Source: Phycisphaerae bacterium
GTDB lineage: Bacteria; Planctomycetota; Phycisphaerae; UBA1845; Fen-1342
NCBI GenBank assembly: GCA_028279405.1
Contig: JANQNU010000007.1
Span: 62,001-126,000 of the forward strand
Length of the DNA stretch: 64,000 bases
Reading direction: 5' to 3'
How positions within the stretch are numbered: the stretch's first letter is position 1; every line of letters starts with the position of its first letter. This document shows positions 1 through 64,000 of the stretch, piece after piece. The notes beneath the pieces are model-generated. The model worked only from the letters and a program-made list of their open reading frames with translations, did not search any database and was not told where the DNA came from. The translations under genes were made by a program, and so were the position numbers.

Positions 1-1034
1 GGCGAGAAGTGGTTCCAGACGATGTCGACGATCACCGCGATTCCGTTCTGATGCAGGACGTCGATCATGTGCTTGAGGTCGTCGGGGTCGCCGTACTTCC
101 ACTCCGGCGCGAACATCGTGATCGGGTTGTAGCCCGCCGAGAAGTCGAAGGGAAACTCGTTGATTGGCGTCAGTTCGACCGCGTTAACTCCAAGCTCGAC
201 AAAATGGTCGACGTGGGCGGCGACATCCGCGTACGTTGCGGGGATGGCGCCTGAAGCGACCGGGTCGTTGCGGCCGGCGAAAGTGCCGACGTGCATCTCG
301 TAGATCACCAGTTCTTCGAAGGGCGGCGGCGTGAAGTCGGCGTCACCCCACGGGTACGCGAAGGGGTCGATGATGACCGAGTTCAGGTTGTCGATCGGAT
401 TGACCTGTCGCGCGCGGGCGTCCGTGTTCCATTTGTTGTTGTTGAAGAAGAACTTGTATTCCTGGCCCGGAAGGGCATTCGCTGCGAAGCCGACAAAGTG
501 CTCGCCGACCTTGAGCAGCGGGTCGGCCAGGCTCCAGTTGTTGAAGTCGCCGCGCACGTGACAGGTGCTGCGGCTCGGCGCCCAGACCTTGAAGACCGTG
601 CCGCCGGTGGCCGGCGTCGCGCCGATCGGAGCGTGCACGAGCGTCGTATAGTCGATTGACCAAGCGTCCGCGGGCAGGTCCTCGGACATGCCGGCTGGAC
701 TCAAGTAGTCGGTGTCGGTCCCGTCGGTCAGTTCGATCAGGTAGCTGAAGCTGGCCGCTGGTCCGGTCGCGGGGAGCTGCGCCTCCCAGATCGCGTAGGG
801 CCCGCGGTCTGCGACGAAGGTCGCGTCGAAATACGCGATCACATCGCTCGTGACCCGGACGCGTGCCGCGGTGATGTCGAAGCGGAACGTCTGAAATCGG
901 ACGGAGAACGTTTCGCCCGCCACCGGGCAGAGCGGTCGGCGATCGGCGTGTCCGATATGCGAAACGCCGGCCCATTCCACATTGTCGTCGGCACCCGCCA
1001 GCAGCAGACCGACCGTCAGCAATACGATCATCAT
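1..1034 (-). CDS. Secreted alpha-amylase family (GH13) protein with CBM48-like domain, truncated by window edge
   Basis: The frame opens at an ATG at 1034 (a second ATG follows at once) and stays open to the left edge, so about 344 N-terminal residues are present and the rest of the catalytic barrel is missing. Residues 1-14 form a hydrophobic signal-like segment. Residues ~18-112 look like an N-terminal beta-sandwich. At ~147-235 a CBM48/isoamylase-N type domain starts with VFKVWAPS and carries GDFNNW. The barrel begins near IYEMHVGTF (~240). The last residues visible, VDIVWNHFS, match conserved region I of GH13 enzymes. The order N-domain, CBM48, barrel fits a branching, debranching or maltogenic alpha-glucan enzyme; the exact specificity cannot be told because the catalytic Asp/Glu regions lie outside. 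It is transcribed away from the ABC permease gene. Confidence 0.85.
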   Translation of the reverse strand, partial: MMIVLLTVGLLLAGADDNVEWAGVSHIGHADRRPLCPVAGETFSVRFQTFRFDITAARVRVTSDVIAYFDATFVADRGPYAIWEAQLPATGPAASFSYLIELTDGTDTDYLSPAGMSEDLPADAWSIDYTTLVHAPIGATPATGGTVFKVWAPSRSTCHVRGDFNNWSLADPLLKVGEHFVGFAANALPGQEYKFFFNNNKWNTDARARQVNPIDNLNSVIIDPFAYPWGDADFTPPPFEELVIYEMHVGTFAGRNDPVASGAIPATYADVAAHVDHFVELGVNAVELTPINEFPFDFSAGYNPITMFAPEWKYGDPDDLKHMIDVLHQNGIAVIVDIVWNHFS

Positions 1035-1434
1035 TCGACTCCCGTTGCGCGCTCGCGCCGCGTCTGGAACCAGGTCGGCTGCGGTTCCACGTCACCGGAT
1101 GGCTCTAACCGGTGGTGCCTGTTGCGCTTTTGCGCTCTCAGTATCAGTGATGTCAGTTGACAGGTGCGGGCGAACGGGAGATTCCGGTCCGCGCCGAACC
1201 AGCTCGTTAACTCTATAGTATAGCAGCGTGTGACGCCGCTCCGATGGTCAAAGTCTCCAGGTGCTTTCAAACCGGGTGAAAAACACGGCATTCGGGCTGA
1301 TCGGAGGGCCGTCCCATGGACGTTGATGAAACGGTGCGGGTCGGCCGGGTCGGTTTGCGTGTTTGGATGAGGTAGGGTAGCCCGGTTCGCGGGGACCGGC
1401 CGGTTGGTCGTTCCGCAGGTCGTCAGGAGGTCGG
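1035..1434. other. Divergent intergenic region, no gene seen
   Basis: This 400-base gap separates the amylase (minus) and the permease (plus). No convincing protein frame is present. It holds an AT-rich patch with TATAGT at 1214-1219 (TATACT on the other strand at 1217-1222) and a TTGACA at 1157-1162, but the spacings do not give a standard sigma-70 promoter, so no promoter is called. Confidence 0.4.
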
Positions 1435-2244
1435 GTGAATCGCGGGCTGATCGCGAAGTTCCTTCGGGACTCACGCTGGTTGCGCTGGGGGGCGCTCTTC
1501 GGCATCGTTCTGTTCGAAGTGCTGTTTACCCGCATCATGCGCGAGATCGACAAGGAATATCTGGGCATGTTGCTGTCGAGCCCATTCTTCAGCCGACTGA
1601 TCAACATGCTCATCGGTTCGGAGATTGGTGGCGATCTGAACATCACCGTACTGCTGACGGTCGGGTTCGCACACCCGGTGCTATTCACGCTCACCTGGGC
1701 CGTGTTGCTCACTGACGGCACCCGCGTGCTGGTGGGTGAACTCGAGCGCGGGACGCTCGATCTGACCCTGGCGCTACCGGTTTCGCGCTGGGACGTGTTT
1801 CTGGCGGCAACGGTGTCGTGGCTTCCGTGGGGGATCCCGATGTCGCTGGCGCCACTGTTCGGCGCCTGGATCGGTGGCCAACTCTTCTATGAAGAGCCCA
1901 TCGCCTACGCGCGGCTGGCGCCGATGACGCTCAACCTGTTCGGGCTCTACGTTGCTGTCGGGGGGCTGACAATGCTCGTTGCGACTTTCCATGAGCGTAG
2001 GGGCATCGCGATCGGCACGATGGTGATCGTGATGCTCTCGTCGTTCCTGCTGAACTTCCTGGCGTCGATGTGGGATGCACTCGAGCCGCTCAGTCGACTC
2101 GGGCTGCTGAACTACTACAAGACGATCGAGATTTACCGCAACGGATTGCCCGTCACCAACACCTTGATCCTGGTCGGCTTCGGTTTGGTTGCGTGGATCG
2201 TCGGGCTCCGGCGGTTCGCGACCAAGGATATTCACGCGGCGTAG
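1435..2244 (+). CDS. ABC-2 type transporter permease
   Basis: The 269-residue protein has about six hydrophobic segments and the layout of an ABC-2 permease: a basic N-terminus, a first membrane helix at ~17-35, then the characteristic loop with LVGELERGTLDLTLALPVSRWDVF, in which a membrane-bound coupling segment announces the ATPase contact. The start is GTG at 1435, chosen because AGGAGG (1425-1430) sits just before it. No ATPase gene is adjacent in this window, which is unusual, since ABC-2 permeases generally travel with their nucleotide-binding subunit. The substrate cannot be inferred. The gene converges with the amidotransferase, their stops being only 16 bases apart. Confidence 0.8.
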   Translation: MNRGLIAKFLRDSRWLRWGALFGIVLFEVLFTRIMREIDKEYLGMLLSSPFFSRLINMLIGSEIGGDLNITVLLTVGFAHPVLFTLTWAVLLTDGTRVLVGELERGTLDLTLALPVSRWDVFLAATVSWLPWGIPMSLAPLFGAWIGGQLFYEEPIAYARLAPMTLNLFGLYVAVGGLTMLVATFHERRGIAIGTMVIVMLSSFLLNFLASMWDALEPLSRLGLLNYYKTIEIYRNGLPVTNTLILVGFGLVAWIVGLRRFATKDIHAA

Positions 2245-2260
2245 CGCACGTTCCCGCAGA

Positions 2261-2995
2261 TCACCCGTACACGACGTACAGCTCGAGCCAACGGCGCAGG
2301 AGGCCGTCAGCGATCGGGGTGGCCTTCGGGTCGGTGCGCAGGTCATCCAGGCTCCCGCCGCGGTCGTAGATTTCGTGGTAGTGATTGAGCCGTTCCAGCA
2401 ACTGCTCGGCGGAAAGCTCGGCATGAAACTGGGTGCCGTACACCGGCCGGTCGGCGATGCGGAAACACTGGTTGGGGCAGCGGGCGGATGTGGCCAGTTC
2501 GACCGCCCCCGGCGGCAGCGTGCTCACGCGGTCGTTGTGCCCCATGGCGGCGTCGAATTGCGCCGGCAAGCCGTGAAACAGCGGGTCGATGGACCCGGCG
2601 TTCGTGAGCGTGACCGGTTGGATCCCCGTCTCCCCTCGCTCGCGGTCGGTGATCACCTCGCCACCGAGGGCCTTGGCAATGAACTGATGCCCCCAGCAGG
2701 CGCCAAGCAACGGGCGCCCGGCTGCGACGGTGTCACGGACCAACTGTGTCAGCGGTGCCGAGAAGGGATGATCCTGCGTCACCGAATACACACCGCTACC
2801 GCCGATGATGATGGCGTCGACCTCCGTCACCTGCCGCGCATCGGGAAACGATCCTGAAACAAGGTTCACCGCGGCAATCTGGGCGTCCTCCAGCCCCGCC
2901 CGGACGCAGATGCAGTGCTTTTCGTGATCGGCGACGTCCGCGCGTTCACGGATCTGAATCAGCAGGATGCGAATGTCGGCGAGAGAGCGGGACAT
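2261..2995 (-). CDS. Class I glutamine amidotransferase (GMP synthase-like, stand-alone)
   Basis: The 244-residue protein is a triad-type (class I) GATase domain. The nucleophile elbow is GACWGHQ with Cys100, and the catalytic His191 and Glu193 lie in GTQFHAE; an IIIGGSG oxyanion segment is at ~62-68. Such domains hydrolyse glutamine and normally pass ammonia to a synthase, but no synthase domain is fused here. Stand-alone members include gamma-glutamyl peptide hydrolases, so a degradative role is also possible. It is the last gene of a minus-strand run after the peptidyl-prolyl isomerase and Pcm genes, with a 36-base gap to pcm, so co-transcription is likely. Confidence 0.85.
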   Translation of the reverse strand: MSRSLADIRILLIQIRERADVADHEKHCICVRAGLEDAQIAAVNLVSGSFPDARQVTEVDAIIIGGSGVYSVTQDHPFSAPLTQLVRDTVAAGRPLLGACWGHQFIAKALGGEVITDRERGETGIQPVTLTNAGSIDPLFHGLPAQFDAAMGHNDRVSTLPPGAVELATSARCPNQCFRIADRPVYGTQFHAELSAEQLLERLNHYHEIYDRGGSLDDLRTDPKATPIADGLLRRWLELYVVYG

Positions 2996-3031
2996 GGGAC
3001 CATATTAGCACATCTTCACGTGGTGCCGGAC

Positions 3032-3688
3032 CTACCAGCCGTCCTCCCCGCAGAGTTGGACGAAGCGACAGCCGTATAGCGAATGCTGCTCGAAGCCGTG
3101 CGCCAGTCGGCGGACACGGACCAGCGTTTGCTGGTCACGAGCCCCGACGGGAACGATCAACCGGCCGTTCGGCGAGAGCTGGGTCGCGAGCGCGGGAGGG
3201 ACACGCGGTCCGCCGGCGGTGACGACGATTGCGTCGAACGGTCCCGCCCGGCGCCAGCCGCGCGTGCCGTCGCCGCAACGAAAACGGATATTGGCGTATC
3301 CCAGCTGCCGCACGAGCAGGGTCCGGGCCGCCTCGAGCAAGCGCGGGTGACGTTCGATCGTGTACACCCGTTCCGCGAGTTGAGCCAGGACGGCCGCCTG
3401 GTATCCGGAGCCGGTCCCCACTTCCAACACGCGGTCGCCCGGCTTCAGTTCGAGCAGTTCGGTCATGCTGGCGACCATATATGGCTGCGAGATGGTCTGG
3501 GAGCAGGAGATGGGCAGCGCGCAATCCTCATAGGCCCGCCATTCCGCTGCGGGCGGGACAAACAGCTCGCGCGGGACGGTGCGCATCGCGTCCAGCACGC
3601 GTTCATCGTGAATCCCGCGCCGAACGAGCTGCGTGCGAATCATCTGCTCGCGCGCGTGCTGATAGTGATCGAATGTCGGTTGATTCAT
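3032..3688 (-). CDS. pcm: Protein-L-isoaspartate O-methyltransferase
   Basis: The 218-residue protein methylates isoaspartyl residues in aged proteins, using S-adenosylmethionine, and so starts their repair. Family marks visible are the N-terminal REQMIRTQLVRRGI, the PCMT-specific QTISQPYMVA loop and the SAM-binding VLEVGTGSGYQAAVLAQL (~88-105), followed by the acidic IERHP. Length is normal for the bacterial enzyme. The gene lies 29 bases downstream of a parvulin-type isomerase gene in the same direction, so two protein-repair or folding functions appear to share a transcript. Confidence 0.92.
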   Translation of the reverse strand: MNQPTFDHYQHAREQMIRTQLVRRGIHDERVLDAMRTVPRELFVPPAAEWRAYEDCALPISCSQTISQPYMVASMTELLELKPGDRVLEVGTGSGYQAAVLAQLAERVYTIERHPRLLEAARTLLVRQLGYANIRFRCGDGTRGWRRAGPFDAIVVTAGGPRVPPALATQLSPNGRLIVPVGARDQQTLVRVRRLAHGFEQHSLYGCRFVQLCGEDGW

Positions 3689-3717
3689 CGGTTGCCTGAA
3701 CCCGCTCCGAGAGCGCG

Positions 3718-4914
3718 TTATCGCAAGCCGAGCCGAGGTGACGAATCGTCGTACAACGCACTGAGTCGGCGGTACGCGGACTGCATGAACGGTTCCACCG
3801 CCGAGACGGTTGCGGATTCGCTCAGCCGCGACAGATACTCACTCGCCAGTTGATTGTAGCGCTGCTCGACCAACGATTCGCGCAGGCCGGCCTGCACTGT
3901 CGCGAAACTTTCCTGCTCTGCGGCTTGAATCTCGCCGCAGGCCACGATGATCCAACCCTGCGACGTTTCGATCGGTGCACTGTACTGTCCGTCGCGAAAG
4001 GTGAAGATCTGACGCGTCGCGCGCTCGTACGGCGGCTGGAGCGGTCGGCCGATCATTCCCCACGAGCCGCCGTTGGTTTGTTGCACCCCGCGGCATCGTT
4101 CGCGGGCGACGTCAGCGAACGGCTGCGAGCGCAACGCTGCATGGGCCTCGTCGATATGCGCCCGGGCGGCGGACCGGGCCTTGTCGCGCACGGCGTCCGA
4201 AGACGATTGCCAGCGTCGCCGCCGCGGCAGGAATGCTTCGAACGGCGCCTCGATCATGAGAAGTTCGCGCGTCTCCGGTGTCGAATAGTCGGCGCTTCGC
4301 GCGCGGTACGCAGCGAGCAGTTCCTGCCGCGTCACGTCGACCTTCGGGATCAGCCGCTCTCGCGTGAAGTCGCTAACCAGCATTCGACGGCGAACCACGG
4401 CCTTGTACTGGCTCGGCGATAGGCCATAGGTTTCCAGGTGTTGCTCGAACTTGGCCGGTACATCATCGAACGCCATCGCGATTTCCTTGTCGATCTGCTT
4501 GTCGACGAAGGCGTCGAGCAGCGTTTGCTGCTGTTCCGTCAGTTGGGCCAGGGCCTTCTCGTACACCAGGATCGAGCCGATCTCCTGCGGCACCCGTGCC
4601 CTGAGCAGTTCTGCAGCGCCACGCAGGAAGTCGTTGCGGTTCGACTCACGCAGGGCATCCAGCTGTTTCCGCAAGCCGTACAACACCTCGGCCACCGTCA
4701 ACTCATGACGGTTGACGAGCAGGATCGTCGTGTCGATCGCATTGCCGGTGTTGGTGTATTCGATTGGAGGACGCGGTTCCGTAACGGGGGCATCGTCGTT
4801 GGCCAGCGCCGGACGGGGTGCGGTGTTCGCGGAGCGGTCATTCCGGGCACATCCGCCGGCCAAGCAGGCCAGAAACGCGGACACGGTCACAATGGCTGGG
4901 AGCGTTCTCGGCAT
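3718..4914 (-). CDS. Parvulin-type peptidyl-prolyl isomerase, lipoprotein (SurA/PrsA-like)
   Basis: The 398-residue protein begins with a lipoprotein signal ending in the lipobox LAGGC (Cys ~22), so it should be anchored to a membrane facing the periplasm. After a low-complexity linker come a helical chaperone-like region (~60-200) and a parvulin-like domain (~200-330) with the typical ending GGSWGMIGR and QGWIIVACGEI. The general plan resembles SurA/PrsA chaperones that help exported proteins fold. The parvulin core is divergent, so isomerase activity is likely but not certain. It heads the minus-strand run with pcm and the glutamine amidotransferase. Confidence 0.8.
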   Translation of the reverse strand: MPRTLPAIVTVSAFLACLAGGCARNDRSANTAPRPALANDDAPVTEPRPPIEYTNTGNAIDTTILLVNRHELTVAEVLYGLRKQLDALRESNRNDFLRGAAELLRARVPQEIGSILVYEKALAQLTEQQQTLLDAFVDKQIDKEIAMAFDDVPAKFEQHLETYGLSPSQYKAVVRRRMLVSDFTRERLIPKVDVTRQELLAAYRARSADYSTPETRELLMIEAPFEAFLPRRRRWQSSSDAVRDKARSAARAHIDEAHAALRSQPFADVARERCRGVQQTNGGSWGMIGRPLQPPYERATRQIFTFRDGQYSAPIETSQGWIIVACGEIQAAEQESFATVQAGLRESLVEQRYNQLASEYLSRLSESATVSAVEPFMQSAYRRLSALYDDSSPRLGLR

Positions 4915-5021
4915 GGTCCCCTATGGTAAGCCCCGGAACGCCGGCTGCAACGGGGCAGTGGCCTCCGAAGAACGGGTTGTGGACGGCGTTCTCGCCGACG
5001 CCCGGATTGGCCGACTCGGCT

Positions 5022-5049
5022 TTTTCAAACCGTGCGGAGTTCGTATAAT
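5022..5049 (+). promoter_or_regulatory. Sigma-70-type promoter for EF-G
   Basis: TTTTCA (5022-5027) and a perfect TATAAT (5044-5049) are separated by 16 bases. The expected transcript start near 5056 leaves only about 8 bases before the ATG at 5064 but about 38 before the ATG at 5094, which favours the second start. Confidence 0.65.
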
Positions 5050-5093
5050 CGCCCGTCTTTGGCATGACCGGCAGTGCAGGCGGACCCCACGGA

Positions 5094-7169
5094 ATGGACG
5101 ACTTATCCCGAATTCGTAACATCGGCGTCGCCGCCCATATCGACGCGGGCAAAACGACCACCACCGAACGACTGCTGTTCTACAGTGGTACGATCCACCG
5201 TTCCGGAAACGTCGACGAAGGCACGACGACGACGGACTTCGACGTCGAAGAGCAGCAGCGCGGCATCACGATCTACAGTGCTGCCGTCACCCTCAAGTGG
5301 CACGACCATCGTATCAACCTGATCGACACGCCGGGGCACGTGGATTTCACGGCGGAGGTGGAGCGCAGCTTGCGGGTCCTGGATGGCGCCGTTGTCGTCT
5401 TCGACAGCAAGGAGGGGGTCGAGGCACAGTCGGAGACGGTCTGGCGGCAAGCGGACAAGTATCGCGTGCCGCGGATCTGTTTCATGAACAAGATGGACAA
5501 GACCGGTGCGGATTTCCACCACGCGGTCGCGACCCTCAAGGTCCGGCTGCATGCCCATCCGATCCCGATCCAGATCCCGATGGGTGCCGAGCGGGAGTTC
5601 CGTGGGTTCATCGATCTCATCCGGATGGAGGCTGTCACGTTCGCCGGCGACGGACCGAGCACGAAGCTCGAACGGGGACCGATCCCCGCAGCGTTCGCGG
5701 CCGAGGCGGAGAAACACCGGCACCTGCTCGAGGAGAAGGTGGCGGAACTCGATGAAGCGCTGCTGGAGAAGTACCTCGAAGGGGAGCGTCCGAGCGAAAG
5801 CGAGCTACGTGGCGCGCTGCGCAAGGGCACGTTGGCGCGGCAGTGTCAGCCGGTGCTGTGCGGCTCGTCCCTGAAGTACGTCGGGGTGCAGCACGTGCTC
5901 GATGCCGTTTGCGACTTCCTGCCGTCGCCGCTGGACGTCCCGCCCATCGAGGGTAGCGATCCGCAGGATCACGATCGGCGGCTCAAGCGGACCTGCGATC
6001 CGCAGGGGCCGCTGGCGGCGCTGGTGTTCAAGATCGTTGCGGATGCGCACGGCGATCTGTTCTTCGTGCGGGTCTACTCCGGCACGCTGAAGGCCGGCTC
6101 GCGCGTCCTGAATGCAGGTCGCGACAAGAAGGAGAACCTGCCGCGGATGTTCCGCATGTTCGCCAAGCGTCGCGAGCAGGTCGATGCAGCCTATGCCGGG
6201 GACATCGTGGCGGCGATCGGGCTCAAGGAAACACTGACGGGCGATACGCTCTGCGATCCGCGCGGCGATGGTGTCCTGCTCGAGCGGATCGAGTTTCCGG
6301 AAACCGTCATCAGCATGGCTGTCGAGCCGCAGTCGTCGAAGGACCGCGACAAGCTCATTCACGCTTTGGGCATGCTCTCGCGCTCGGACCCGACCTTCAA
6401 CTTTCGCAACAATGAAGAGACCGGTCAGTTGCTGATCTCCGGGATGGGCGAATTGCACCTCGAAGTCATGTGTCACCGGCTCGAGCGGGACATGGGCGTC
6501 CCGGTGCGTGTCGGTCGGCCGCGGGTCGCGTACCGAGAGGCGATCACACAGACTGCGACGGCCGATGGCCAGCTCATTCGCCAGACCGGCGGCAAGGGTC
6601 AATATGCTGTCGTGTCGCTACAGGTCGAGCCCTTCACGCCGCTGCCGGGGCAGGAGTCGCATGCGTTCGAGAGTCGCGTGCCGGCTGGCAAGCTGCAACC
6701 CGAGTACATCCGCGCAGCGGAACTCGGCGCCCGCGAGGCGACGTATAGCGGCGTGCTCGGTGCCTACCCGCTGATCAACGTCAAGGTCACGCTGCTTGAC
6801 GGCGCGGAGCATGCCGAGGATTCCTCCGAGGTTGCGTTCGAGAGTGCTGCCGCGATCGCGGTGCACAAGGCGTTGGAGCAGGCGGGTCCGGTGTTGCTGG
6901 AGCCGATCATGCGCGTCGAGGTGGTGACGCCGGAGGATTACTTTGGGGCCATCAACGGGGATTTGATGACCCGCCGGGCGGTCATCACGGCGACGACGAT
7001 CCGGGCCGGCAATCACGTGATCGAGGCCGAGGCGCCGCTGGCGGCGATGTTCGGCTACTCGACCGCGGTTCGTTCGCTGTCCCAGGGCCGGGCGTCGTAT
7101 TCGATGGAGCCGCTGCGTTACGAGAAGATGCCGCCGAGTGAGGCCGAGAAGGTGCTCGGCGCCTATTGA
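5094..7169 (+). CDS. fusA: Translation elongation factor G (stand-alone copy)
   Basis: The protein is a full-length translational GTPase (691 residues from this start) that drives ribosome translocation. The GTPase motifs are complete: AHIDAGKTTT (P-loop), RGITI (switch I), DTPGHVDF (G3) and NKMD (G4). EF-G domains II-V follow, with GMGELHLEV in domain III. The ATG at 5094 is preferred over the in-frame ATG at 5064 because of the promoter position and because family members start with a short MDxxxxIRNIGV-like segment. It is not in a str operon (no rpsL, rpsG or tuf beside it), and its switch region (GTTTTDFDVEEQQRG) differs from the usual GTATMDWMEQEQERG, so it may be a paralogue rather than the main EF-G. 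Confidence 0.93.
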   Translation: MDDLSRIRNIGVAAHIDAGKTTTTERLLFYSGTIHRSGNVDEGTTTTDFDVEEQQRGITIYSAAVTLKWHDHRINLIDTPGHVDFTAEVERSLRVLDGAVVVFDSKEGVEAQSETVWRQADKYRVPRICFMNKMDKTGADFHHAVATLKVRLHAHPIPIQIPMGAEREFRGFIDLIRMEAVTFAGDGPSTKLERGPIPAAFAAEAEKHRHLLEEKVAELDEALLEKYLEGERPSESELRGALRKGTLARQCQPVLCGSSLKYVGVQHVLDAVCDFLPSPLDVPPIEGSDPQDHDRRLKRTCDPQGPLAALVFKIVADAHGDLFFVRVYSGTLKAGSRVLNAGRDKKENLPRMFRMFAKRREQVDAAYAGDIVAAIGLKETLTGDTLCDPRGDGVLLERIEFPETVISMAVEPQSSKDRDKLIHALGMLSRSDPTFNFRNNEETGQLLISGMGELHLEVMCHRLERDMGVPVRVGRPRVAYREAITQTATADGQLIRQTGGKGQYAVVSLQVEPFTPLPGQESHAFESRVPAGKLQPEYIRAAELGAREATYSGVLGAYPLINVKVTLLDGAEHAEDSSEVAFESAAAIAVHKALEQAGPVLLEPIMRVEVVTPEDYFGAINGDLMTRRAVITATTIRAGNHVIEAEAPLAAMFGYSTAVRSLSQGRASYSMEPLRYEKMPPSEAEKVLGAY

Positions 7170-7259
7170 CTCGGTCGCGCATTCGCCGTTGTTCCGTGTT
7201 ATTGCTGCCGATAGCCGACTGAATCGGCTAGAATCGGGCAAACGGAAGCGGAGGGCGGT

Positions 7260-7742
7260 ATGCCGATCGAATTCCATTGCGAGCATTGCGGCAAGTTCAT
7301 CCGGGCGGCGGACGAGCACGGCGGAAACCACGGTAAGTGTCCCTCCTGTCATCAATCGGTGTATATCCCGAACGCCGAGATTGAGCCGATTCCTTTCGCG
7401 ACGCTCGATGAGATCGAGGAACGACGGGCCTACGAGCAGGAGCAGGAAGCGAAACGACTCCGGCAGTCTCTGCTCCAGGAGTCGGAACGAACCCCGTACG
7501 TGGCCGGGGAGGGGGCGGCTCCCGAGCCGCCGAACCTCCAGGAGCAAATTGTGGCGTACTGTCTGGCGATGGCCGAGGGTCAGCTCGAGCGGGCCGAGCG
7601 TCTGTCGGCTGAGATTCGGCGGCATCCGGGGGCGGCCGGGCCTGCGGTGCAATCGATGGTTGCGGACGAGTTGCCGCCCGCCGGCCTCGAGCAGCTTCCG
7701 CGACCGGTATTGCTGGGATTCCTGAAACAACTCCAGGATTGA
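7260..7742 (+). CDS. Small zinc-ribbon protein of unknown function
   Basis: The 160-residue protein opens with a zinc ribbon, HCEHCGKFI followed by CPSCHQSV (CxxC-x(n)-CxxC, residues ~6-32), then a charged, Glu/Gln-rich helical stretch and a C-terminal helical region without recognisable motifs. An N-terminal ribbon of this kind is frequent in planctomycete hypothetical proteins. GGAGG lies just before the ATG at 7260. It sits between EF-G and a SpoIIE-type phosphatase on the same strand and may be co-transcribed with the latter, 63 bases away. No function is proposed. Confidence 0.75.
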   Translation: MPIEFHCEHCGKFIRAADEHGGNHGKCPSCHQSVYIPNAEIEPIPFATLDEIEERRAYEQEQEAKRLRQSLLQESERTPYVAGEGAAPEPPNLQEQIVAYCLAMAEGQLERAERLSAEIRRHPGAAGPAVQSMVADELPPAGLEQLPRPVLLGFLKQLQD

Positions 7743-7805
7743 GGCATCTGAAGAGTATCCGTCACATATGATTGGAATTGGGGGCGCACGAGCTGGGAAG
7801 CGGAA

Positions 7806-9101
7806 ATGGCACTGTTCATGCCGGCGAACAAGGGCAGCTACGACGATCGGTCGCAGCTCGCGACTGTGCTCGAGATTACGCGCGAAATCAGCCGACAGAC
7901 GGATCCACAGGAGATGGTCCGTCGGTATGCGGAGCGGATGCGCGACCTGATCCGGACGGACCGCGCGTTGTCGCTGAGCCGTCGGGGGCTTTCGGATGGT
8001 TGGTTTCGCATCACGCGGAGTTCCACCTGGCCGGAGGAGATCAACCCGTGGAAGGAAAAGGACCGGCTCCCGCTGCTGCAGGGTGGGGTGCTGGCGGAGT
8101 TGATCTACGGGAACGAGCCGCGGTACGTGGAGCATATGGCGATCGCGGATGACGACCCGGCGATCGAGTATCTGGGCGGGATGGAGTCGCTCGTCGCCAC
8201 GCCGCTGTTCGACGGCGGTGAGGCGCTGAACATGGTCGTACTGCTCAACAAGGACCGTCCGAACATCGATATCGAGTTCTTCAGCGAATGGGTCCTGATG
8301 AGCAATCTCTTCGGCCGCGCCACGCACAACCTGGTTCTTTCGGATGAACTGCAGCAGGCGTACACGCTCGTCGACCAGGAACTGCAACGCGTTGCGGCGG
8401 TCCAGCGGTCGTTGTTGCCAGACAAGCTCCCGGAAATTCCCTCGATGGGACTCGCGGCGCACTACCAGACCTCTCAGCGTGCCGGTGGCGACTACTATGA
8501 TTTCTTCCCGCTGCCCGATGGAAGCTGGGGCATTCTGATCGCGGACGTCGCCGGCCATGGGCCTGGAGCGGCGGTGCTGATGGCGATCACGCATTCGATC
8601 GCGCATGCTGCACCCGAGCCGCCGGTATCGCCGGGAAGAATGCTGGCGCATATCAACCAACGGCTGACCGGCGAGTACACCGGCGACAGCAATACGTTCG
8701 TTACCGGTTTCTACGGCGTTTATCAGCCAAAGGGCCGCAAACTCCGCTACGCGATCGCCGGCCATCCGCCGCCGCGGGTTAAGCGCTGCGAGGACGGCTC
8801 GATGTTCGGGCTCGACCACGTCGGGGACCTCCCGCTGGGTATCATCGCCGACCTTACCTATGAGGAGGCCGAGCACGTGTTGCGGCCGGCGGACCAGATC
8901 GTCTTCTATACCGATGGCATCACGGAGGCCGTCGACCCGCTTGGCGACATGTACGGCGTCGAACGGCTCGACGCGGTGCTGCGCGATTGCCGTCCGGATG
9001 CAGACGAGTTGATCAGCGCCGTGCTCGCGGACGTCGACCGGTTCACTGATGGCGCCCCTCCCACCGACGACCGTACGATGCTGGTCGCCAAGGTCTGGTA
9101 A
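7806..9101 (+). CDS. GAF domain plus SpoIIE/RsbU-type serine phosphatase
   Basis: The 431-residue protein has a GAF-like sensory region (~20-185), a short coiled segment (LQQAYTLVDQELQRVAAVQRSLLP) and a PP2C-type SpoIIE phosphatase domain (~215-431). Metal-binding acidic motifs are visible as GGDYYDFF, ADVAGHGPGAA and FYTDGITEA. RsbU/SpoIIE proteins dephosphorylate anti-sigma-factor antagonists and so control alternative sigma factors or other partner-switching outputs; the GAF domain should sense a small molecule or redox state. No anti-sigma factor or STAS gene lies nearby, so its partner is unknown. Confidence 0.9.
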   Translation: MALFMPANKGSYDDRSQLATVLEITREISRQTDPQEMVRRYAERMRDLIRTDRALSLSRRGLSDGWFRITRSSTWPEEINPWKEKDRLPLLQGGVLAELIYGNEPRYVEHMAIADDDPAIEYLGGMESLVATPLFDGGEALNMVVLLNKDRPNIDIEFFSEWVLMSNLFGRATHNLVLSDELQQAYTLVDQELQRVAAVQRSLLPDKLPEIPSMGLAAHYQTSQRAGGDYYDFFPLPDGSWGILIADVAGHGPGAAVLMAITHSIAHAAPEPPVSPGRMLAHINQRLTGEYTGDSNTFVTGFYGVYQPKGRKLRYAIAGHPPPRVKRCEDGSMFGLDHVGDLPLGIIADLTYEEAEHVLRPADQIVFYTDGITEAVDPLGDMYGVERLDAVLRDCRPDADELISAVLADVDRFTDGAPPTDDRTMLVAKVW

Positions 9102-9140
9102 GGAGCTCGCGGCCCGGCCTTGACGACCGCACGGCCCGAA

Positions 9141-9163
9141 CACTGGCGAGCAAGCCGCCAGTG
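9141..9163. repeat. Hairpin-forming inverted repeat, 8-bp arms
   Basis: CACTGGCG (9141-9148) and CGCCAGTG (9156-9163) are perfect arms around a 7-base loop, 39 bases after the phosphatase stop. There is no T-tract, so it is not a classic intrinsic terminator. It is the first of several such structures in the gap 9102-9510. Confidence 0.7.
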
Positions 9164-9238
9164 CCACCCGCCGACAAGAAACAGACGTGCACACACGAGC
9201 CCCAATCGCGACGAGATGCTCAAGGTGCGTGAAACCCG

Positions 9239-9304
9239 TCGCTTGCGCTCCGGGCTCGCGTTGACGGCTTCTGGCGGACCATCACGAGCCGCGAGCGCAA
9301 GCGA
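9239..9304. repeat. Long imperfect inverted repeat, 20-base arms
   Basis: The arm 9239-9258 (TCGCTTGCGCTCCGGGCTCG) matches the reverse complement of 9285-9304 (CGAGCCGCGAGCGCAAGCGA) apart from two positions in the middle, with a 26-base loop. The outer twelve bases are a perfect match. Together with the flanking hairpins it looks like a REP/BIME-type intergenic repeat rather than a gene. I believe similar GAGCCGCGAGCGCAAGCGAG strings recur in planctomycete genomes, but that is recollection and was not checked. Confidence 0.7.
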
Positions 9305-9330
9305 GCGGTCAATGGTGGGCGAAGTGCCCG

Positions 9331-9344
9331 GGCAGCAAGCTGCC
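9331..9344. repeat. Short palindromic hairpin GGCAGCAAGCTGCC
   Basis: A 14-base palindromic element in the same repeat-rich gap, 26 bases after the long inverted repeat. It is of the same character as the flanking hairpins. Confidence 0.5.
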
Positions 9345-9393
9345 AGGATGAGGCAGACATCTACGCTGCCTGCTCCTGAAAGACGCCCACTCT

Positions 9394-9416
9394 CCGGGTG
9401 GCATTGAGCCACCCGG
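9394..9416. repeat. Hairpin-forming inverted repeat, 9-bp arms
   Basis: CCGGGTGGC (9394-9402) and GCCACCCGG (9408-9416) form a perfect 9-bp stem with a 5-base loop, about 95 bases before the next gene. No T-tract follows on either strand. Confidence 0.7.
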
Positions 9417-9510
9417 GACGTCTACTTCTGCCAGTTGCCAGTCGCGACCGCTCGGCGCACAATCGCAGCGCGGCTCTTCCATACGACAGCATCGAGCGGG
9501 CAGGAGTGCC

Positions 9511-10371
9511 ATGACGCGCATCGACCAGTTCCAGAGCATGTTCCGTTCGGCGTCCCGCGAGATCTTTCGGTACGAACGGCCTGTACTGCAGCAGGTGCTG
9601 ATGATCAGCGACCTGGCAGCGGACGCACTCAGGCCTTTCAGCGAGCGGGTTCAGGCGTTCTTGGACGCAGTGATCCATCCGGAAGCGGTGTGGCGCGACC
9701 TGGAAGGAGCCGAAACGCGGGACCCGGAAGCGCTACTCGCGGCGATCCGTGAGGCTTCCCCGGACCTGATTTGCACCTACCGCAACCTGCACAGTCAGGC
9801 GTGGCAGTCGCCCTACTCGCTGGGCACACACCTCGATCTGATCGTGCAACGGGCGGGTGTGCCGGTGCTGGTGCTGCCCCATCCGGCGGCTCAGCGGGAA
9901 GCGCCGCACGCACTGCAGAACACCGACCGGGTCATGGCCATGACCGACCATCTCGACGGCGATGCGGCGCTGGTCAATTACGCGGTTCGCTTCGCCGAGC
10001 CGGGCGGCACGCTCTGGCTGACGCACATCGAGGACCAGCAGACGTTCGACCGCTATCTGAATGCGATCAGCAAGATCGATACGATCGACACCGATACGGC
10101 CCGGACGCAATTGCGTGAGCAATTGCTCAAGGATCCAGCCGCGTTTATTCAGAGCTGTCGGACCGTGCTGCGCGACGCTGGCGTCGATTGCACGGTCGAG
10201 CCGATCGTTACGTTCGGCCATCATCTCGCCGAGTACAAGCGGCTGATCGCCGATCACCAGATCGACGTGCTCGTACTGCACACGCAGGATGAGGATCAGC
10301 TTGCGATGCACGGAATTGCGTACGAACTCACCGTCGAGGTTCGCAACATCCCCTTGCTGCTGCTTGGATAA
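9511..10371 (+). CDS. UspA-like universal stress protein
   Basis: The 286-residue protein carries two Usp-type alternating alpha/beta halves. The first ends in HLDLIVQRAGVPVLVLPHP (~107-130); the second (~140-286) begins with DRVMAMTDHLDGDAALVNYA and ends in IDVLVLHTQDEDQ and IPLLLLG. The usual ATP-binding G-x2-G-x9-G(S/T) signature is not recognisable at the end of either half, so nucleotide binding is doubtful. It is followed after 37 bases by an antiporter-like gene in the same direction. Usp proteins are often encoded next to ion transporters, so a role in controlling that transporter is a reasonable inference. Confidence 0.7.
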   Translation: MTRIDQFQSMFRSASREIFRYERPVLQQVLMISDLAADALRPFSERVQAFLDAVIHPEAVWRDLEGAETRDPEALLAAIREASPDLICTYRNLHSQAWQSPYSLGTHLDLIVQRAGVPVLVLPHPAAQREAPHALQNTDRVMAMTDHLDGDAALVNYAVRFAEPGGTLWLTHIEDQQTFDRYLNAISKIDTIDTDTARTQLREQLLKDPAAFIQSCRTVLRDAGVDCTVEPIVTFGHHLAEYKRLIADHQIDVLVLHTQDEDQLAMHGIAYELTVEVRNIPLLLLG

Positions 10372-10408
10372 ACCCGGTCTGACGTCGCTCTGAAGGGAGG
10401 CGCTGCGC

Positions 10409-11881
10409 GTGACATCACTGCCCTGTCTGGTGCTGGCAACCAGCGAAACTGCAACTCCCGAGACCGTTCCGCTATCCCTCCGACTGGTTTTCGCGGCGCT
10501 GCTGCTGGCGCTGATCGTTGGCCTCGCGCTCGAGGAGAAGATCCACGCCAAGAAGTCGATCATCGCCGGCCTCGCGGCGGTCGTTTCGCTGTTCCTGGCC
10601 AACGTGTTTCACTTGTACCACTACGTCGGTCACAAGTTCCTGGTGAAGTTGCCGCCGTTCGGGGACCTGGGCCATACGATCGAGATGCCGGTTTACATTC
10701 CGGGGATCGACTGGAGTGTCATTTCGCTGATTCTCGGAGCCAGCCTGTTCGTCGACGTCACGTCGCGTTCAGGACTGTTCACATGGATCGCGGTTCGGCT
10801 CACAAAGATGTCCGGCGGAGATCCGGTCACGCTTCTATGGTACTACGGCGTCATGACGGTCGTGTTTTCGGCCGTGCTCAACAACGTTGCCGCGATGATC
10901 ATCGTCGGCTCCCTGACGGGTGTTTCCCTGCGGAAGCTGGGGCGCAGCGATATCCTGCTCGGTTTCCTACTGATCGAAGGTCTGCTCACGAACGTCGGCG
11001 GCCTGCTGACGCTGATCAGTTCCGTGCCGAACATCATTGTGGGTAACACTGCCGGGATCGCGTTCGTTGAGTTCTTCTACAAATCGGCTCCGTTCGTCGT
11101 GGTCGCGACCGTGCTGACGATCTGGGTCGGCGCGTTGCTCTTCGGCATCCGCAGGCTCGCAACCGAGGCTGAGCGGAACGAGGCGCGCATGCTGGTCTCC
11201 GGCTTCGACGAGAATGATGGCATCAAGAGCCGCGGGTTCTTCTGGTTCGGTGCGGTCATGCTCGGAGCATTCATCCTGGTGATCGCCACGACGACCTATC
11301 TTCCGGTGGTCCAGGACCTCGGGATGGGCTTCGTCGCGATCGCCTTCGCCGTCATCATGTTGCTGCCCTATAAGGCCACCGTGGATCGCTTCTATCAGGC
11401 CGTCGACTGGGACCTGCTTGGTTTCTTTGCAGCGCTGTTCGTGGTGATCAATGTCATGGAGCACGCCCAGGTGCTCGATCTGATCGGCGCCGGCCTGGCG
11501 AAAGTCATCGCGTTGAACCAATCGGTGTTCAGCGGCTGCGGTACGGGCGCGATCCTGGCGGCGTCCGCCGGCTTCAGTTCGGTGACGGACAACATCCCGC
11601 TCTCCGCGATGCTCGCCAAGATCCTGCAGGCGCGCGAAACGCCCGCGACGGATCCGCTGTGGTGGGCGGTAATCTTCGGCTCGAATCTCGGCGGCAACCT
11701 GACCCCGATCGGCTCCGCATCGACGCTCGTTTCGGTGACGATCATTCACAAAGAAGATCTGCACCTGAGCTTCTCCGGCTTCGTGAAGAAGGCCGCTCCG
11801 TTCGCGCTGATCCAGATCGTGATCGCGATCGCGTACGTGCTGCTGGTCCTGCCGATGTTCGGCGGGGCATCGGCGCAGTAA
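10409..11881 (+). CDS. NhaD/ArsB-type sodium:proton antiporter (ion transporter superfamily)
   Basis: The 490-residue protein has about eleven or twelve hydrophobic segments spread over its whole length, in two repeats. Motifs typical of the NhaD/ArsB/P-protein branch are visible: NNVAAMIIVGSLTG in the first half, and SSVTDNIPLSAML and GSNLGGNLTPIGSASTLV in the second, the helix-breaking loops that line the transport path. The start is GTG at 10409 with AGGGAGG at 10394-10400. Export of Na+ in exchange for H+ is most likely; dicarboxylate or arsenite transport cannot be excluded. It follows the Usp-like gene in one probable operon. Confidence 0.85.
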   Translation: MTSLPCLVLATSETATPETVPLSLRLVFAALLLALIVGLALEEKIHAKKSIIAGLAAVVSLFLANVFHLYHYVGHKFLVKLPPFGDLGHTIEMPVYIPGIDWSVISLILGASLFVDVTSRSGLFTWIAVRLTKMSGGDPVTLLWYYGVMTVVFSAVLNNVAAMIIVGSLTGVSLRKLGRSDILLGFLLIEGLLTNVGGLLTLISSVPNIIVGNTAGIAFVEFFYKSAPFVVVATVLTIWVGALLFGIRRLATEAERNEARMLVSGFDENDGIKSRGFFWFGAVMLGAFILVIATTTYLPVVQDLGMGFVAIAFAVIMLLPYKATVDRFYQAVDWDLLGFFAALFVVINVMEHAQVLDLIGAGLAKVIALNQSVFSGCGTGAILAASAGFSSVTDNIPLSAMLAKILQARETPATDPLWWAVIFGSNLGGNLTPIGSASTLVSVTIIHKEDLHLSFSGFVKKAAPFALIQIVIAIAYVLLVLPMFGGASAQ

Positions 11882-11975
11882 CGATCTCGACTGCGAGATG
11901 CTATAGTGTCGCGTTGGAGCGGATTCGGGCGGGGGTGACGACCGGTAGCCGTACACGGGCAGAGGAGACCAGGCA

Positions 11976-13184
11976 ATGCCGTCCGTTGGCGTGATAGGAT
12001 CGGGGACCATGGGCGCGGGTATCGCGCAGGTCGCGGCACAGCGCGGCTGGGACGTGCAACTCAAAGACGTGCGACTCGACGTGGCATCGAAAGCGGTCAC
12101 GGGGATCGAAGCCCGCTTTGGTCGGCTGGTCGAGAAGGGGCGCATGACCTCCACCGAGCGGGATGCTGCCGTCAAGCGACTGCACGCCACCGACGATCCC
12201 GCATCGTTCGGCGATTGCGAACTGGTGGTCGAGGCGGTCCTCGAGGACCTGGAGCTGAAGTCGCAGGTATTGATGGAAGCGGCGCGGCACATCCGGCCCA
12301 ACGCGGTGCTCGCGACCAATACGTCGTCGCTTTCGGTCGCGAAGCTGGCGTACGCGATTGGAGCCCCGGACCGGCTGGTCGGGATGCACTTCTTCAATCC
12401 GGTCCCGTTGATGCCCCTGGTCGAGGTGATCTCCACGGAGCATAGTGCGCCGACCGCGTCGGAGCGCGTCTTCGAGATCGCGAAGTCCTGGGGTAAGACG
12501 GCGGTCCGTTGCAAGGACACGCCGGGGTTCATCGTCAATCGCGTGGCCCGCGGCTACTACCTCGAACCGCTGCGAATGCTCGGCGAGGGTGTCGCGAGCG
12601 TGGACGAGCTGGACGCGACGCTGGTAAGCCTCGGCGGGTTCCGGATGGGACCGTTCACGCTGATGGATCTGATCGGTATCGACGTGAATTACACGGTTTC
12701 GTGCTCGGTTTGGGAGCAGTTGGGGCGGCCGGCACGCCTGACGCCGCACCCGATTCAAGAGAGCTTGTACAAGGCGGGGCATTTCGGGCGCAAGGCCGGC
12801 CGTGGCGCATACTTGCACGAGAGCGATCCGCCGATTCCCGCGGTCACGTTCGACCGTCGCTCGTTCGAGATGGATGAGGGGCTGCGTGAAGCGGTTCGGT
12901 TGTTCGCGACTTCGGCCACCGAGGTCGAGGGATCGCTGACCCAGCAGTACATACTGGCCCGGACCCTGGGCGCGATTATCAATGAGGCCGGGCTGGCCTT
13001 GGATGCGCAAGTGGCCTCACCCGAGGATATTGATACCGCGATGCGGTTGGGCACGAACTACCCGCGGGGACCGGTGGAGTGGGCGCAGCAGGTCGGGCTC
13101 CGGACATGTCGGCACGTGCTCGATTTGCTGAATGCGGGTGTTCCGGACGGCCGTTTTTCGTCGGCCGAGTGGCTTCGGCAGTAG
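11976..13184 (+). CDS. 3-hydroxyacyl-CoA dehydrogenase
   Basis: The 402-residue enzyme oxidises 3-hydroxyacyl-CoA to 3-ketoacyl-CoA with NAD+. The N-terminal Rossmann fold starts with GVIGSGTMGAGIAQVAAQRG. The catalytic-region sequences are NTSSLSV and GMHFFNPVPLMPLVEV (His-containing), then TPGFIVNRVARGYYLE leads into a first C-terminal helical domain with GGFRMGPFTLMDLIGID. A second C-terminal 3HCDH domain follows (~305-402) with GTNYPRGPVEWAQQVG. Two C-terminal domains in one chain fit PaaH-type enzymes rather than the shorter Hbd type. GAGGAG precedes the ATG at 11976. No other beta-oxidation gene lies beside it. Confidence 0.92.
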   Translation: MPSVGVIGSGTMGAGIAQVAAQRGWDVQLKDVRLDVASKAVTGIEARFGRLVEKGRMTSTERDAAVKRLHATDDPASFGDCELVVEAVLEDLELKSQVLMEAARHIRPNAVLATNTSSLSVAKLAYAIGAPDRLVGMHFFNPVPLMPLVEVISTEHSAPTASERVFEIAKSWGKTAVRCKDTPGFIVNRVARGYYLEPLRMLGEGVASVDELDATLVSLGGFRMGPFTLMDLIGIDVNYTVSCSVWEQLGRPARLTPHPIQESLYKAGHFGRKAGRGAYLHESDPPIPAVTFDRRSFEMDEGLREAVRLFATSATEVEGSLTQQYILARTLGAIINEAGLALDAQVASPEDIDTAMRLGTNYPRGPVEWAQQVGLRTCRHVLDLLNAGVPDGRFSSAEWLRQ

Positions 13185-13227
13185 GCGGGGCCGCCGGGTT
13201 CGGGGGAAAAACGGGGTGCCGAGCCGG

Positions 13228-13255
13228 TTGATTCCCCCGGTGGGGCTCCCATAAT
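13228..13255 (+). promoter_or_regulatory. Probable sigma-70 promoter for the cyclophilin gene
   Basis: TTGATT (13228-13233) and CATAAT (13250-13255) are 16 bases apart. Transcription would begin near 13262 and give a leader of about 60 bases before the ATG at 13321. Confidence 0.5.
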
Positions 13256-13320
13256 GCACCGTTACAGTCGCGTGCGGCCGCGCTGTACCAATTGCTGGGA
13301 TCACAACAGGAGCCCGCCCC

Positions 13321-13848
13321 ATGTCGTCCGACCAACCACGCGTCGAGTTTGCTATCTCGCATGCCGGAACCGATCTCGGAACCTTTACGGTAGCGTTGGA
13401 GCCGAGCAAGGCCCCCAAGACCGTAGAGAACTTCCTGGCGTATGTGGACGCCGGCTACTTTGACAATACGATCTTTCACCGGATTCTCCCGACGTTCATG
13501 ATCCAGGGCGGGGGGTATGACGCGGAGTTTCAACCCAAGCGTGGCGAGCGACCGTCGGTCGAGAACGAGGCTGCTTCCGGGGTTTCCAATCAGCGCGGCG
13601 CGATCGCGATGGCCCGCACGAACGACCCGCACTCGGCGACCGCTCAGTTCTTCATCAATGTCGCCGACAACGACTTTCTCAACCACCCGGGGCAGGATGG
13701 CTGGGGTTATTGCGCGTTCGGGAACGTTGTCGACGGGATGGACGTGATCGACAAGATCAAGGCTGTACCGACGACCCTCGATCCGGTTAGCGGTGAAGAG
13801 GCCCGTCCGGTCGACCCGCCGACGGTCACGAGCGCGAAACGCCTGTAG
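13321..13848 (+). CDS. Cyclophilin-type peptidyl-prolyl cis-trans isomerase
   Basis: The 175-residue protein is a single cyclophilin domain that catalyses proline isomerisation during protein folding. The active-site sequences FHRILPTFMIQGG and AMARTNDPHSATAQFFINVADND are intact, including the catalytic Arg and the Gln/Phe pair. No signal peptide is seen, so it is probably cytoplasmic. A promoter is visible upstream. Its 3' end overlaps the end of the convergent frameshifted gene by 23 bases. Confidence 0.93.
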   Translation: MSSDQPRVEFAISHAGTDLGTFTVALEPSKAPKTVENFLAYVDAGYFDNTIFHRILPTFMIQGGGYDAEFQPKRGERPSVENEAASGVSNQRGAIAMARTNDPHSATAQFFINVADNDFLNHPGQDGWGYCAFGNVVDGMDVIDKIKAVPTTLDPVSGEEARPVDPPTVTSAKRL

Positions 13849-14325
13849 TCCGGCTGGGAATAGGCAAGCCGCATTTGGGGCATCGTCGGCCATCGGGATC
13901 CGGCAAAGCGAATCCGCATCCCGAGCACGAGACGCGGCCCCATGAATTGAGCGCTTTCGGCGCGACGCCCAGGAAGCCGACGCGGAATCCCGCGCGACGC
14001 AACATCCGCATTGCGTGAGCGTTTACGAGCAGCAGCGTCAGCAAGCCGATGTACGGGACAAACATCAGGACCGCCAGGATCACGCGCACGGAGACCGGGT
14101 ACTCCAACGCGGCCCCATCCGAAAGATCGCCAGGACGCAGAGCACCGCGAGCGGCAGCGCTGCTGCGTAGCACACCAGATCGAGGACGAGATTCTCAGAT
14201 CTTTCGGCGAGAATGAACAGCGGGATGATCGCGAGCTGCGCCAGGAGCACCAACAGGAGTCGTCGTTGTGCGGCGGCGATGTTCTTGATCGTCTTGCGGC
14301 TGACCGAGAATGCCGGCTGTTGCAT
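13826..14325 (-). pseudogene. Two-helix membrane protein with C-terminal zinc ribbon, split by a one-base frameshift
   Basis: From the ATG at 14325 (GGGAGG upstream) a frame runs through a basic N-terminus and hydrophobic segments (RRLLLVLLAQLAIIPLFIL, AALPLAVLCVLAIF) and then hits a stop at 14080. The frame offset by one base continues from the same point with EYPVSVRVILAVLMFVPYIG and ends in a zinc ribbon, CSGCGFALP followed by CPKCGLPIP. The two frames meet at a run of four G on the minus strand (14113-14116). One more G, or a -1 slip there, would join them into one protein of about 166 residues. It is either a real frameshift mutation, a homopolymer sequencing error or recoding. Function unknown; last gene of a minus-strand run. 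Confidence 0.6.
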
Positions 14326-14386
14326 CCTGAGTCCCTCCCCTGCTCGCTCTTGATCGACGCTTCTCGCTTTCGTTCGACGGATATTG

Positions 14387-15175
14387 CTACCTGCTTGCAG
14401 GCACGCGCGTCGATCTTCGTTCGTTTTCCTGACAGGCCGCCGCGATCGTGATGGAGAGATCGCGGAAGGTGCGGATCTGACCAAACGTCATAGAGAGCGG
14501 CCCGGCGTTCAACGTTGCCGCCGCGCCAATCGCGCCGATCGCGATCAGGGGACAACTGCAAGACCATACCAACTGCGTTAAACTCGGAACACAGCAGGCA
14601 GCGACGAACAGCATCAGACCCGTGATTAGTGAGAGCAGTGAGAGTCCGCCGCGCTCCAGCCGTCGGACCGTTGGCAACATATGAGGAGCCAGTGATGAGA
14701 TCCGATCCGTGAAGACGTCCGGGTATTGGCGCGCCAGGCGGGCGATCGGTGTTGACGGTCGCAAGCTAGACACATCTGCCCCGGCCTGCTTCAGCAAGCT
14801 GCGGATTGTGAGGAACGCGCCGGCCAACCGGCAACTCTTACCGAACACCGTGATCGGTTCAACTGCTGGCACGCGCGCCCGTTCAGCGATGAATTCGCAG
14901 ACGGAATCGAGTGTGCGCTCGTTGTCGGGCTCAAGTAGTCTTTGCCATTCCGCAGCCGATGTATCCATGCACCAGTCAGCGTTCAGTGCACCGACCATCT
15001 CCGGCATGCGCGGCAGCCCACTGTCGAGCTGCCATTCCAAGACGGACGTGCCACCATGCAGCGGGTAGGCCGCGACGTATTCGTGGCCCATCTGATGGCG
15101 GACGCGGTCTTCTAGCATCTCGTACACATCATCGACCGTGAGCCGTTTCATCGGCGGCTGGTAGTTGTCAAACAT
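14387..15175 (-). CDS. Hypothetical membrane-anchored protein
   Basis: The 262-residue protein has a soluble N-terminal part (~1-170) with no motif I recognise, containing three Trp residues and a conserved-looking LEWQLDSGLPRMPEMVGALN stretch, and then a C-terminal region with two or three membrane helices (SLLSLITGLMLFVAACC, PLIAIGAIGAAATL). It starts 12 bases after the stop of the large receiver/PPDK_N gene, so the two are almost certainly co-transcribed, and it may take part in the same signalling function. Confidence 0.65.
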   Translation of the reverse strand: MFDNYQPPMKRLTVDDVYEMLEDRVRHQMGHEYVAAYPLHGGTSVLEWQLDSGLPRMPEMVGALNADWCMDTSAAEWQRLLEPDNERTLDSVCEFIAERARVPAVEPITVFGKSCRLAGAFLTIRSLLKQAGADVSSLRPSTPIARLARQYPDVFTDRISSLAPHMLPTVRRLERGGLSLLSLITGLMLFVAACCVPSLTQLVWSCSCPLIAIGAIGAAATLNAGPLSMTFGQIRTFRDLSITIAAACQENERRSTRVPASR

Positions 15176-15187
15176 GTAGGTCCCCGC

Positions 15188-18166
15188 TCACTCTGGTTTC
15201 AGAACGTAGCCCTCGGAGATGCGTCCGTCGACGCGGGCCTCCAGCGACCCGTCGAGGCGCACCAATCGTACGAACTCTGTTTCCTCTTCAGCCGGCTGCG
15301 CCGCGAGCCACTCCCAGTCGATCCGTCCGCGGTCGTTCTCGGCGTCGACCGTCAGGTACGCGATACCGAACGAGGTCAGATTGTGGAAGAAATGGCTGCC
15401 CTGCGACGGGTCGGGTCGGAAATGCTCGAGCGCGGTCTCGACGATCACCCGTGCCGCCGAGATGTGTCCCCACTTGACCGGGATTCCGAGCGTGCGGTTC
15501 GAGGAGCCCCAGCGACCCGGCCCGATCAGCAGACAGGGCCGATTGGCGTCGATCAGCAGGTCGTTGAGCGCGCCGATTTCGGTCGCGATTCGTGGCGTCT
15601 GCTGCGCGTCGAATGCCTCCGGCTTGACGTAGACGACGTCCTGGACGCCGGTCATGCGGCCATTGCCGAGCGCCTGGCGGCTATGGACGAGGACGCGCGG
15701 CTGCGGCACTTCTTTGAGGTCCACGGGCTCGCTGGCCCCGCAGACTTCGCACGGACGGATCTGCAGGACGGCGAACTGCTTCGGATCGGTCGTCAGGTCG
15801 ACTGCGAACTCGATCTCAATCGCCGTGTTCATTCCCTGACGACCCAGGTCGAGCAGCCGCTTGAGAATCGGTGCCAGCGGGAACACGTCGTGCTTGAGGA
15901 CATGGGCAAAGGTCACTGCCCGCGCGCCCTTCCGATAGATACCGTCATAGAAGCACTGGTTCTCGTTAGACCAGACGCTGCCGACCGGCGCCAGCGTTCC
16001 GTGCTGCTCGGCGGCGTCCAGCCCGAGCGTCACCAGATTCGCGTACTCCTCGTTGCCCGGGCCTTCCGTCATTCGGCTGAGGTCGATCGCGAAAAAGTCG
16101 CGCTGCGAGGCGGAAAGGTAGTTCCGACCGTCCGCCAGCTCCGGAATCACCTGCGGGTGCGCCGGGCTGAAGCGCAACGCGCGGCCCCCTTCGACGACCG
16201 TCGTTCCCAGCCCGAGCACCACCGAGGCCACGCCGTCGGTCGGTTTCATATGCCCGAACGGGTAGTAGTTGTACGACAGCGCGACGCCGGCGAAGCTGGG
16301 GTAGAAGTACTGCTCATGCTGGCTGCCGACGACCGGCTGCACGATCACCGCCATCTTCTCTTCTTCGATGCGGTGTGGCGTGCTGCCCAGGTAGCGCCGA
16401 GCGGCATGATAGAACGTCGACGCGTACACCAGTTTGATCGCGTCAGTGAGCTGCGCCAATCGCACGTTATCGTCCGGATGGTTGTTTGCGATCATGTGCG
16501 TGGCATAGACACCGGCGAACGGGTGGTGCTGCGAGTCCTCCAGCAGGCTCGACGAACGCACTGCGATCGGCACGCGGACGATGTCGAGGTAGGCCTGCAG
16601 ATCGGCGCGCACGTAGTCCGGCAGCTTGGCGGTCAGGAACGCCCAGCGAATCCAATCGTCGTTGTCCGTGCGTAGCGCGAGCAGCCGTAGTCGGTTCTCT
16701 TCGAGAAACTGATCGAAGACCGCGGTCCCGATTACGACTGAGCGCGGCACGTGGATGTGGACACCCTCGAACTCGCGATCGAGCCCGAACCGCGCCAGAA
16801 GCGCGTCAAGGAATGCGACGCCGCGGGCCTTGCCGCCGAGTGAGCCGCCGCCGATACGCGCGAAGCGGCTGCCGGAGTCGAACGTCTCGCGGGTGAAGTC
16901 CTCGACCACACCCCGTCGATTCTGTCGCAGGGCTTCCTGGAAGGCGCGCACGAGGTAGCGGCGAAGCGACTCGAGATCGCGGAATTCCGAAACCTGTCGC
17001 GGCCGCAAACCGCGGGCCAGCGCGAACTCAGTGCGGGCGCGCAGCCAGTTGGAGAAGTGATTGCGCGTCGCGTGGTACTCGAGCGATTCAGCGGGAACGT
17101 GCTGCAGCAGGTTGGTCATCGTCCGCAGGTCGCTCGCGCGGGCGACCTCGCGTCGATCGGGCATGCGAAAGATGAAGTCGCCGAACCCGAAGTTGTCGAG
17201 CATGAACTCGCGGACGTCTTCCAACAGCGTATTGGAGCGCTTGTGGAGGAAATCGGCACCGATACTCTCGGCCAGCGAACGATTGCCGGCGTCCGACGAT
17301 TGCAGCAGTGTCGGCATATCGGGCACGCGCGACTTGACCTCGCGGATGAAGTCGAAGCCGGCGCTCGGGTTCAGCGTGCCGTCGCGCGGAAACTCGACGT
17401 CAGCGATGACGCCGAAGAGATGCTCCTGAAAGCGGTCGTAGAGCGACAGTCCTTCTTCGAACGTTTCGGCGGTCAGCACTTTCGGCCGGGCGCGCAGCCG
17501 CATGAGCTTGTGCATCCGGTTGATGCCGTCGGCCATTACCGCACGCGTCTGCTTTACGAGTTCGGAGTACATGATCGGTAACAGCGACGAGCGGAACCGC
17601 ACCGAGTCCTCGACAAGGATCACGACGCCGACGTCGCCGACCTCGGTATCATGCTCGGCGTTCCAGCGATCCTCGAGCAGTTTGATGATGGCGAGGAAGA
17701 TCTTCGTATCGCCGTGCCAGACGTAGATGCCGTCGACCTGCAGACGATCGCCGATTTCGAGCGTGCGCGCCAACTCCCACTCGCTCGCGATCATCAAAGC
17801 GATCGGCAACTCGGGCTGGTAGTCGTGGACGGCTCGACAGAAGTGCTCGACGTCCATGTTGCCGAGCCGCACCATCGAGATGACCAGATCGAAGCGGTGG
17901 CTACGAACGCGCTCCAGTGCCTCGGACCCGGACGAAACGCGTGTCACGTTGGGCGCGTTGGTCAGGCCCAGGTCAGCGTATTCGGAATAGATCATCTCGG
18001 AGAGGAGTCCGTCCTCCTCGAGGATGTACGAATCGTACGCGCTCGAGACCAGCAGGATCTCCTGCACCCGATGCGTCATGAGCTTGGGAAACCGACCGAG
18101 ACGCCAGTCGTGCCCGGACTCGAACGGGTCGGAGGAGTTGGTTTCAGGCGTGTGGGCGTCGTGCAT
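15188..18166 (-). CDS. Double receiver-like domains fused to a PEP-synthase/PPDK N-terminal (ATP-grasp) domain
   Basis: The 992-residue protein begins with two response-regulator-like domains. In the first (~35-165) the usual phospho-acceptor Asp is replaced (FDLVISMVRLGN). In the second (~175-330) the key residues look intact: acidic VEDS, acceptor in GVIADVEFP, Ser in LLQSSD and Lys in FLHKRS. A PPDK_N ATP-grasp domain follows (~445-960) with IGGGSLGGKARG, VPRSVVIGTAVFDQFL and AVRSSSLLEDSQHHPFAGVY. The swivelling phosphohistidine domain and the PEP-binding barrel of true PEP synthases are absent. It may therefore be a kinase or phosphotransferase controlled by the receiver, acting on an unknown acceptor. 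It is transcribed divergently from an O-methyltransferase. Confidence 0.85.
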   Translation of the reverse strand: MHDAHTPETNSSDPFESGHDWRLGRFPKLMTHRVQEILLVSSAYDSYILEEDGLLSEMIYSEYADLGLTNAPNVTRVSSGSEALERVRSHRFDLVISMVRLGNMDVEHFCRAVHDYQPELPIALMIASEWELARTLEIGDRLQVDGIYVWHGDTKIFLAIIKLLEDRWNAEHDTEVGDVGVVILVEDSVRFRSSLLPIMYSELVKQTRAVMADGINRMHKLMRLRARPKVLTAETFEEGLSLYDRFQEHLFGVIADVEFPRDGTLNPSAGFDFIREVKSRVPDMPTLLQSSDAGNRSLAESIGADFLHKRSNTLLEDVREFMLDNFGFGDFIFRMPDRREVARASDLRTMTNLLQHVPAESLEYHATRNHFSNWLRARTEFALARGLRPRQVSEFRDLESLRRYLVRAFQEALRQNRRGVVEDFTRETFDSGSRFARIGGGSLGGKARGVAFLDALLARFGLDREFEGVHIHVPRSVVIGTAVFDQFLEENRLRLLALRTDNDDWIRWAFLTAKLPDYVRADLQAYLDIVRVPIAVRSSSLLEDSQHHPFAGVYATHMIANNHPDDNVRLAQLTDAIKLVYASTFYHAARRYLGSTPHRIEEEKMAVIVQPVVGSQHEQYFYPSFAGVALSYNYYPFGHMKPTDGVASVVLGLGTTVVEGGRALRFSPAHPQVIPELADGRNYLSASQRDFFAIDLSRMTEGPGNEEYANLVTLGLDAAEQHGTLAPVGSVWSNENQCFYDGIYRKGARAVTFAHVLKHDVFPLAPILKRLLDLGRQGMNTAIEIEFAVDLTTDPKQFAVLQIRPCEVCGASEPVDLKEVPQPRVLVHSRQALGNGRMTGVQDVVYVKPEAFDAQQTPRIATEIGALNDLLIDANRPCLLIGPGRWGSSNRTLGIPVKWGHISAARVIVETALEHFRPDPSQGSHFFHNLTSFGIAYLTVDAENDRGRIDWEWLAAQPAEEETEFVRLVRLDGSLEARVDGRISEGYVLKPE

Positions 18167-18272
18167 GCGCGTTCGCGATCCTGGCGGTTGCGGCTACGAT
18201 ACCAGTATAGCGGGTCCGCTGCCGACGCGCCGGACCCGGCAAAAAATCACGAGTGATCTCCGAGAGGAACGG

Positions 18273-18935
18273 ATGTCCAGCCATACGATCAGTTTGACCG
18301 AGCCGTTGCAGGAGTACGTGGGGCAGACGATGGTCGCCGAACCGGACGTGCTGCGCCGTCTGCGGGAGGAGACCGGCGCGCTCGAGATGGCGCGGATGCA
18401 GATCTCGCCGGAACAGGGTCAGTTCATGAAGTTGCTGGTCCAGATCGCTCGCGTACGCAACGCGATCGAGGTTGGTGTCTTTACCGGCTACAGCACCCTT
18501 TGCGTCGCGAGCGCGTTGCCGGCGGACGGTCGGCTGATCGCGTGCGACGTCAGCGACGAGTGGACCGCGATCGGACGGCGCTACTGGCGGGAGGCCGGCG
18601 TCGCCGAACGCATCGACCTGCGGCTCGCGCCAGCGACCGAGACGCTCGATGCGTTGCTCGCGGAGCAGCGCCAAGGGCAGTTTGACTTCGCGTTCATAGA
18701 CGCCGACAAGGCGAACTATGACGGCTATTACGAGCGCTGCCTGCAATTGCTGCGGGTTGGGGGGATCATCGCGATCGACAACGCGCTGTGGAGCGGTCTG
18801 GTTGTTGATTCTGGAGCCGATGACGCGGACACGCTGGCGATCCGGGCGCTCAATCTGAAGGTGCGCGATGACCAGCGGGTGCAACACAGTCTCGTACCGA
18901 TCGGGGATGGGCTGCTGTTGGCGGTGAAACAGTAG
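18273..18935 (+). CDS. SAM-dependent O-methyltransferase (caffeoyl-CoA/catechol OMT-like)
   Basis: The 220-residue protein is a class I methyltransferase. Motif I is AIEVGVFTGYSTLCVASALP, followed by the acidic CDVSDEW. The metal-binding region is FAFIDADKANYDGYYERCLQLLRVGGIIAIDNALWSG, in which the two Asp residues and the Asn bind the divalent cation in this family. Such enzymes methylate catechol-type hydroxyls; the physiological substrate here is unknown. The start at 18273 is chosen because GAGAGGAA lies just before it, although the frame is open further upstream. Confidence 0.88.
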   Translation: MSSHTISLTEPLQEYVGQTMVAEPDVLRRLREETGALEMARMQISPEQGQFMKLLVQIARVRNAIEVGVFTGYSTLCVASALPADGRLIACDVSDEWTAIGRRYWREAGVAERIDLRLAPATETLDALLAEQRQGQFDFAFIDADKANYDGYYERCLQLLRVGGIIAIDNALWSGLVVDSGADDADTLAIRALNLKVRDDQRVQHSLVPIGDGLLLAVKQ

Positions 18936-19004
18936 GGCCGCCGGCCGGCTTCCTGAAGAACTCGTCGGCGTGGACGGTCAAAGGCGGCGTTTTCGGATGG
19001 TCTG

Positions 19005-19673
19005 ATGTCGACGAATCACGACAACACTCCGGAGAACCGTCGACCCATGGGTTTCCGCGCCTGGTCCGTCATGCAACGGATCGCGCGCTGGCTAACGGCC
19101 ACGGGCGTGACGCCGAACGCAGTTTCCTTTGCGAGTATCGGGTTCTCGGCAGGCGCGGGCGGCCTGCTGCTCTGGTCGGCGCGCGTCGCGGGCGTTGGCG
19201 GTGCGGCGTGCTTATTGGGCGTACCGGTGCTGGTTGGACTGCGCGGCCTTTGTAACCTGTTTGACGGCATGATCGCCGTCGAAGGAGGACGCAAGACCAA
19301 GTCCGGCGAGGTTTTCAACGACGTCCCGGACCGTGTTTCGGATCTCGCGATGCTGGTGCCTGCCGGCTATGCGGTCGGCGATAGCAGTTGGGCGGTTCCA
19401 CTCGGCTGGGCCGCCGGGGCACTGGCGATTCTGGTGGCCTATGCGCGGATGCTGGGCGGCGCGCTTGGGACACCGCAGTTCTTCAGCGGGCCGATGGCCA
19501 AGCCGCACCGCATGGCCGTGCTCAGCGCGGCGAGCGTCGCGGCTGCTGTCGAACAACTCGTCGGGGGTACGCGTTGGGCGCTTCTCGGCGGGCTCGCAAT
19601 AATCGTCCTCGGCTGCTTGTGGACGACCTGGCGCCGTTTGCGCCAGATCGTGGTGACGCTCGAGACGGCATGA
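19005..19673 (+). CDS. CDP-alcohol phosphatidyltransferase family protein
   Basis: The 222-residue integral membrane protein transfers a phosphatidyl (or similar) group from a CDP-lipid to an alcohol, or works in the reverse sense. The signature begins DGMIA and continues GEVFNDVPDRVSD. Against the textbook D-G-x2-A-R-x8-G-x3-D-x3-D motif, the Arg is Val and the third acidic position is Asn followed by Asp, while the first and last Asp are kept. About six hydrophobic segments are visible. Its stop overlaps the start of the acyltransferase gene (ATGA at 19670-19673), so the two are translationally coupled. Confidence 0.82.
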   Translation: MSTNHDNTPENRRPMGFRAWSVMQRIARWLTATGVTPNAVSFASIGFSAGAGGLLLWSARVAGVGGAACLLGVPVLVGLRGLCNLFDGMIAVEGGRKTKSGEVFNDVPDRVSDLAMLVPAGYAVGDSSWAVPLGWAAGALAILVAYARMLGGALGTPQFFSGPMAKPHRMAVLSAASVAAAVEQLVGGTRWALLGGLAIIVLGCLWTTWRRLRQIVVTLETA

Positions 19674-20296
19674 TCGCGCGCCTGTTGACCGGCTGCGTCC
19701 GTTTTCTCTGTGGCTGCAATGCCCGTTGGGCTGAGTTGCCCGTAGCGGGGCCGCGGGTCTACTACGCCAACCATACCAGCCACCTCGATTCGCTCCTGTT
19801 ATGGTCTGCGTTGCCTGCTCAGTTGCGGCGGTCGTGCCGGATAGTGGCGGCGGCGGACTACTGGGAGCGGACCCGGGCGCGCCGCTGGCTGGCGCGCGAG
19901 GTTTTTCGGGCTGTTTTGATCGATCGCACGACCGTGACGCGCCGCAACAACCCGTTGGACCATATGCTGGCGGTGCTGGACGCCGGCGAGGCACTCGTCA
20001 TCTTCCCCGAGGGCGGTCGGAGCGATCGGCAGGTCGTCCGCGACTTTCGTTCCGGGATATGGCACATGGCCCGTCGCCGACCCGATCTGCCGTTCGTACC
20101 GGTCTGGCTCGAAAACCTGAGCCGCGTGCTGCCGAAGGGGGAGGTTTTGCCTGTGCCGCTCATGACGGCCGTTGCGTTCGGCGCTGCGTTTCACAAAGCG
20201 GCCGATGACACGAAGGAGATCTTCCTCGATCGCGCCCGCCGACGGTTGTTGGCGTTGCGCCGGGAGCCGGATCCATGCACGACGCCGGAACGCTGA
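19670..20296 (+). CDS. 1-acyl-glycerol-3-phosphate acyltransferase (PlsC-like)
   Basis: The 208-residue protein has the acyltransferase motifs NHTSHLDS (H-x4-D, ~35) and FPEGGRS (~112), with a hydrophobic N-terminus. It should esterify a lysophospholipid or a related acceptor to give phosphatidic acid, the substrate of the CdsA encoded next. The start ATG overlaps the preceding stop and the 3' end overlaps cdsA by 22 bases, so the three genes form one compact lipid operon. Confidence 0.88.
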   Translation: MIARLLTGCVRFLCGCNARWAELPVAGPRVYYANHTSHLDSLLLWSALPAQLRRSCRIVAAADYWERTRARRWLAREVFRAVLIDRTTVTRRNNPLDHMLAVLDAGEALVIFPEGGRSDRQVVRDFRSGIWHMARRRPDLPFVPVWLENLSRVLPKGEVLPVPLMTAVAFGAAFHKAADDTKEIFLDRARRRLLALRREPDPCTTPER

Positions 20297-21219
20297 CGAT
20301 GCTGGGGCTGGTGGTCGGCGCGCTGACGCTGGGCACCGTAGTCGGACAGGTCCTCCGCCGGACCGTCACGAGCCCGTCCGCCGAACGGATCGTGACGAAC
20401 CTCAACGCGCGAATGCGCGCCTGGTGGATCATGGCGGCAATCTTCGTCGTCTCGATCCTGCTTGGCGGAATGACCACGGTTGTGCTCTTTGCGCTGAGTT
20501 CGTTCCTGGCTTTTCGCGAGTTCATCACACTGACACCCACACATCGTAGCGATCATCGCGCCCTGTTCTGGTGCTTCTTCGTGATCATCCCGCTCAACTA
20601 CTGGCTCGTTGCCATCGAGTGGTACGGCTTTTTTACCGTCTTCATTCCCGTCTACGCCTTTGTGTTCATTCCGGGACGGATCGCGCTTGCCGGAACCTAT
20701 GAGCGCTACCTCGAGCGGACGAGCAAGATCCAGTGGGCGCTGATGGTGACCGTTTACTTTCTGAGCTACGTTCCCGCACTGCTGATGCTGGAGATCGAGG
20801 CCTATCAGGGTAACAACGCCGGGCTGCTCTTTTTCTTCATCCTGCTCGTCCAGCTCAACGACGTCCTGCAGTACGTGTGGGGCAATCTCATCGGTCGGCG
20901 AAAGATCGCGCCGGTCATCAGCCCCAACAAGACCTGGGGCGGGTTTGTCGGCGGTGTGCTGACGACGACGCTGATCGGCGCCCTGCTCGCACCGGCGACG
21001 CCCTTCCATCCGCTCCAGGCGGCCGGGTTGTCGCTGCTCGTGTGTCTGATGGGATTTGTCGGCGACCTCACAATGTCCGCCGTGAAGCGCGACCTCGGGG
21101 TCAAGGATTTTTCGGCCGTGCTTCCCGGGCACGGCGGCGTCCTCGATCGGCTCGACTCCTGTACGTTCGCGGCGCCGATCTTCTTCCACGTCGTGCGGTA
21201 CTACTTCGCGACCGGGTGA
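20275..21219 (+). CDS. cdsA: Phosphatidate cytidylyltransferase
   Basis: The 314-residue polytopic membrane enzyme makes CDP-diacylglycerol from phosphatidic acid and CTP. The CDS signature is complete near the C-terminus: SAVKRDLGVKDFSAVLPGHG followed by GVLDRLDS. The motif PNKTWGGFVGG is also present, as is usual. About eight hydrophobic segments are visible. It closes the three-gene lipid operon: the acyltransferase makes its substrate and the CDP-alcohol phosphatidyltransferase can use its product. Confidence 0.93.
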   Translation: MHDAGTLTMLGLVVGALTLGTVVGQVLRRTVTSPSAERIVTNLNARMRAWWIMAAIFVVSILLGGMTTVVLFALSSFLAFREFITLTPTHRSDHRALFWCFFVIIPLNYWLVAIEWYGFFTVFIPVYAFVFIPGRIALAGTYERYLERTSKIQWALMVTVYFLSYVPALLMLEIEAYQGNNAGLLFFFILLVQLNDVLQYVWGNLIGRRKIAPVISPNKTWGGFVGGVLTTTLIGALLAPATPFHPLQAAGLSLLVCLMGFVGDLTMSAVKRDLGVKDFSAVLPGHGGVLDRLDSCTFAAPIFFHVVRYYFATG

Positions 21220-21358
21220 CGCGGCACGCCGCCAGATCCAACCCCTCCGGACTGAACGGTGTGCGTTGCATTAATGTCGATGAAACGTTCCGTGGCCGCC
21301 GATAACATGGGTGCGCGGGGAGCAGTCGATTCGGCCGTAACGAACGAAAGGGACCGTC

Positions 21359-22624
21359 ATGAGCGTGCGTCGTGTGGGTTTGCAGGCAGGCTGGTTCGCG
21401 ATCGTCTTGGGGTTGGCTTTCGTCATACCTTCCTGCAACGAGCCCGGGTCGGAGCCGGATGATCCGTTCATGGAAGACGACATGGACATGGACGGCGATA
21501 ACGCCAATCAGGCCGACGATAACGCCAACACGAACGACGATTCGTCGGACGACCGGACCCCTGACGCTGTCACCGGCGGCGGTACCACCAATGACAACAG
21601 CTCCGGGATGGACGTGGAACGCGTCTTCTTCGGTCTCGAGCCGACGGTCAAGCCGCGTGTCCGCAGCGCGGTCTCCGCGGACGCCCTCGAGGTTGACGCC
21701 GGCGACGGGCCGTCGAATGAGCGGCTGAATACGTCCCTCGCCGCTGTGGCGTTGCCGGGGAACCGGGTCCTGTTCACCGGAGGGTTCGACTTTCAGGAGC
21801 GGGCGGTCAACGCCGAGGCGTTCCTCTACGACGCCGCCGAGGACGAATGGACCGTGCTGCCCGACATGAACCAGCCGCGCCGGGATCACAGCATGACCGT
21901 GCTCGAGGATGGCCGTGTGTTGATCGCCGGTGGCTTCGACGGGACCGACGAACTGCGGTCGACCGAGTTCTTCGATCCGTCCACGATGCGGTTCAGTGCC
22001 GGCCCGCCGATGCTGACGGATCGCGTGTTTCACACTGCAACGCGGCTCGCGGATGGATCGGTTCTAATTGCCGGCGGCGGGTTCGATAGCGACTCCGACG
22101 TCACTGCTGAGCGTTTTGATCCGTCGTCAAACCGTTTCGATCCACTCGGCAAGATGCTCGATGACGCGCGGGCCGCGGCCCTCCTGCCTGATGGAAGCGT
22201 GCTGCTCGTCGGGGCGTTCGCTACGCGCGTCGCGCAGCGTTTTGATCCCGCCACCCGACAATTCACCGCCACTGGCCAGCTTCTCAGCATCCATGGCCTG
22301 TTTCCCACCGCGACCGCGTTGGCGGACGGGCGCGTGCTGGTGGCCGGCGGCTGCGATCGCGATCCCTTCGCGACCGACATGACCGAACTGTTCGATCCGG
22401 CTACCGGCGAGTTCTCCGCGGGACCCCGGATGAGTGTCGCGCGCGATGGCCACGTGGCCTTGCAACTCGCGGACGGCACGGTGGCGCTCCTCGGCGGGAT
22501 GGACAACGGCGTCATACACGACAGCATCGATATCTTTGACCCGGCGGATGACACCATCACGGCTCAAGCACAGAAGATGTCGATTGGACGGCACGACTTT
22601 GTCGGCGTAACGCTCACCCCCTAG
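21359..22624 (+). CDS. Kelch-like beta-propeller lipoprotein
   Basis: The 421-residue protein starts with a lipoprotein signal ending in VIPSC, then a very acidic, Asp/Asn-rich linker (~25-85), and then repeated kelch-type blades of about 48-50 residues, each with a pattern such as GRVLIAGGFDG...T..E.FDP.T..F..GP.M (~120-421). Such propellers usually bind proteins or sugars at the cell surface. AAAGGGA precedes the ATG at 21359. A terminator-like hairpin follows the stop. No partner gene is obvious. Confidence 0.85.
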   Translation: MSVRRVGLQAGWFAIVLGLAFVIPSCNEPGSEPDDPFMEDDMDMDGDNANQADDNANTNDDSSDDRTPDAVTGGGTTNDNSSGMDVERVFFGLEPTVKPRVRSAVSADALEVDAGDGPSNERLNTSLAAVALPGNRVLFTGGFDFQERAVNAEAFLYDAAEDEWTVLPDMNQPRRDHSMTVLEDGRVLIAGGFDGTDELRSTEFFDPSTMRFSAGPPMLTDRVFHTATRLADGSVLIAGGGFDSDSDVTAERFDPSSNRFDPLGKMLDDARAAALLPDGSVLLVGAFATRVAQRFDPATRQFTATGQLLSIHGLFPTATALADGRVLVAGGCDRDPFATDMTELFDPATGEFSAGPRMSVARDGHVALQLADGTVALLGGMDNGVIHDSIDIFDPADDTITAQAQKMSIGRHDFVGVTLTP

Positions 22625-22655
22625 TTGATTACTATCAATGGGCTAGCAAAGTAAA

Positions 22656-22686
22656 GGCCCTACCGGCTCAATAGGCCGGCAGGGCC
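22656..22686 (+). terminator. Strong hairpin after the kelch-like gene
   Basis: GGCCCT-A-CCGGC (22656-22667) pairs with GCCGG-C-AGGGCC (22675-22686), with one A:C mismatch and a 7-base loop. There is no T-run, so it may act with Rho or as an mRNA 3' stabiliser. Confidence 0.5.
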
Positions 22687-23142
22687 ACACGCGCCCGGCA
22701 TTTAAGGCCGCCGGGGGGCCCGGGGGGTCAATTCTGTGCGATGTTATCGGTCCCAGATTGCTGCTCGCAACTGCTGTCCACAGTTACACGATCTGCGTTG
22801 GGCTGGGGCTCGTTTTTTTTCGCGGCTTGGTGCATGTTTTCTCGCTGAACGTTCGGCGGCGGATCGATGCAACGAAGATGACTTGTTTTGTTGACCGACT
22901 GTTGACTCGCCAATATCGAGAAAAAATTCGGGTAGACTGGCCCGAGAAAAATAATCCTAACGGCCTGATAACGCGGACGCCAATGTCTCTTGGGGGAGAT
23001 TTTCAATATACGTATCGCGCAGCGTCTTGCCATCATTGTCGTTGGACGCTACACATACCCCCAATCACTCGTTCATATCAAATGATTTGAAAGAACGTGT
23101 GGTTTCATAGAAACCGGTACAGACGGATTTGCGAGACCAGTA
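22687..23142. other. Intergenic region, AT-richer than its surroundings, no gene seen
   Basis: About 450 bases lie between the kelch-like gene and the unnamed gene at 23143. From about 22740 on the sequence is clearly richer in A/T than the neighbouring genes, with runs such as TTTTTTTT and AAAAAA, which suggests regulatory DNA. A small hairpin, GGTTTC-ATA-GAAACC (23101-23115), lies 27 bases before the next start codon. Two TTGAC boxes (22891 and 22902) are visible but no well-spaced -10 element. A 102-residue minus-strand frame here has no family features and was not called. Confidence 0.4.
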
Positions 23143-24384
23143 ATGCGCCGACCGTCCCTGACGACCGATCGCCCACCGATCCGTGCCTTCGAGGCGGAGA
23201 TTCGGGTAGCGACGACCAAGATCCGACGAGCACTCTCTGCGCTGCTCGAGGATGTCCAGATCGACATTTCAAACGCGATGGCCGCCGCTAGACTGCTGGG
23301 ACTCGACAAGAATCTGACTTGGAAGATTGCGCGCGTTGTTCGTGAGGACGATCCGGCGGTCGCAATCCAGCACTTCCCGGGACGTTCGGGGTTGGACATC
23401 TTCCTTCGTCGACTGACGGATCAGGGGGCGTCCGCCGCTCTGGTCAAGGCGGCGCGCGAAGCCTATGTCGAGTTTAACCGAGTGGTCGAGCTTCACGCCG
23501 GTGACCGCGAGACGCTCGAAATGATGATGGGGTCGGTCTCGCAGGACTCCCAGCGGCAGCGCGCCGAGAACCATCGCAAGTATGCTTTTCGGGGGAACGG
23601 CGCGATCTGGGGCGTCCAGGCGCGGGTACAGACCAGTACGCACATCGTCGCGCCCAGCGAAGACGAGGATCTCGTCGATCTGGCCATCATCAGCGGGCTT
23701 GTGGATCTCAAGCGATTGCGGAGTGATGTTGCTTGGGCGGTGGCGACGGTCCGCTGCATTGCAGATGATGGATCGGCGCGCGCACCGGGCGTACCGGAGC
23801 CGCTCGATCCCCACGGGTTGGCGCCCAACGGTGTGCCTTTGATGCCGGCTTTTTGCTCGCGTCCGATTCCGGAGTTGCGTGCGATCGGCGGGCCTGAGGA
23901 AACGCTGCGACACGAGCTCACCGAAGGGCCGATCGGCAACACGGCGGCCGTGACGTGCGTGACCGGCTGGTTGTATCGCAACTCCGCGCCGCGCTTCCGG
24001 ACAGATGATGATCGTTTCGGCGAGAATTTCGTCAGCCTCAGCACTCCGGTCGAGGTTGCGTATCACGACGTGTTCCTGCATCGGTCGCTCGACTTTGCAG
24101 CGCAACCGATCGCGGCGCTGTACAGCCAGCTCCCGGGTAGCATGGCGTTTCCGCACGGCCAGCGCGACCGGGGCCTGTTGCCGTTGCACGAGACGCTCGT
24201 CCAACTCGGTACGCCTCCTGACGTGGGGATGTCCGAAGTCTCGCATTATCCGCGGCTGGTCGAGTGTGGCGTAGAACGGCTGGGTTGGGCGCTGTCGGAT
24301 TTCGTCGGCTTTCGGCTCAAGATCCGCTATCCGCCAATCCCGTCCGCGGCGGTCGTGCGCTATCCCCTTCCGCCGAAGGGGTGA
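23143..24384 (+). CDS. Unnamed three-part protein with HTH-like N-terminus, paralogue of the 50402-51781 product
   Basis: The 413-residue protein matches no family I recognise. Residues ~15-125 are helical; within them AARLLGLDKNLTWKIARVVR looks like a helix-turn-helix and is followed by FPGRSGLDIFL. A central region (~150-245) looks beta-rich. The C-terminal part (~280-413) contains FVSLSTPVEVAYHDVFLHRS and DFVGFRLKIRYPPIPSAAVV. The product of 50402-51781 has the same three parts in the same order with matching local motifs, so the two are remote paralogues. No signal peptide is seen, so it is probably cytoplasmic and perhaps DNA-binding. No clear ribosome-binding site precedes the ATG. Confidence 0.7.
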   Translation: MRRPSLTTDRPPIRAFEAEIRVATTKIRRALSALLEDVQIDISNAMAAARLLGLDKNLTWKIARVVREDDPAVAIQHFPGRSGLDIFLRRLTDQGASAALVKAAREAYVEFNRVVELHAGDRETLEMMMGSVSQDSQRQRAENHRKYAFRGNGAIWGVQARVQTSTHIVAPSEDEDLVDLAIISGLVDLKRLRSDVAWAVATVRCIADDGSARAPGVPEPLDPHGLAPNGVPLMPAFCSRPIPELRAIGGPEETLRHELTEGPIGNTAAVTCVTGWLYRNSAPRFRTDDDRFGENFVSLSTPVEVAYHDVFLHRSLDFAAQPIAALYSQLPGSMAFPHGQRDRGLLPLHETLVQLGTPPDVGMSEVSHYPRLVECGVERLGWALSDFVGFRLKIRYPPIPSAAVVRYPLPPKG

Positions 24385-24559
24385 GTGGACACGCGCGCCG
24401 CCCGTGGGGCGGCCGGGCAGCGCTTCCCGATACTCACTCCTATCCGCGCGGGGGCGTAGCGGTTCTCGGTGCATCGATCAGTGGCTGCGGGCGTGGGCCC
24501 GTGAGGCCTATTCTGTCTGCGTCGATGCAGGCTCTTCGGGAACCGGCTATCATCTAGGA

Positions 24560-24583
24560 TCGCGGGCGGCGTCTTGCCCGCGA
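24560..24583 (+). promoter_or_regulatory. Hairpin in the leader of the first PQQ-propeller gene
   Basis: TCGCGGGC (24560-24567) and GCCCGCGA (24576-24583) form a perfect 8-bp stem around an 8-base loop, 30 bases before the start codon at 24614. No riboswitch class is recognised. It may be a 5' stability element or, since it lies past the preceding gene, a read-through attenuator. Confidence 0.35.
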
Positions 24584-24613
24584 GACTTTCGACTTTTGCA
24601 CCGGGGACGAGTG

Positions 24614-26890
24614 ATGCAGCGCTTCTCGATGATCACGGTCAGCGCGCTCTTGCTGATCGTCGTCGCCGCGCGGGCCAACGACTGGCCTTCGTGGCGCGGC
24701 TCCGTGGACGGCGGACGAACGCCTGAGCCGGCGCCGGTAACGAGCCTGAACGATGCCGACCTGCTATGGAAGGTCGCGGAAGGCGGCCGGACGACGCCGA
24801 TCGTGCACGACGGTCGTGTGTACGCGATTACGCCGATCGATGCGGGGACGCCGATGTCGCGCGAGCGGGTGGTCTGCTGGGACGCGGATACCGGGAAGCA
24901 GATCTGGGAACATCGGTTCCCTGTGTTTCTGACGGACATTGTGGAGAACCGTGTCGGCTGGACGAGCGTCGTTGCGGACCCGGAGACCGGCAACGTGTAC
25001 GCGCACGGTACGGGCGGCGTTCTGTTCTGCTTTGAGGGCGCGACTGGAAAGATCGTTTGGAAGCGCTCGTGTACGGAGGAGTTCGGGCGCATCAGTGGTT
25101 ACGGCGGGCGATTGATCAACCCCGTGCTCGATGATGACCGCGTGATCGTCAGTTTCCTCAACAGTGGCTGGGGCAAGCAGGCCAAGGGGGCACACCGCTA
25201 CTTCGCGTTGGACAAGAAGACCGGCGAAGTCATCTGGATATCGTCGCCTGCCGGGCAGCCGAAGGACACGACCTACGCGATGCCGGTGCCGGCGTCTGCC
25301 GGTCGTCGATCGGTATTGATCGCCCCTGCCGCAGACGGAGCGGTCTATGCGCTCGACGGCGCGACGGGCGTAAAGCTGTGGGGTTTTCCACTGTCGAAGC
25401 GCGGGCTGAATGTCACGCCCGTCGTCCGCAGGAACGTGGCGTACTTCAGCCATAGCGAAGAGAACCTCGACAATACCGAAATGGGGCGGGTGGTTTGTGT
25501 GCGCTTCTCGGACGAGGGCGCTCAGGAAGTTTGGCGAATCGATGGCGTGACGGCGGGATACTCCTCGCCGGCATTGGCGAACGGTCGGCTGTACTTCGTT
25601 ACCAACAACGCAACATTGATTTGCGCGGACGCGGAGACCGGTCGAGTCCACTGGGAGCATAGCATCGGTCGCGTTGGCAAGGGTTCGCCGGTGGTCACGA
25701 CTGACGGGGTGATCTACGTCGGTGAGCAAAACGGGATCTTCAGCATCCTGCGCGATGCCGGCGACCGGGCGGTGGTATTGGCGACAAAATCGTTCGAGGG
25801 ACCGGACGGGCTGGTGGATGAGATGTTTGGTTCGCCGGCTGTGGCGAACGGGCGCGTCTACTTCATGACCCGCTACGGCACCTATTGTTTCGGTACGGTG
25901 GGCGATGTAGAGGCACGTGTATCCCGTCGGCCGGAACGATACAAGCCTGCGGCGCCAGCACACATGTTCAACGCGCAGCTGTGCGTCCGTCCCTTCGAGG
26001 CGACGATCGTTGCCGGCGATGAGCACTCGTTCCGTACGCAGGAATTGAGAGGCTCCATCTACTACGACACACCTGCCGCGGAGACCGCAACGATCTGCGA
26101 GGCACCATTCGTTCAAGCCCGCCGGAATGTGATCACGGCTGCGGCGGACGCCTTCTTTGCGACGCCGAAGGTGACTCTCAGCGCAAAGCGGGCTTTCGGC
26201 GACAAGCTTGGCTATGCCGATGCCCGGGTTCGTGTTGTGCCGAAGCTGCCGTTCACGGTCGGTTTTGACGAGTTCGGCGAGGCGCCGATTCCGCCGGGTT
26301 GGATTGGCGTCGCGGCCAAGACCAAGATCGTCGAGGAAGACGGCAACAAGATGTTGATGAAGCTTGCGCCGAAGGAGCGACCGTCGCCGCCGTTCATGCG
26401 GATCCGGGTGTATGCGACGCCGCCGATCGAGGGCGGGCTCGACGTGCGTTGCGACGTCAAGGGAACGGTGAAGAAGTCGCGGCGGAAGACGTATGTGCCC
26501 GACATGGGGGTGATCAACACGCGCTATCGCTGTTTCTTGACGGAGGAGCCGGACGAGAACAGTCAGTTGTATCGGGCGCTGCGGATCGATGCGTGGGATC
26601 CGGTACCGCGGTTTCTGAAGATCGAGCGGCTCGCGTGGGATCCCGACACGTGGTACACGATCCGATTCGAGGTTCGGCCGGTGGCGGGCAGCGATGAGGT
26701 TCGTTGTCGGGCGAAGGTTTGGAAGACTGGCGAGCCGGAGCCGCAAGCCTGGCAGATCGACGCGGTCGATCCGGCGGGCAATCGTGAGGGTGCGGCCGGT
26801 CTGTACGGATACAGCAACGGAACGAAGCCGACGAGTGACGGAACGCGGATCTACTACGACAACTTCCAGGTGGCGCCGGTCGCGCCGTAG
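24614..26890 (+). CDS. Secreted PQQ-type beta-propeller protein with C-terminal jelly-roll-like extension
   Basis: The 758-residue protein has an N-terminal signal peptide (MQRFSMITVSALLLIVVAARA) directly followed by DWPSWRG, the usual start of planctomycete PQQ-like propeller proteins. Blades with GxVYALDxxTGxxxW-like ends (for example AVYALDGATGVKLWG) fill ~25-430. The remaining ~330 residues include a region resembling a carbohydrate-binding or LamG-like sandwich (TIRFEVRPVAGSDEVRCRA, YYDNFQVAP at the end). True PQQ-binding residues cannot be confirmed, and many such proteins bind no cofactor. A longer frame starting at 24404 exists, but the signal peptide marks the start used here. Confidence 0.85.
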   Translation: MQRFSMITVSALLLIVVAARANDWPSWRGSVDGGRTPEPAPVTSLNDADLLWKVAEGGRTTPIVHDGRVYAITPIDAGTPMSRERVVCWDADTGKQIWEHRFPVFLTDIVENRVGWTSVVADPETGNVYAHGTGGVLFCFEGATGKIVWKRSCTEEFGRISGYGGRLINPVLDDDRVIVSFLNSGWGKQAKGAHRYFALDKKTGEVIWISSPAGQPKDTTYAMPVPASAGRRSVLIAPAADGAVYALDGATGVKLWGFPLSKRGLNVTPVVRRNVAYFSHSEENLDNTEMGRVVCVRFSDEGAQEVWRIDGVTAGYSSPALANGRLYFVTNNATLICADAETGRVHWEHSIGRVGKGSPVVTTDGVIYVGEQNGIFSILRDAGDRAVVLATKSFEGPDGLVDEMFGSPAVANGRVYFMTRYGTYCFGTVGDVEARVSRRPERYKPAAPAHMFNAQLCVRPFEATIVAGDEHSFRTQELRGSIYYDTPAAETATICEAPFVQARRNVITAAADAFFATPKVTLSAKRAFGDKLGYADARVRVVPKLPFTVGFDEFGEAPIPPGWIGVAAKTKIVEEDGNKMLMKLAPKERPSPPFMRIRVYATPPIEGGLDVRCDVKGTVKKSRRKTYVPDMGVINTRYRCFLTEEPDENSQLYRALRIDAWDPVPRFLKIERLAWDPDTWYTIRFEVRPVAGSDEVRCRAKVWKTGEPEPQAWQIDAVDPAGNREGAAGLYGYSNGTKPTSDGTRIYYDNFQVAPVAP

Positions 26891-26987
26891 CGAGTGCGAT
26901 CGAGTAGCGAACGCCGTTCGGATCGAGTGCCGCCGTCGCCTCGTCCGTCCTGCGCGACGCCATTACGACTTTCAGAGGGAAACGAGC

Positions 26988-28466
26988 ATGAACGATCGCA
27001 TGATGGCGGGTGTCTGCTGTTTGACGTGGGTCTTGATGGTGATGGGGTCGGCCGTGAGCGCCGGGACGCCCAAGAAGGGCGATTGGCCCATGTGGGGCGG
27101 CTCGCCGGATCGCAACATGATCAGCGACGAGAAGGAAGGAATCCCGGCGAAGTGGGACGTCGAGGCGGGGCGCAACCTGCTGTGGAAGGCGCCGCTCGGT
27201 TCGCAGACGTATGGTAATCCGGTGATCGCGGACGGTCGGATCTTCGTTGGAACGAACAACACGGCCGAGCGGCGTCCGGGAATCAAGGGCGATAAAGGCG
27301 TCATCATGTGCTTCGACGAGAAGCGCGGCACATTCCTCTGGCAGGCCACCCACGACAAGTTGCCGACGGGCCGGGTCAATGACTGGCCCGAGCAGGGGAT
27401 CTGCTCGTCGCCGGCGGTGGTTGGCGATCGGCTTTACTATGTCAGCAATCGGTGCGAGTTGGTCTGCGCCGACGTCAAGGGCATGACCGACGGCAACGAC
27501 GGTCCCTACAAGGATGAGAAGTACACGGAGCCGCAGGACGGCGACTTCATCTGGGTTCTCGATATGATCGAGGAACTGGATGCATTCCCGCACAACCTCG
27601 CGACCAGTTCGCCGGTCGTCGTCGGTGATCTGGTGTTCGTCTTGACGTCCAACGGCGTGGACGAAGGACATCTGGTCATGCCAACGCCGGACGCACCGGC
27701 GTTCGTCGCCGTCAACCGCAAGACCGGTGATGTCGTATGGACCCGCAACGACCCCGGGAAGAACACGCTGCACGGGCAATGGTCGAGTCCGAGCTATGCG
27801 GTTATCGATGGTACCCCGCAAGCGATTTTTGCCGGCGGCGACGGTTGGTGCTATTCGTACAAGCCCGAGAACGGCGAACTGCTCTGGAAGTTTGACTTGA
27901 ATCCGAAGAAGAGTCGTTGGGTGCTGGGCGGCCGCGGGACGCGAAACAACATCATTGCGACACCGGTGATCGTCGACAAGTACGTTTACCTTTGTGTCGG
28001 ACAGGATCCCGAGCATGGCGAGGGTCCGGGACATTTCTTTTGCATCGATGCAACGAAACGCGGCGACATTACCTCGAGCGGCAGCGTTTGGCATGTCGGC
28101 GGCGACAACTTCCACCGATCGATGTCCAGTGCGGCAGTCAAGGATGGACTGTGCTACGCTGCCGATCTGAGCGGATTCTTTTATTGCTTCGATGCTAAGA
28201 CAGGCAAGCCGTATTGGAAGCATGATACCTATGCTGCGATCTGGGCATCGCCGACCGTCATCGGCGACTTGGTCATGCTCGGGACGGAAGACGGCGAAGT
28301 CCATGTCTTTCGGCACGGCAAGGAGAAGAAGCTGCTGGCCACCAACGATTTGGGCAGTTCGGTATACACCACGCCGGTTGCGGCGAATGGTGTGCTATAC
28401 ATTACGAGCCGGAACACACTGTTCGCGATCAAGGATGGCGCGAAGCTCGCGCGCGACCCGAGCTGA
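26988..28466 (+). CDS. Secreted PQQ-type beta-propeller protein
   Basis: The 492-residue protein is the second propeller in tandem. It has a signal peptide (~1-25, ending near SAVSAG), then GDWPMWGGSPDRNM, and blades with the W-docking pattern such as FVAVNRKTGDVVWTRND and CYSYKPENGELLWKFD. The C-terminus ends with the blade closing GVLYITSRNTLFAIKDG. AGAGGGA precedes the ATG at 26988. It is probably an exported scaffold or oxidoreductase-like protein. With the preceding gene, 97 bases upstream, it looks like an old tandem duplication, although the two have diverged strongly. Confidence 0.87.
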   Translation: MNDRMMAGVCCLTWVLMVMGSAVSAGTPKKGDWPMWGGSPDRNMISDEKEGIPAKWDVEAGRNLLWKAPLGSQTYGNPVIADGRIFVGTNNTAERRPGIKGDKGVIMCFDEKRGTFLWQATHDKLPTGRVNDWPEQGICSSPAVVGDRLYYVSNRCELVCADVKGMTDGNDGPYKDEKYTEPQDGDFIWVLDMIEELDAFPHNLATSSPVVVGDLVFVLTSNGVDEGHLVMPTPDAPAFVAVNRKTGDVVWTRNDPGKNTLHGQWSSPSYAVIDGTPQAIFAGGDGWCYSYKPENGELLWKFDLNPKKSRWVLGGRGTRNNIIATPVIVDKYVYLCVGQDPEHGEGPGHFFCIDATKRGDITSSGSVWHVGGDNFHRSMSSAAVKDGLCYAADLSGFFYCFDAKTGKPYWKHDTYAAIWASPTVIGDLVMLGTEDGEVHVFRHGKEKKLLATNDLGSSVYTTPVAANGVLYITSRNTLFAIKDGAKLARDPS

Positions 28467-28532
28467 GTCCTCGCTCAACGAGCGTGCGTTGTCCAGCGGG
28501 TATGGGCTATTCCGGAACCGCCCGGTTTTTCG

Positions 28533-29276
28533 TTAGCATGTTCGCCGGCAGCGTCTTATCGCGACCACAGACAGTATGAGCAACGTGACCGTTCCCGGTT
28601 CAGGCACGATCGTGGCTTCAGGCGATTCGTTGCTGAACCCAAACGCGAGGCTTCCGGGGAAGGGGCCATCCCATCCGAGGCGTACGCGGTGGTTCCGCGG
28701 TCCGGCGTAGCGCATGATCCCGAGTCGATGCTCGATCTGAATCGCGCCGCTGGTGCCGCTCACATCGAGATAACCAAAAAGCGTTGAAGATGTCGCGCGG
28801 TCGAAGTGACCATCGAACTGATCCGCCAACGTTCCATTGAAGATCCCGACCGTTGTCGATGCAATCGCCACTACCCGCGACAGCGATTGCGGTTCGGAAC
28901 CCTCTACCACATTGGGATTGAGCGACCAGCGCCGCTCCAGGCCCGTCGGATAGTTGAAGAACAGAAAGTCCTCGATCACGGCATCACCAGTCGCGCGGAT
29001 GTCGAATTCGATGCCATTTAGCGTCGTTCCAAACGCGGGGTTCTCGGTGCTCGGCGTCGGGTTCTCAAACCATAGATAGAGGCGGGTGCGCCCGTCTGGC
29101 GCAGCCGCGGGATTCACAACCGGATCCTGCAACGCTGCTCCCGGCGACAGCGCCGGGCTGTGAATATTGTCGGGGTCGGAAAGCCCGACTTCGGAAAAGT
29201 AGTAGCGGATGTCTGCCGCGTCGGCCGCGTACGGAAACGTCAGGACTAGCAAGACCAAGAGTGAGCGCATCGACAT
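28533..29276 (-). CDS. PEP-CTERM sorted exported protein
   Basis: The 247-residue protein has a signal peptide at its N-terminus and a C-terminal sorting signal, VPEPGTVTLLILSVVAIRRCRR: the PEP motif, a hydrophobic helix and a basic tail. Such proteins are cut and exported by an exosortase and end up in the envelope or extracellular matrix. The middle (~20-215) is beta-rich with no named domain. The start at 29276 is preferred over an in-frame ATG 30 bases upstream because AAAGGAG lies correctly before it. It converges with the PQQ-propeller gene. Confidence 0.85.
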   Translation of the reverse strand: MSMRSLLVLLVLTFPYAADAADIRYYFSEVGLSDPDNIHSPALSPGAALQDPVVNPAAAPDGRTRLYLWFENPTPSTENPAFGTTLNGIEFDIRATGDAVIEDFLFFNYPTGLERRWSLNPNVVEGSEPQSLSRVVAIASTTVGIFNGTLADQFDGHFDRATSSTLFGYLDVSGTSGAIQIEHRLGIMRYAGPRNHRVRLGWDGPFPGSLAFGFSNESPEATIVPEPGTVTLLILSVVAIRRCRRTC

Positions 29277-29395
29277 CTTCGGCTCCTTTGTTTTGCGTGA
29301 TTGCACTGGTTACCACCCGGTCCCCTTCGCCCCCTTATGTTAGCCGATCCGATCGGGCCCGACCTCTCCCTTTCGCGGAGGCCGTTCTCCAACCA

Positions 29396-31015
29396 CTATC
29401 GCTGGCTCGAGCCGGTGCCGCTTCGGTGAAGATAGAGATCAGGAAATGTGCTGGACAGGGGTCGTTCCGCTCCCGGCAGGTCGAGCACCTGTGGCAGCGT
29501 GGAGTGGCCGCTGCAAATCACGGCTTGCGCTCCGAACCGGTCGGTAACGGTTCGGAGCTGATCGTCGGACAGGTATCCGACCAGTAAGAACAGGCACGGG
29601 CGCGGCCGCAGCGCGTAAGCGATCATCAGACATCGGCTGGTCGGCGCCTCGATGATCACCGGGACGTCGGCGCCGAGATCGTCGAGCGCGGTTTCGATAT
29701 CGCGCATGGCCGTTGCCGTATCAATGCCGCTACCGCGGATGTGGCGCGCCAGCACGACGTCAACGCCGACCATCCCGAGAAGCGCGAAAACACACAGCGT
29801 GGGCACGATGCGCCGAGCGACACTGCTGGAAACCGCGCGCCCAAGCCCCACAACCGCGGCGGCGAGCACGGCCGGCAGGAAGAACATCGCGTACCGGGCT
29901 TGGTTGACATGGAGGAACGCAACGACCCAATAGAGCGAGAACAGGACCACCGCGCCGAGCAGCAGACGCTTACCCCCTCGATCACGAGCCGTTAGGTGGG
30001 CCAATCCAATTGCGAATAGCACCGTGAGTTGAACCGGTAGGTAGAAGACCGCTTGTCGCGACGTGGGGGCCTGGACTACAAACGCTGCGCGTATTTTTCT
30101 CCAGAGAAGCTCGGCAGTCACTGGGTGTGGCTCGACGCGATGGAACCATTCCATGTTGCTCATGCCAGGTACGCTGTTCACGATGATGGCACGCAGTCCA
30201 GGCTGAAATGACTCGGGTAACCAACTCAGCTTGTTCGTGTACACATAGGCTGCTGCCGTGAGGCCGATGAGTGCGTAGAGGATGATTGCCGGCCTGCGCG
30301 CCCGACACTCCCACAATGCGACGAGTGGGAATCCGATCGCGACGATGAGATAGATCGGATTGCAGAGTATCGCGACGGTCGCGATGGCCGAGAACAATAC
30401 GTAGCGCCGCAGGCTACTTCGGGTCGTAACGAGGCCGTACGTCAGGAGAGCCGAAATCAGACCGAACGCACTCTCCTGAAGCGTATTGGCGGATTGCCAG
30501 AAGGAAATCGGCATGAGGAGATACGCGGCAAACGACAGCGCCCCCCAACCGTCGCCGACGAATCGCCGAACTGTGGCTAACACCAGGCCGGCGGCGCCGA
30601 GTGTGGAGAGCCAGTTCAGCAATAGCCACCCGTTGTGGGCGCCGAAGACGGTCGCCAACGGTTTGACGGCGTGGAGCACCAGCGTGTTGTGGGCGAAGAA
30701 TCGCAGGACCGGGCTGTCAGGGTCGCGCAACAGGGGGGCGGGAAAATGCGTCGTGGAGATCGGCGGCCCCCCGCGAACCAGGGTCTCGACGTCGGCAAGA
30801 TACCAGAACTGATCGCTCCCCCGCGGACCGGCGTTACTCCACCACAACAACAGCCCGTGAGCGATCACGGCCAGAACACAAATCGCATATATGCCCCGGC
30901 GCGGACCCTCCATCAGAGCAGGTTTTGCAGGCGCAGAAGCCAATTCGGAATTCCACCTGGCGCAGCGACCATCCATCACGGATCGATTGGTATCAGCGTT
31001 GGGCGCTGACGTCAC
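29396..31015 (-). CDS. Polytopic membrane protein, GT39/ArnT-like glycosyltransferase fold
   Basis: The 539-residue protein has about ten to twelve membrane helices and a soluble C-terminal part (~440-539). After the first helix the periplasmic loop contains RGSDQFWYLADVETLVRGG, which resembles the acidic D/E loop of polyprenyl-phosphate-dependent mannosyl- or arabinosyltransferases (GT-C fold). The C-terminal region (DVPVIIEAPTSRCLMIAYALRP) looks like the small alpha/beta domain that often ends such proteins. It would add a sugar from a lipid carrier to an envelope acceptor. No other glycan gene is next to it. It is transcribed divergently from the MerR-type regulator, which could control it. 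Confidence 0.65.
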   Translation of the reverse strand: MTSAPNADTNRSVMDGRCARWNSELASAPAKPALMEGPRRGIYAICVLAVIAHGLLLWWSNAGPRGSDQFWYLADVETLVRGGPPISTTHFPAPLLRDPDSPVLRFFAHNTLVLHAVKPLATVFGAHNGWLLLNWLSTLGAAGLVLATVRRFVGDGWGALSFAAYLLMPISFWQSANTLQESAFGLISALLTYGLVTTRSSLRRYVLFSAIATVAILCNPIYLIVAIGFPLVALWECRARRPAIILYALIGLTAAAYVYTNKLSWLPESFQPGLRAIIVNSVPGMSNMEWFHRVEPHPVTAELLWRKIRAAFVVQAPTSRQAVFYLPVQLTVLFAIGLAHLTARDRGGKRLLLGAVVLFSLYWVVAFLHVNQARYAMFFLPAVLAAAVVGLGRAVSSSVARRIVPTLCVFALLGMVGVDVVLARHIRGSGIDTATAMRDIETALDDLGADVPVIIEAPTSRCLMIAYALRPRPCLFLLVGYLSDDQLRTVTDRFGAQAVICSGHSTLPQVLDLPGAERPLSSTFPDLYLHRSGTGSSQR

Positions 31016-31124
31016 TCGATCCTACTCGCTTCCCTGATGAGACGCGAGCATGGCAATGTACGGGAGCGTGCACGGCCGGGACACAAATCTCCAGAGAACC
31101 GCAGTCCGAAGGGCTGTTCAACGG

Positions 31125-31153
31125 TAGCCAACCATTGGGACCAATTGTATACT
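31125..31153 (+). promoter_or_regulatory. Probable promoter of the MerR/B12-domain regulator
   Basis: TAGCCA (31125-31130) and TATACT (31148-31153) are 17 bases apart. The -10 is good and the -35 weak. The leader to the ATG at 31291 would be about 130 bases and contains the tandem 9-mer at 31184. Confidence 0.45.
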
Positions 31154-31183
31154 TCGTTCGCGACTCTGACCGATTTTCGAACC

Positions 31184-31201
31184 AAAGCGGTCAAAGCGGT
31201 C
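31184..31201. repeat. Tandem direct repeat, two copies of AAAGCGGTC
   Basis: Two perfect head-to-tail copies of a 9-mer (31184-31192 and 31193-31201) lie about 35 bases after the -10 box and 90 bases before the regulator gene, and are followed by a further CA. CarH/MerR-like regulators commonly bind repeats near their own promoter, so this is a candidate operator. Confidence 0.5.
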
Positions 31202-31290
31202 ATCTCGCGGGGAGGATCGGTGCTTCGCAGCGGTCGAGGGACGAAGCAGCAGCATTTAGCATCTACTGGTAGGCAGGAGTTTCCGGCTCG

Positions 31291-32139
31291 ATGAAACCGG
31301 TGTTAACGCCGAGGGAGCTGGCAGAAGCGATCGGGGTGAGCGAGTCGTCGTTGAAGCGCTGGGCCAACGACGGCTTGATCGACGTGTCGCGAACGGAAGG
31401 GGGGCATCGTCGAATTCAGATCACCGAAGCGATTCGCTTTATTCGAACCATCCGTGCGCCGCTCGCGCGCCCGGAGATGTTGGGGCTCGACGAGATCCGA
31501 CCCGGCCAATGGCTGCTCGAGGATCCGCACGAGGAGCTGACAGCAGCCTTGCTGAACGGTTTTGCCCGGGAAGCACGCGGTTTGATCCTTTCGCTTTATC
31601 TGTCCGGTCGGTCGGTTGGCGAGATCGCAGACGGCGCGGTGCGTCTGGCCATGAAGCGGGTTGGGGATATCTGGCGCGATGACCCGCGTGACGCGTACAT
31701 CGAGCACCGTGCGACAGACATTGTCGTGGCGGCGATTCAGCGGCTGCGGTTGCTTGTCGAACCGACCGCGCCGGTTTTCGTCGCGGTCGGCGGCGCGGTT
31801 CCGGGTGACCCCTACATTCTGCCTTCACTGCTGGCCACGACGGCGTTGGCAGCTGAAGGAATCGACACTGTGAATTTGGGTCCGAACACCCCCTTTGAGG
31901 CAATGCAGCAGGCGGCAACAGACCTCGCGCCGAGACTGGTGTGGATTAGCGCCAGCGTCGTGACACCCAAGCCGGAGATCGAGACAGCGCTCGTTTCGCT
32001 CGCCGAGGCGCTGTCGGAGACCGACCTGGTGATGATCGGCGGCCGGGCGCTTCCCGAACTCGACCTGGGCGGGCAATCGGTTCTGCAGCCGGGCGCGACC
32101 ATCCAGGATCTTGTCGCAGCGGCAACGGCCCTCAAATAG
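31291..32139 (+). CDS. MerR-family regulator with cobalamin-binding-like domain (CarH-like, His ligand missing)
   Basis: The 282-residue protein has an N-terminal MerR-type winged helix (residues ~6-42, TPRELAEAIGVSESSLKRWA), a four-helix cap domain (~75-155) and a B12-binding-like Rossmann domain (~160-282). The cap keeps the CarH motif W-x9-E-H (Trp128, Glu138, His139). In the Rossmann domain the ligand motif (E/D)xHxxG is replaced by Asp173-Pro-Tyr-Ile-Leu-Pro178, so the lower axial His is Tyr and the Gly is Pro. CarH proteins are light-sensing repressors that use adenosylcobalamin; here cobalamin may bind without the His or not at all. It is divergent from the GT39-like gene. Confidence 0.85.
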   Translation: MKPVLTPRELAEAIGVSESSLKRWANDGLIDVSRTEGGHRRIQITEAIRFIRTIRAPLARPEMLGLDEIRPGQWLLEDPHEELTAALLNGFAREARGLILSLYLSGRSVGEIADGAVRLAMKRVGDIWRDDPRDAYIEHRATDIVVAAIQRLRLLVEPTAPVFVAVGGAVPGDPYILPSLLATTALAAEGIDTVNLGPNTPFEAMQQAATDLAPRLVWISASVVTPKPEIETALVSLAEALSETDLVMIGGRALPELDLGGQSVLQPGATIQDLVAAATALK

Positions 32140-32169
32140 CGCCGTCTACCGCATCCGGAAGTTCCCACC

Positions 32170-34422
32170 TCAACGTCCATGGCTCGCGCCAGCGCTTTCC
32201 TCCATCGGCCGCGGTTTGGGCGATGGCGGTTTCTCGAGCAGATTCTCCATGATGTAGCGCAGCCGCAGGCGGTGGTAGTGTTCGGCGTTTCGTCGAATGC
32301 CGTGCCGATTTCCAGGATACACCATCAGGTCGAACGGTTTGTTGGCGGCTTGTAGTGCGTTCATGAACTCGACGATGTTTTGAAAGTGCACGTTCTCGTC
32401 GATCAATCCGTGGATCAGCAGCAGCTTGCCGTGAAGGTCGGCGGCCGCTTCTACCGCGGACGAGATGCGATATCCTCCCGCGTTGTTCGCGGGCTTGCGC
32501 ATGTATCGTTCGGTGTAGATCGAGTCGTAGTTGTGCCAGTCGGTTACGGCGCCGCCAGCGATACCGACCTTAAACACCGTGCTGTGCGTGAGCGCGTAGC
32601 TGGTCAGGTAGCCGCCGTATGAGAAGCCCCAGAGACCGATCCGCTCGGGGTCGGCCCAGCCTTGTTCAACGAGCCAACGGATTCCGTCTTCGAGGTCGCG
32701 TAGCTCGGTTACGCCCAACTGTTCGTACGCTTCCCAGGCTGACACGACCCCTTCGCCGCTAGCGCTTCGCGGATCGAGAATCCAGACGATGAATCCCTGC
32801 TGGGCCAGGTATTGGTACAACAGATAGTCGAAGCGGCTGTTGTAGCGATTATGGACGGCGGGGCTCTGAGGTCCGCCGTACACGTAACTCCAAACAGGGT
32901 AGCGTTGCGCCGAGTTGAAGTTTGGGGGCTTGATGACCATCGCGTTCAGCAGTCGTCCGTCGCGGGCCGGGACGCGGAGGAATTGCGGACGAACGAATCC
33001 ATACTCCTGGTGCGTCGTGACCGGATTGTCACTGATCGTCCGCACCACGGTGCCATCGGCGCGGTGTAGTGCGACGCGGGCCGGCGTGTATGCGTTGCTG
33101 AACGTATCGAGGAAGTAGGTGAATCCGGTCGAGAAGCGGACGCGGTGTGAGAATCCCGGGGGTGTCAGGCGGACGATCGGGCCCCCATCCAACGCGACAC
33201 GGTACGCGTGCACCTCGATCGGTGTTTCCTTGGTGCCGGAGAAGTAGACCCAGCCGGTCGTCTCGTCGATACCGTGCAGCGCTCGGACCTCCCATTCACC
33301 CACGGTCAGGCGGCGAATGAGCGTGCCGTCCGCGCGGTAGTGATAGAGGTGCCGCCACCCGTCGCGCTCGCTTTGCCAGAGGAACGTGCCGTCCTCGAGC
33401 CAGTGCGGCGCACCGAGCGCGTTGACCCAGGCGCGCGACGTCTCGCGAAACAGGGTCCGCGCCCGTCCGGTTCGCGGATCGGCCTCGTTGAGGTCAAGCC
33501 AGGTCTGTTCCCGGTTCTGAACCTGATAGACGAGTTTTCCGGCGGGAGACCAGTCGACGTTGACAATCAGGATCTCGTCGCTGTCCTTGTACTTCGACAG
33601 GTCGACCCAGACGGTCTCGGGGTCGCGCCCGTCGGGTCGTACGCAGCCCAGGCGCACCGTCGGATTGGGATCTCCGGGTTTGGGGTAGTGGAGCGTCTCG
33701 ACCGCAGGGTGTGACGTCACTTGATCGAGGATCGTGAACTCCGGCACCGCGTGTTCGTCGATCTGGAGGTACGCGATCCACGCGTCGTCATCGCGCCACC
33801 AATAGCCGCGCCAGCGGCCACGTCCGTAGACCTCTTCCTGGTAGACCCAATCGAGAATGCCGTTGAGCAGATGCTCGCTGCCATCGTGCGTCAGTCGGCG
33901 GACTTCGCGGTCCGCGACGTCTACCGTGTACAGGTCGTTGTCCTCAACGAAGGAGAGATACTTCGTGCTCGGGCTCAACAGTAGCTCGCGGCGGTCGGAC
34001 TGCGCTTCCGTGATTCGGCGGACCGTTCCCGCGTCAATCCGATACAGGTAGGCCCGGTCATCATGGCGCATCAGGATGGTCGCGCGGTCGTCGGAAAATG
34101 TGCCGGGTCGGCGCGACATTGTCTCCGCATCGTCGTCGTCGAAGTCGGGATGCTCGCGAAGCGCGGATTCCAGTGCCTCGCGATCGATGGGCGAAGTGCG
34201 TTCGCTCGTTTCGGCGTCGATGCGCGTTGGTAGGTTGTCGACTCTGCGCATGTAGTGTCGGTCGTCGATCCAGCGGAGCCCGGTCGCGTATTCGCCGCTG
34301 AAGTCGAGCCGGTTCTCGCCGAGGATCAGATCGAGCGTGAGTGGTTTGGACTCCGAGTCCTCCGCGGTCGCCAGAGGCAAAGTCACGATGAACACGACCA
34401 GCAAAGCAGGCAATCTTGGCAT
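32170..34422 (-). CDS. Dipeptidyl-peptidase IV-type serine peptidase (S9)
   Basis: The 750-residue protein has a signal peptide (~1-20), an N-terminal beta-propeller typical of DPP IV (~25-470) and a C-terminal alpha/beta-hydrolase domain. The catalytic triad is visible: Ser ~600 in GFSYGGY, Asp ~675 in GLIDENVHF and His ~707 in GNRHGI. Such exported enzymes remove dipeptides from peptide N-termini in the periplasm during protein use. The N-terminal domain contains the EEVYGR-like Glu pair (YQEEVYGRGRW) that recognises the substrate N-terminus in DPP IV. It converges with the MerR-type gene. Confidence 0.92.
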   Translation of the reverse strand: MPRLPALLVVFIVTLPLATAEDSESKPLTLDLILGENRLDFSGEYATGLRWIDDRHYMRRVDNLPTRIDAETSERTSPIDREALESALREHPDFDDDDAETMSRRPGTFSDDRATILMRHDDRAYLYRIDAGTVRRITEAQSDRRELLLSPSTKYLSFVEDNDLYTVDVADREVRRLTHDGSEHLLNGILDWVYQEEVYGRGRWRGYWWRDDDAWIAYLQIDEHAVPEFTILDQVTSHPAVETLHYPKPGDPNPTVRLGCVRPDGRDPETVWVDLSKYKDSDEILIVNVDWSPAGKLVYQVQNREQTWLDLNEADPRTGRARTLFRETSRAWVNALGAPHWLEDGTFLWQSERDGWRHLYHYRADGTLIRRLTVGEWEVRALHGIDETTGWVYFSGTKETPIEVHAYRVALDGGPIVRLTPPGFSHRVRFSTGFTYFLDTFSNAYTPARVALHRADGTVVRTISDNPVTTHQEYGFVRPQFLRVPARDGRLLNAMVIKPPNFNSAQRYPVWSYVYGGPQSPAVHNRYNSRFDYLLYQYLAQQGFIVWILDPRSASGEGVVSAWEAYEQLGVTELRDLEDGIRWLVEQGWADPERIGLWGFSYGGYLTSYALTHSTVFKVGIAGGAVTDWHNYDSIYTERYMRKPANNAGGYRISSAVEAAADLHGKLLLIHGLIDENVHFQNIVEFMNALQAANKPFDLMVYPGNRHGIRRNAEHYHRLRLRYIMENLLEKPPSPKPRPMEESAGASHGR

Positions 34423-34595
34423 GGCGCTCCCTCATTCTGCGAGCGGTCCGCGACGTACGGCCCGTGTCGTTCATCATAAGGATCAGACGTGGCTTCGATC
34501 CAGGCGAGGCTTGCCTCGTCAGCGTGGCGTCCGGCCGCGATACAGCGATCGGAAGGGAACCCAACGTACGAACGGAACAGTAAATCTAGAAAAGC

Positions 34596-34623
34596 TTGAC
34601 TTTCCATCTTCTTCGCATATACT
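34596..34623 (+). promoter_or_regulatory. Strong sigma-70 promoter of the small HTH gene
   Basis: TTGACT (34596-34601) and TATACT (34618-34623) are 16 bases apart, both close to consensus, in an otherwise AT-rich patch. Transcription would start near 34630 and give a leader of about 57 bases. Confidence 0.75.
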
Positions 34624-34686
34624 AACCATGCAGTATCCGGTGGTTTTTTGGGGATGTTTGTTTTGACCCAATGGGAGGTAGTGACG

Positions 34687-34983
34687 ATGGCCAAGATTCA
34701 GCAGGAGCTCATGACGCCGGACGAGGCGGCGCGGTGGTTTCGTCGTTCGATTTCCTGGCTTCGCAAGCAGAAGGATCTGTTGCGGTTTGGCACGGACCGG
34801 GCGCAGCCGTTGTTTCACGTGGACGTCTGTCGGGCGTATGTGCTGGGGAAGCTATCGGGATTGACGTCTGAGGAATTGCGGCAGGTGCAGATTCAGGCGT
34901 TGGCGGTCGAGTGTCGTCTCTCGGCGGCGGATGAGTTGGCGGGTGACGTTTCGGGGGAGGTGCCTCGTATGGCGACGGCGTGA
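34687..34983 (+). CDS. Small helix-turn-helix (excisionase/MerR-like) protein
   Basis: The 98-residue protein has one recognisable element, a winged-helix of the HTH_17/excisionase kind: LMTPDEAARWFRRSISWLRK (~8-27), then a wing and FHVDVCRAYVLGKL. The rest is helical and unassigned. GGGAGG at about 34673-34679 supports the ATG at 34687. The near-consensus promoter suggests high expression, unusual for a lone regulator. There is no integrase or phage gene nearby, so it is more likely a chromosomal regulator than a phage excisionase. Its 3' end almost touches the convergent Mpo1-like gene. Confidence 0.7.
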   Translation: MAKIQQELMTPDEAARWFRRSISWLRKQKDLLRFGTDRAQPLFHVDVCRAYVLGKLSGLTSEELRQVQIQALAVECRLSAADELAGDVSGEVPRMATA

Positions 34984-34987
34984 CGGG

Positions 34988-35320
34988 TCAGGTTCGTTGG
35001 CGGCTGGGTCGGTTGGCGTAGCGCTGTGAGATTGCGTTGTATGGCAGGCCCAGAAGGCGTTTGACGACGATGATTTCGCCCATGTCGTTGCCTTCGTGGA
35101 GATGTCCACACCATTGCAGGAAGTATCCGGAGACGAAGAGTAGCACGGGGTGCCACCAGCGCTCCCACGGCGGGGGATCTTGGAGGAGTTGGTAGAGTCC
35201 GAGGATGACGCCGACGATCGTCAGCGGGATCCCGATCATGTGGAGCCAAAAGGAGACCGGGCTGCGGTGTCGCGCCAGCCAGTCGTCGATCCAGCGAAGG
35301 ATGCCTTTGGCCTTGGTCAT
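34988..35320 (-). CDS. Mpo1/DUF962-like small membrane protein
   Basis: The 110-residue protein matches the DUF962 (YGL010w/Mpo1-like) pattern: FWLHMIGIPLTIVGVILG, then HPVLLFVSGYFLQWCGHLHEGND. The His residues and GHLHEGND agree with the metal-binding core of yeast Mpo1, an iron-dependent dioxygenase of fatty-acid alpha-oxidation. Two or three membrane helices are visible. The frame extends upstream to 35434, but the ATG at 35320 gives the normal family length and avoids crowding the divergent gene at 35438. The function in bacteria is not established. Confidence 0.7.
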   Translation of the reverse strand: MTKAKGILRWIDDWLARHRSPVSFWLHMIGIPLTIVGVILGLYQLLQDPPPWERWWHPVLLFVSGYFLQWCGHLHEGNDMGEIIVVKRLLGLPYNAISQRYANRPSRQRT

Positions 35321-35437
35321 ACTTCGTAAAATGATAGGCACGTCCGATCGAACGGCAAGGCCGATAGCGGCATCGCGCAAAAAACGCGGGGTCAAGCCGG
35401 GCCCACGGACTCGCCGATAGCGCACCGGGAGCATCCG

Positions 35438-36082
35438 ATGATCGTCACGCTAGACGGCCAAAAACTGGAAACGGACTTCGTCGCGGGAACGACCCTCGCA
35501 GGCGTGATCGACACGGTTCGCCGAGACATGTGCGACAAGCGCCTGATCGTCAGCGTCGCCGTCAACGGTACGACGTGTGACGACGCTGCTCTCGCGACCG
35601 ATCAGCTCGGAGCGCCGCTCGACGAAGCCGACCAGATCGATCTGGAGAGCGACGAGCTCGAGCCGGTAGCCGCCGACGCGCTGCGCCAGATCGCGACGGA
35701 AATCGCCGCGATCGCGGAGGATTCGTCAGCCGCGGCAGATTCGATCCGCGCCGGCGACGTCACTGCCGGCATCCGGGAAGTCGGCAAGTTCGTGAATGTA
35801 TGGCAAACGTGCCAGCGGGCGTTGATCGAGGCGTCGCAGCTGCTTGGCCGCGATCTGACGCAGTGGCAGAACGCGCACGGGAGCGTAACGGCGTCGATCA
35901 CGAAACTGGCGCAATCGTTGGAGACCCTGCGCGGTGCCCTTCACGCTCGGGACATGGTCTTGCTGGCGGATGTCATTTCGTACGAGCTGCCGGACGTCTG
36001 TGCCGAATGGAGTAGCGTGCTGGGGGCGCTGGCCGATGACGTTCACGTCGCGCCCGCGACGGACTCGCGGCCTGAGGCCTAG
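35438..36082 (+). CDS. Hypothetical protein with ubiquitin-like N-terminus and helical C-terminus
   Basis: The 214-residue protein begins with a short beta-rich part that could form a beta-grasp fold (MIVTLDGQKLETDF...ADQIDLESDELEP, ~1-75), followed by a long helical region (~78-205) with many Ala residues. No motif or named family is recognised and there is no signal peptide. It is an acidic protein and probably cytoplasmic. The start codon lies 117 bases from that of the divergent Mpo1-like gene, so the two may share a promoter region. Confidence 0.55.
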   Translation: MIVTLDGQKLETDFVAGTTLAGVIDTVRRDMCDKRLIVSVAVNGTTCDDAALATDQLGAPLDEADQIDLESDELEPVAADALRQIATEIAAIAEDSSAAADSIRAGDVTAGIREVGKFVNVWQTCQRALIEASQLLGRDLTQWQNAHGSVTASITKLAQSLETLRGALHARDMVLLADVISYELPDVCAEWSSVLGALADDVHVAPATDSRPEA

Positions 36083-36303
36083 TTTTGGTCCGGACGGTTT
36101 CAGCACCATCAATTATCCAGACGCCGGGAACCTCGCCGGCCCCGTTGCGTCCAACCGATTACCAGACACGTCCATTCGTGGGATAATGTGGCAACCGGGC
36201 GGATTGCGCGCAAATTGACGCGGACTGACCCTGCCATCCGTGAACGCGCATGCGGAAGACGTGTTGGGCCGCGCGCCGATTTTTCTTCGATAGGAGTTGA
36301 TCC

Positions 36304-38358
36304 ATGGGTACGATCCGGACAGCGGCATCGTTCGTGAGCGCCTGTATTGTGCTGGTCGCTTGCGCACACGCCACCGAGCTCGACGTCAAACGAATCGCGA
36401 TCTTCAACAGTGGTGTTGCCTATTTCGAATCCGACGGCACCGTTCGCGGAGCGGACACCGCGGAGCTGACCTTCCGCACGGAACAGATCAACGACATTCT
36501 CAAGTCGTTGGTCGTTCAGGACTTCGATGGTGGCTCCGTCGGCGTGGTCAGCTACCCTTCGCGCGATCCGATCGAGAAGACCCTGCGCAGTTTCGGCGTC
36601 GACATCACGGGAGACAAGACGCTCGCTGACCTGCTGCGACAACTCCGCGGCGAACCGGTCGAGATCAGCGGGCCCAGCAATACCAGCGGAGTGATCTTCA
36701 ACGTCGAAACAACGACGTTGGTCGACGACGGCGAGCGCCGCGATGTGCAGTTGCTGACGATTCTGACTGCCGGGGGGCTGCGGCAGATCGACATCCGCGA
36801 CGTTTCCGGCATCAAGCTTGTGAACGAGAAGGTCGCCGCCGAGCTTAACAAGGCCCTGGCGACTCTAGCGACCGCTCACGACGCTGACAAGAAGACGGTG
36901 ACGTTGGCCTTCAGCGGACCGGGAGAGCGTCGGGTGCGGGCTTCGTACCTGCTCGAGGCACCGATCTGGAAGACCAGCTATCGCCTCGTGTTGGACGACA
37001 ACGACGAGCCCTTCCTGCAGGGCTGGGCCACCGTCGAGAACGCGACCGAGGAAGACTGGCAGAACGTGCAGCTTTCGCTGGTCTCCGGACGGCCGGTCTC
37101 TTTCCGGATGGATCTGTACACGCCGTTGTACGTACCGCGGCCTATGGAGCAGCTCGAACTCTACGCCGGCCTGCGACCACCCAGCTACGAGGAGAGTGAT
37201 AGCGAGAGAGAGGTCCGCGTCCGATTCGCCGACCATCGCAAGGCCGCCGCGGATGACGTGGCGCGCCGAAGTGTGCAGAACAAGTCGGTGCGCGGCAGTT
37301 TCGGAGTCGACTCTCTCGCAGCGGCGGCGCCCGAGTTGGGCGAGGCCATGGCCGGTTCCGCCCTGGCCGGTCGTGGGGTCGTGTCGGCCGCAGCCGGTGC
37401 AGCGGCGGGCGAATTGTTCGAATACACCATTCAGACGCCGGTCTCAATCGCCCGGCAAAGCTCGGCGATGCTGCCGATCGTCAATGAGGCGGTCGGGGCA
37501 ACCAAGCTCAGTATCTACAATCCGCAAACACACCCGATCCACCCGATGAACGGACTGAAACTGACGAACGAGACGCCACTGAGCCTGATGCAGGGCCCGA
37601 TCACGATCTTCGAGGACGATGTCTACGCCGGCGACTCCAAGCTTCCCAACATGCAGCCGAAAGACGATCGATTGTTGGCGTACGCACTCGATCTCGCGAC
37701 CACGGTGAACGTTGAACACAAGTCGAATAACCAGCGAATCGTGAAGTTCTGGATCAAGAACGGCGTACTCTATCATCGCAATCGCTACATCGACGAGCGA
37801 GAGTATACGATCAAGAGCAAACGCGATCGCGAACGCGACGTGCTGCTCGAGCAGCAACGCACTGACGACTGGAACGTTCTCGAACCAGCGAACCCCGAGC
37901 TCACCTCCAATCACGTTCGTGTGCGCGTGACCGTGCCGGCGAATGAAACGGTCAAACAGACGATCAAGCTCGAGCGGCTCGGCGACACGCAAGTACGGCT
38001 GTCCTCGATCGGGCTGAACGGTTTGCACGTCTACCTCAAAGCGCCGGCCATCTCCGAGGAGATCCGACAGGCGCTCGAGCACGTCATCGCGCTTCGCACC
38101 GCCCTCGATCGTGTGAAACGCGAGCGCGAACGTGGCGAGAAGGAAGTGTCGGAGGCGTTGAAGGACGAGGAGCGCATCCGCCAGAACCTGCGATCACTGC
38201 CGAAGAATTCCGACCAGTACCGCCGACAGCTCGAGAAGTTCGACCAGGTCGACAAGACGATCGTCGCGCGACGCGATGGCGTGGAGCGATTGCGCACGAG
38301 TGAGGAGCAGCAACGTCGGCAACTAGAGGATTACCTACGAAATCTGACAATCGAATAG
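36304..38358 (+). CDS. Secreted DUF4139-type protein
   Basis: The 684-residue protein has a signal peptide (~1-23, ending CAHATE). The C-terminal two thirds resemble DUF4139 (conserved phrases such as RASYLLEAPIWKTSYRLVL and WQNVQLSLVSGRP, and the later VKFWIKNGVLYHRNRYI). A low-complexity Ala/Gly-rich insert lies at ~325-370 between the halves. The end is a charged coiled coil (~590-684, RVKRERERGEKEVSEALKDEER). TAGGAG precedes the ATG. Related proteins (MuiA-like) are envelope proteins of uncertain role. The Ala/Gly insert may be a flexible linker. Confidence 0.75.
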   Translation: MGTIRTAASFVSACIVLVACAHATELDVKRIAIFNSGVAYFESDGTVRGADTAELTFRTEQINDILKSLVVQDFDGGSVGVVSYPSRDPIEKTLRSFGVDITGDKTLADLLRQLRGEPVEISGPSNTSGVIFNVETTTLVDDGERRDVQLLTILTAGGLRQIDIRDVSGIKLVNEKVAAELNKALATLATAHDADKKTVTLAFSGPGERRVRASYLLEAPIWKTSYRLVLDDNDEPFLQGWATVENATEEDWQNVQLSLVSGRPVSFRMDLYTPLYVPRPMEQLELYAGLRPPSYEESDSEREVRVRFADHRKAAADDVARRSVQNKSVRGSFGVDSLAAAAPELGEAMAGSALAGRGVVSAAAGAAAGELFEYTIQTPVSIARQSSAMLPIVNEAVGATKLSIYNPQTHPIHPMNGLKLTNETPLSLMQGPITIFEDDVYAGDSKLPNMQPKDDRLLAYALDLATTVNVEHKSNNQRIVKFWIKNGVLYHRNRYIDEREYTIKSKRDRERDVLLEQQRTDDWNVLEPANPELTSNHVRVRVTVPANETVKQTIKLERLGDTQVRLSSIGLNGLHVYLKAPAISEEIRQALEHVIALRTALDRVKRERERGEKEVSEALKDEERIRQNLRSLPKNSDQYRRQLEKFDQVDKTIVARRDGVERLRTSEEQQRRQLEDYLRNLTIE

Positions 38359-38498
38359 GGGATTTGGTCTACATTCGCGCTCGATGAGAACGCCCGGCCC
38401 GGAGCGATTCCGGATACCGCGATCACGGATCGCGCGCACCGCCGCAACGTAGCCAAACGGTGCGGGGCATGCCAGGGCCCGACAGGAGCGCGCAGGCA

Positions 38499-39869
38499 AT
38501 GCACCCGATTCTCTTTTGTAGTGTAATGGTTGTGTTCACTTGCCTTGCGGATCGGTCGATGATTCCCGACGACATTCAGGCCAAGGCCCGATCGCTGGTT
38601 GACGACGAGTGGGTTGCGGGGATCGTCGTCGGTGTCATCGATCAGGGCGATCACGACTTCTTCTGCTACGGTCAGGCTCGGCGCGACCGGCCCATGCCGA
38701 CAACACCGACCACGGTCTTCGAGATCGGGTCGATAACGAAGGCGTTCACGGGTGTGCTCCTGGCGGAAGCGGAGCGACGCGGCGAGGTCGCGGCCGGCGA
38801 CCCGATCCAGCGGTATCTGCCAACGGACGTACAGCTCCGAACGGTTGATGGGAAGGCGATCACACTCCTCGACCTGGCGACACACCGCTCGGGTCTGCCG
38901 CGGTTGCCGACCAACATGGATCCTAATCTGGCCGATCCCTATGCCGACTATACCACTGAGAAGTTACACGCGTTTCTCCGCGACTACGTACCGAAGCGCG
39001 CGCCGGGAGAGGCGTACGAGTACTCGAACCTCGGAGCCGGGTTGCTGGGCAACATTTTGGCGGCACGTGCCGAATTGACCTACGACGCGCTCGTACGAGA
39101 GCGAATCTGCACGCCGTTGCGATTGAACGACACGCGCGTCATACCGACCGCCGAGATGCAGGCCCGGATGGCGCTAGGGTACGAAGGAAATATGGCGCAG
39201 CCGGTGGCAAACTGGGCGTTCGATGCGTTGGCCGGCTGCGGTGCGCTGCGCTCCACTGCGAGCGATCTGGCGCGGTTCGTGTCGGCGGCGAGCGGCTTGA
39301 CGAAAACGCCGATAGCGCCTGCGCTGGAAAAGAGCGTTGAGAAACAGCAGTCGGCCGATTCGGAACGTGTCGGCGTCGCGCTCGGCTGGCACATTCTTCA
39401 TCGCGAGCGGGGGGACATCGTCTGGCACAACGGTGGCACCGCGGGCTATCGTAGCTTCTGCGGCTTTCACCGCCGAACCCGTCGCGGCGTCGTCGTGCTC
39501 ACGAATGCGAGCTTCGGCGTCGATGACATCGGGCTGCACTATCTCGACCCGACCATCCCGCTCGACCCCGTGCCCAAGACGGTTCGGCTCAGCCGGGAGC
39601 AGCTTCGGGAGTACGTCGGCCGCTACCGGATGATCGTGGGCGCTGAATTCGACATCACGTTGCGGGACCGGCAACTCTATGCGCAGCTCAGCAATCAGCC
39701 GGCCTTTCCGATCTATCCCGAGGCGCTTGACCGGTTCTTCTACCGCGTCGTCGAGGCGCAATTGGACTTCAAGCGCGGCGACGACGGACGGATCGATCAT
39801 CTGATCCTGCACCAGAACGGGATCGATCAACCAGCGCAACGACTGCCGGAGGACGACGGCCAGCGTTGA
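38499..39869 (+). CDS. Serine beta-lactamase-like / penicillin-binding-protein family hydrolase
   Basis: The 456-residue protein is a class C beta-lactamase-like (beta-lactamase-related) hydrolase. The nucleophile motif SITK is at ~78, the second motif YSN lies in EYSNLGAGLL, and the third, normally HxG or KTG, is in VWHNGGTAGYRS. A C-terminal beta domain (~355-456) follows. A short hydrophobic N-terminus (MHPILFCSVMVVFTCLA) suggests export. Substrates of the family include peptidoglycan stem peptides, D-amino peptides and esters, so resistance to beta-lactams should not be assumed. AGGAG lies 5' of the chosen ATG at 38499. Confidence 0.85.
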   Translation: MHPILFCSVMVVFTCLADRSMIPDDIQAKARSLVDDEWVAGIVVGVIDQGDHDFFCYGQARRDRPMPTTPTTVFEIGSITKAFTGVLLAEAERRGEVAAGDPIQRYLPTDVQLRTVDGKAITLLDLATHRSGLPRLPTNMDPNLADPYADYTTEKLHAFLRDYVPKRAPGEAYEYSNLGAGLLGNILAARAELTYDALVRERICTPLRLNDTRVIPTAEMQARMALGYEGNMAQPVANWAFDALAGCGALRSTASDLARFVSAASGLTKTPIAPALEKSVEKQQSADSERVGVALGWHILHRERGDIVWHNGGTAGYRSFCGFHRRTRRGVVVLTNASFGVDDIGLHYLDPTIPLDPVPKTVRLSREQLREYVGRYRMIVGAEFDITLRDRQLYAQLSNQPAFPIYPEALDRFFYRVVEAQLDFKRGDDGRIDHLILHQNGIDQPAQRLPEDDGQR

Positions 39870-39926
39870 CGCAAGCCTGCGCCGTTGGCAGTCACCATCG
39901 TTTTGCTGGCGAATGGTCTTCGCTGG

Positions 39927-40847
39927 CTAGCCGTCCGTCAGTAGTGCGACGAAGGCGTTGATGTCGCCAACAGTGACCTGTTGATCGTTGTTGACGTCCG
40001 CCAACATCCGGTCGCAGTCCGGAAACGCCTTTGTGTACGCTTCGGCATCCGTGAGCGCCAGGATGAATCCGTTGATGTCGTCGACGCCGCGATCGCAGTT
40101 GCAATTCATGTCGCCGACCAGTGGCCGCGCGACCGTCAGCCAGATATCGCATCGCGGTCGGACTGCAGGTTGCGGACCTGGGCCGCAGGACCGTCAAGAA
40201 TGAGGGTCGCGGCGTTTGTCACGATATCTCCTTCGGCCAGGAACACCTCGCCGGCAATGTGATATGTGCCGCCTGTCAGCGTGTCGTCCGCCAGATTCGA
40301 GAAAGGACCCGCGAGTTCCAGCCGACTGTCAGCGGGTACCGTGAGCGTACCGTCGTTCTCGAGCTCGACTTGCACGCTGAGTTGCACACCGTCCAACAAA
40401 TCGAGTGTTCCTTGATTATGGAACCGTCCGCCAAGCGGCTGATCAGACCGTAGGGCAATGTTGTTTTCGACGATCACGGTTCCGCCCGCCCGATTTGTTA
40501 GCGATGCGCCCTTGTTGATCGCAAGATCGCTGAGGATGCGACTAGGCCCTACCCATTCCATTTCGCCTTCCAGGGTAGCTCAAGCTGCCATCGACCAACC
40601 GAAACGGCTCATTGCATCTCAGTGTCATGATCGTTGTACTCTCACCCTGCTCGATCACGACTTCGTCTGTCTCCGGCACATCTGGAATGATGACGACATC
40701 ACCAGGTCCTGGGGTGCGCCAGCTGTCCCAGTTGTCGGTATCGGTCCACCTGCGGCCGTCCCCCTGCCCTGTCCAAGTTATCTGTGCCAGTGCCGGCGCA
40801 CATGTGAGTAGGACGCTCCAGCCGATGAGCCCCATCGATGATCGCAT
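39927..40847 (-). pseudogene. Secreted dockerin-type protein interrupted by two compensating frameshifts
   Basis: From the ATG at 40847 (GGGGAGG upstream) the frame encodes a signal peptide (ending PALAQITW) and a beta-rich start to ...EPFRLVDGSLS, and then goes out of frame near 40577. The sequence continues one base on (TLEGEMEWVGPSRILSDL...) to a stop at 40136, with ...IVENNIALRSDQPLGGRFHN and further beta-repeat-like text. The first frame resumes upstream of 40109 and ends in a planctomycete-type dockerin pair, DRGVDDINGFILALTDAEAY and DVNNDQQVTVGDINAFVALL. A +1 then a -1 shift restore the original frame. It could be two sequencing errors or a decaying gene. It was an exported, calcium-binding-tail protein of about 305 residues. 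Confidence 0.65.
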
Positions 40848-41014
40848 GGATACCTCCCCATCATGGACAAGCTTCGTCCGATTCACCCGCCTTCCATACA
40901 ATCGTCGACATGCCGGTTGTATTCCCGTGACTTGCGGTGCGCGCAATTCCGCTCCACAGCGCTCACGGGGGCCATTCGCCGAGCCTGTTCGCGTCGCGCA
41001 CCGCAAGCAGCGCG

Positions 41015-41659
41015 TCACCGCAAGCCATACGCCAGTTCCAACTCTGCGATGATCACGTCCATTGCCGTATCCGGATTCCGCGGCGAGCGCCTCGCGAACT
41101 CTTTTTGGTGGCTGTTTCGTGCGTGAACTTCCGCACAGCGCCCGTCCGCCGCCAACACGTAGTAATGGACGCCGCCAACACGACCACCTTCCGACTCCGG
41201 CTTACCCATCAGTACCTCGACCACCGCGACATACGCCGTCTCCGGCGGATGCGCCTTCACATACTCCTGAAAACGCGCCAGGGAGTCGCGCACCATTGCG
41301 GACTGGTTCCTCCGTCCCGGTCCGTTCAACGGCAACTCGACGTCAGACAACTGCGGCGTTACCAACCCTTGCGTTTCAAACCAGTCCGCGAGGCGCTGCG
41401 CCGTCGCGGCATCATGACGAAACACCTTGCCTTCACGTACGACCGTCGGATAGATCGTCAGCTCGGTCTCGGCCGGGGCCGACCGCCACGCCCGTTGCAC
41501 GTCCATGTCCACCAGATTGCCGCATCCCGGTACGATCGTGATTCCCACCGCCGCGATCCCGGCCAACACGATCGTCGCCAGCATGCCGCCCCAACGACGA
41601 CCACGTCGATTCTGTAAGTAATTACTTACATTAGAGGCAAAAAAAGAGGGAGTGTTCAT
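41015..41659 (-). CDS. Hypothetical lipoprotein encoded with the TetR regulator
   Basis: The 214-residue protein has a basic N-terminus (QNRRGRRW), a membrane segment and a lipobox IVPGC (~46), followed by a soluble domain (~50-214) with no recognised family. Its ATG overlaps the tetR stop (ATGA at 41656-41659), and AAAGGAG lies 7 bases before it, so tetR and this gene are translationally coupled. A palindrome with the same half-sites as the one before tetR lies inside its coding sequence at 41614-41631, so the regulator may also bind here. It is probably the effector of the pair, but its function is unknown. Confidence 0.75.
   Translation of the reverse strand: MNTPSFFASNVSNYLQNRRGRRWGGMLATIVLAGIAAVGITIVPGCGNLVDMDVQRAWRSAPAETELTIYPTVVREGKVFRHDAATAQRLADWFETQGLVTPQLSDVELPLNGPGRRNQSAMVRDSLARFQEYVKAHPPETAYVAVVEVLMGKPESEGGRVGGVHYYVLAADGRCAEVHARNSHQKEFARRSPRNPDTAMDVIIAELELAYGLR
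41614..41631. promoter_or_regulatory. 18-bp perfect palindrome, candidate internal TetR operator
   Basis: TGTAAGTAATTACTTACA (41614-41631) is a perfect palindrome with half-sites TGTAAGT separated by 4 bases, the same half-sites and spacing as the palindrome before tetR. It is inside the first codons of the lipoprotein gene (codons ~10-15), where a bound repressor would block transcription like a road-block. Confidence 0.75.
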
Positions 41660-42237
41660 TGCTCAGCTCCTTTCAGCAATAGCGTGCCAATTTGCGTCAT
41701 CAGTGCCCGACGCGTGCTGGCGTCGAGCATCCGCAGCTCGCGCCCGATGCTCGCTACGGTTCCCAATCCAATCACTGCCCAGGCGCGTAACGCCGCCGGC
41801 GGCATGTTCGTATCGTCGAACGCGCGCAGATGCGGTTCGAGCAGCGCGACAAAATGCCGGTACATCCGTCGCAGTGCGGCCCGGATGTCCGGGTCGTCCG
41901 TCTCGTTCAGGCCCGCGAACACAATTCGATAGTGGCCGAACTCGCCATGGTGCGTCGCCTCGAAGTCCAGGAGGCGCTTCGCCGCGTCTTGCGTCTCGCC
42001 ATCGCGCGCTGCCAGGTCTGACCACCGCGCTCGCGAGAACTCGAAGACGTATTCGATCGCCGCCAGGAACATCGCCTTCTTATCCGGCCAGAGGCGATAC
42101 AGCACGTTCTCGCGGACACCGCACGCCTTCGCCAATGCGGACGTCGTCGCCCGTCGATAACCCATATCCGCAAACACACGCGCCACCTGTGGCAAGAACG
42201 CCTCCCGCTTCTCCCGCGCTGTACTGGTTCGCGACAT
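41656..42237 (-). CDS. TetR-family transcriptional regulator
   Basis: The 193-residue protein has an N-terminal TetR helix-turn-helix (FLPQVARVFADMGYRRATTS, then ALAKACGVRENVLYRLWPDK, ~14-55) and a C-terminal all-helical ligand-binding domain. The gene starts 8 bases from a palindrome (42246-42265) that should be its operator, indicating autoregulation. Its stop overlaps the start of the lipoprotein gene, so both are expressed together. The ligand is not evident. Confidence 0.9.
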   Translation of the reverse strand: MSRTSTAREKREAFLPQVARVFADMGYRRATTSALAKACGVRENVLYRLWPDKKAMFLAAIEYVFEFSRARWSDLAARDGETQDAAKRLLDFEATHHGEFGHYRIVFAGLNETDDPDIRAALRRMYRHFVALLEPHLRAFDDTNMPPAALRAWAVIGLGTVASIGRELRMLDASTRRALMTQIGTLLLKGAEQ

Positions 42238-42245
42238 AGCACCTC

Positions 42246-42265
42246 TTGTAAGTATTCACTTACAA
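42246..42265. promoter_or_regulatory. 20-bp palindrome before tetR, candidate operator
   Basis: TTGTAAGT-ATTC-ACTTACAA (42246-42265) has perfect 8-bp arms. It lies directly upstream of the tetR start codon (42237) and shares the TGTAAGT-N4-ACTTACA core with the site at 41614-41631. Binding here would block the tetR promoter or initiation region. Confidence 0.8.
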
Positions 42266-42397
42266 AATACTGATTATTGATCTGGTGAGCAAGTGAAGAT
42301 CGTCGGAAAATGTCAGGTGGCAGGCTCTTGGGGTGTCGGCGGGCCCCGCCGAACGGTATCGCGTCCGAGGGGGCCCTGTGAGTACCAGTGTGACGGT

Positions 42398-43591
42398 CTA
42401 CTGCTCGTTTTCGGATATCGAAACGATCCTTGGCGTGATGAGCACCATCAACGTGCGGTCCTCGATGCCCTCTTCCTGGTCGAACAGGCCGCCGATGACT
42501 GGGATCGACCTCAGGAGCGGGATGCCGGTCGTTCGTTGCCCGTCGTCGATGACGCCGCCGAGAACAATCGTCTGCCCGTCCTGGATCGTGATGCTGGTCC
42601 GGACCGTACCCTGTCGGATAACGGGCACCTCGATGAAATGCTGGAGTCCACCGAATTGCACGCGTTCGGTCAGCGCGAAGCCTACGGCTTGGGTTCCGGG
42701 CTGGACTTCCATTGTGATCCGTCCGTCCGAAGTGACGGTGGGAGTGACATCGAGCACGACGCCGCTTTGAGCGAAGATCGTTTGTCCGTCGACCGCACGA
42801 ATGGTCTGGGCGTATTCGGTTTCCAGGTTGTTGACGAATGCGGTGGCGTTGCCAGCAAGGAACACGGCTCGTTGGCCGTCGAACAGCGTCACCTGCGGTG
42901 CGCTGAGGATCGACGCATCGTCTGCTTGGTTGAGGTTGCGGATGATTTGCTGGAGCTGCGTGTCGTCGACCAGCGCACCGAGCAGACCGCTGACGTTTGC
43001 TCCGTTGTTGGTTGCGCCGATGACGAGGTCGGGGAGCATGTCGATGATCTCGGGCAGGTCGTCGACGGGTTCCGATTGCGACGGTTGTTGGGGCAGTCCG
43101 TCGAAGAGCGGGAACACGCGGAAGCTCGTCTGGTTGGCTTCGATGGTGCTGATCGCGAGCGGCAGCGGTCCGTCGAGGCGGTTGCCCGGGGCCAGGTAGA
43201 GCGTGTTGGTGGCGCCGCCGAGATACTTCCCACGGGTGACGACCGTTTCGTCCAACGGATTTCCGCCGGAGTTCGTCGGCGATCGGCGTTGCGTCTGGCC
43301 GATCTCGTCGAAATCGACGCCGACTTCATCGACGAAGTTGTCCTCCAGTTGCAGGAACCGGACCTCGACCTGCACTCCCAGGTTGGTCGTCGGGTTCAGC
43401 GGCGGGAACAGCGCGCGAAGCAGCACATCGCAGCCGGTCAGCGTCGCAACCGTCACGAGTGCCAATCCGAGCATAACCACGGTGGTTCCGAACCGCACGC
43501 CCACTCCCGGCGCGCCGAATCGCATTCGCATTCGTATCCTCGCTTTCGCTCGTATTTTGGGGCGGGTCCTATTTTTGCCCATCCTCATCAT
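42398..43591 (-). CDS. Orphan secretin-core lipoprotein (type II/III secretin-like C-terminal domain)
   Basis: The roughly 397-residue protein has a membrane segment ending in the lipobox TLTGC, a short middle region and a secretin core domain of the GspD/PilQ type (~220-397), recognised by ILSAPQVTLFDGQRAVFLAG, VVLDVTPTVTSDGRITMEV and TGIPLLRSIPVIGGLF. A complete secretin usually has several N-domains before the core; here there is only ~150 residues of other sequence, and no pilus or type II assembly gene lies nearby. TTG and ATG starts cluster at 43580-43615; the first ATG (43591) is taken. It may be a lipoprotein that multimerises like a secretin, with a specialised export or gating role. 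Confidence 0.75.
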   Translation of the reverse strand: MMRMGKNRTRPKIRAKARIRMRMRFGAPGVGVRFGTTVVMLGLALVTVATLTGCDVLLRALFPPLNPTTNLGVQVEVRFLQLEDNFVDEVGVDFDEIGQTQRRSPTNSGGNPLDETVVTRGKYLGGATNTLYLAPGNRLDGPLPLAISTIEANQTSFRVFPLFDGLPQQPSQSEPVDDLPEIIDMLPDLVIGATNNGANVSGLLGALVDDTQLQQIIRNLNQADDASILSAPQVTLFDGQRAVFLAGNATAFVNNLETEYAQTIRAVDGQTIFAQSGVVLDVTPTVTSDGRITMEVQPGTQAVGFALTERVQFGGLQHFIEVPVIRQGTVRTSITIQDGQTIVLGGVIDDGQRTTGIPLLRSIPVIGGLFDQEEGIEDRTLMVLITPRIVSISENEQ

Positions 43592-43778
43592 TATTTCCGA
43601 CTTGGCAAGCTGCAATCCACCCTAGCAGCTCCCAGGCGGGCATTGGGGCTGATTTGCCGCATCTGGAGCGGACTTGGGAGGCGATCAGACGTCCTCGGGC
43701 CGGCGCGTCGGCTCTGGCCCCGACGCCGTTATAAAAAACCGGACATTTTCTGACGAACCGTTTTCGCAACTCGTGCGT

Positions 43779-43865
43779 CTACATAGGTGTAGGACAAAAC
43801 AGCAGGCCGGTAAGCGACGGCCTGCGAGAGAAAATCGACTGCCGGATGCAGAACGATCTTCGCAT
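43779..43865 (-). CDS. Possible 28-residue small protein
   Basis: A minus-strand ATG at 43865 is preceded by an exceptionally strong ribosome-binding region, GGAGGGAGGAGGAAGC, and opens a 28-codon frame ending TAG at 43779. The peptide is basic and hydrophobic in its second half (SLTGLLFCPTPM). It may be an artefact of G/A-rich DNA; there is no homology evidence. It lies antisense to the candidate small RNA. Confidence 0.25.
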   Translation of the reverse strand: MRRSFCIRQSIFSRRPSLTGLLFCPTPM

Positions 43866-43884
43866 GCTTCCTCCTCCCTCCGAT

Positions 43885-43923
43885 ACAGGGTTGGGCCGGT
43901 TTCCGGCCCGACCCTGTTTTTTT
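43885..43923 (+). terminator. Intrinsic transcription terminator (plus strand)
   Basis: ACAGGGT (43885-43891), a T:G pair, GGGCCGG, a TTT loop, CCGGCCC and ACCCTGT (to 43917) form a 15-bp stem followed by seven T (43917-43923). It is a textbook Rho-independent terminator on the plus strand. It may also protect the 44048 gene from read-through. Confidence 0.9.
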
Positions 43924-44047
43924 GATGCTGGCTGAGCAAGTGTCGGTGGTCCGCGTCCCCGATCGAGGCTGCGTTCTCGGACGCGGCTCTCCCCGGGCTG
44001 CGGGCCGACCCGTACCCATACCGTCGAAGTTGTCCTAGACTGCGCGC

Positions 44048-45814
44048 ATGCGCCGTTCGATCCAGTTGCTCAACCGGCTCCGGGGGAAGTGGGATCAGGA
44101 TTCGGTCGACCGCAAGCTATCGTTGCTCGATGGCGAACCGTCGGAATTCTCGGGCAGCGGCGCGCTGCTCCGCGCCTGGCACGATCAGTTGCTTTTTCTT
44201 GTCGCTTACCCGGACACTGCGGCCGTCGCGCGGGCAGCGACCAAGGAGTTGCGTCGGCTGGGGGATTACCTGGCCCAGATGGTCGACCGTTCAACCGGGC
44301 TACGGCGCGCGCTGCACGGCAGCGGCCTGGCGCACACCGCGCTGTGCTACTCTTACTCAGTGGACCTGTTGCGTGGGCTTGCGGAACGGTTCGGAAGTGA
44401 CGTGGAACTGGATTGGGATGATCCAGCGCTGGCCGGCGCGCTCGAGGAACTGTTGCAGACCCTCGTTCGGACCGCAGAAGCGGATGGTCTACTGAGCGAC
44501 AGTGTCTCGACACGCGAGTGGTTGGGCCTCGCACGTCGTCCGGCGCGGAAACGCGGCCTCGCGAGTCGACGCGGTCCGAGGACCGATTTGTCGCAACTGC
44601 TCCACCTGATCAGTGCCCATCCACGCTCCGATTGGCTCGACCAACTCTGCGATGCAGCCAACATATCCGTTCGCTGGCGGCTCGGTCACCGTGATGCGTC
44701 TCGCACCTGGACTCGCTTTCCGCGACGTCCGATGCACTATCAGCATCGGTCGCCGATCGATCGGCGCGAAGCGGTCGCTTTGGTTCGCCGCAGGTTGCCG
44801 TCGCCGGTAGCGATGACCGCGCGTGACCGCTTGCAACTGATCGACGTCGCTCGTTCGGCACTGGCTGTCCGTATGCGCGAGACCGATCCGGTGACCTATG
44901 CCAACCCGGACGAGGTCACCTGTTTCCAGCTCGAGCGCGGCGTCGACATCGCACTGTTCGGCATGCGGCCGTCGCGCCGGCTTCCCGTGGAAAGTTACCT
45001 CGGCTTCGTGGCGGCGCGCAACCGGGTTCCGATCGCATACGGGGGCGGCTGGATCTTCTTCGGTCGCTGTGAAATCGGCGTGCATCTGTTCGAGGAGTAT
45101 CGAGGAGGCGAGTCGGCGGTCCTTTTCGCGCAGGTCATGCGCGTCTACCACCGGTATTACCGCGCTCGGCAGTTCCTCGTCGATCCCTACCAGTTCGGTG
45201 CCGGCAACCCGGACGCGATTCGTTCGGGCGCGTTCTGGTTTTACTACCACCTCGGATTCCGTCCAACCGATCCGCGCCTGAATGCGCTCGCGGCGCGCGA
45301 GGCCGCGCGGCGCCGCGCTGATCCGCGCTACCGCAGTTCGGTCTCCATTCTCAAACGCCTGGCCGGCTCGAAAATCTACTGTGATGTCGTTGCACGTGGC
45401 CGCCGACAGGATGGCGGCGCGGCCATGCCGTCGGAAGAAGCCTATGTACCGACGGCCCCGGACCTGCAAGCGCTCGGGCTCGAGACCACGCGTTGGATTG
45501 GTCGGCACTTTGACGGCGATCGGCGGCGGGCGCACGAGGATGCGACACGCCGACTGCGACAGATCCTTTCAATTGGCGACTATTCGCGTTGGTCGGCCAC
45601 GCGTCGGACGTGGTTTGAACGGTTGGCGGTGGTTGCGCTGCTGGTTCCGGAGCTGCGCTCGTGGCCCAGAGCCGAGAAGAATGCACTGGGGGCGGCGCTG
45701 CGCGCCAAAGGTGGGCCGCGGGAGCGCAGTTACGTTTTGGCGCTGCAACGTTGTCGGCGTTTCCAACTCGCATTGACGACCTTGCTCGAAGATCCCGGGT
45801 CGCGGCATGGGTAA
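44048..45814 (+). CDS. Large hypothetical protein (588 residues)
   Basis: The 588-residue protein is rich in Arg and Leu, has no signal peptide and falls into no family I recognise. The first ~180 residues are helical (FLVAYPDTAAVARAATKELR). In the second half a stretch with YGGGWIFFGRCEIGVHLFEE and SGAFWFYYHLGFRPTDPRL looks like part of an acyltransferase (GNAT-like) fold. The C-terminal ~150 residues are helical and basic. It is flanked by the terminator at 43885 and by a convergent DnaJ gene. Its role is unknown. Confidence 0.6.
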   Translation: MRRSIQLLNRLRGKWDQDSVDRKLSLLDGEPSEFSGSGALLRAWHDQLLFLVAYPDTAAVARAATKELRRLGDYLAQMVDRSTGLRRALHGSGLAHTALCYSYSVDLLRGLAERFGSDVELDWDDPALAGALEELLQTLVRTAEADGLLSDSVSTREWLGLARRPARKRGLASRRGPRTDLSQLLHLISAHPRSDWLDQLCDAANISVRWRLGHRDASRTWTRFPRRPMHYQHRSPIDRREAVALVRRRLPSPVAMTARDRLQLIDVARSALAVRMRETDPVTYANPDEVTCFQLERGVDIALFGMRPSRRLPVESYLGFVAARNRVPIAYGGGWIFFGRCEIGVHLFEEYRGGESAVLFAQVMRVYHRYYRARQFLVDPYQFGAGNPDAIRSGAFWFYYHLGFRPTDPRLNALAAREAARRRADPRYRSSVSILKRLAGSKIYCDVVARGRRQDGGAAMPSEEAYVPTAPDLQALGLETTRWIGRHFDGDRRRAHEDATRRLRQILSIGDYSRWSATRRTWFERLAVVALLVPELRSWPRAEKNALGAALRAKGGPRERSYVLALQRCRRFQLALTTLLEDPGSRHG

Positions 45815-45881
45815 GTGTGTTGGCGGCGTCGCCGAGTTGAGCTCGGCTTCGAACTGCGGCAGCCGGGGTTCGAGTGGCAGG

Positions 45882-46397
45882 CTAACGATCCGTGGTCAGC
45901 CAGATGACCTCGACCGCCAGCGCGGCCAGGCCGGCCGCCATGCTGACGACTGCGATTTCGACGTAGTGCGGCTCATCCGTCACGAAATGGAGCGCGGTGA
46001 ACAGCAGCGCCAGCAAGTAGAGCGCACACACCGCGACGTGCCGCGCGACAACTACCAGCGGTGCGGGTAGCAGGCGTCGTTTTCGGCGGATTCCGAGCAG
46101 GCAATCGGCGCACGCGCGTCGGCCCTGCAAATCGTCGAACAGGTCTTCGTACTCGCCGCAGCGATCGCATTGGCCCCAGTCCGTGTCCATGAACGAACGC
46201 CGGTTGCGCTCGCGCAGTACGCGATAGGCGCGCACGACCTCGACGAACCGGGCCTGAGTCGTGGCCGATTGCGAGATGTCGGGGTGGTACCGTCGGGCGA
46301 GTCGACGGAACGCCGCACGGACCTGCTCCGCACCTGCATCCCGCGGAAGCTCGAGTGTCTGATAACACTGGGAGAGGTTCGGTTGCCGCATTCCCAT
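45882..46397 (-). CDS. DnaJ-domain membrane protein with zinc ribbon
   Basis: The 171-residue protein starts with a J-domain (~8-70) carrying the HPD motif in RRYHPDIS, which stimulates Hsp70 ATPase activity. A small zinc ribbon follows (CDRCGEYEDLF...CADCL, ~76-99), then two membrane helices (~110-165; LYLLALLFTALHF and MAAGLAALAVEVIWL). It lacks the Gly/Phe region and the full Cys-rich domain of DnaJ, so it is a membrane-tethered J-protein that may recruit DnaK to the inner membrane. Confidence 0.88.
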   Translation of the reverse strand: MGMRQPNLSQCYQTLELPRDAGAEQVRAAFRRLARRYHPDISQSATTQARFVEVVRAYRVLRERNRRSFMDTDWGQCDRCGEYEDLFDDLQGRRACADCLLGIRRKRRLLPAPLVVVARHVAVCALYLLALLFTALHFVTDEPHYVEIAVVSMAAGLAALAVEVIWLTTDR

Positions 46398-46471
46398 CCG
46401 CTCCGACGATTACGCGATTACGTGTTGTGATCGTAGTCGAACCGCGGGCTCTGTTTCCAGTCTCGGCGGGG

Positions 46472-47140
46472 TCAATCAGGTCCGCGGAGCAGGCGCACCC
46501 CCGGTCTGAGCCGAACGGCGACCTCTTCCGCGAAAGCCTCAGGGTCCTGTCGGGCGCGGTCAGGCGATATCAGCCCGCTGCGCAGGTCCTCCTCGACCCG
46601 TCGCAGGCCCTTGGCCATTTCGCGGAATGCCCTGGGCAACTCCGGATGGAACCCGGTACCCGGGTCGTAGCGCCAGGTTCCGTCGACGCGAACGAGTTCG
46701 GCCTCCCGGGCAGGAAGCTGATGATCGACGGTGTAGCTCACAAATGCCCGCGCGTTCTCGATGCGCACGTCGTACAGCGTGACATGTTCGCTGAAGATGT
46801 CGAGGTGCTTGGCGAGTGCCGAGTAGTCGACGATTTCACCAAGTCGAAAACCGACCTCGTCGCGCAGATAGGTCCGCAACTGGCGGTTGGCGCCGAGGAA
46901 CGCGTCGACCGCGGTGAGCAGGCTCGTCACGTGCCCCCCCCGGTTGCCCACGATCAGGGGCACCATGGGTTCGTATCGCCGGTCCGCCCGCAGCGCAACC
47001 AGATCGGCGATCGTTCTTCGGGGATCGCGCGCGCCGGCCGGCGCGGTCGCAGGTGTCGCCGGTCCGTTTCGGTCGCAACCTGCCAGCACTGCCAAGAACG
47101 ACAGCGCGGCTACGGCCGTGATCGACGATCGTGGGCACAT
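46472..47140 (-). CDS. Hypothetical lipoprotein
   Basis: The 222-residue protein has a lipoprotein signal with lipobox VLAGC (~22) and a soluble domain (~40-222) in which FVSYTVDHQLPAREAELVRVDGTWRYDP is reminiscent of the small alpha+beta domains of NTF2-like exported proteins. No catalytic motif is seen. It is encoded on the same strand as the alpha/beta-hydrolase, 38 bases downstream of that gene, so the two are probably in one operon. Confidence 0.65.
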   Translation of the reverse strand: MCPRSSITAVAALSFLAVLAGCDRNGPATPATAPAGARDPRRTIADLVALRADRRYEPMVPLIVGNRGGHVTSLLTAVDAFLGANRQLRTYLRDEVGFRLGEIVDYSALAKHLDIFSEHVTLYDVRIENARAFVSYTVDHQLPAREAELVRVDGTWRYDPGTGFHPELPRAFREMAKGLRRVEEDLRSGLISPDRARQDPEAFAEEVAVRLRPGVRLLRGPD

Positions 47141-47178
47141 GGAGCGAGTATATACCCACAGCCGGTACCGGTCGTCTG

Positions 47179-48309
47179 CTATCCGTCGCCAAGTTGTTCG
47201 CGATCGAGCAGGAATCGTGCCAGCAAGGCTCCGAACGCTTCCGGTCGTGTTTCGAACGGCATGTGCCCGCTATCGATCGTCTCGAGCACGGCCCCGGGGA
47301 TCGCGCCGGCATAGTGCTCCGCTACGCGCCGAGACTGCAAGTCCTGTGTGCCGTGTATGACCAGGGTCGGCGCCGTCACGCGATCGAGGGCGTCGGTCCA
47401 GTCGTGGTGACGGCCCATGCTCAGGTAGTTCGCAAACGCCATCCATCCGCCGACCGGATCCAGTTCGTCGGGCTTGAAACGGTTCGGCGGGGGCAATGTG
47501 CGCCGCCGATCGGACGCTGCGCTGTAGTAGTCAAAGAATCGTAGTTGAAGCAGTTCGAGTTCGCGTTCACTTCGCTCGAAGAGCCGCGAGAAGTCGAAGT
47601 ACTCCTCTCGAAAGGTGCCATAGCTGGCGCGCAATTCCGGCGCGAGCCGCCTTTCGATGACGTTGAATAGGTCATCCGTGGCGGGGAGTCGCAACAGGTC
47701 CGCCGGCGCTACGAGGACGAGCCGGCCCACGTGCGCCGGGAACTCAACGGCGTACAACGTCGCCAGCAACGCGCCGTAGGAGTGGCCGACGAGTTCCAGG
47801 CGTTCCACGTCGAGCGTACGTCGAATCCGCTCGATGTCCGCGATCTGCGCGGCGATTCCCAGCTCCTGATCGAGGCGGACCATATTGGCGTAGGTGCCGT
47901 CGCTCGCGTTCGGGGAGAAGGGCTGTGTCGAGCCGCCACAGCCGCGCTGATCGTAGAAAAAGACGCGCCGCTCCGCGGCCAAAGGCTCGAGGCCGCGCCA
48001 CGGCCGCCCAGGCGGAAACCCAGGGCCGCCGTGTACAACCAGGACCGCCGGTCCGGCGCCGACCGCCTGATAGCGCAGGCGCACATCGGGCGTCACCTGC
48101 CAGAAGCCGTCTTGCTCGTCTGCCGTCGGCGGTGGTTCCAGCGGCGCATCGAGGTGTTTCGCTGCACGAACCTGGCCCGGTTCGTACAGCGGTCCTGTAA
48201 AAGCGTGCCATGCCCAGCCGCCGAGCGCCAGGAGCACGCCAAACAAGATGGCCGAACCGATCGCCAGCTTGACCCACAGCTTGCCCGACCGTTGGTATGG
48301 ATTCCGCAT
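47179..48309 (-). CDS. Membrane-anchored alpha/beta-hydrolase (proline iminopeptidase-like)
   Basis: The 376-residue protein starts with a basic segment and a membrane helix (VKLAIGSAILFGVLLALGGW) and then an alpha/beta-hydrolase domain (~65-370). The HGGPGFPPG oxyanion motif and GCGGSTQ resemble prolyl aminopeptidases. The nucleophile Ser is in GHSYGALL, an Asp in VIHGTQDLQ and a His in SGHMPFET. It would act on a peptide or ester in the periplasm. It precedes the hypothetical lipoprotein gene in the same direction. Confidence 0.87.
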   Translation of the reverse strand: MRNPYQRSGKLWVKLAIGSAILFGVLLALGGWAWHAFTGPLYEPGQVRAAKHLDAPLEPPPTADEQDGFWQVTPDVRLRYQAVGAGPAVLVVHGGPGFPPGRPWRGLEPLAAERRVFFYDQRGCGGSTQPFSPNASDGTYANMVRLDQELGIAAQIADIERIRRTLDVERLELVGHSYGALLATLYAVEFPAHVGRLVLVAPADLLRLPATDDLFNVIERRLAPELRASYGTFREEYFDFSRLFERSERELELLQLRFFDYYSAASDRRRTLPPPNRFKPDELDPVGGWMAFANYLSMGRHHDWTDALDRVTAPTLVIHGTQDLQSRRVAEHYAGAIPGAVLETIDSGHMPFETRPEAFGALLARFLLDREQLGDG

Positions 48310-48455
48310 TGCTCGCTCCCTGTCCGTTTCGTTCCGTCACCGACGGTACCCCACAGCGATTCGCGCTGCTTGATCGTCCTTGCGGATTCCGGATGGATTC
48401 GGGTGGTTTCTGGTGCGGGAGAGGTGCTGCTGGCGGGGATTGGCGGCGTGGAGCG

Positions 48456-48500
48456 AAAAAAGGCACCGCTGCCCCCGCTGGTGGTGGGAGCGCGGTGCCT
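48456..48500 (-). terminator. Intrinsic terminator of the PEP-CTERM gene at 48555
   Basis: On the minus strand AGGCACCGC (48500-48492) pairs with GCGGTGCCT (48469-48461) and is followed by six T. The inner GCTCCC and GGGGGC extend the stem, giving about 15 base pairs in all. Confidence 0.85.
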
Positions 48501-48554
48501 ATCCCCGGATTGCCCGATCAAAGCGCTGCGACCGGGCGCGTGGCGTTGGTCCCG

Positions 48555-49286
48555 CTATCGGCGCCGGAGGAGCGTGCCGAGCATGGCAACGCCGAAGAGG
48601 CCGAACGTGCTGGGTTCCGGAACGGTGATGCTGATGTTGTCGATGCGAACGTCGAAGTCGGTGAACCCGAAGAAGAAGCCGGGCTCGAGCGTCGAGAACG
48701 CAATCTCATCATAGGTGGACAAGAGGTCGGTGAAGTTCCGGCCTGCGGGCAGGATCGGCTCGAAGGTGTTGGGGTCCTCGTCGCCGTAGCCGCCCCAGCC
48801 GCCCGGCAGATCGGTGCCGCGCGGATCGAAGGTGACGGAGAACCTGGTCCAGTCGCCATGCTCGGCCGCCGAGATGTCGGTGAACTTGAACCAGACGCTG
48901 TCCCACGGGAACGGGCTGTTGTTGTCGAAGTCACGGAATTCGACGAACCACGGGCGCGAGACGTCCTGCCCGAAGAAGTTGACCAGTTCGACCTTGGTGT
49001 CGATCGAGATGGTGACGGAATCGTAGCCGGACAGATCCTGGACGAAGTTGGTGTTGCTGTTGTTGCGGAACGTGATGCCGAAGTCGTTGAACTGCGTGCG
49101 CATGTGCGCGCCCGGGTTTCCGCCGGCAGGTTCGATGATCGTGGTACCGCCGGGGCCGGCAGGTCCACTCCAGCCATCGTTGCCGCCGTCGAAGGTGGTG
49201 GTGGTGGTCGTTCCGGCGAGCGCGGCCGTCGAGATGCTGACGGACAGCGCACTGGTCATGACAAGACGTTTGAGAGTTGCATTCAT
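48555..49286 (-). CDS. PEP-CTERM sorted exported protein (first of a tandem pair)
   Basis: The 243-residue protein has a signal peptide (to about ALAGTTT), a beta-sandwich-like body with FDGGNDGWSG near its start and FDVRIDNISITV near its end, and the sorting signal VPEPSTFGLFGVAMLGTLLRRR. AGAGGAGGAG precedes the ATG at 49286. It aligns over its length with the neighbouring product of 49344-50078 (shared FDGG.DG at the start, GDEDPNT.EP.LPAG before the C-terminus, and D-x-x-IDNISI/V-V), so the two arose by tandem duplication. Confidence 0.88.
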   Translation of the reverse strand: MNATLKRLVMTSALSVSISTAALAGTTTTTTFDGGNDGWSGPAGPGGTTIIEPAGGNPGAHMRTQFNDFGITFRNNSNTNFVQDLSGYDSVTISIDTKVELVNFFGQDVSRPWFVEFRDFDNNSPFPWDSVWFKFTDISAAEHGDWTRFSVTFDPRGTDLPGGWGGYGDEDPNTFEPILPAGRNFTDLLSTYDEIAFSTLEPGFFFGFTDFDVRIDNISITVPEPSTFGLFGVAMLGTLLRRR

Positions 49287-49343
49287 TCGATCTCCTCCTC
49301 TTCTTGGGAATTGCAGTAAAACCGTGCGGAATAGCGGTAGCGC

Positions 49344-50078
49344 CTAGGCCCGACGACGACGGAAGGCTGCAACGACACCCGCCGTTAACAGCGCGCCCGA
49401 TGCGGGCTCAGGCACGACTACCGAGATGTTGTCAATCTGTACGTCCCAGAATCCGTGGCCGTGCAAGAAGCCGGGTACCGCACCCGTGATGCGAAACTCG
49501 TCGACGCCCGCCAGGATGGTTGCAAACGACGCCCCGGCCGGCAGGGTCGGTTCGAGCGTATTTGGGTCTTCGTCGCCGAAGCCAACCCAGCCCGACGGCA
49601 GCGTGGTTGACGTCGGATCAGCGATCGTCACGGAGAGCGTGGTCCAATCAGGCGTCGCGCTGACGCCAAGCGTTCCCACTTCATAAAACACGCCCGACGG
49701 TCCGTTGGGGCCAAGAACGTCGCGGTCGATCAGCATTACGCCCACTGCTCGTGTAGTCGGAACGCCGAAGGAGTTGTTCAACATGTTTGTCTTCACATCG
49801 ACGCTAAACTCGATATTCGTGAACGACGAATAGTCACCGAGAAAAGCGGTGTTTGCCGGTTCTCCGCGACCGCCTGTCCGAAGATCGTTGAAGAACAGGT
49901 CGGTTACGTGCCGTGCGGCCCCACCGGGATTGCCATCCGTTGCTTCAAACAGGGCATTGCCGGTGAATCCACCGTCCGAGCCGCCGTCAAAACCGACGAC
50001 AGTGGTGGACGCAGCGATCGCGTGGGTACTCAAAAGTCCGGCTGCAGCAACAGCCAAGGTGCTCAGAAGCCGCTTCAT
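49344..50078 (-). CDS. PEP-CTERM sorted exported protein (second of a tandem pair)
   Basis: The 244-residue protein has a signal peptide ending near THAIAA, a body with VGFDGGSDGGFTG near the start and GWVGFGDEDPNTLEPTLPAG before the end, and the tail VPEPASGALLTAGVVAAFRRRR. It is a paralogue of the 48555-49286 product but considerably diverged. The ATG at 50078 has AGGAGG upstream. The gene is read before its partner, so both may share one transcript that ends at the 48456-48500 terminator. Confidence 0.88.
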   Translation of the reverse strand: MKRLLSTLAVAAAGLLSTHAIAASTTVVGFDGGSDGGFTGNALFEATDGNPGGAARHVTDLFFNDLRTGGRGEPANTAFLGDYSSFTNIEFSVDVKTNMLNNSFGVPTTRAVGVMLIDRDVLGPNGPSGVFYEVGTLGVSATPDWTTLSVTIADPTSTTLPSGWVGFGDEDPNTLEPTLPAGASFATILAGVDEFRITGAVPGFLHGHGFWDVQIDNISVVVPEPASGALLTAGVVAAFRRRRA

Positions 50079-50333
50079 AACACTAACCTCCTGTCAAAAC
50101 GAGCGAACTCTCCCATGGATACGCCTGGGCCGACGCCGGGCGAAGCTTCACAAAACAAGTTCACGACGCCTCTCGGGCGTGCTCGAAGCGTTCTCCGGGT
50201 CTTGCCCAACACAAACGAACTGGACACTTGAGCCCATTCATCGGGCATTATTCGCAAGTCCGCGCGGGACGGGACCGCCCCGTCCCGCGTCGAACCTACG
50301 ATCGTCGGTCAATTCTCCCAGGAGCGAATTCGT

Positions 50334-50362
50334 TTGACGTTTCGGTCACGATCCGCTACACT
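50334..50362 (+). promoter_or_regulatory. Sigma-70 promoter of the unnamed 50402 gene
   Basis: TTGACG (50334-50339) and TACACT (50357-50362) are separated by the ideal 17 bases. Transcription would start near 50369, with a leader of about 33 bases to the ATG at 50402. Confidence 0.75.
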
Positions 50363-50401
50363 GCTGATCTGAAATCGATCTCAGACCTCATGGAGATCAG
50401 T

Positions 50402-51781
50402 ATGAGACCATCCGGATCGGAAGTCAACCCTTTTCCCGGCGACATCGGCCGAAATCTTTCACGGCCGGTTTCGGCTGCGAACGAGGAGGGTACAATTCCC
50501 GCTCCTATGGCTCCTCCTGCGGATCTGAGCACGAAACGCAGCGCACAACCGCTATCGGCGGATGAGACGTTGCAGGCGGATGCGGTCGCGCGTCGGCTGC
50601 ATTCGGAGCTACGCGAGTTGCTGGCCTCCCTTCCTCCCACATTACAGTCCCCGAGTCGGCTCGCCAAAGAAATCAGCACGGACCGCTCAGTCTGTCAGCG
50701 GATCGTCGGGTCGGTTCGCGGTCCGTTTCCGGGGCCCGGTTTGCTGGTCAAGCTTCCCGGTGCCAAGGGTTTGCAGCAGTTTCTCGATGCGATGCAGTCG
50801 AATGCCCTAGCGGAGGCCGACCAGCTGATCAACCTACGGGCCGCGGTGGACCAGTTCGAGCAGACGGTCGTGCGCTTGGCCGGTAGCCAGTCCCGTCTGA
50901 ATCGGCGGCTCAGAGCGCGTTCAGCGCAGGCTGAGTCTGCGCGATCCAGTGCTTCGCGGGAACCGTCGGCGAACGATGAGCTTGGTATTCGTACGGCTCT
51001 GTTTGATTCCGCCGCCCAGTTGACGGGGCGCTGGTCCGAGGCGTGGGTGGCGGTCTACGTGTATCACCCGTCGGGTCCGGACCGCGATCGGCTGGATGTC
51101 CCGCGCGTCTTCGGGCTCGTCGGGCACCACGCGCGGCCTGACGCGGTCCCGCTGGTCTTTCACAGCTTTTCGCATGCCGGCGACCCGCGCGGCGATAATG
51201 CGCCCGAGCCGGGATTACGCGAGCAGCCCGTCGTCCTCGAGGAGTTCACGACGTCGCCGATCCCGCTGGTTTCGACGACGCGGCCCGGTGAGTTCATGGT
51301 GCAGTCGATCGACCATGAACTGACGGAGCAGTCGGTCGACCTCATGCTCGCAGCGACCGGCAATGTTCCGCATCCCAGCACGACGCCAAACCGTCTGGAG
51401 GAGTTGTGGGCGCTGATCAACCTGCCGGTTCGCCGAATGGTGCTGGACGCCTATCTGCACCAGGATGAGGCCCGCGAGTCGATCCCCTCGCTGGCGGTGC
51501 ATCTGTGGCGACCCGACTTCGCGACCGATGCCGGTCGACGTTGGCAGACGCGGATGCCGCACACGCCCCGGTTGCAACTGCTCGGTCAGGGGATCGAGCG
51601 CGCACACACGCCGGTGTACAGTCGGCAGGAGGCGTTGACGCGGACGCTCTTCGAAAAGGCCGGGCTCGACCCGCACGCATACGTCGGCGTACGCTGCGAA
51701 GTGGAGTACCCCATCTGGCGCACCGGCTACTGCATCACCTTCGATTTCGCACGCCCCAGCAACGACGAACCGGTGTCCTAG
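50402..51781 (+). CDS. Unnamed three-part protein, paralogue of the 23143-24384 product
   Basis: About 459 residues from the ATG at 50402, which has GGAG 6 bases before it. An in-frame ATG at 50390 is also possible; both follow the promoter. After a disordered ~60-residue start come a helical part with an HTH-like RLAKEISTDRSVCQRIVGSVR and PGAKGLQQFLDAM, a central beta-rich part with WVAVYVYHPSG and GLVGHHARPDAVPLVFHSFS, and a C-terminal part with LINLPVRRMVLDAYLHQD and AYVGVRCEVEYPIWRTGYC. The 23143-24384 product has matching elements in the same order. No function is known; a regulator is the most likely class because of the N-terminus. Confidence 0.75.
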   Translation: MRPSGSEVNPFPGDIGRNLSRPVSAANEEGTIPAPMAPPADLSTKRSAQPLSADETLQADAVARRLHSELRELLASLPPTLQSPSRLAKEISTDRSVCQRIVGSVRGPFPGPGLLVKLPGAKGLQQFLDAMQSNALAEADQLINLRAAVDQFEQTVVRLAGSQSRLNRRLRARSAQAESARSSASREPSANDELGIRTALFDSAAQLTGRWSEAWVAVYVYHPSGPDRDRLDVPRVFGLVGHHARPDAVPLVFHSFSHAGDPRGDNAPEPGLREQPVVLEEFTTSPIPLVSTTRPGEFMVQSIDHELTEQSVDLMLAATGNVPHPSTTPNRLEELWALINLPVRRMVLDAYLHQDEARESIPSLAVHLWRPDFATDAGRRWQTRMPHTPRLQLLGQGIERAHTPVYSRQEALTRTLFEKAGLDPHAYVGVRCEVEYPIWRTGYCITFDFARPSNDEPVS

Positions 51782-51817
51782 TCGGCGCTTCGGCCAATTC
51801 GGCGTTGCGATCGCTAC

Positions 51818-52741
51818 TCAGCCGTCGGGCGGAGTCTCTGTCATGAACTCGAGTGGGCTTCGAATGCGAACGTCGTCTCGTTGTCGCAGCTGATCGAGGA
51901 ACCAGTACTTGTGCCAGGCACCGAACATGATCAGTATCCGCCGACCCGAGCCGCGCTGGGTGTCCAGTGCTTCGCGGATCAGTGCGTAGTGCGCTTCGTT
52001 GATCGAAGTCCAGCCACCGTCCTCGAGCACTGGAGAGAGCGCTTCATCGTACGGCCGCATGCCAAGCCGAACGATTTCGTCATACGCGTCGCTATGAATA
52101 CCGCGCGGATCGTCGCGCCAACCGCGACGGTTGATCTCGCGCTCCGCGTTGTCCATTGCCGCCTGTGCCAACTGCCAGCGTTCATCCTGCTGGGAACGCA
52201 GCGTGGCCAGCGTCTCCGATCGGCGTTCAGCCATTTCCGCCGTCCATGCTGCGCAGGGAACGATCGAGAACGCGCGATCGCGCCAAAGCGGGAATAGCGC
52301 GTCGACATACTCCGGGAATCGACGGACCCGCGGCTCCTCGACCGTACCGTAGCGACGATACTCCTCGAGGGCTGCCGACAAGCGGTCCGGGGGGATTTCG
52401 CAGAGCACGATATCGGGAGCGATTGCTGCGATCATGGCGCGGACCTGGGTGATGCCATAGCGTGCGCTGGTTCGGTGGGCACCGTGGATCATGCCCATCA
52501 TGATCACTTCGGGGATTTCCTTCGCCGGCGCCGCCTCGGGCTTCGCGACGACCTCCATCAGCGCGTGGGACCGTCCGTCGGTCGGCTGCGGTTGCCTCGC
52601 GGTACCGCGGTTTGGCGTATCGCGGTTGGCGGGCGTGTTCGTGGCTGGTGAAGGGTGTGTCGCAGACGTCCTGCACCCCACGATGAGCGCCAACGCGGCC
52701 AGCGCCGTCGGCAAGCCGATTCCGATATAGTATGGTCGCAT
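51818..52741 (-). CDS. TraB/TIKI/EreA-ChaN-superfamily-like lipoprotein
   Basis: The 307-residue protein starts with a lipoprotein signal ending in VGC (Cys 23) and a Pro/Thr-rich linker, then a domain with GMIHG (Gly83-x-x-His86) and IAPDIVLCEIPPDRL, the first conserved motifs of the TraB/PrgY, TIKI and ChaN/EreA-like clan. Near the C-terminus RILIMFGAWHKYWFLDQL gives a second His-bearing motif. Members are metal-dependent hydrolases or binders of small molecules; the function here is unknown. The start codon overlaps that of the divergent gene at 52740 (CATG at 52739-52742). Confidence 0.72.
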   Translation of the reverse strand: MRPYYIGIGLPTALAALALIVGCRTSATHPSPATNTPANRDTPNRGTARQPQPTDGRSHALMEVVAKPEAAPAKEIPEVIMMGMIHGAHRTSARYGITQVRAMIAAIAPDIVLCEIPPDRLSAALEEYRRYGTVEEPRVRRFPEYVDALFPLWRDRAFSIVPCAAWTAEMAERRSETLATLRSQQDERWQLAQAAMDNAEREINRRGWRDDPRGIHSDAYDEIVRLGMRPYDEALSPVLEDGGWTSINEAHYALIREALDTQRGSGRRILIMFGAWHKYWFLDQLRQRDDVRIRSPLEFMTETPPDG

Positions 52742-53564
52742 GAAGGGAGGCTACCACGACTACCGCGACTCGGTCCAGCGATCCCGACCTGTGCGCGCCG
52801 GGTACCGTTACGACAGGCGGATTGCGCTGTCTGCGGCGCTGCTGGCGCTCATGAGCGGGTGTGTGACGTCCTCGACCGGACATCCGAGCCGTGGGTTGGT
52901 CTATCTGTTTCCCGGCGTCGAAGGGGGCGCGTACTCGCTGGAGTTGCCCAAGCGCGCGCTGGAAGACGCCGGCGTCGAAGCAGAGATTCGGATCTTTGAT
53001 TGGGGCCGACCGCTCGGCACGTTGCTCACCAACCTGATGTCCTACGAAGAGAACCTGGACAAAGCGGCGATCGTCGCGCAGGAGATCGCCGACTATCGGA
53101 CGGATTATCCCGATGCTCCGATCGATCTGGTGGGTTACTCCGGCGGCGGAGGCATTGCCGTCTTCGTTGCGGAGTCGTTGCCGGAAGACATCGAGTTGCG
53201 CAACGTGGTGCTTGCGCAGCCTGCCCTGAGTCCCGGGTACGACCTCTCTCGCGCGCTGCGACGCGTTACCGGTCGCTTCGTCAACTACTACTGTCCAACG
53301 GATCGGTTCATTCTCGGTTGGGGTACGCGGACGTTTGGCACGATGGATCGTTTGAACGTTAATTCGGCCGGGAAGGTTGGTTTTGAGAAGTGGCCGAATT
53401 CGCCAACGACGAGATGTCGTTTCGAACAACATCGGTGGAACGCTGCAATGGCGGCTGCGGGCCACCAGGGCGGTCATATTCACATCCTCATTTCCGAATG
53501 GAATCGGGAGTACATCGCGCCTTACTTGTGCGATGACGTGCACCTCTCGGAACGTGCGCGCTAA
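52740..53564 (+). CDS. Alpha/beta-hydrolase-like lipoprotein
   Basis: The 274-residue protein has an unusually long, basic N-terminus before a membrane/lipobox segment (LSAALLALMSGC, Cys ~42), then an alpha/beta-hydrolase-like body with LVYLFPGVEGG and the nucleophile elbow GYSGGGG (~140). A terminal His may be in HQGGHIHI. No ribosome-binding site precedes the ATG at 52740, but TATAGT at 52726-52731 ends 8 bases before it, so the message could be leaderless. A GTG at 52791 is an alternative start. A GC-rich hairpin follows the gene. It is probably an exported esterase-like protein. Confidence 0.65.
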   Translation: MKGGYHDYRDSVQRSRPVRAGYRYDRRIALSAALLALMSGCVTSSTGHPSRGLVYLFPGVEGGAYSLELPKRALEDAGVEAEIRIFDWGRPLGTLLTNLMSYEENLDKAAIVAQEIADYRTDYPDAPIDLVGYSGGGGIAVFVAESLPEDIELRNVVLAQPALSPGYDLSRALRRVTGRFVNYYCPTDRFILGWGTRTFGTMDRLNVNSAGKVGFEKWPNSPTTRCRFEQHRWNAAMAAAGHQGGHIHILISEWNREYIAPYLCDDVHLSERAR

Positions 53565-53575
53565 CGTCTTGTAAA

Positions 53576-53606
53576 GCGCGCGTTGCTCTCTGGAGGAGCG
53601 CGCGCG
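53576..53606 (+). terminator. GC-rich hairpin after the alpha/beta-hydrolase-like gene
   Basis: GCGCGCG (53576-53582) pairs with CGCGCGC (about 53599-53605), with an inner GCTC/GAGC pairing. No T-run follows, so efficiency as a terminator is uncertain. Confidence 0.4.
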
Positions 53607-53748
53607 TTGAGTGACGTTCGAGGTTTCAAATGAAGAGCGCAACAAAAGCGCGCGAGACGTAGATTTCTATTGCGATTTCAATTCTCGGAAACTAGTCTGG
53701 AAGCGTGCGTGCAAATCGTCGGGCGTCTAATTTAATGAGGAGGACGTG

Positions 53749-54945
53749 ATGTCGGGTTTTCAGTCAGCACGGGGTGCGCGGGTGATGGGGATTGCGCTGA
53801 CAGGGTGGTTGGTTTCTTCACTGAGTGCGGCGGTGATTTACGAGTCGGCGTCGCTTGGACCAATCGGACAGGCGGGCGGACCCGCCGTGCGCGCGACACA
53901 GTTTCTCGGATCGCGCTTCGAGATCACGCAGACGACGAACGTTACGGCCATCGGCGGCCATCTTCGCGAGACCGGGCTTGGTAATCAGGAGTTGTTCGGA
54001 GCAATCGTGATGTTGGCCGGCCCGGGTGCAATGCCGGGAGGCGCGCCTTTCAATCCCGGCGAAGTGATGACGTCCATCACATTCAATCCCAATCCGGCAA
54101 CGACGAATGCCAGCGACGACATCATGGTTCCCGTCTCGGTGCAACTCGAGCCGGGCAGTTACGCGGTGGTCTTCGGCTCGGGGCTGTTCGGCGCGACCGG
54201 CGATGGTGGCATGCCGTTCAATGGTCAGACCGTGACCGCCGCCGGTAGCGGTTCGTACTTCTTCTGGGACGGCAACTTCAGCACATGGCTCAACGGCGGT
54301 GGCTTCGGCCCGTTGCGTTTCGTTGTTGAGGGAACGACCGCGATCGACACCGACAACGATGGGCTGACCGACGCGGCCGAGCTTGTTCTCGGGACGGACC
54401 CCAACAATCCGGACACGGACGGCGACGGTATGCTCGACGGTGTCGAGGTCGATGCGGCCGCGGGCGACCCGTGCCCCGATCCGCTGAATGCCGACTCGGA
54501 TGGTGACACGCTGTTGGACGGCGACGAGATCACGCTCGGAAGCAGTCCGTGTGACAGCGACACGGACGGTGACGGTGTTCCGGATTCGATCGACACCGAT
54601 CCCGTGACGCCCGGAGACGCCCTCCAGATTCTGGAAGATGTCGTCCGGAATGTGTCGGATACGATCCGCGCGATGAACATCAACCCCAACAACGGTGAAG
54701 TGTTGATCCTCGGTCGATCGAACCGCGCACGACGCGCGCGGCGCAACATCCTTGGGCATACGGCTTCGCTCGCGGCGTTCTTCATCGACGTGGATCTGCC
54801 GTTCATCGCGACCATTCCGTTGCAGGCGATCCTGCGACGGACCGATGGCGAAGCGCCGCCGCGCGATTGGATTCTGGATTCGCCCGAGCGGGACGCCATC
54901 AATCAGGATGTGCAGACGGTGGTTGACACGCTCTTGTCCCTGTAA
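53749..54945 (+). CDS. Secreted protein with thrombospondin type-3-like calcium repeats
   Basis: The 398-residue protein has a signal peptide (~1-28), a beta-sandwich-like domain (~30-200) and a run of Asp-rich calcium-binding repeats (~200-285): DTDNDGLTDAAELVLGTDP, DTDGDGMLDGVEV, DSDGDTLLDGDEI and DTDGDGVPDSIDTD. A C-terminal helical part (~290-398) follows. TSP3 repeats rigidify with calcium and are common in exported planctomycete proteins. The ATG at 53749 is preferred over the GTG at 53746; GAGGAGG (53737-53743) is placed for either. Confidence 0.85.
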   Translation: MSGFQSARGARVMGIALTGWLVSSLSAAVIYESASLGPIGQAGGPAVRATQFLGSRFEITQTTNVTAIGGHLRETGLGNQELFGAIVMLAGPGAMPGGAPFNPGEVMTSITFNPNPATTNASDDIMVPVSVQLEPGSYAVVFGSGLFGATGDGGMPFNGQTVTAAGSGSYFFWDGNFSTWLNGGGFGPLRFVVEGTTAIDTDNDGLTDAAELVLGTDPNNPDTDGDGMLDGVEVDAAAGDPCPDPLNADSDGDTLLDGDEITLGSSPCDSDTDGDGVPDSIDTDPVTPGDALQILEDVVRNVSDTIRAMNINPNNGEVLILGRSNRARRARRNILGHTASLAAFFIDVDLPFIATIPLQAILRRTDGEAPPRDWILDSPERDAINQDVQTVVDTLLSL

Positions 54946-55045
54946 CTGCAGCACTCGCGGAGTGGAGAGTCGGAAGGGTCGGCGGTCTACGGATCGTCGA
55001 CCCGTTCCATTTTGATCCGGAGCATTGGGGGTGCGATCCGTTGAG

Positions 55046-55621
55046 CTACTGCTGAAGCAACTCGTCGAGTTCACGCGCGACGCGCGCGCCCGCGTCCTTG
55101 TTCATGTACGGCAGGTTGATGCGCGTGTTGGCCGCCGCTGCTGCGCGGGCCGCCTCCGCGAGGTGAATCGCGGCCTCGACGTCGGAGCGAAGGTTGGGGT
55201 TGGCGACGCTCAGCAGGCCGCGAAGGTCGACGAGCACACGTTTGCTGAGCACGACCGTCTGAAACGGAACGCCCGCGGCGATTGCGGCAGCGGATTCGAT
55301 CTGCGGTTGTCGTTCGGGGTCGGTGCGCTTCAGCTTGAATGCAGCGGCCAGACTCGCGTAAGCGTCCGAGTCCTCTTGAATGGAGCGCTGCAGCATCTGG
55401 TCGGCCTGTTGCAATCGTCGCTGGATCTCCGCCACTTGCGGCTCGACGTCGGTGAATCGTTCACGACCGACTGTAAACGCGCACGCCATCCGGCCCAGCG
55501 ACGCCGCGAGCGCCGCGACCAACGCCGCGACACTCCCGCCACCCGGCGTGGGTGTGTCCGACGCGAGTCGGCTGAGGAACTGCTCCACGGTCAAGTGAAC
55601 CAACGGCTGATCGTTGCCCAT
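55046..55621 (-). CDS. Cyclodeaminase/cyclohydrolase-type (FTCD C-terminal-like) protein
   Basis: The 191-residue protein belongs to the formiminotransferase-cyclodeaminase C-terminal family, recognised by SDTPTPGGGSVAALVAALAA (~21-40) and by the all-helical body with ALAxxL and AAxxANLxxN-like text (AAAANTRINLPYMNKDA). Members act on formimino- or methenyltetrahydrofolate. No formiminotransferase gene lies next to it and no histidine degradation gene is seen. It is transcribed divergently from tadA. Confidence 0.85.
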   Translation of the reverse strand: MGNDQPLVHLTVEQFLSRLASDTPTPGGGSVAALVAALAASLGRMACAFTVGRERFTDVEPQVAEIQRRLQQADQMLQRSIQEDSDAYASLAAAFKLKRTDPERQPQIESAAAIAAGVPFQTVVLSKRVLVDLRGLLSVANPNLRSDVEAAIHLAEAARAAAAANTRINLPYMNKDAGARVARELDELLQQ

Positions 55622-55761
55622 AGCCTCGCTCCAAATCGAGAACCGCCTGCTCCATATGGCTTATGCCCGGTTCCGGCATGTGGAGTGCATGGACCCGCCA
55701 CCGATGGATGGAGCTTGCTCTCCCTTGCATAATACGTCGAGCAGGTTGCTACACCAACAGG

Positions 55762-56253
55762 ATGACCATGGCTTTCTTGCTCGACCAGGAAGAGCGCGAT
55801 CGACGGTTCATGCAGCGTGCGCTGCGTGAGGCTGCGGACGCGCTGGAACATGAGGACGTGCCGGTCGGGGCCGTGATCGTTCGTGACGATCGCGTGATTG
55901 GCCGGGGACGTAACCAGCGTGAAGCGCTCCAGGACCCGACTGCCCACGCCGAGATCCTGGCGCTGACGGCCGCCGCTGCTGCGATTGGCCACTGGCGCCT
56001 CGAAGGATGCACGCTCTACGTCACCCTGGAGCCGTGCCCCATGTGTGCGGGAGCGGCCGTGCTGGCGCGAATTCCGCGAATCGTCTTTGGCGCCTGGGAT
56101 GAAAAGGGTGGGGCCTGTGGATCGCTTTACGACATTCCGACCGACGGTCGGCTGAATCATCGCTGTGAAACCACGGGCGGCGTGCTGGCAGCCGAGTCCG
56201 CCGATCTGCTGCGGGCGTTCTTTCGGCACCGCCGATCGCTCGGCGAGAAGTAG
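55762..56253 (+). CDS. tadA: tRNA-specific adenosine deaminase
   Basis: The 163-residue enzyme converts the wobble adenosine of tRNA-Arg to inosine. The deaminase motifs are intact: the catalytic HAEI (Glu is the proton donor) and the zinc ligands in PCPMCAG. The C-terminal part (~118-163) contains GGACGSLYDIPTDGRLNHR, which is typical of TadA. ATG codons at 55762 and 55768 are both possible; the frame also extends further upstream, but the start used gives the normal family length. Confidence 0.93.
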   Translation: MTMAFLLDQEERDRRFMQRALREAADALEHEDVPVGAVIVRDDRVIGRGRNQREALQDPTAHAEILALTAAAAAIGHWRLEGCTLYVTLEPCPMCAGAAVLARIPRIVFGAWDEKGGACGSLYDIPTDGRLNHRCETTGGVLAAESADLLRAFFRHRRSLGEK

Positions 56254-56307
56254 CATACGTTCGCGAAGATCACGTTCTGGCGGTTATCGGCCTGTGTTCC
56301 AAAGAAG

Positions 56308-56337
56308 AAGGCGGCAGCCCGTGAGAGCCGCCGCCTT
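56308..56337 (-). terminator. Hairpin after the prepilin-like gene
   Basis: AAGGCGGC (56308-56315) and GCCGCCTT (56330-56337) form an 8-bp stem. On the minus strand it is followed by CTTCTTT, a weak U-tract, consistent with a terminator of the prepilin-like gene. It would also serve the end of tadA on the other strand. Confidence 0.55.
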
Positions 56338-56363
56338 GCTCCAATTCACATTGGCGCGTCGGT

Positions 56364-57302
56364 TTACGGAATGATCCAGCTATCCGTGTCCGTCCGCGGT
56401 CCTCTCAAGTTCTGCGGAATAACGCCGACCAGCGACTGGGTCAGATCGTTGAAGTTGTCGTAGTTCATGTAGATGTTGTCGTTGTTGACGCCCGCGATCG
56501 GCCGGCGCTCGAACTCGGCGTGACCGTCGGCAAACAGGACCGTCTGGCCTTCGCCATTGTGGTTGCCGCTGTTGTACGGACGCCACATGTCATTGCTGGC
56601 CGTCAGGATGTCCTGCAGGTTGTTGGAGCCGAACTGCGGCACCATCGCGTTCTGGATGATCGCATCATTGACCGCGCCGCCCGTATCGTTCGCCAGGGTG
56701 CCGCTCGTGAACCACGGGCCGCGGTCGGCCGCGATCGCCATCCGCGCGTCGAGGTTCGTGCTCGGGCGCGCGTTGCGCGAGTACGGCATCTGATAGCCGT
56801 AGCTCAGCCGATTGTAGCCGCGGAAGTCGAAGCGGTTCTGACCCGGCTGGGCCGCGACCTGGTTGGAACCGATGTAGTTCCGCAGATCGTCCGCCTCATC
56901 GCCGGCGCTGGGGCAGACGAACGCGCCCGGCGTGTTGTTGCCGCCGATGATCATCAGGAACATCGACCGCGACGGGTGCACGGCGGCCGGCGGCATGGCC
57001 GTGCCCGGGGACACGGTGTAGTTGACACCGAGCTGACCGATGAACGTGATGTTCGTCGCCGGCGTCCCGCCAAGCGGCGTCTGGCCGGTCTGGTCGTGCG
57101 CCGCGACCGGGAAGAACTCCCGGTTGTCGTTGGAGTAGATGTACATTGCCTTGCCCATGCCGCTGAGGTTTGCCGCGCAAACCGAGCGCTTTGCCAACTC
57201 ACGGGCGCGCCCCAGTGCCGGCAGCAGAATGGCAATCAGCAGCGCAATGATTGCCACCACGACCAGCAGTTCAATCAGCGTAAAACCATGTCTTCTTTTC
57301 AC
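56364..57302 (-). CDS. Prepilin-like protein with H-X9-DG C-terminus (planctomycete pseudopilin)
   Basis: The 312-residue protein begins with a type IV prepilin-type leader: basic start, then [19 protein letters not shown] (~6-24, cleavage after Gly6), so it should be matured by a prepilin peptidase. The C-terminal part has the planctomycete H-x9-DG pattern ([17 protein letters not shown]). The middle (~60-250) is Asn/Gly-rich with no enzyme motif. The start is a GTG at 57302, with AAGGAG upstream. Such proteins are very numerous in planctomycetes and their role is not established. Confidence 0.9.
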
Positions 57303-57715
57303 CAGACCTTCTCCTTCTCTCCCATGAGGAAAACCCGAACCGCACCGATAACGGATCGAGGCAGGCGGATCTAATCAATGAATGCACTTGGAATGCAATG
57401 CGCCCGTCCAGGATCAGTACATACGGGTAATAGCCGCCATTGCGCGCACCAACACGACACGCGCACGAGATACCGTCATGGGAAGAACGGTCCCTCGGCG
57501 GAGTAACCACCAATGTTCTTAGCCGGATGTCGCGGTCATGCGAAGACCGCCGGACGGGAGTGTCTTTTTTCGGATCGGGGCGGGGAATCGTTATGAATGA
57601 ATGATGGCGTTAGCCAGATGATCCTGATGAAACCCGGTCCGATACACTCTCATATCCATCCTCATAGAGGATATCGCACACTGACCGCGTGTCAACGAAA
57701 AAAAGAACCCGGGAA
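57303..57715. other. Intergenic region, no gene seen
   Basis: About 410 bases lie between the prepilin-like gene (whose upstream DNA this is) and the end of the DUF362 gene, both on the minus strand. A 6-bp hairpin, GCGGTC-N7-GACCGC, is at 57532-57550, and a TTTTTT run on the plus strand at 57564-57569. No protein frame with family features was found. Confidence 0.4.
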
Positions 57716-58711
57716 TCACAAAACGATGTGCTCGATTCCAGCCGGCTGAGCACGCCCAACCCCCCGTCGGCCCGCCTCTTCAATATATTGTGCCTCCAGG
57801 GGGCCATCGACACCAGCTCGTCGACGTTGGGCCAGCAACAGCTCGAACGCGACCGCATCCAACGCTACCGGATCGCCACCAGCCAACAGAAGACCAAGAT
57901 CCTCAATATTATCAGACGTTACACCCGGACCACCCTTGATCGCGGCCTTGGTCGCGTTGATCAGGTTTAGTCGCAGTTTTTCTGTAACTAGCTTGGAACC
58001 AATGACTTGTGCTATGTACGGTGCACATGCCGAAGCGTGGTAGCGCGCGGGTCGCTCGATGATTCCGTGTGAAATGTTCTTCATCGCGGCCGACATGCCG
58101 GCGATCCGATGCGTCTTGAGAAAGCCGACATTGATGACGGCATCTGCTTCGACCCACCAGCGCGCCAGGCGTTCAGGCTCGCCGTCGATCTCGATCGACT
58201 GGTCCCAGCCGACGGTGGCCGATCGGGTTCCGAGGTGTTTCTGGATGTGAGGCGGCGCCTCGACCAGCGTGATACGCTCTTTGGCGTAGCCTGCTGCCGC
58301 CAGCGATTCGACCAGAGCGGTGGCCATGGCTGGCGTCGTGCGGAGAATCGAAGCGCCCACCTGGTTGAACTTGATCGCGATCCGGTTGGCGCCTCCCAGA
58401 ATCCGTTTCCAGCCCCTGGCCGAGTCCGGCGTGTCCGCGTACACCGCGACGACCTTTTCCGTCATCTCCCGCAGCATCGTCTGGTCGATGAACTCGCCGC
58501 GCACCACTCGATCCGACTGCAGTTCCACCACGCGCGATTTGCGCGGCTGTTCGCGAAGCCACCACGGGCCGTCGGCGTTTGCCTTACGACGGGGTTCGTC
58601 GGCCCTGGCCCTGTTCCCGGCCAGCAACGGGAGCGCGGCTGCAGCCTTGAGCAGCTCGCGCCGGCTGGGCCCCGGCGGTCGATCGGAATTGACCTCGTGC
58701 GCGTCCATCAA
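57716..58711 (-). CDS. DUF362 protein with Tat-type signal
   Basis: The 331-residue protein begins with a twin-arginine signal (SRRELLKAAAALPLLAG), so it should be folded and exported by Tat. The DUF362 domain (~85-320) is recognisable from IAIKFNQVG, LVESLAAAGY, DAVINVGFLKTHRIAGMSAAMKNISHGII and the final ALDAVAFELL. In some members a ferredoxin-like Fe-S part is fused; none is visible here. Function unknown. It is divergent from the UDP-sugar pyrophosphorylase gene, whose start lies only 50 bases away. Confidence 0.85.
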   Translation of the reverse strand: MMDAHEVNSDRPPGPSRRELLKAAAALPLLAGNRARADEPRRKANADGPWWLREQPRKSRVVELQSDRVVRGEFIDQTMLREMTEKVVAVYADTPDSARGWKRILGGANRIAIKFNQVGASILRTTPAMATALVESLAAAGYAKERITLVEAPPHIQKHLGTRSATVGWDQSIEIDGEPERLARWWVEADAVINVGFLKTHRIAGMSAAMKNISHGIIERPARYHASACAPYIAQVIGSKLVTEKLRLNLINATKAAIKGGPGVTSDNIEDLGLLLAGGDPVALDAVAFELLLAQRRRAGVDGPLEAQYIEEAGRRGVGRAQPAGIEHIVL

Positions 58712-58761
58712 TTACTGTAATCGAACGATTCGGCGAAAAACCTCGACAGGGGCAACGGGTT

Positions 58762-60198
58762 ATGACCCTCGAACAGCGATATCGGCAGCACTGCTCGGGC
58801 CTCGAGCGTGCCGGGCAAGGGCACCTTTTGCGCTTCTGGGAGCAGCTCGACGACGTCCGACGCTCCCGACTGCTCGACGACCTGGATCAGGTGGATTGGT
58901 CGGCGCTGCCGCAGTGGGTCGATGCGTATGTCCGCCGAAAGCCCGACTACCCGCTGCCCGAACGGATCGAGCCACCGCTGAGCTACCCGATTCGTCCGGA
59001 TAATGAGCAGCTGGTCGCGCTCTACAAGAAAGCGCGGCAGCGCGGCGCGCATGCGATTTCGGTCGGCCAGGTTGCCGCTTTCACGGTGGCCGGCGGACAG
59101 GGTACGCGGCTCGGGTACGATGGCCCGAAGGGTGCGTTTCCGATCAGCCCTGTCCGCGATGCGCCGCTCTTCCAGTTGTTCGCCGAGTACCTGCGCGGGA
59201 TCGAACGACGTTATGGTCGACGGCTGCCCTGGTACTTGATGACGAGTCCGCTCAACCACGATCAGACCATACGCTTTTTCGAGCAGCAGGAATACTTCGG
59301 TCTGGTTTCGGACGACGTGATCTTCTTTCAGCAGGGCCAGATGCCGGCGTTTCATCCGGACGGTCGTGTTGCGATGACGGCGCCGGACGCACTTGCGTTG
59401 TCGCCGGACGGGCACGGCGGGAGCCTGACCGCGCTGGCCGCGCGCGGCGCGCTGGCGGACATGCGCGACCGCGGTGTCGAGTACATCAGCTACTTTCAGG
59501 TCGACAACCCGCTCGTCCACTGTGTCGACCCGCTGTTTGTCGGGTTGCATATCTCGACCGGGTCGGAGATGTCGAGCAAGGCCGTGACCAAGGCACACGA
59601 TCTCGAGCGCGTCGGCAATTTCTGCGTCGGTGACGGTCGGCTGCAGGTCATCGAGTACAGCGATCTGCCGGAGTCGCTTGCAACTGAGCGAACGGCCGAA
59701 GGCGATCGGCGATTTGACGCTGGCAGTATCGCGATCCACGTGCTGAGTCGGACGTTCGTCGAGAAGCTGACGCATGCCGGGGCGCAGGTGCGACTGCCGT
59801 GGCACCGTGCGGACAAGAAGGTCGAAGTGATCGACGACGCGGGCAATCCGGTTCAGCCCGACGCCCCCAATGTGGTCAAGCTGGAGATGTTCGTGTTCGA
59901 CGCCATCCCGCTCGCCGAGAATCCGATTCTGTTGTACACCGATCGAGCAGAGGAGTTCAGTCCCGTCAAGAACGCCGATGGGGCTGACTCGCCGGCTACG
60001 ACGCGACGTGATCTCGTGCAGCGTGCAGCGCGCTGGTTGGCGGCGAGCGACGTTGATGTTCCTGGAGGAGCGGAAGCGCCGAATCAGGCGGTCGAGATCA
60101 GCCCGCATTATGCCCTGGATGCGTCGGACTTGCGGCAGCGTGTCGAGCAAGAGGGCGCGCCGGCCATCGCCGCGGATGCACCGACGCTGCTGGCATGA
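58762..60198 (+). CDS. UDP-N-acetylglucosamine pyrophosphorylase-like (UDPGP type 1) uridylyltransferase
   Basis: The 478-residue protein is a eukaryotic-type UAP/UDPGP enzyme. The nucleotide-binding motif VAGGQGTRLGYDGPKGAFPI (~109-128), LMTSPLNHDQTIRFFEQ and the sugar-binding region YFQVDNPLVHCVDPLF are all in place. It would make UDP-GlcNAc (or another UDP-sugar) from UTP and sugar-1-phosphate, a precursor of envelope glycans. The bacterial GlmU is unrelated in sequence, so this is a eukaryote-like version. The gene before mutS is in the same direction, with an 86-base gap. Confidence 0.88.
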   Translation: MTLEQRYRQHCSGLERAGQGHLLRFWEQLDDVRRSRLLDDLDQVDWSALPQWVDAYVRRKPDYPLPERIEPPLSYPIRPDNEQLVALYKKARQRGAHAISVGQVAAFTVAGGQGTRLGYDGPKGAFPISPVRDAPLFQLFAEYLRGIERRYGRRLPWYLMTSPLNHDQTIRFFEQQEYFGLVSDDVIFFQQGQMPAFHPDGRVAMTAPDALALSPDGHGGSLTALAARGALADMRDRGVEYISYFQVDNPLVHCVDPLFVGLHISTGSEMSSKAVTKAHDLERVGNFCVGDGRLQVIEYSDLPESLATERTAEGDRRFDAGSIAIHVLSRTFVEKLTHAGAQVRLPWHRADKKVEVIDDAGNPVQPDAPNVVKLEMFVFDAIPLAENPILLYTDRAEEFSPVKNADGADSPATTRRDLVQRAARWLAASDVDVPGGAEAPNQAVEISPHYALDASDLRQRVEQEGAPAIAADAPTLLA

Positions 60199-60284
60199 GT
60201 TGGCTGTGGGCGGTGGCGGGATTGTCAACCGGGCGTTCTTTGGGGTAGCGGTCCAACGAGTCATCGAATGAAGGGTAGGAACGC

Positions 60285-63025
<2,741 letters not shown>

Positions 63026-63029
<4 letters not shown>

Positions 63030-64000
63030 GTTTGCGACGAGGTCATCCTGCGGCACTGCTCGCGGCGCAACTGCTCGCGATCAGCGCAGTGGTGGCGCTG
63101 GCGCTGGTTCTGCTTCCCTCGGTTCGGCTCAGCGATCGTGACGCCGAGTACTTCTGGGCACGGCATTGGTGGCAGTCGGCATTCGACGCGCTCAGTGTGA
63201 CCACCGGCGTCGGGATGGTGACACGCTCGTTTGCGGAGGACTATACGCAAGTTGGTGTCTGGGTCCTGGCCGTCGGCGGCGTGCTTGGTGCGATCTGCTA
63301 TCTTCGGCAGCTGGCGCGCGCGCTAGAATCGGTGTTTCACGTGAAACACGTTTGGCGGGCCATCGGGCTGACGACCGTTGTCGGATGTGCATGCGGCTTG
63401 TGGCTGGGGGTGCGGAGTGTGTCGGCGGCGAACGGCGTAGCGCAGGGATTAGCGGCGGCGTTCGGTGTCGGGCTCTCGATACCCGAGGTCGTTCGTTCGG
63501 CGCCGGCGTTCGGACCGCTCGTCGTCATCGGGGCGGTTGCGGCGGTCGGTGGGCTCGCGCTGCCTCTCATCCGGCAATTCTTGCGCGTGCGGGATGTGCG
63601 GCGCACGATTTGCGCGGCGCTCGTTTGCTGGCTCGTGAGTATGATTGCGACCGCAGCGATGGTTGCGTATTTCGAGCGCCCGTCCGTGGCCCCGGGCAGT
63701 GCGGCACGGTCGAGCGACGTTGATCGGGCGTTCTCCCGGACGCTTGGCGGCACGTTTGCGGTCGGCACGGCTGGCGTCGATCTGCTCGCGATCGATCGTG
63801 ATTCAGCGGAGGGTGTCAAACTCGCTCTCGGCGCCGTCGTGCTGGTTGGAGGCATTGGTGGCAGTGCGGTTGGGGGCGTCGGTGGTGTGTGGCTGCTGCT
63901 CGCGATCGGCTCGCTGGTTCTCCGGTCGTCGAATGCGACGGGCCCGGGTAGTGCGGGGCGTGGAAAAACCGATACGGAACGTGGACAGAGTCTGCTTCAG
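63026..64000 (+). CDS. TrkH-like potassium-transport membrane protein, truncated by window edge
   Basis: The frame starts with GTG at 63026, overlapping the mutS stop, and stays open for 325 codons to the right edge. Several hydrophobic segments are present. DALSVTTGVGMVTRSFAEDY followed by TQVGVWVLAVGGVLGA resembles the pore-loop plus helix of TrkH/KtrB subunits, and FAVGTAGVDLLAID may be the next pore region. It is divergent from true TrkH (shorter spacers), so the identification is tentative. The gene contains a perfect parS site at 63333-63348, read as VFHVKH. Translational coupling to mutS suggests an operon. Confidence 0.55.
63333..63348. promoter_or_regulatory. parS: parS chromosome-segregation site (ParB binding site)
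   Basis: TGTTTCACGTGAAACA is identical at all 16 positions to the consensus parS site bound by ParB in most bacteria. The palindrome extends by one base on each side (63332-63349). It lies within a coding sequence, as many chromosomal parS sites do. Confidence 0.9.

Follow-up and report, generated by a model that had tools for sequence, protein, structure and literature searches.

Does a perfect copy of the ParB-binding site parS, lying inside a protein-coding gene, tell us where a bacterial chromosome begins to replicate? The question is raised by a single site in a 64-kb stretch of Phycisphaerae DNA (the window), which comprises positions 62001-126000 of contig C92 in a 5.63-Mb draft genome, here called G000, of 92 contigs and 95.5% completeness. 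A standing question is why these sites are clustered around the origin and what role distant ones play (PMC7333895). We argue here, with a probability of about 0.58, that the site in the window is a genuine ParB loading site and one member of a dispersed set, whose sites have multiplied, spread over the chromosome and been kept by selection.

The site and its host gene

A check of the sequence finds TGTTTCACGTGAAACA, a perfect 16-bp parS, within the 18-bp palindrome GTGTTTCACGTGAAACAC (63332-63349), exactly as the initial annotation had reported. It is the single perfect copy in a scan of the 64 kb, where the next best match has 3 mismatches and 0.15 matches with three or fewer mismatches would be expected. 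A right outer arm can be recognized beside the core, while the left arm does not fit the motif described below.

The site lies in an open reading frame beside mutS, again as first described, and is directly downstream of the mutS ORF. This host ORF starts at 63026, or at 63089 according to the gene caller, and reads through parS in the frame GTG TTT CAC GTG AAA CAC (V-F-H-V-K-H), at about codon 82 counting from the 63089 start. The TrkH-like identity originally proposed for its product finds no support: no Pfam family was matched beyond chance even at an E value of 10, and neither an NCBIfam family nor a relative in the PDB was found. The structure prediction for the protein reached a pLDDT of 43, too low for its fold to bear on the TrkH identity.

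Table 1. Coordinates of the parS site, its neighbours and related features elsewhere in G000 (numbers without a prefix are window positions)
Feature	Position	Strand	Remarks
parS 16-mer	63333..63348	.	palindromic; 14-bp core GTTTCACGTGAAAC at 63334-63347
Right outer arm ACGTTTGGCG	63348..63357	+	fits the arm motif common to many G000 copies
Host ORF	63026..64000, runs past the window to C92:126351	+	product hydrophobic, with multiple helices
mutS ORF	60285..63029	+	named from sequence; 4-base overlap with host ORF
Sialic-acid-type sugar cluster	L165:11405-14246		just past the window's right end, adjoining the host gene; cytidylyltransferase, NeuB, UDP-GlcNAc 2-epimerase
dnaA and dnaN	C92:25327-26592 (L006)		coordinates are those of dnaA, which is over the TIGR00362 cut-off and is followed by dnaN
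Second DnaA-family gene	C28:16769-18046 (L007)		over TIGR00362 cut-off
parB	C52:2943-3863	-	two parS beside it, one inside
polA	L134:5881-8742	-	a perfect parS and another with a single mismatch, located in the linker that joins the 5'-3' and 3'-5' exonuclease domains or close to it
Fatty-acid/polyketide synthase-like gene	L164:4009-11160		codes for ketoacyl synthase and FabA-like domains in about 2384 codons; carries two perfect parS, separated by 312 bp

Copy number in the genome and the class

Further copies, a search for which had been proposed along with the initial description, are numerous. In the genome as a whole, the full 16-mer occurs 8 times and the 14-bp core 27 times, against a mononucleotide expectation of 0.007 for the core and no copy at all of a reversed-pattern control. 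Chance is thereby ruled out as the origin of the copies, in agreement with the earlier judgement that a chance match was very unlikely. Just three cores with one mismatch accompany the 27 perfect ones, and these numbers, together with the empty control, indicate that the core is kept perfect rather than decaying.

How general is this abundance? In a survey of 296 genomes of the class, the majority have 0-3 perfect parS sites and, among the matches listed, the sites of low-copy members mostly adjoin parB. Large expansions, with 27, 34, 51 and 61 copies, occur in scattered lineages. Expansion among the 81 nearest genomes is seen in G000 itself (27), G164 (34), G133 (51) and G304 (61, in 4.2 Mb), of which G304 belongs to the same family as G000 and the other two to other families of the order; intermediate counts are found in G087 (9), G303 (9), G299 (7) and G096 (6). 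The expanded genomes fall at scattered positions in the ParB tree and so give no support to a single ancestral expansion, although most forks of the tree are weak.

The surroundings of the sites in two of these relatives have a character of their own. The 51 sites of G133 (L166-L194) mostly form pairs with starts 31-32 bp apart, about three helical turns, and have further intergenic repeats around them, for example CGCAGATTTGCGCAGATT. In G304 (L203-L222), many sites have TTTGCGTCGCGCAA on one of their two sides, which makes the repeated unit there longer, at about 50 bp.

Outer arms, repeats and sites inside genes

An unlikely reading, and the main rival to selection of individual loading sites, is that the copies belong to a small dispersed palindromic repeat, like REP elements or the Rickettsia palindromic element, in which the parS word is central or has been captured. 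Such a repeat would spread by copying, and ParB binding would be either incidental or what keeps the repeat harmless. Many of the copies do share more than the core, namely an arm motif, TT(G/T)G(C/G), that begins 4-6 bases outside it and is fitted by 23 of 54 arms in G000 and 34 of 42 in G304, compared to a background of 2%. The arm consensus is CGTTGC in G000, AGNNTTGCGC in G304 and ANNNTTTSGC in G133. Some of the sites inside G000 genes have both arms and lie in linkers, where they give rise to a recurrent NDVSRETAL-like peptide. In the relatives, the likeness between copies extends past 10 bases into the flanks (569 of 5151 pairs in G133, 30 of 861 in G304), longer repeats surround parS clearly in G133 and to some extent in G304 and G164, and the G164 copies are often at contig ends. 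Together with the paired spacing in G133, these features count in favour of a repeat.

The copies in G000 argue otherwise. Beyond about 10 bases their flanks are unrelated, with only 1 of 1431 pairs alike, and the likeness from copy to copy outside the core is confined to arms of about 8 bases. Left and right arms show no covariation, each fitting the consensus independently, so that protein half-sites suit the arms better than a hairpin does. The parS sites beside parB carry arms in G000, G096 and G304, and in low-copy members of the family such arms are nearly absent. As for phages as a vehicle of the armed sites, only three contigs of a whole viral collection (L326, L327 and L328) match the two armed parS patterns, and these could be planctomycete DNA or phage-plasmids.

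The sites inside genes bear on how the copies arose. Gene calls from a simple caller based on codons place 14 of the G000 sites inside genes and the remaining 13 outside, the latter being over-represented in a genome that is 87% coding (13/27 vs 13% non-coding, P = 1.4e-5). The 14 are always read in one or other of the two stop-free frames, ten as VSRET and four as FHVK. Wherever VSRET occurs in the called genes of G000, ten times in all, the parS codons specify it (joint chance 4e-4). These codons are uncommon in G000, where other VSRE peptides are written with other codons. Housekeeping genes are among the carriers, including polA, hscB and the gene for DAHP synthase. At three conserved-domain sites the encoded peptide aligns without gaps to solved homologues: PYKLVSRET of DAHP synthase with PYKLVSREF of the Thermotoga enzyme, LRVSRET-HPD of HscB with solved HscB proteins, and GVSRET of a formate-dehydrogenase-like protein with GIDQET. 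The gapless alignments imply that parS arose here by substitution and not by insertion; the inserted unit that a repeat would bring was not seen at any of the three.

Like REP and similar palindromic repeats, then, the parS copies are dispersed palindromes, often intergenic and in G133 paired; unlike REP elements, those of G000 include few decayed copies, show no arm covariation and were written into genes by substitution. The situation differs in the other expanded genomes, where the copies are mostly intergenic (51 of 51 in G133, 34 of 34 in G164 and 17 of 21 sampled in G304) and partly within longer repeats, which looks more like repeat spread than site-by-site selection and counts against the preferred reading. 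In G133, G164 and G304, some of the copies may be best explained by a palindromic repeat.

Dispersal and the replication origin

A second alternative is that G000 has an ordinary origin-proximal parS cluster that simply contains more copies, as in Streptomyces. Published maxima do reach 20-24 sites, near oriC (PMC7333895, PMC12207404), and several G000 sites lie where this explanation would have them: the window copy is 98.7 kb from a dnaA gene followed by dnaN (at C92:25327), three more belong to the parB locus, and another lies close to a second dnaA gene. However, G000 has its 27 sites in 23 clusters, distributed over 21 contigs that total 2.27 Mb, and even the tightest contig arrangement gives a span of 1.89 Mb, or 34% of the genome. 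Contigs of 269, 215, 151, 126, 123, 112 and 104 kb are among those that carry a single cluster. In G133, with its 4.6 Mb, the sites listed span no less than 2.15 Mb.

In a draft of 92 contigs, distances from oriC can be given only in statistical terms. A simulation of the dispersal placed 23 clusters at random in a zone centred on the origin and asked how often at least 21 contigs are hit. With the lengths of 51 contigs simulated, and on the assumption of one replicon and a correct assembly, the probability rises with the size of the zone, from 0.0005 (2 Mb) through 0.006 (3 Mb) and 0.02 (4 Mb) to 0.10 (whole genome). A zero-truncated Poisson estimate, under the same two assumptions, gives a lower bound of 4.6 Mb for the occupied zone. 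A plain origin cluster is thus ruled out by the contig spread, zones of 2 Mb or less being rejected, and we give little credence to the enlarged Streptomyces-like version. The G000 sites are probably spread over much or all of the chromosome, and the whole chromosome fits the simulation.

The complete genome of a relative, G173, provides a partial map. Its dnaN and parB genes are about 3 kb apart at 0.13 Mb, close to where the cumulative GC skew runs low, and genes linked to G000 sites lie in many parts of it, for example at 0.79, 0.98, 1.64 and 3.13 Mb; gene order is too scrambled for an ordering of the G000 contigs on this map to be decisive. Within G000, the two DnaA proteins share only 35% identity. 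The second gene (on C28) is preceded, at a distance of 277 bp, by a perfect DnaA box, and 5.6 kb separate it from the parS in hscB.

What does this mean for the window? The initial annotation placed it, on the strength of its parS copy, in the origin-proximal part of the chromosome or of a secondary replicon. The location is probably right, because dnaA and dnaN are on the same contig, and this holds independently of parS. The reasoning fails, since perfect sites on 21 contigs over at least 1.89 Mb mean that a copy does not locate oriC in G000. A secondary replicon is not needed, and no evidence for one was found. What would have counted against the initial reading, a lack of clustering among the other parS sites, is seen in part, the three sites at parB forming the sole tight cluster.

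ParB, ParA and SMC

Perhaps the parS word is used by some other DNA-binding protein, which owns most of the copies: a regulator, or a counterpart of Noc, the ParB paralogue with many dispersed sites. The excess of copies outside genes would suit such a protein, and ParB in most relatives manages with 0-3 sites. Nevertheless, a single ParB_N protein was found in G000, of the chromosomal type, and three parS sites lie beside or within its gene; this and the exact 16-bp word bear out the original description of the site as canonical parS. Several copies lie 19-35 bp after stop codons, and no positional link of the G000 sites to promoters was seen. Noc prefers a different site, the NBS, and the preference of ParB-family proteins for parS or NBS is switched by identified residues (PMC7383237). 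G000 ParB has the parS-type R and G at the positions equivalent to R173 and G201 (Caulobacter numbering), as judged by eye from the segments GESRASISN and MGQAR, and scores 216 bits against the Noc profile, below the cut-off of 315; neither the residues typical of Noc (Q, K/K, R) nor an NBS is found in a system whose site word is parS. Ownership by another protein is hardly probable on these grounds. Going by the parS-type R and G, each perfect core should be bound by ParB.

G000 ParB is about 50-55% identical to the ParBs of its family, among which that of G305 is identical to the protein of 'Phycisphaerae bacterium DeMMO2_9', which places G000 in this class of planctomycetes. At the position of K171 it has E, as do most members of the family, and a specificity change from GKSR to GESR was rejected as the cause of the expansion, GESR being common also in low-copy relatives. 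No parA was found among the genes adjoining parB in G000. Each of the 28 genomes tested has a match to SMC, which exceeds the cut-off in all but one of them; loss of SMC cannot explain tolerance of extra sites, as the protein is present in expanded and unexpanded genomes alike.

An assembly or contamination artefact, for which the fragmentation of the draft into 92 contigs could be cited, is very improbable given a contamination estimate of 0.94%, copies in housekeeping genes and the same pattern in independent genomes.

A probable dispersed set of ParB loading sites

We return to the preferred explanation, a selected and dispersed set of loading sites. In this model, each of the approximately 27 sites, including the three beside or in parB, would be a loading point for clamps of ParB dimers with CTP. 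The clamps would slide a short way, such that many small partition islands take the place of a single origin-proximal centromere. The islands could bridge one another and load SMC at many places, and the dispersed ParB and SMC would then organize the whole nucleoid while the origin is also moved. Sites inside G000 genes would have arisen in place by base substitution, with selection holding their cores perfect and adding an outer arm where the protein allows it. We infer ParB binding and selection for a chromosome-organizing role, with SMC loading at each site. The system is a variant of ParABS rather than a new one: its site and its ParB are standard, and it is called a variant because the usual clustering around oriC was tested and not found.

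A broader and more tentative proposal is that several Phycisphaerae lineages have independently converted an origin-bound centromere into a chromosome-wide one, with tens of perfect parS sites, arms read by a domain or partner of ParB, and ParB and SMC organizing the whole nucleoid. Work in model species speaks against a dispersed set of loading sites. Extra parS sites outside the origin region are harmful in Caulobacter, Pseudomonas and Bacillus (PMC5815017, PMC7333895, PMC8357415), additional sites being tolerated up to about 500-600 kb from the native cluster in the species tested (PMC5815017, PMC7333895).

Comparison with known systems and implications

The closest parallels are the ParB-parS systems of Streptomyces coelicolor and Listeria innocua, which resemble G000 in a 14-16 bp site, one chromosomal ParB and many copies (20-24). 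Their copies are near oriC, whereas those of G000 span at least 1.89 Mb and relatives have up to 51 and 61. Bacillus subtilis, with 8 parS sites over about 0.75 Mb (PMC8357415), shares with G000 the wide spacing of canonical sites, but its spread is less than half of the smallest span possible in G000, and even that has been deemed unusual and, for SMC collisions, counterproductive (PMC8357415). Archaeal SegB sites are scattered across the Sulfolobales chromosome, mostly in genes (PMC12284271). SegAB is thus a functional analogue, a segregation protein with many chromosome-wide sites as in G000; SegB, however, is unrelated to ParB and has a different motif, while the G000 sites are canonical parS. 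The Noc/NBS system differs in its site word and from the parS-type R and G of G000 ParB. A limited literature search found no published planctomycete case of ParB with dispersed parS sites, and to our knowledge none has been described.

A practical consequence is that parS is unusable for placing oriC in genomes expanded in this way. If ParB binds the armed sites, then there is a recognition element beyond the known 16 bp. In the model species examined, parS engineered into distant positions does harm and can bring SMC complexes into collision (PMC5815017, PMC8357415). Here the experiment has been provided by nature, some genomes having 27-61 perfect sites spread over megabases and their relatives one or two; the contrast could inform how ParB and SMC cope and how centromeres multiply.
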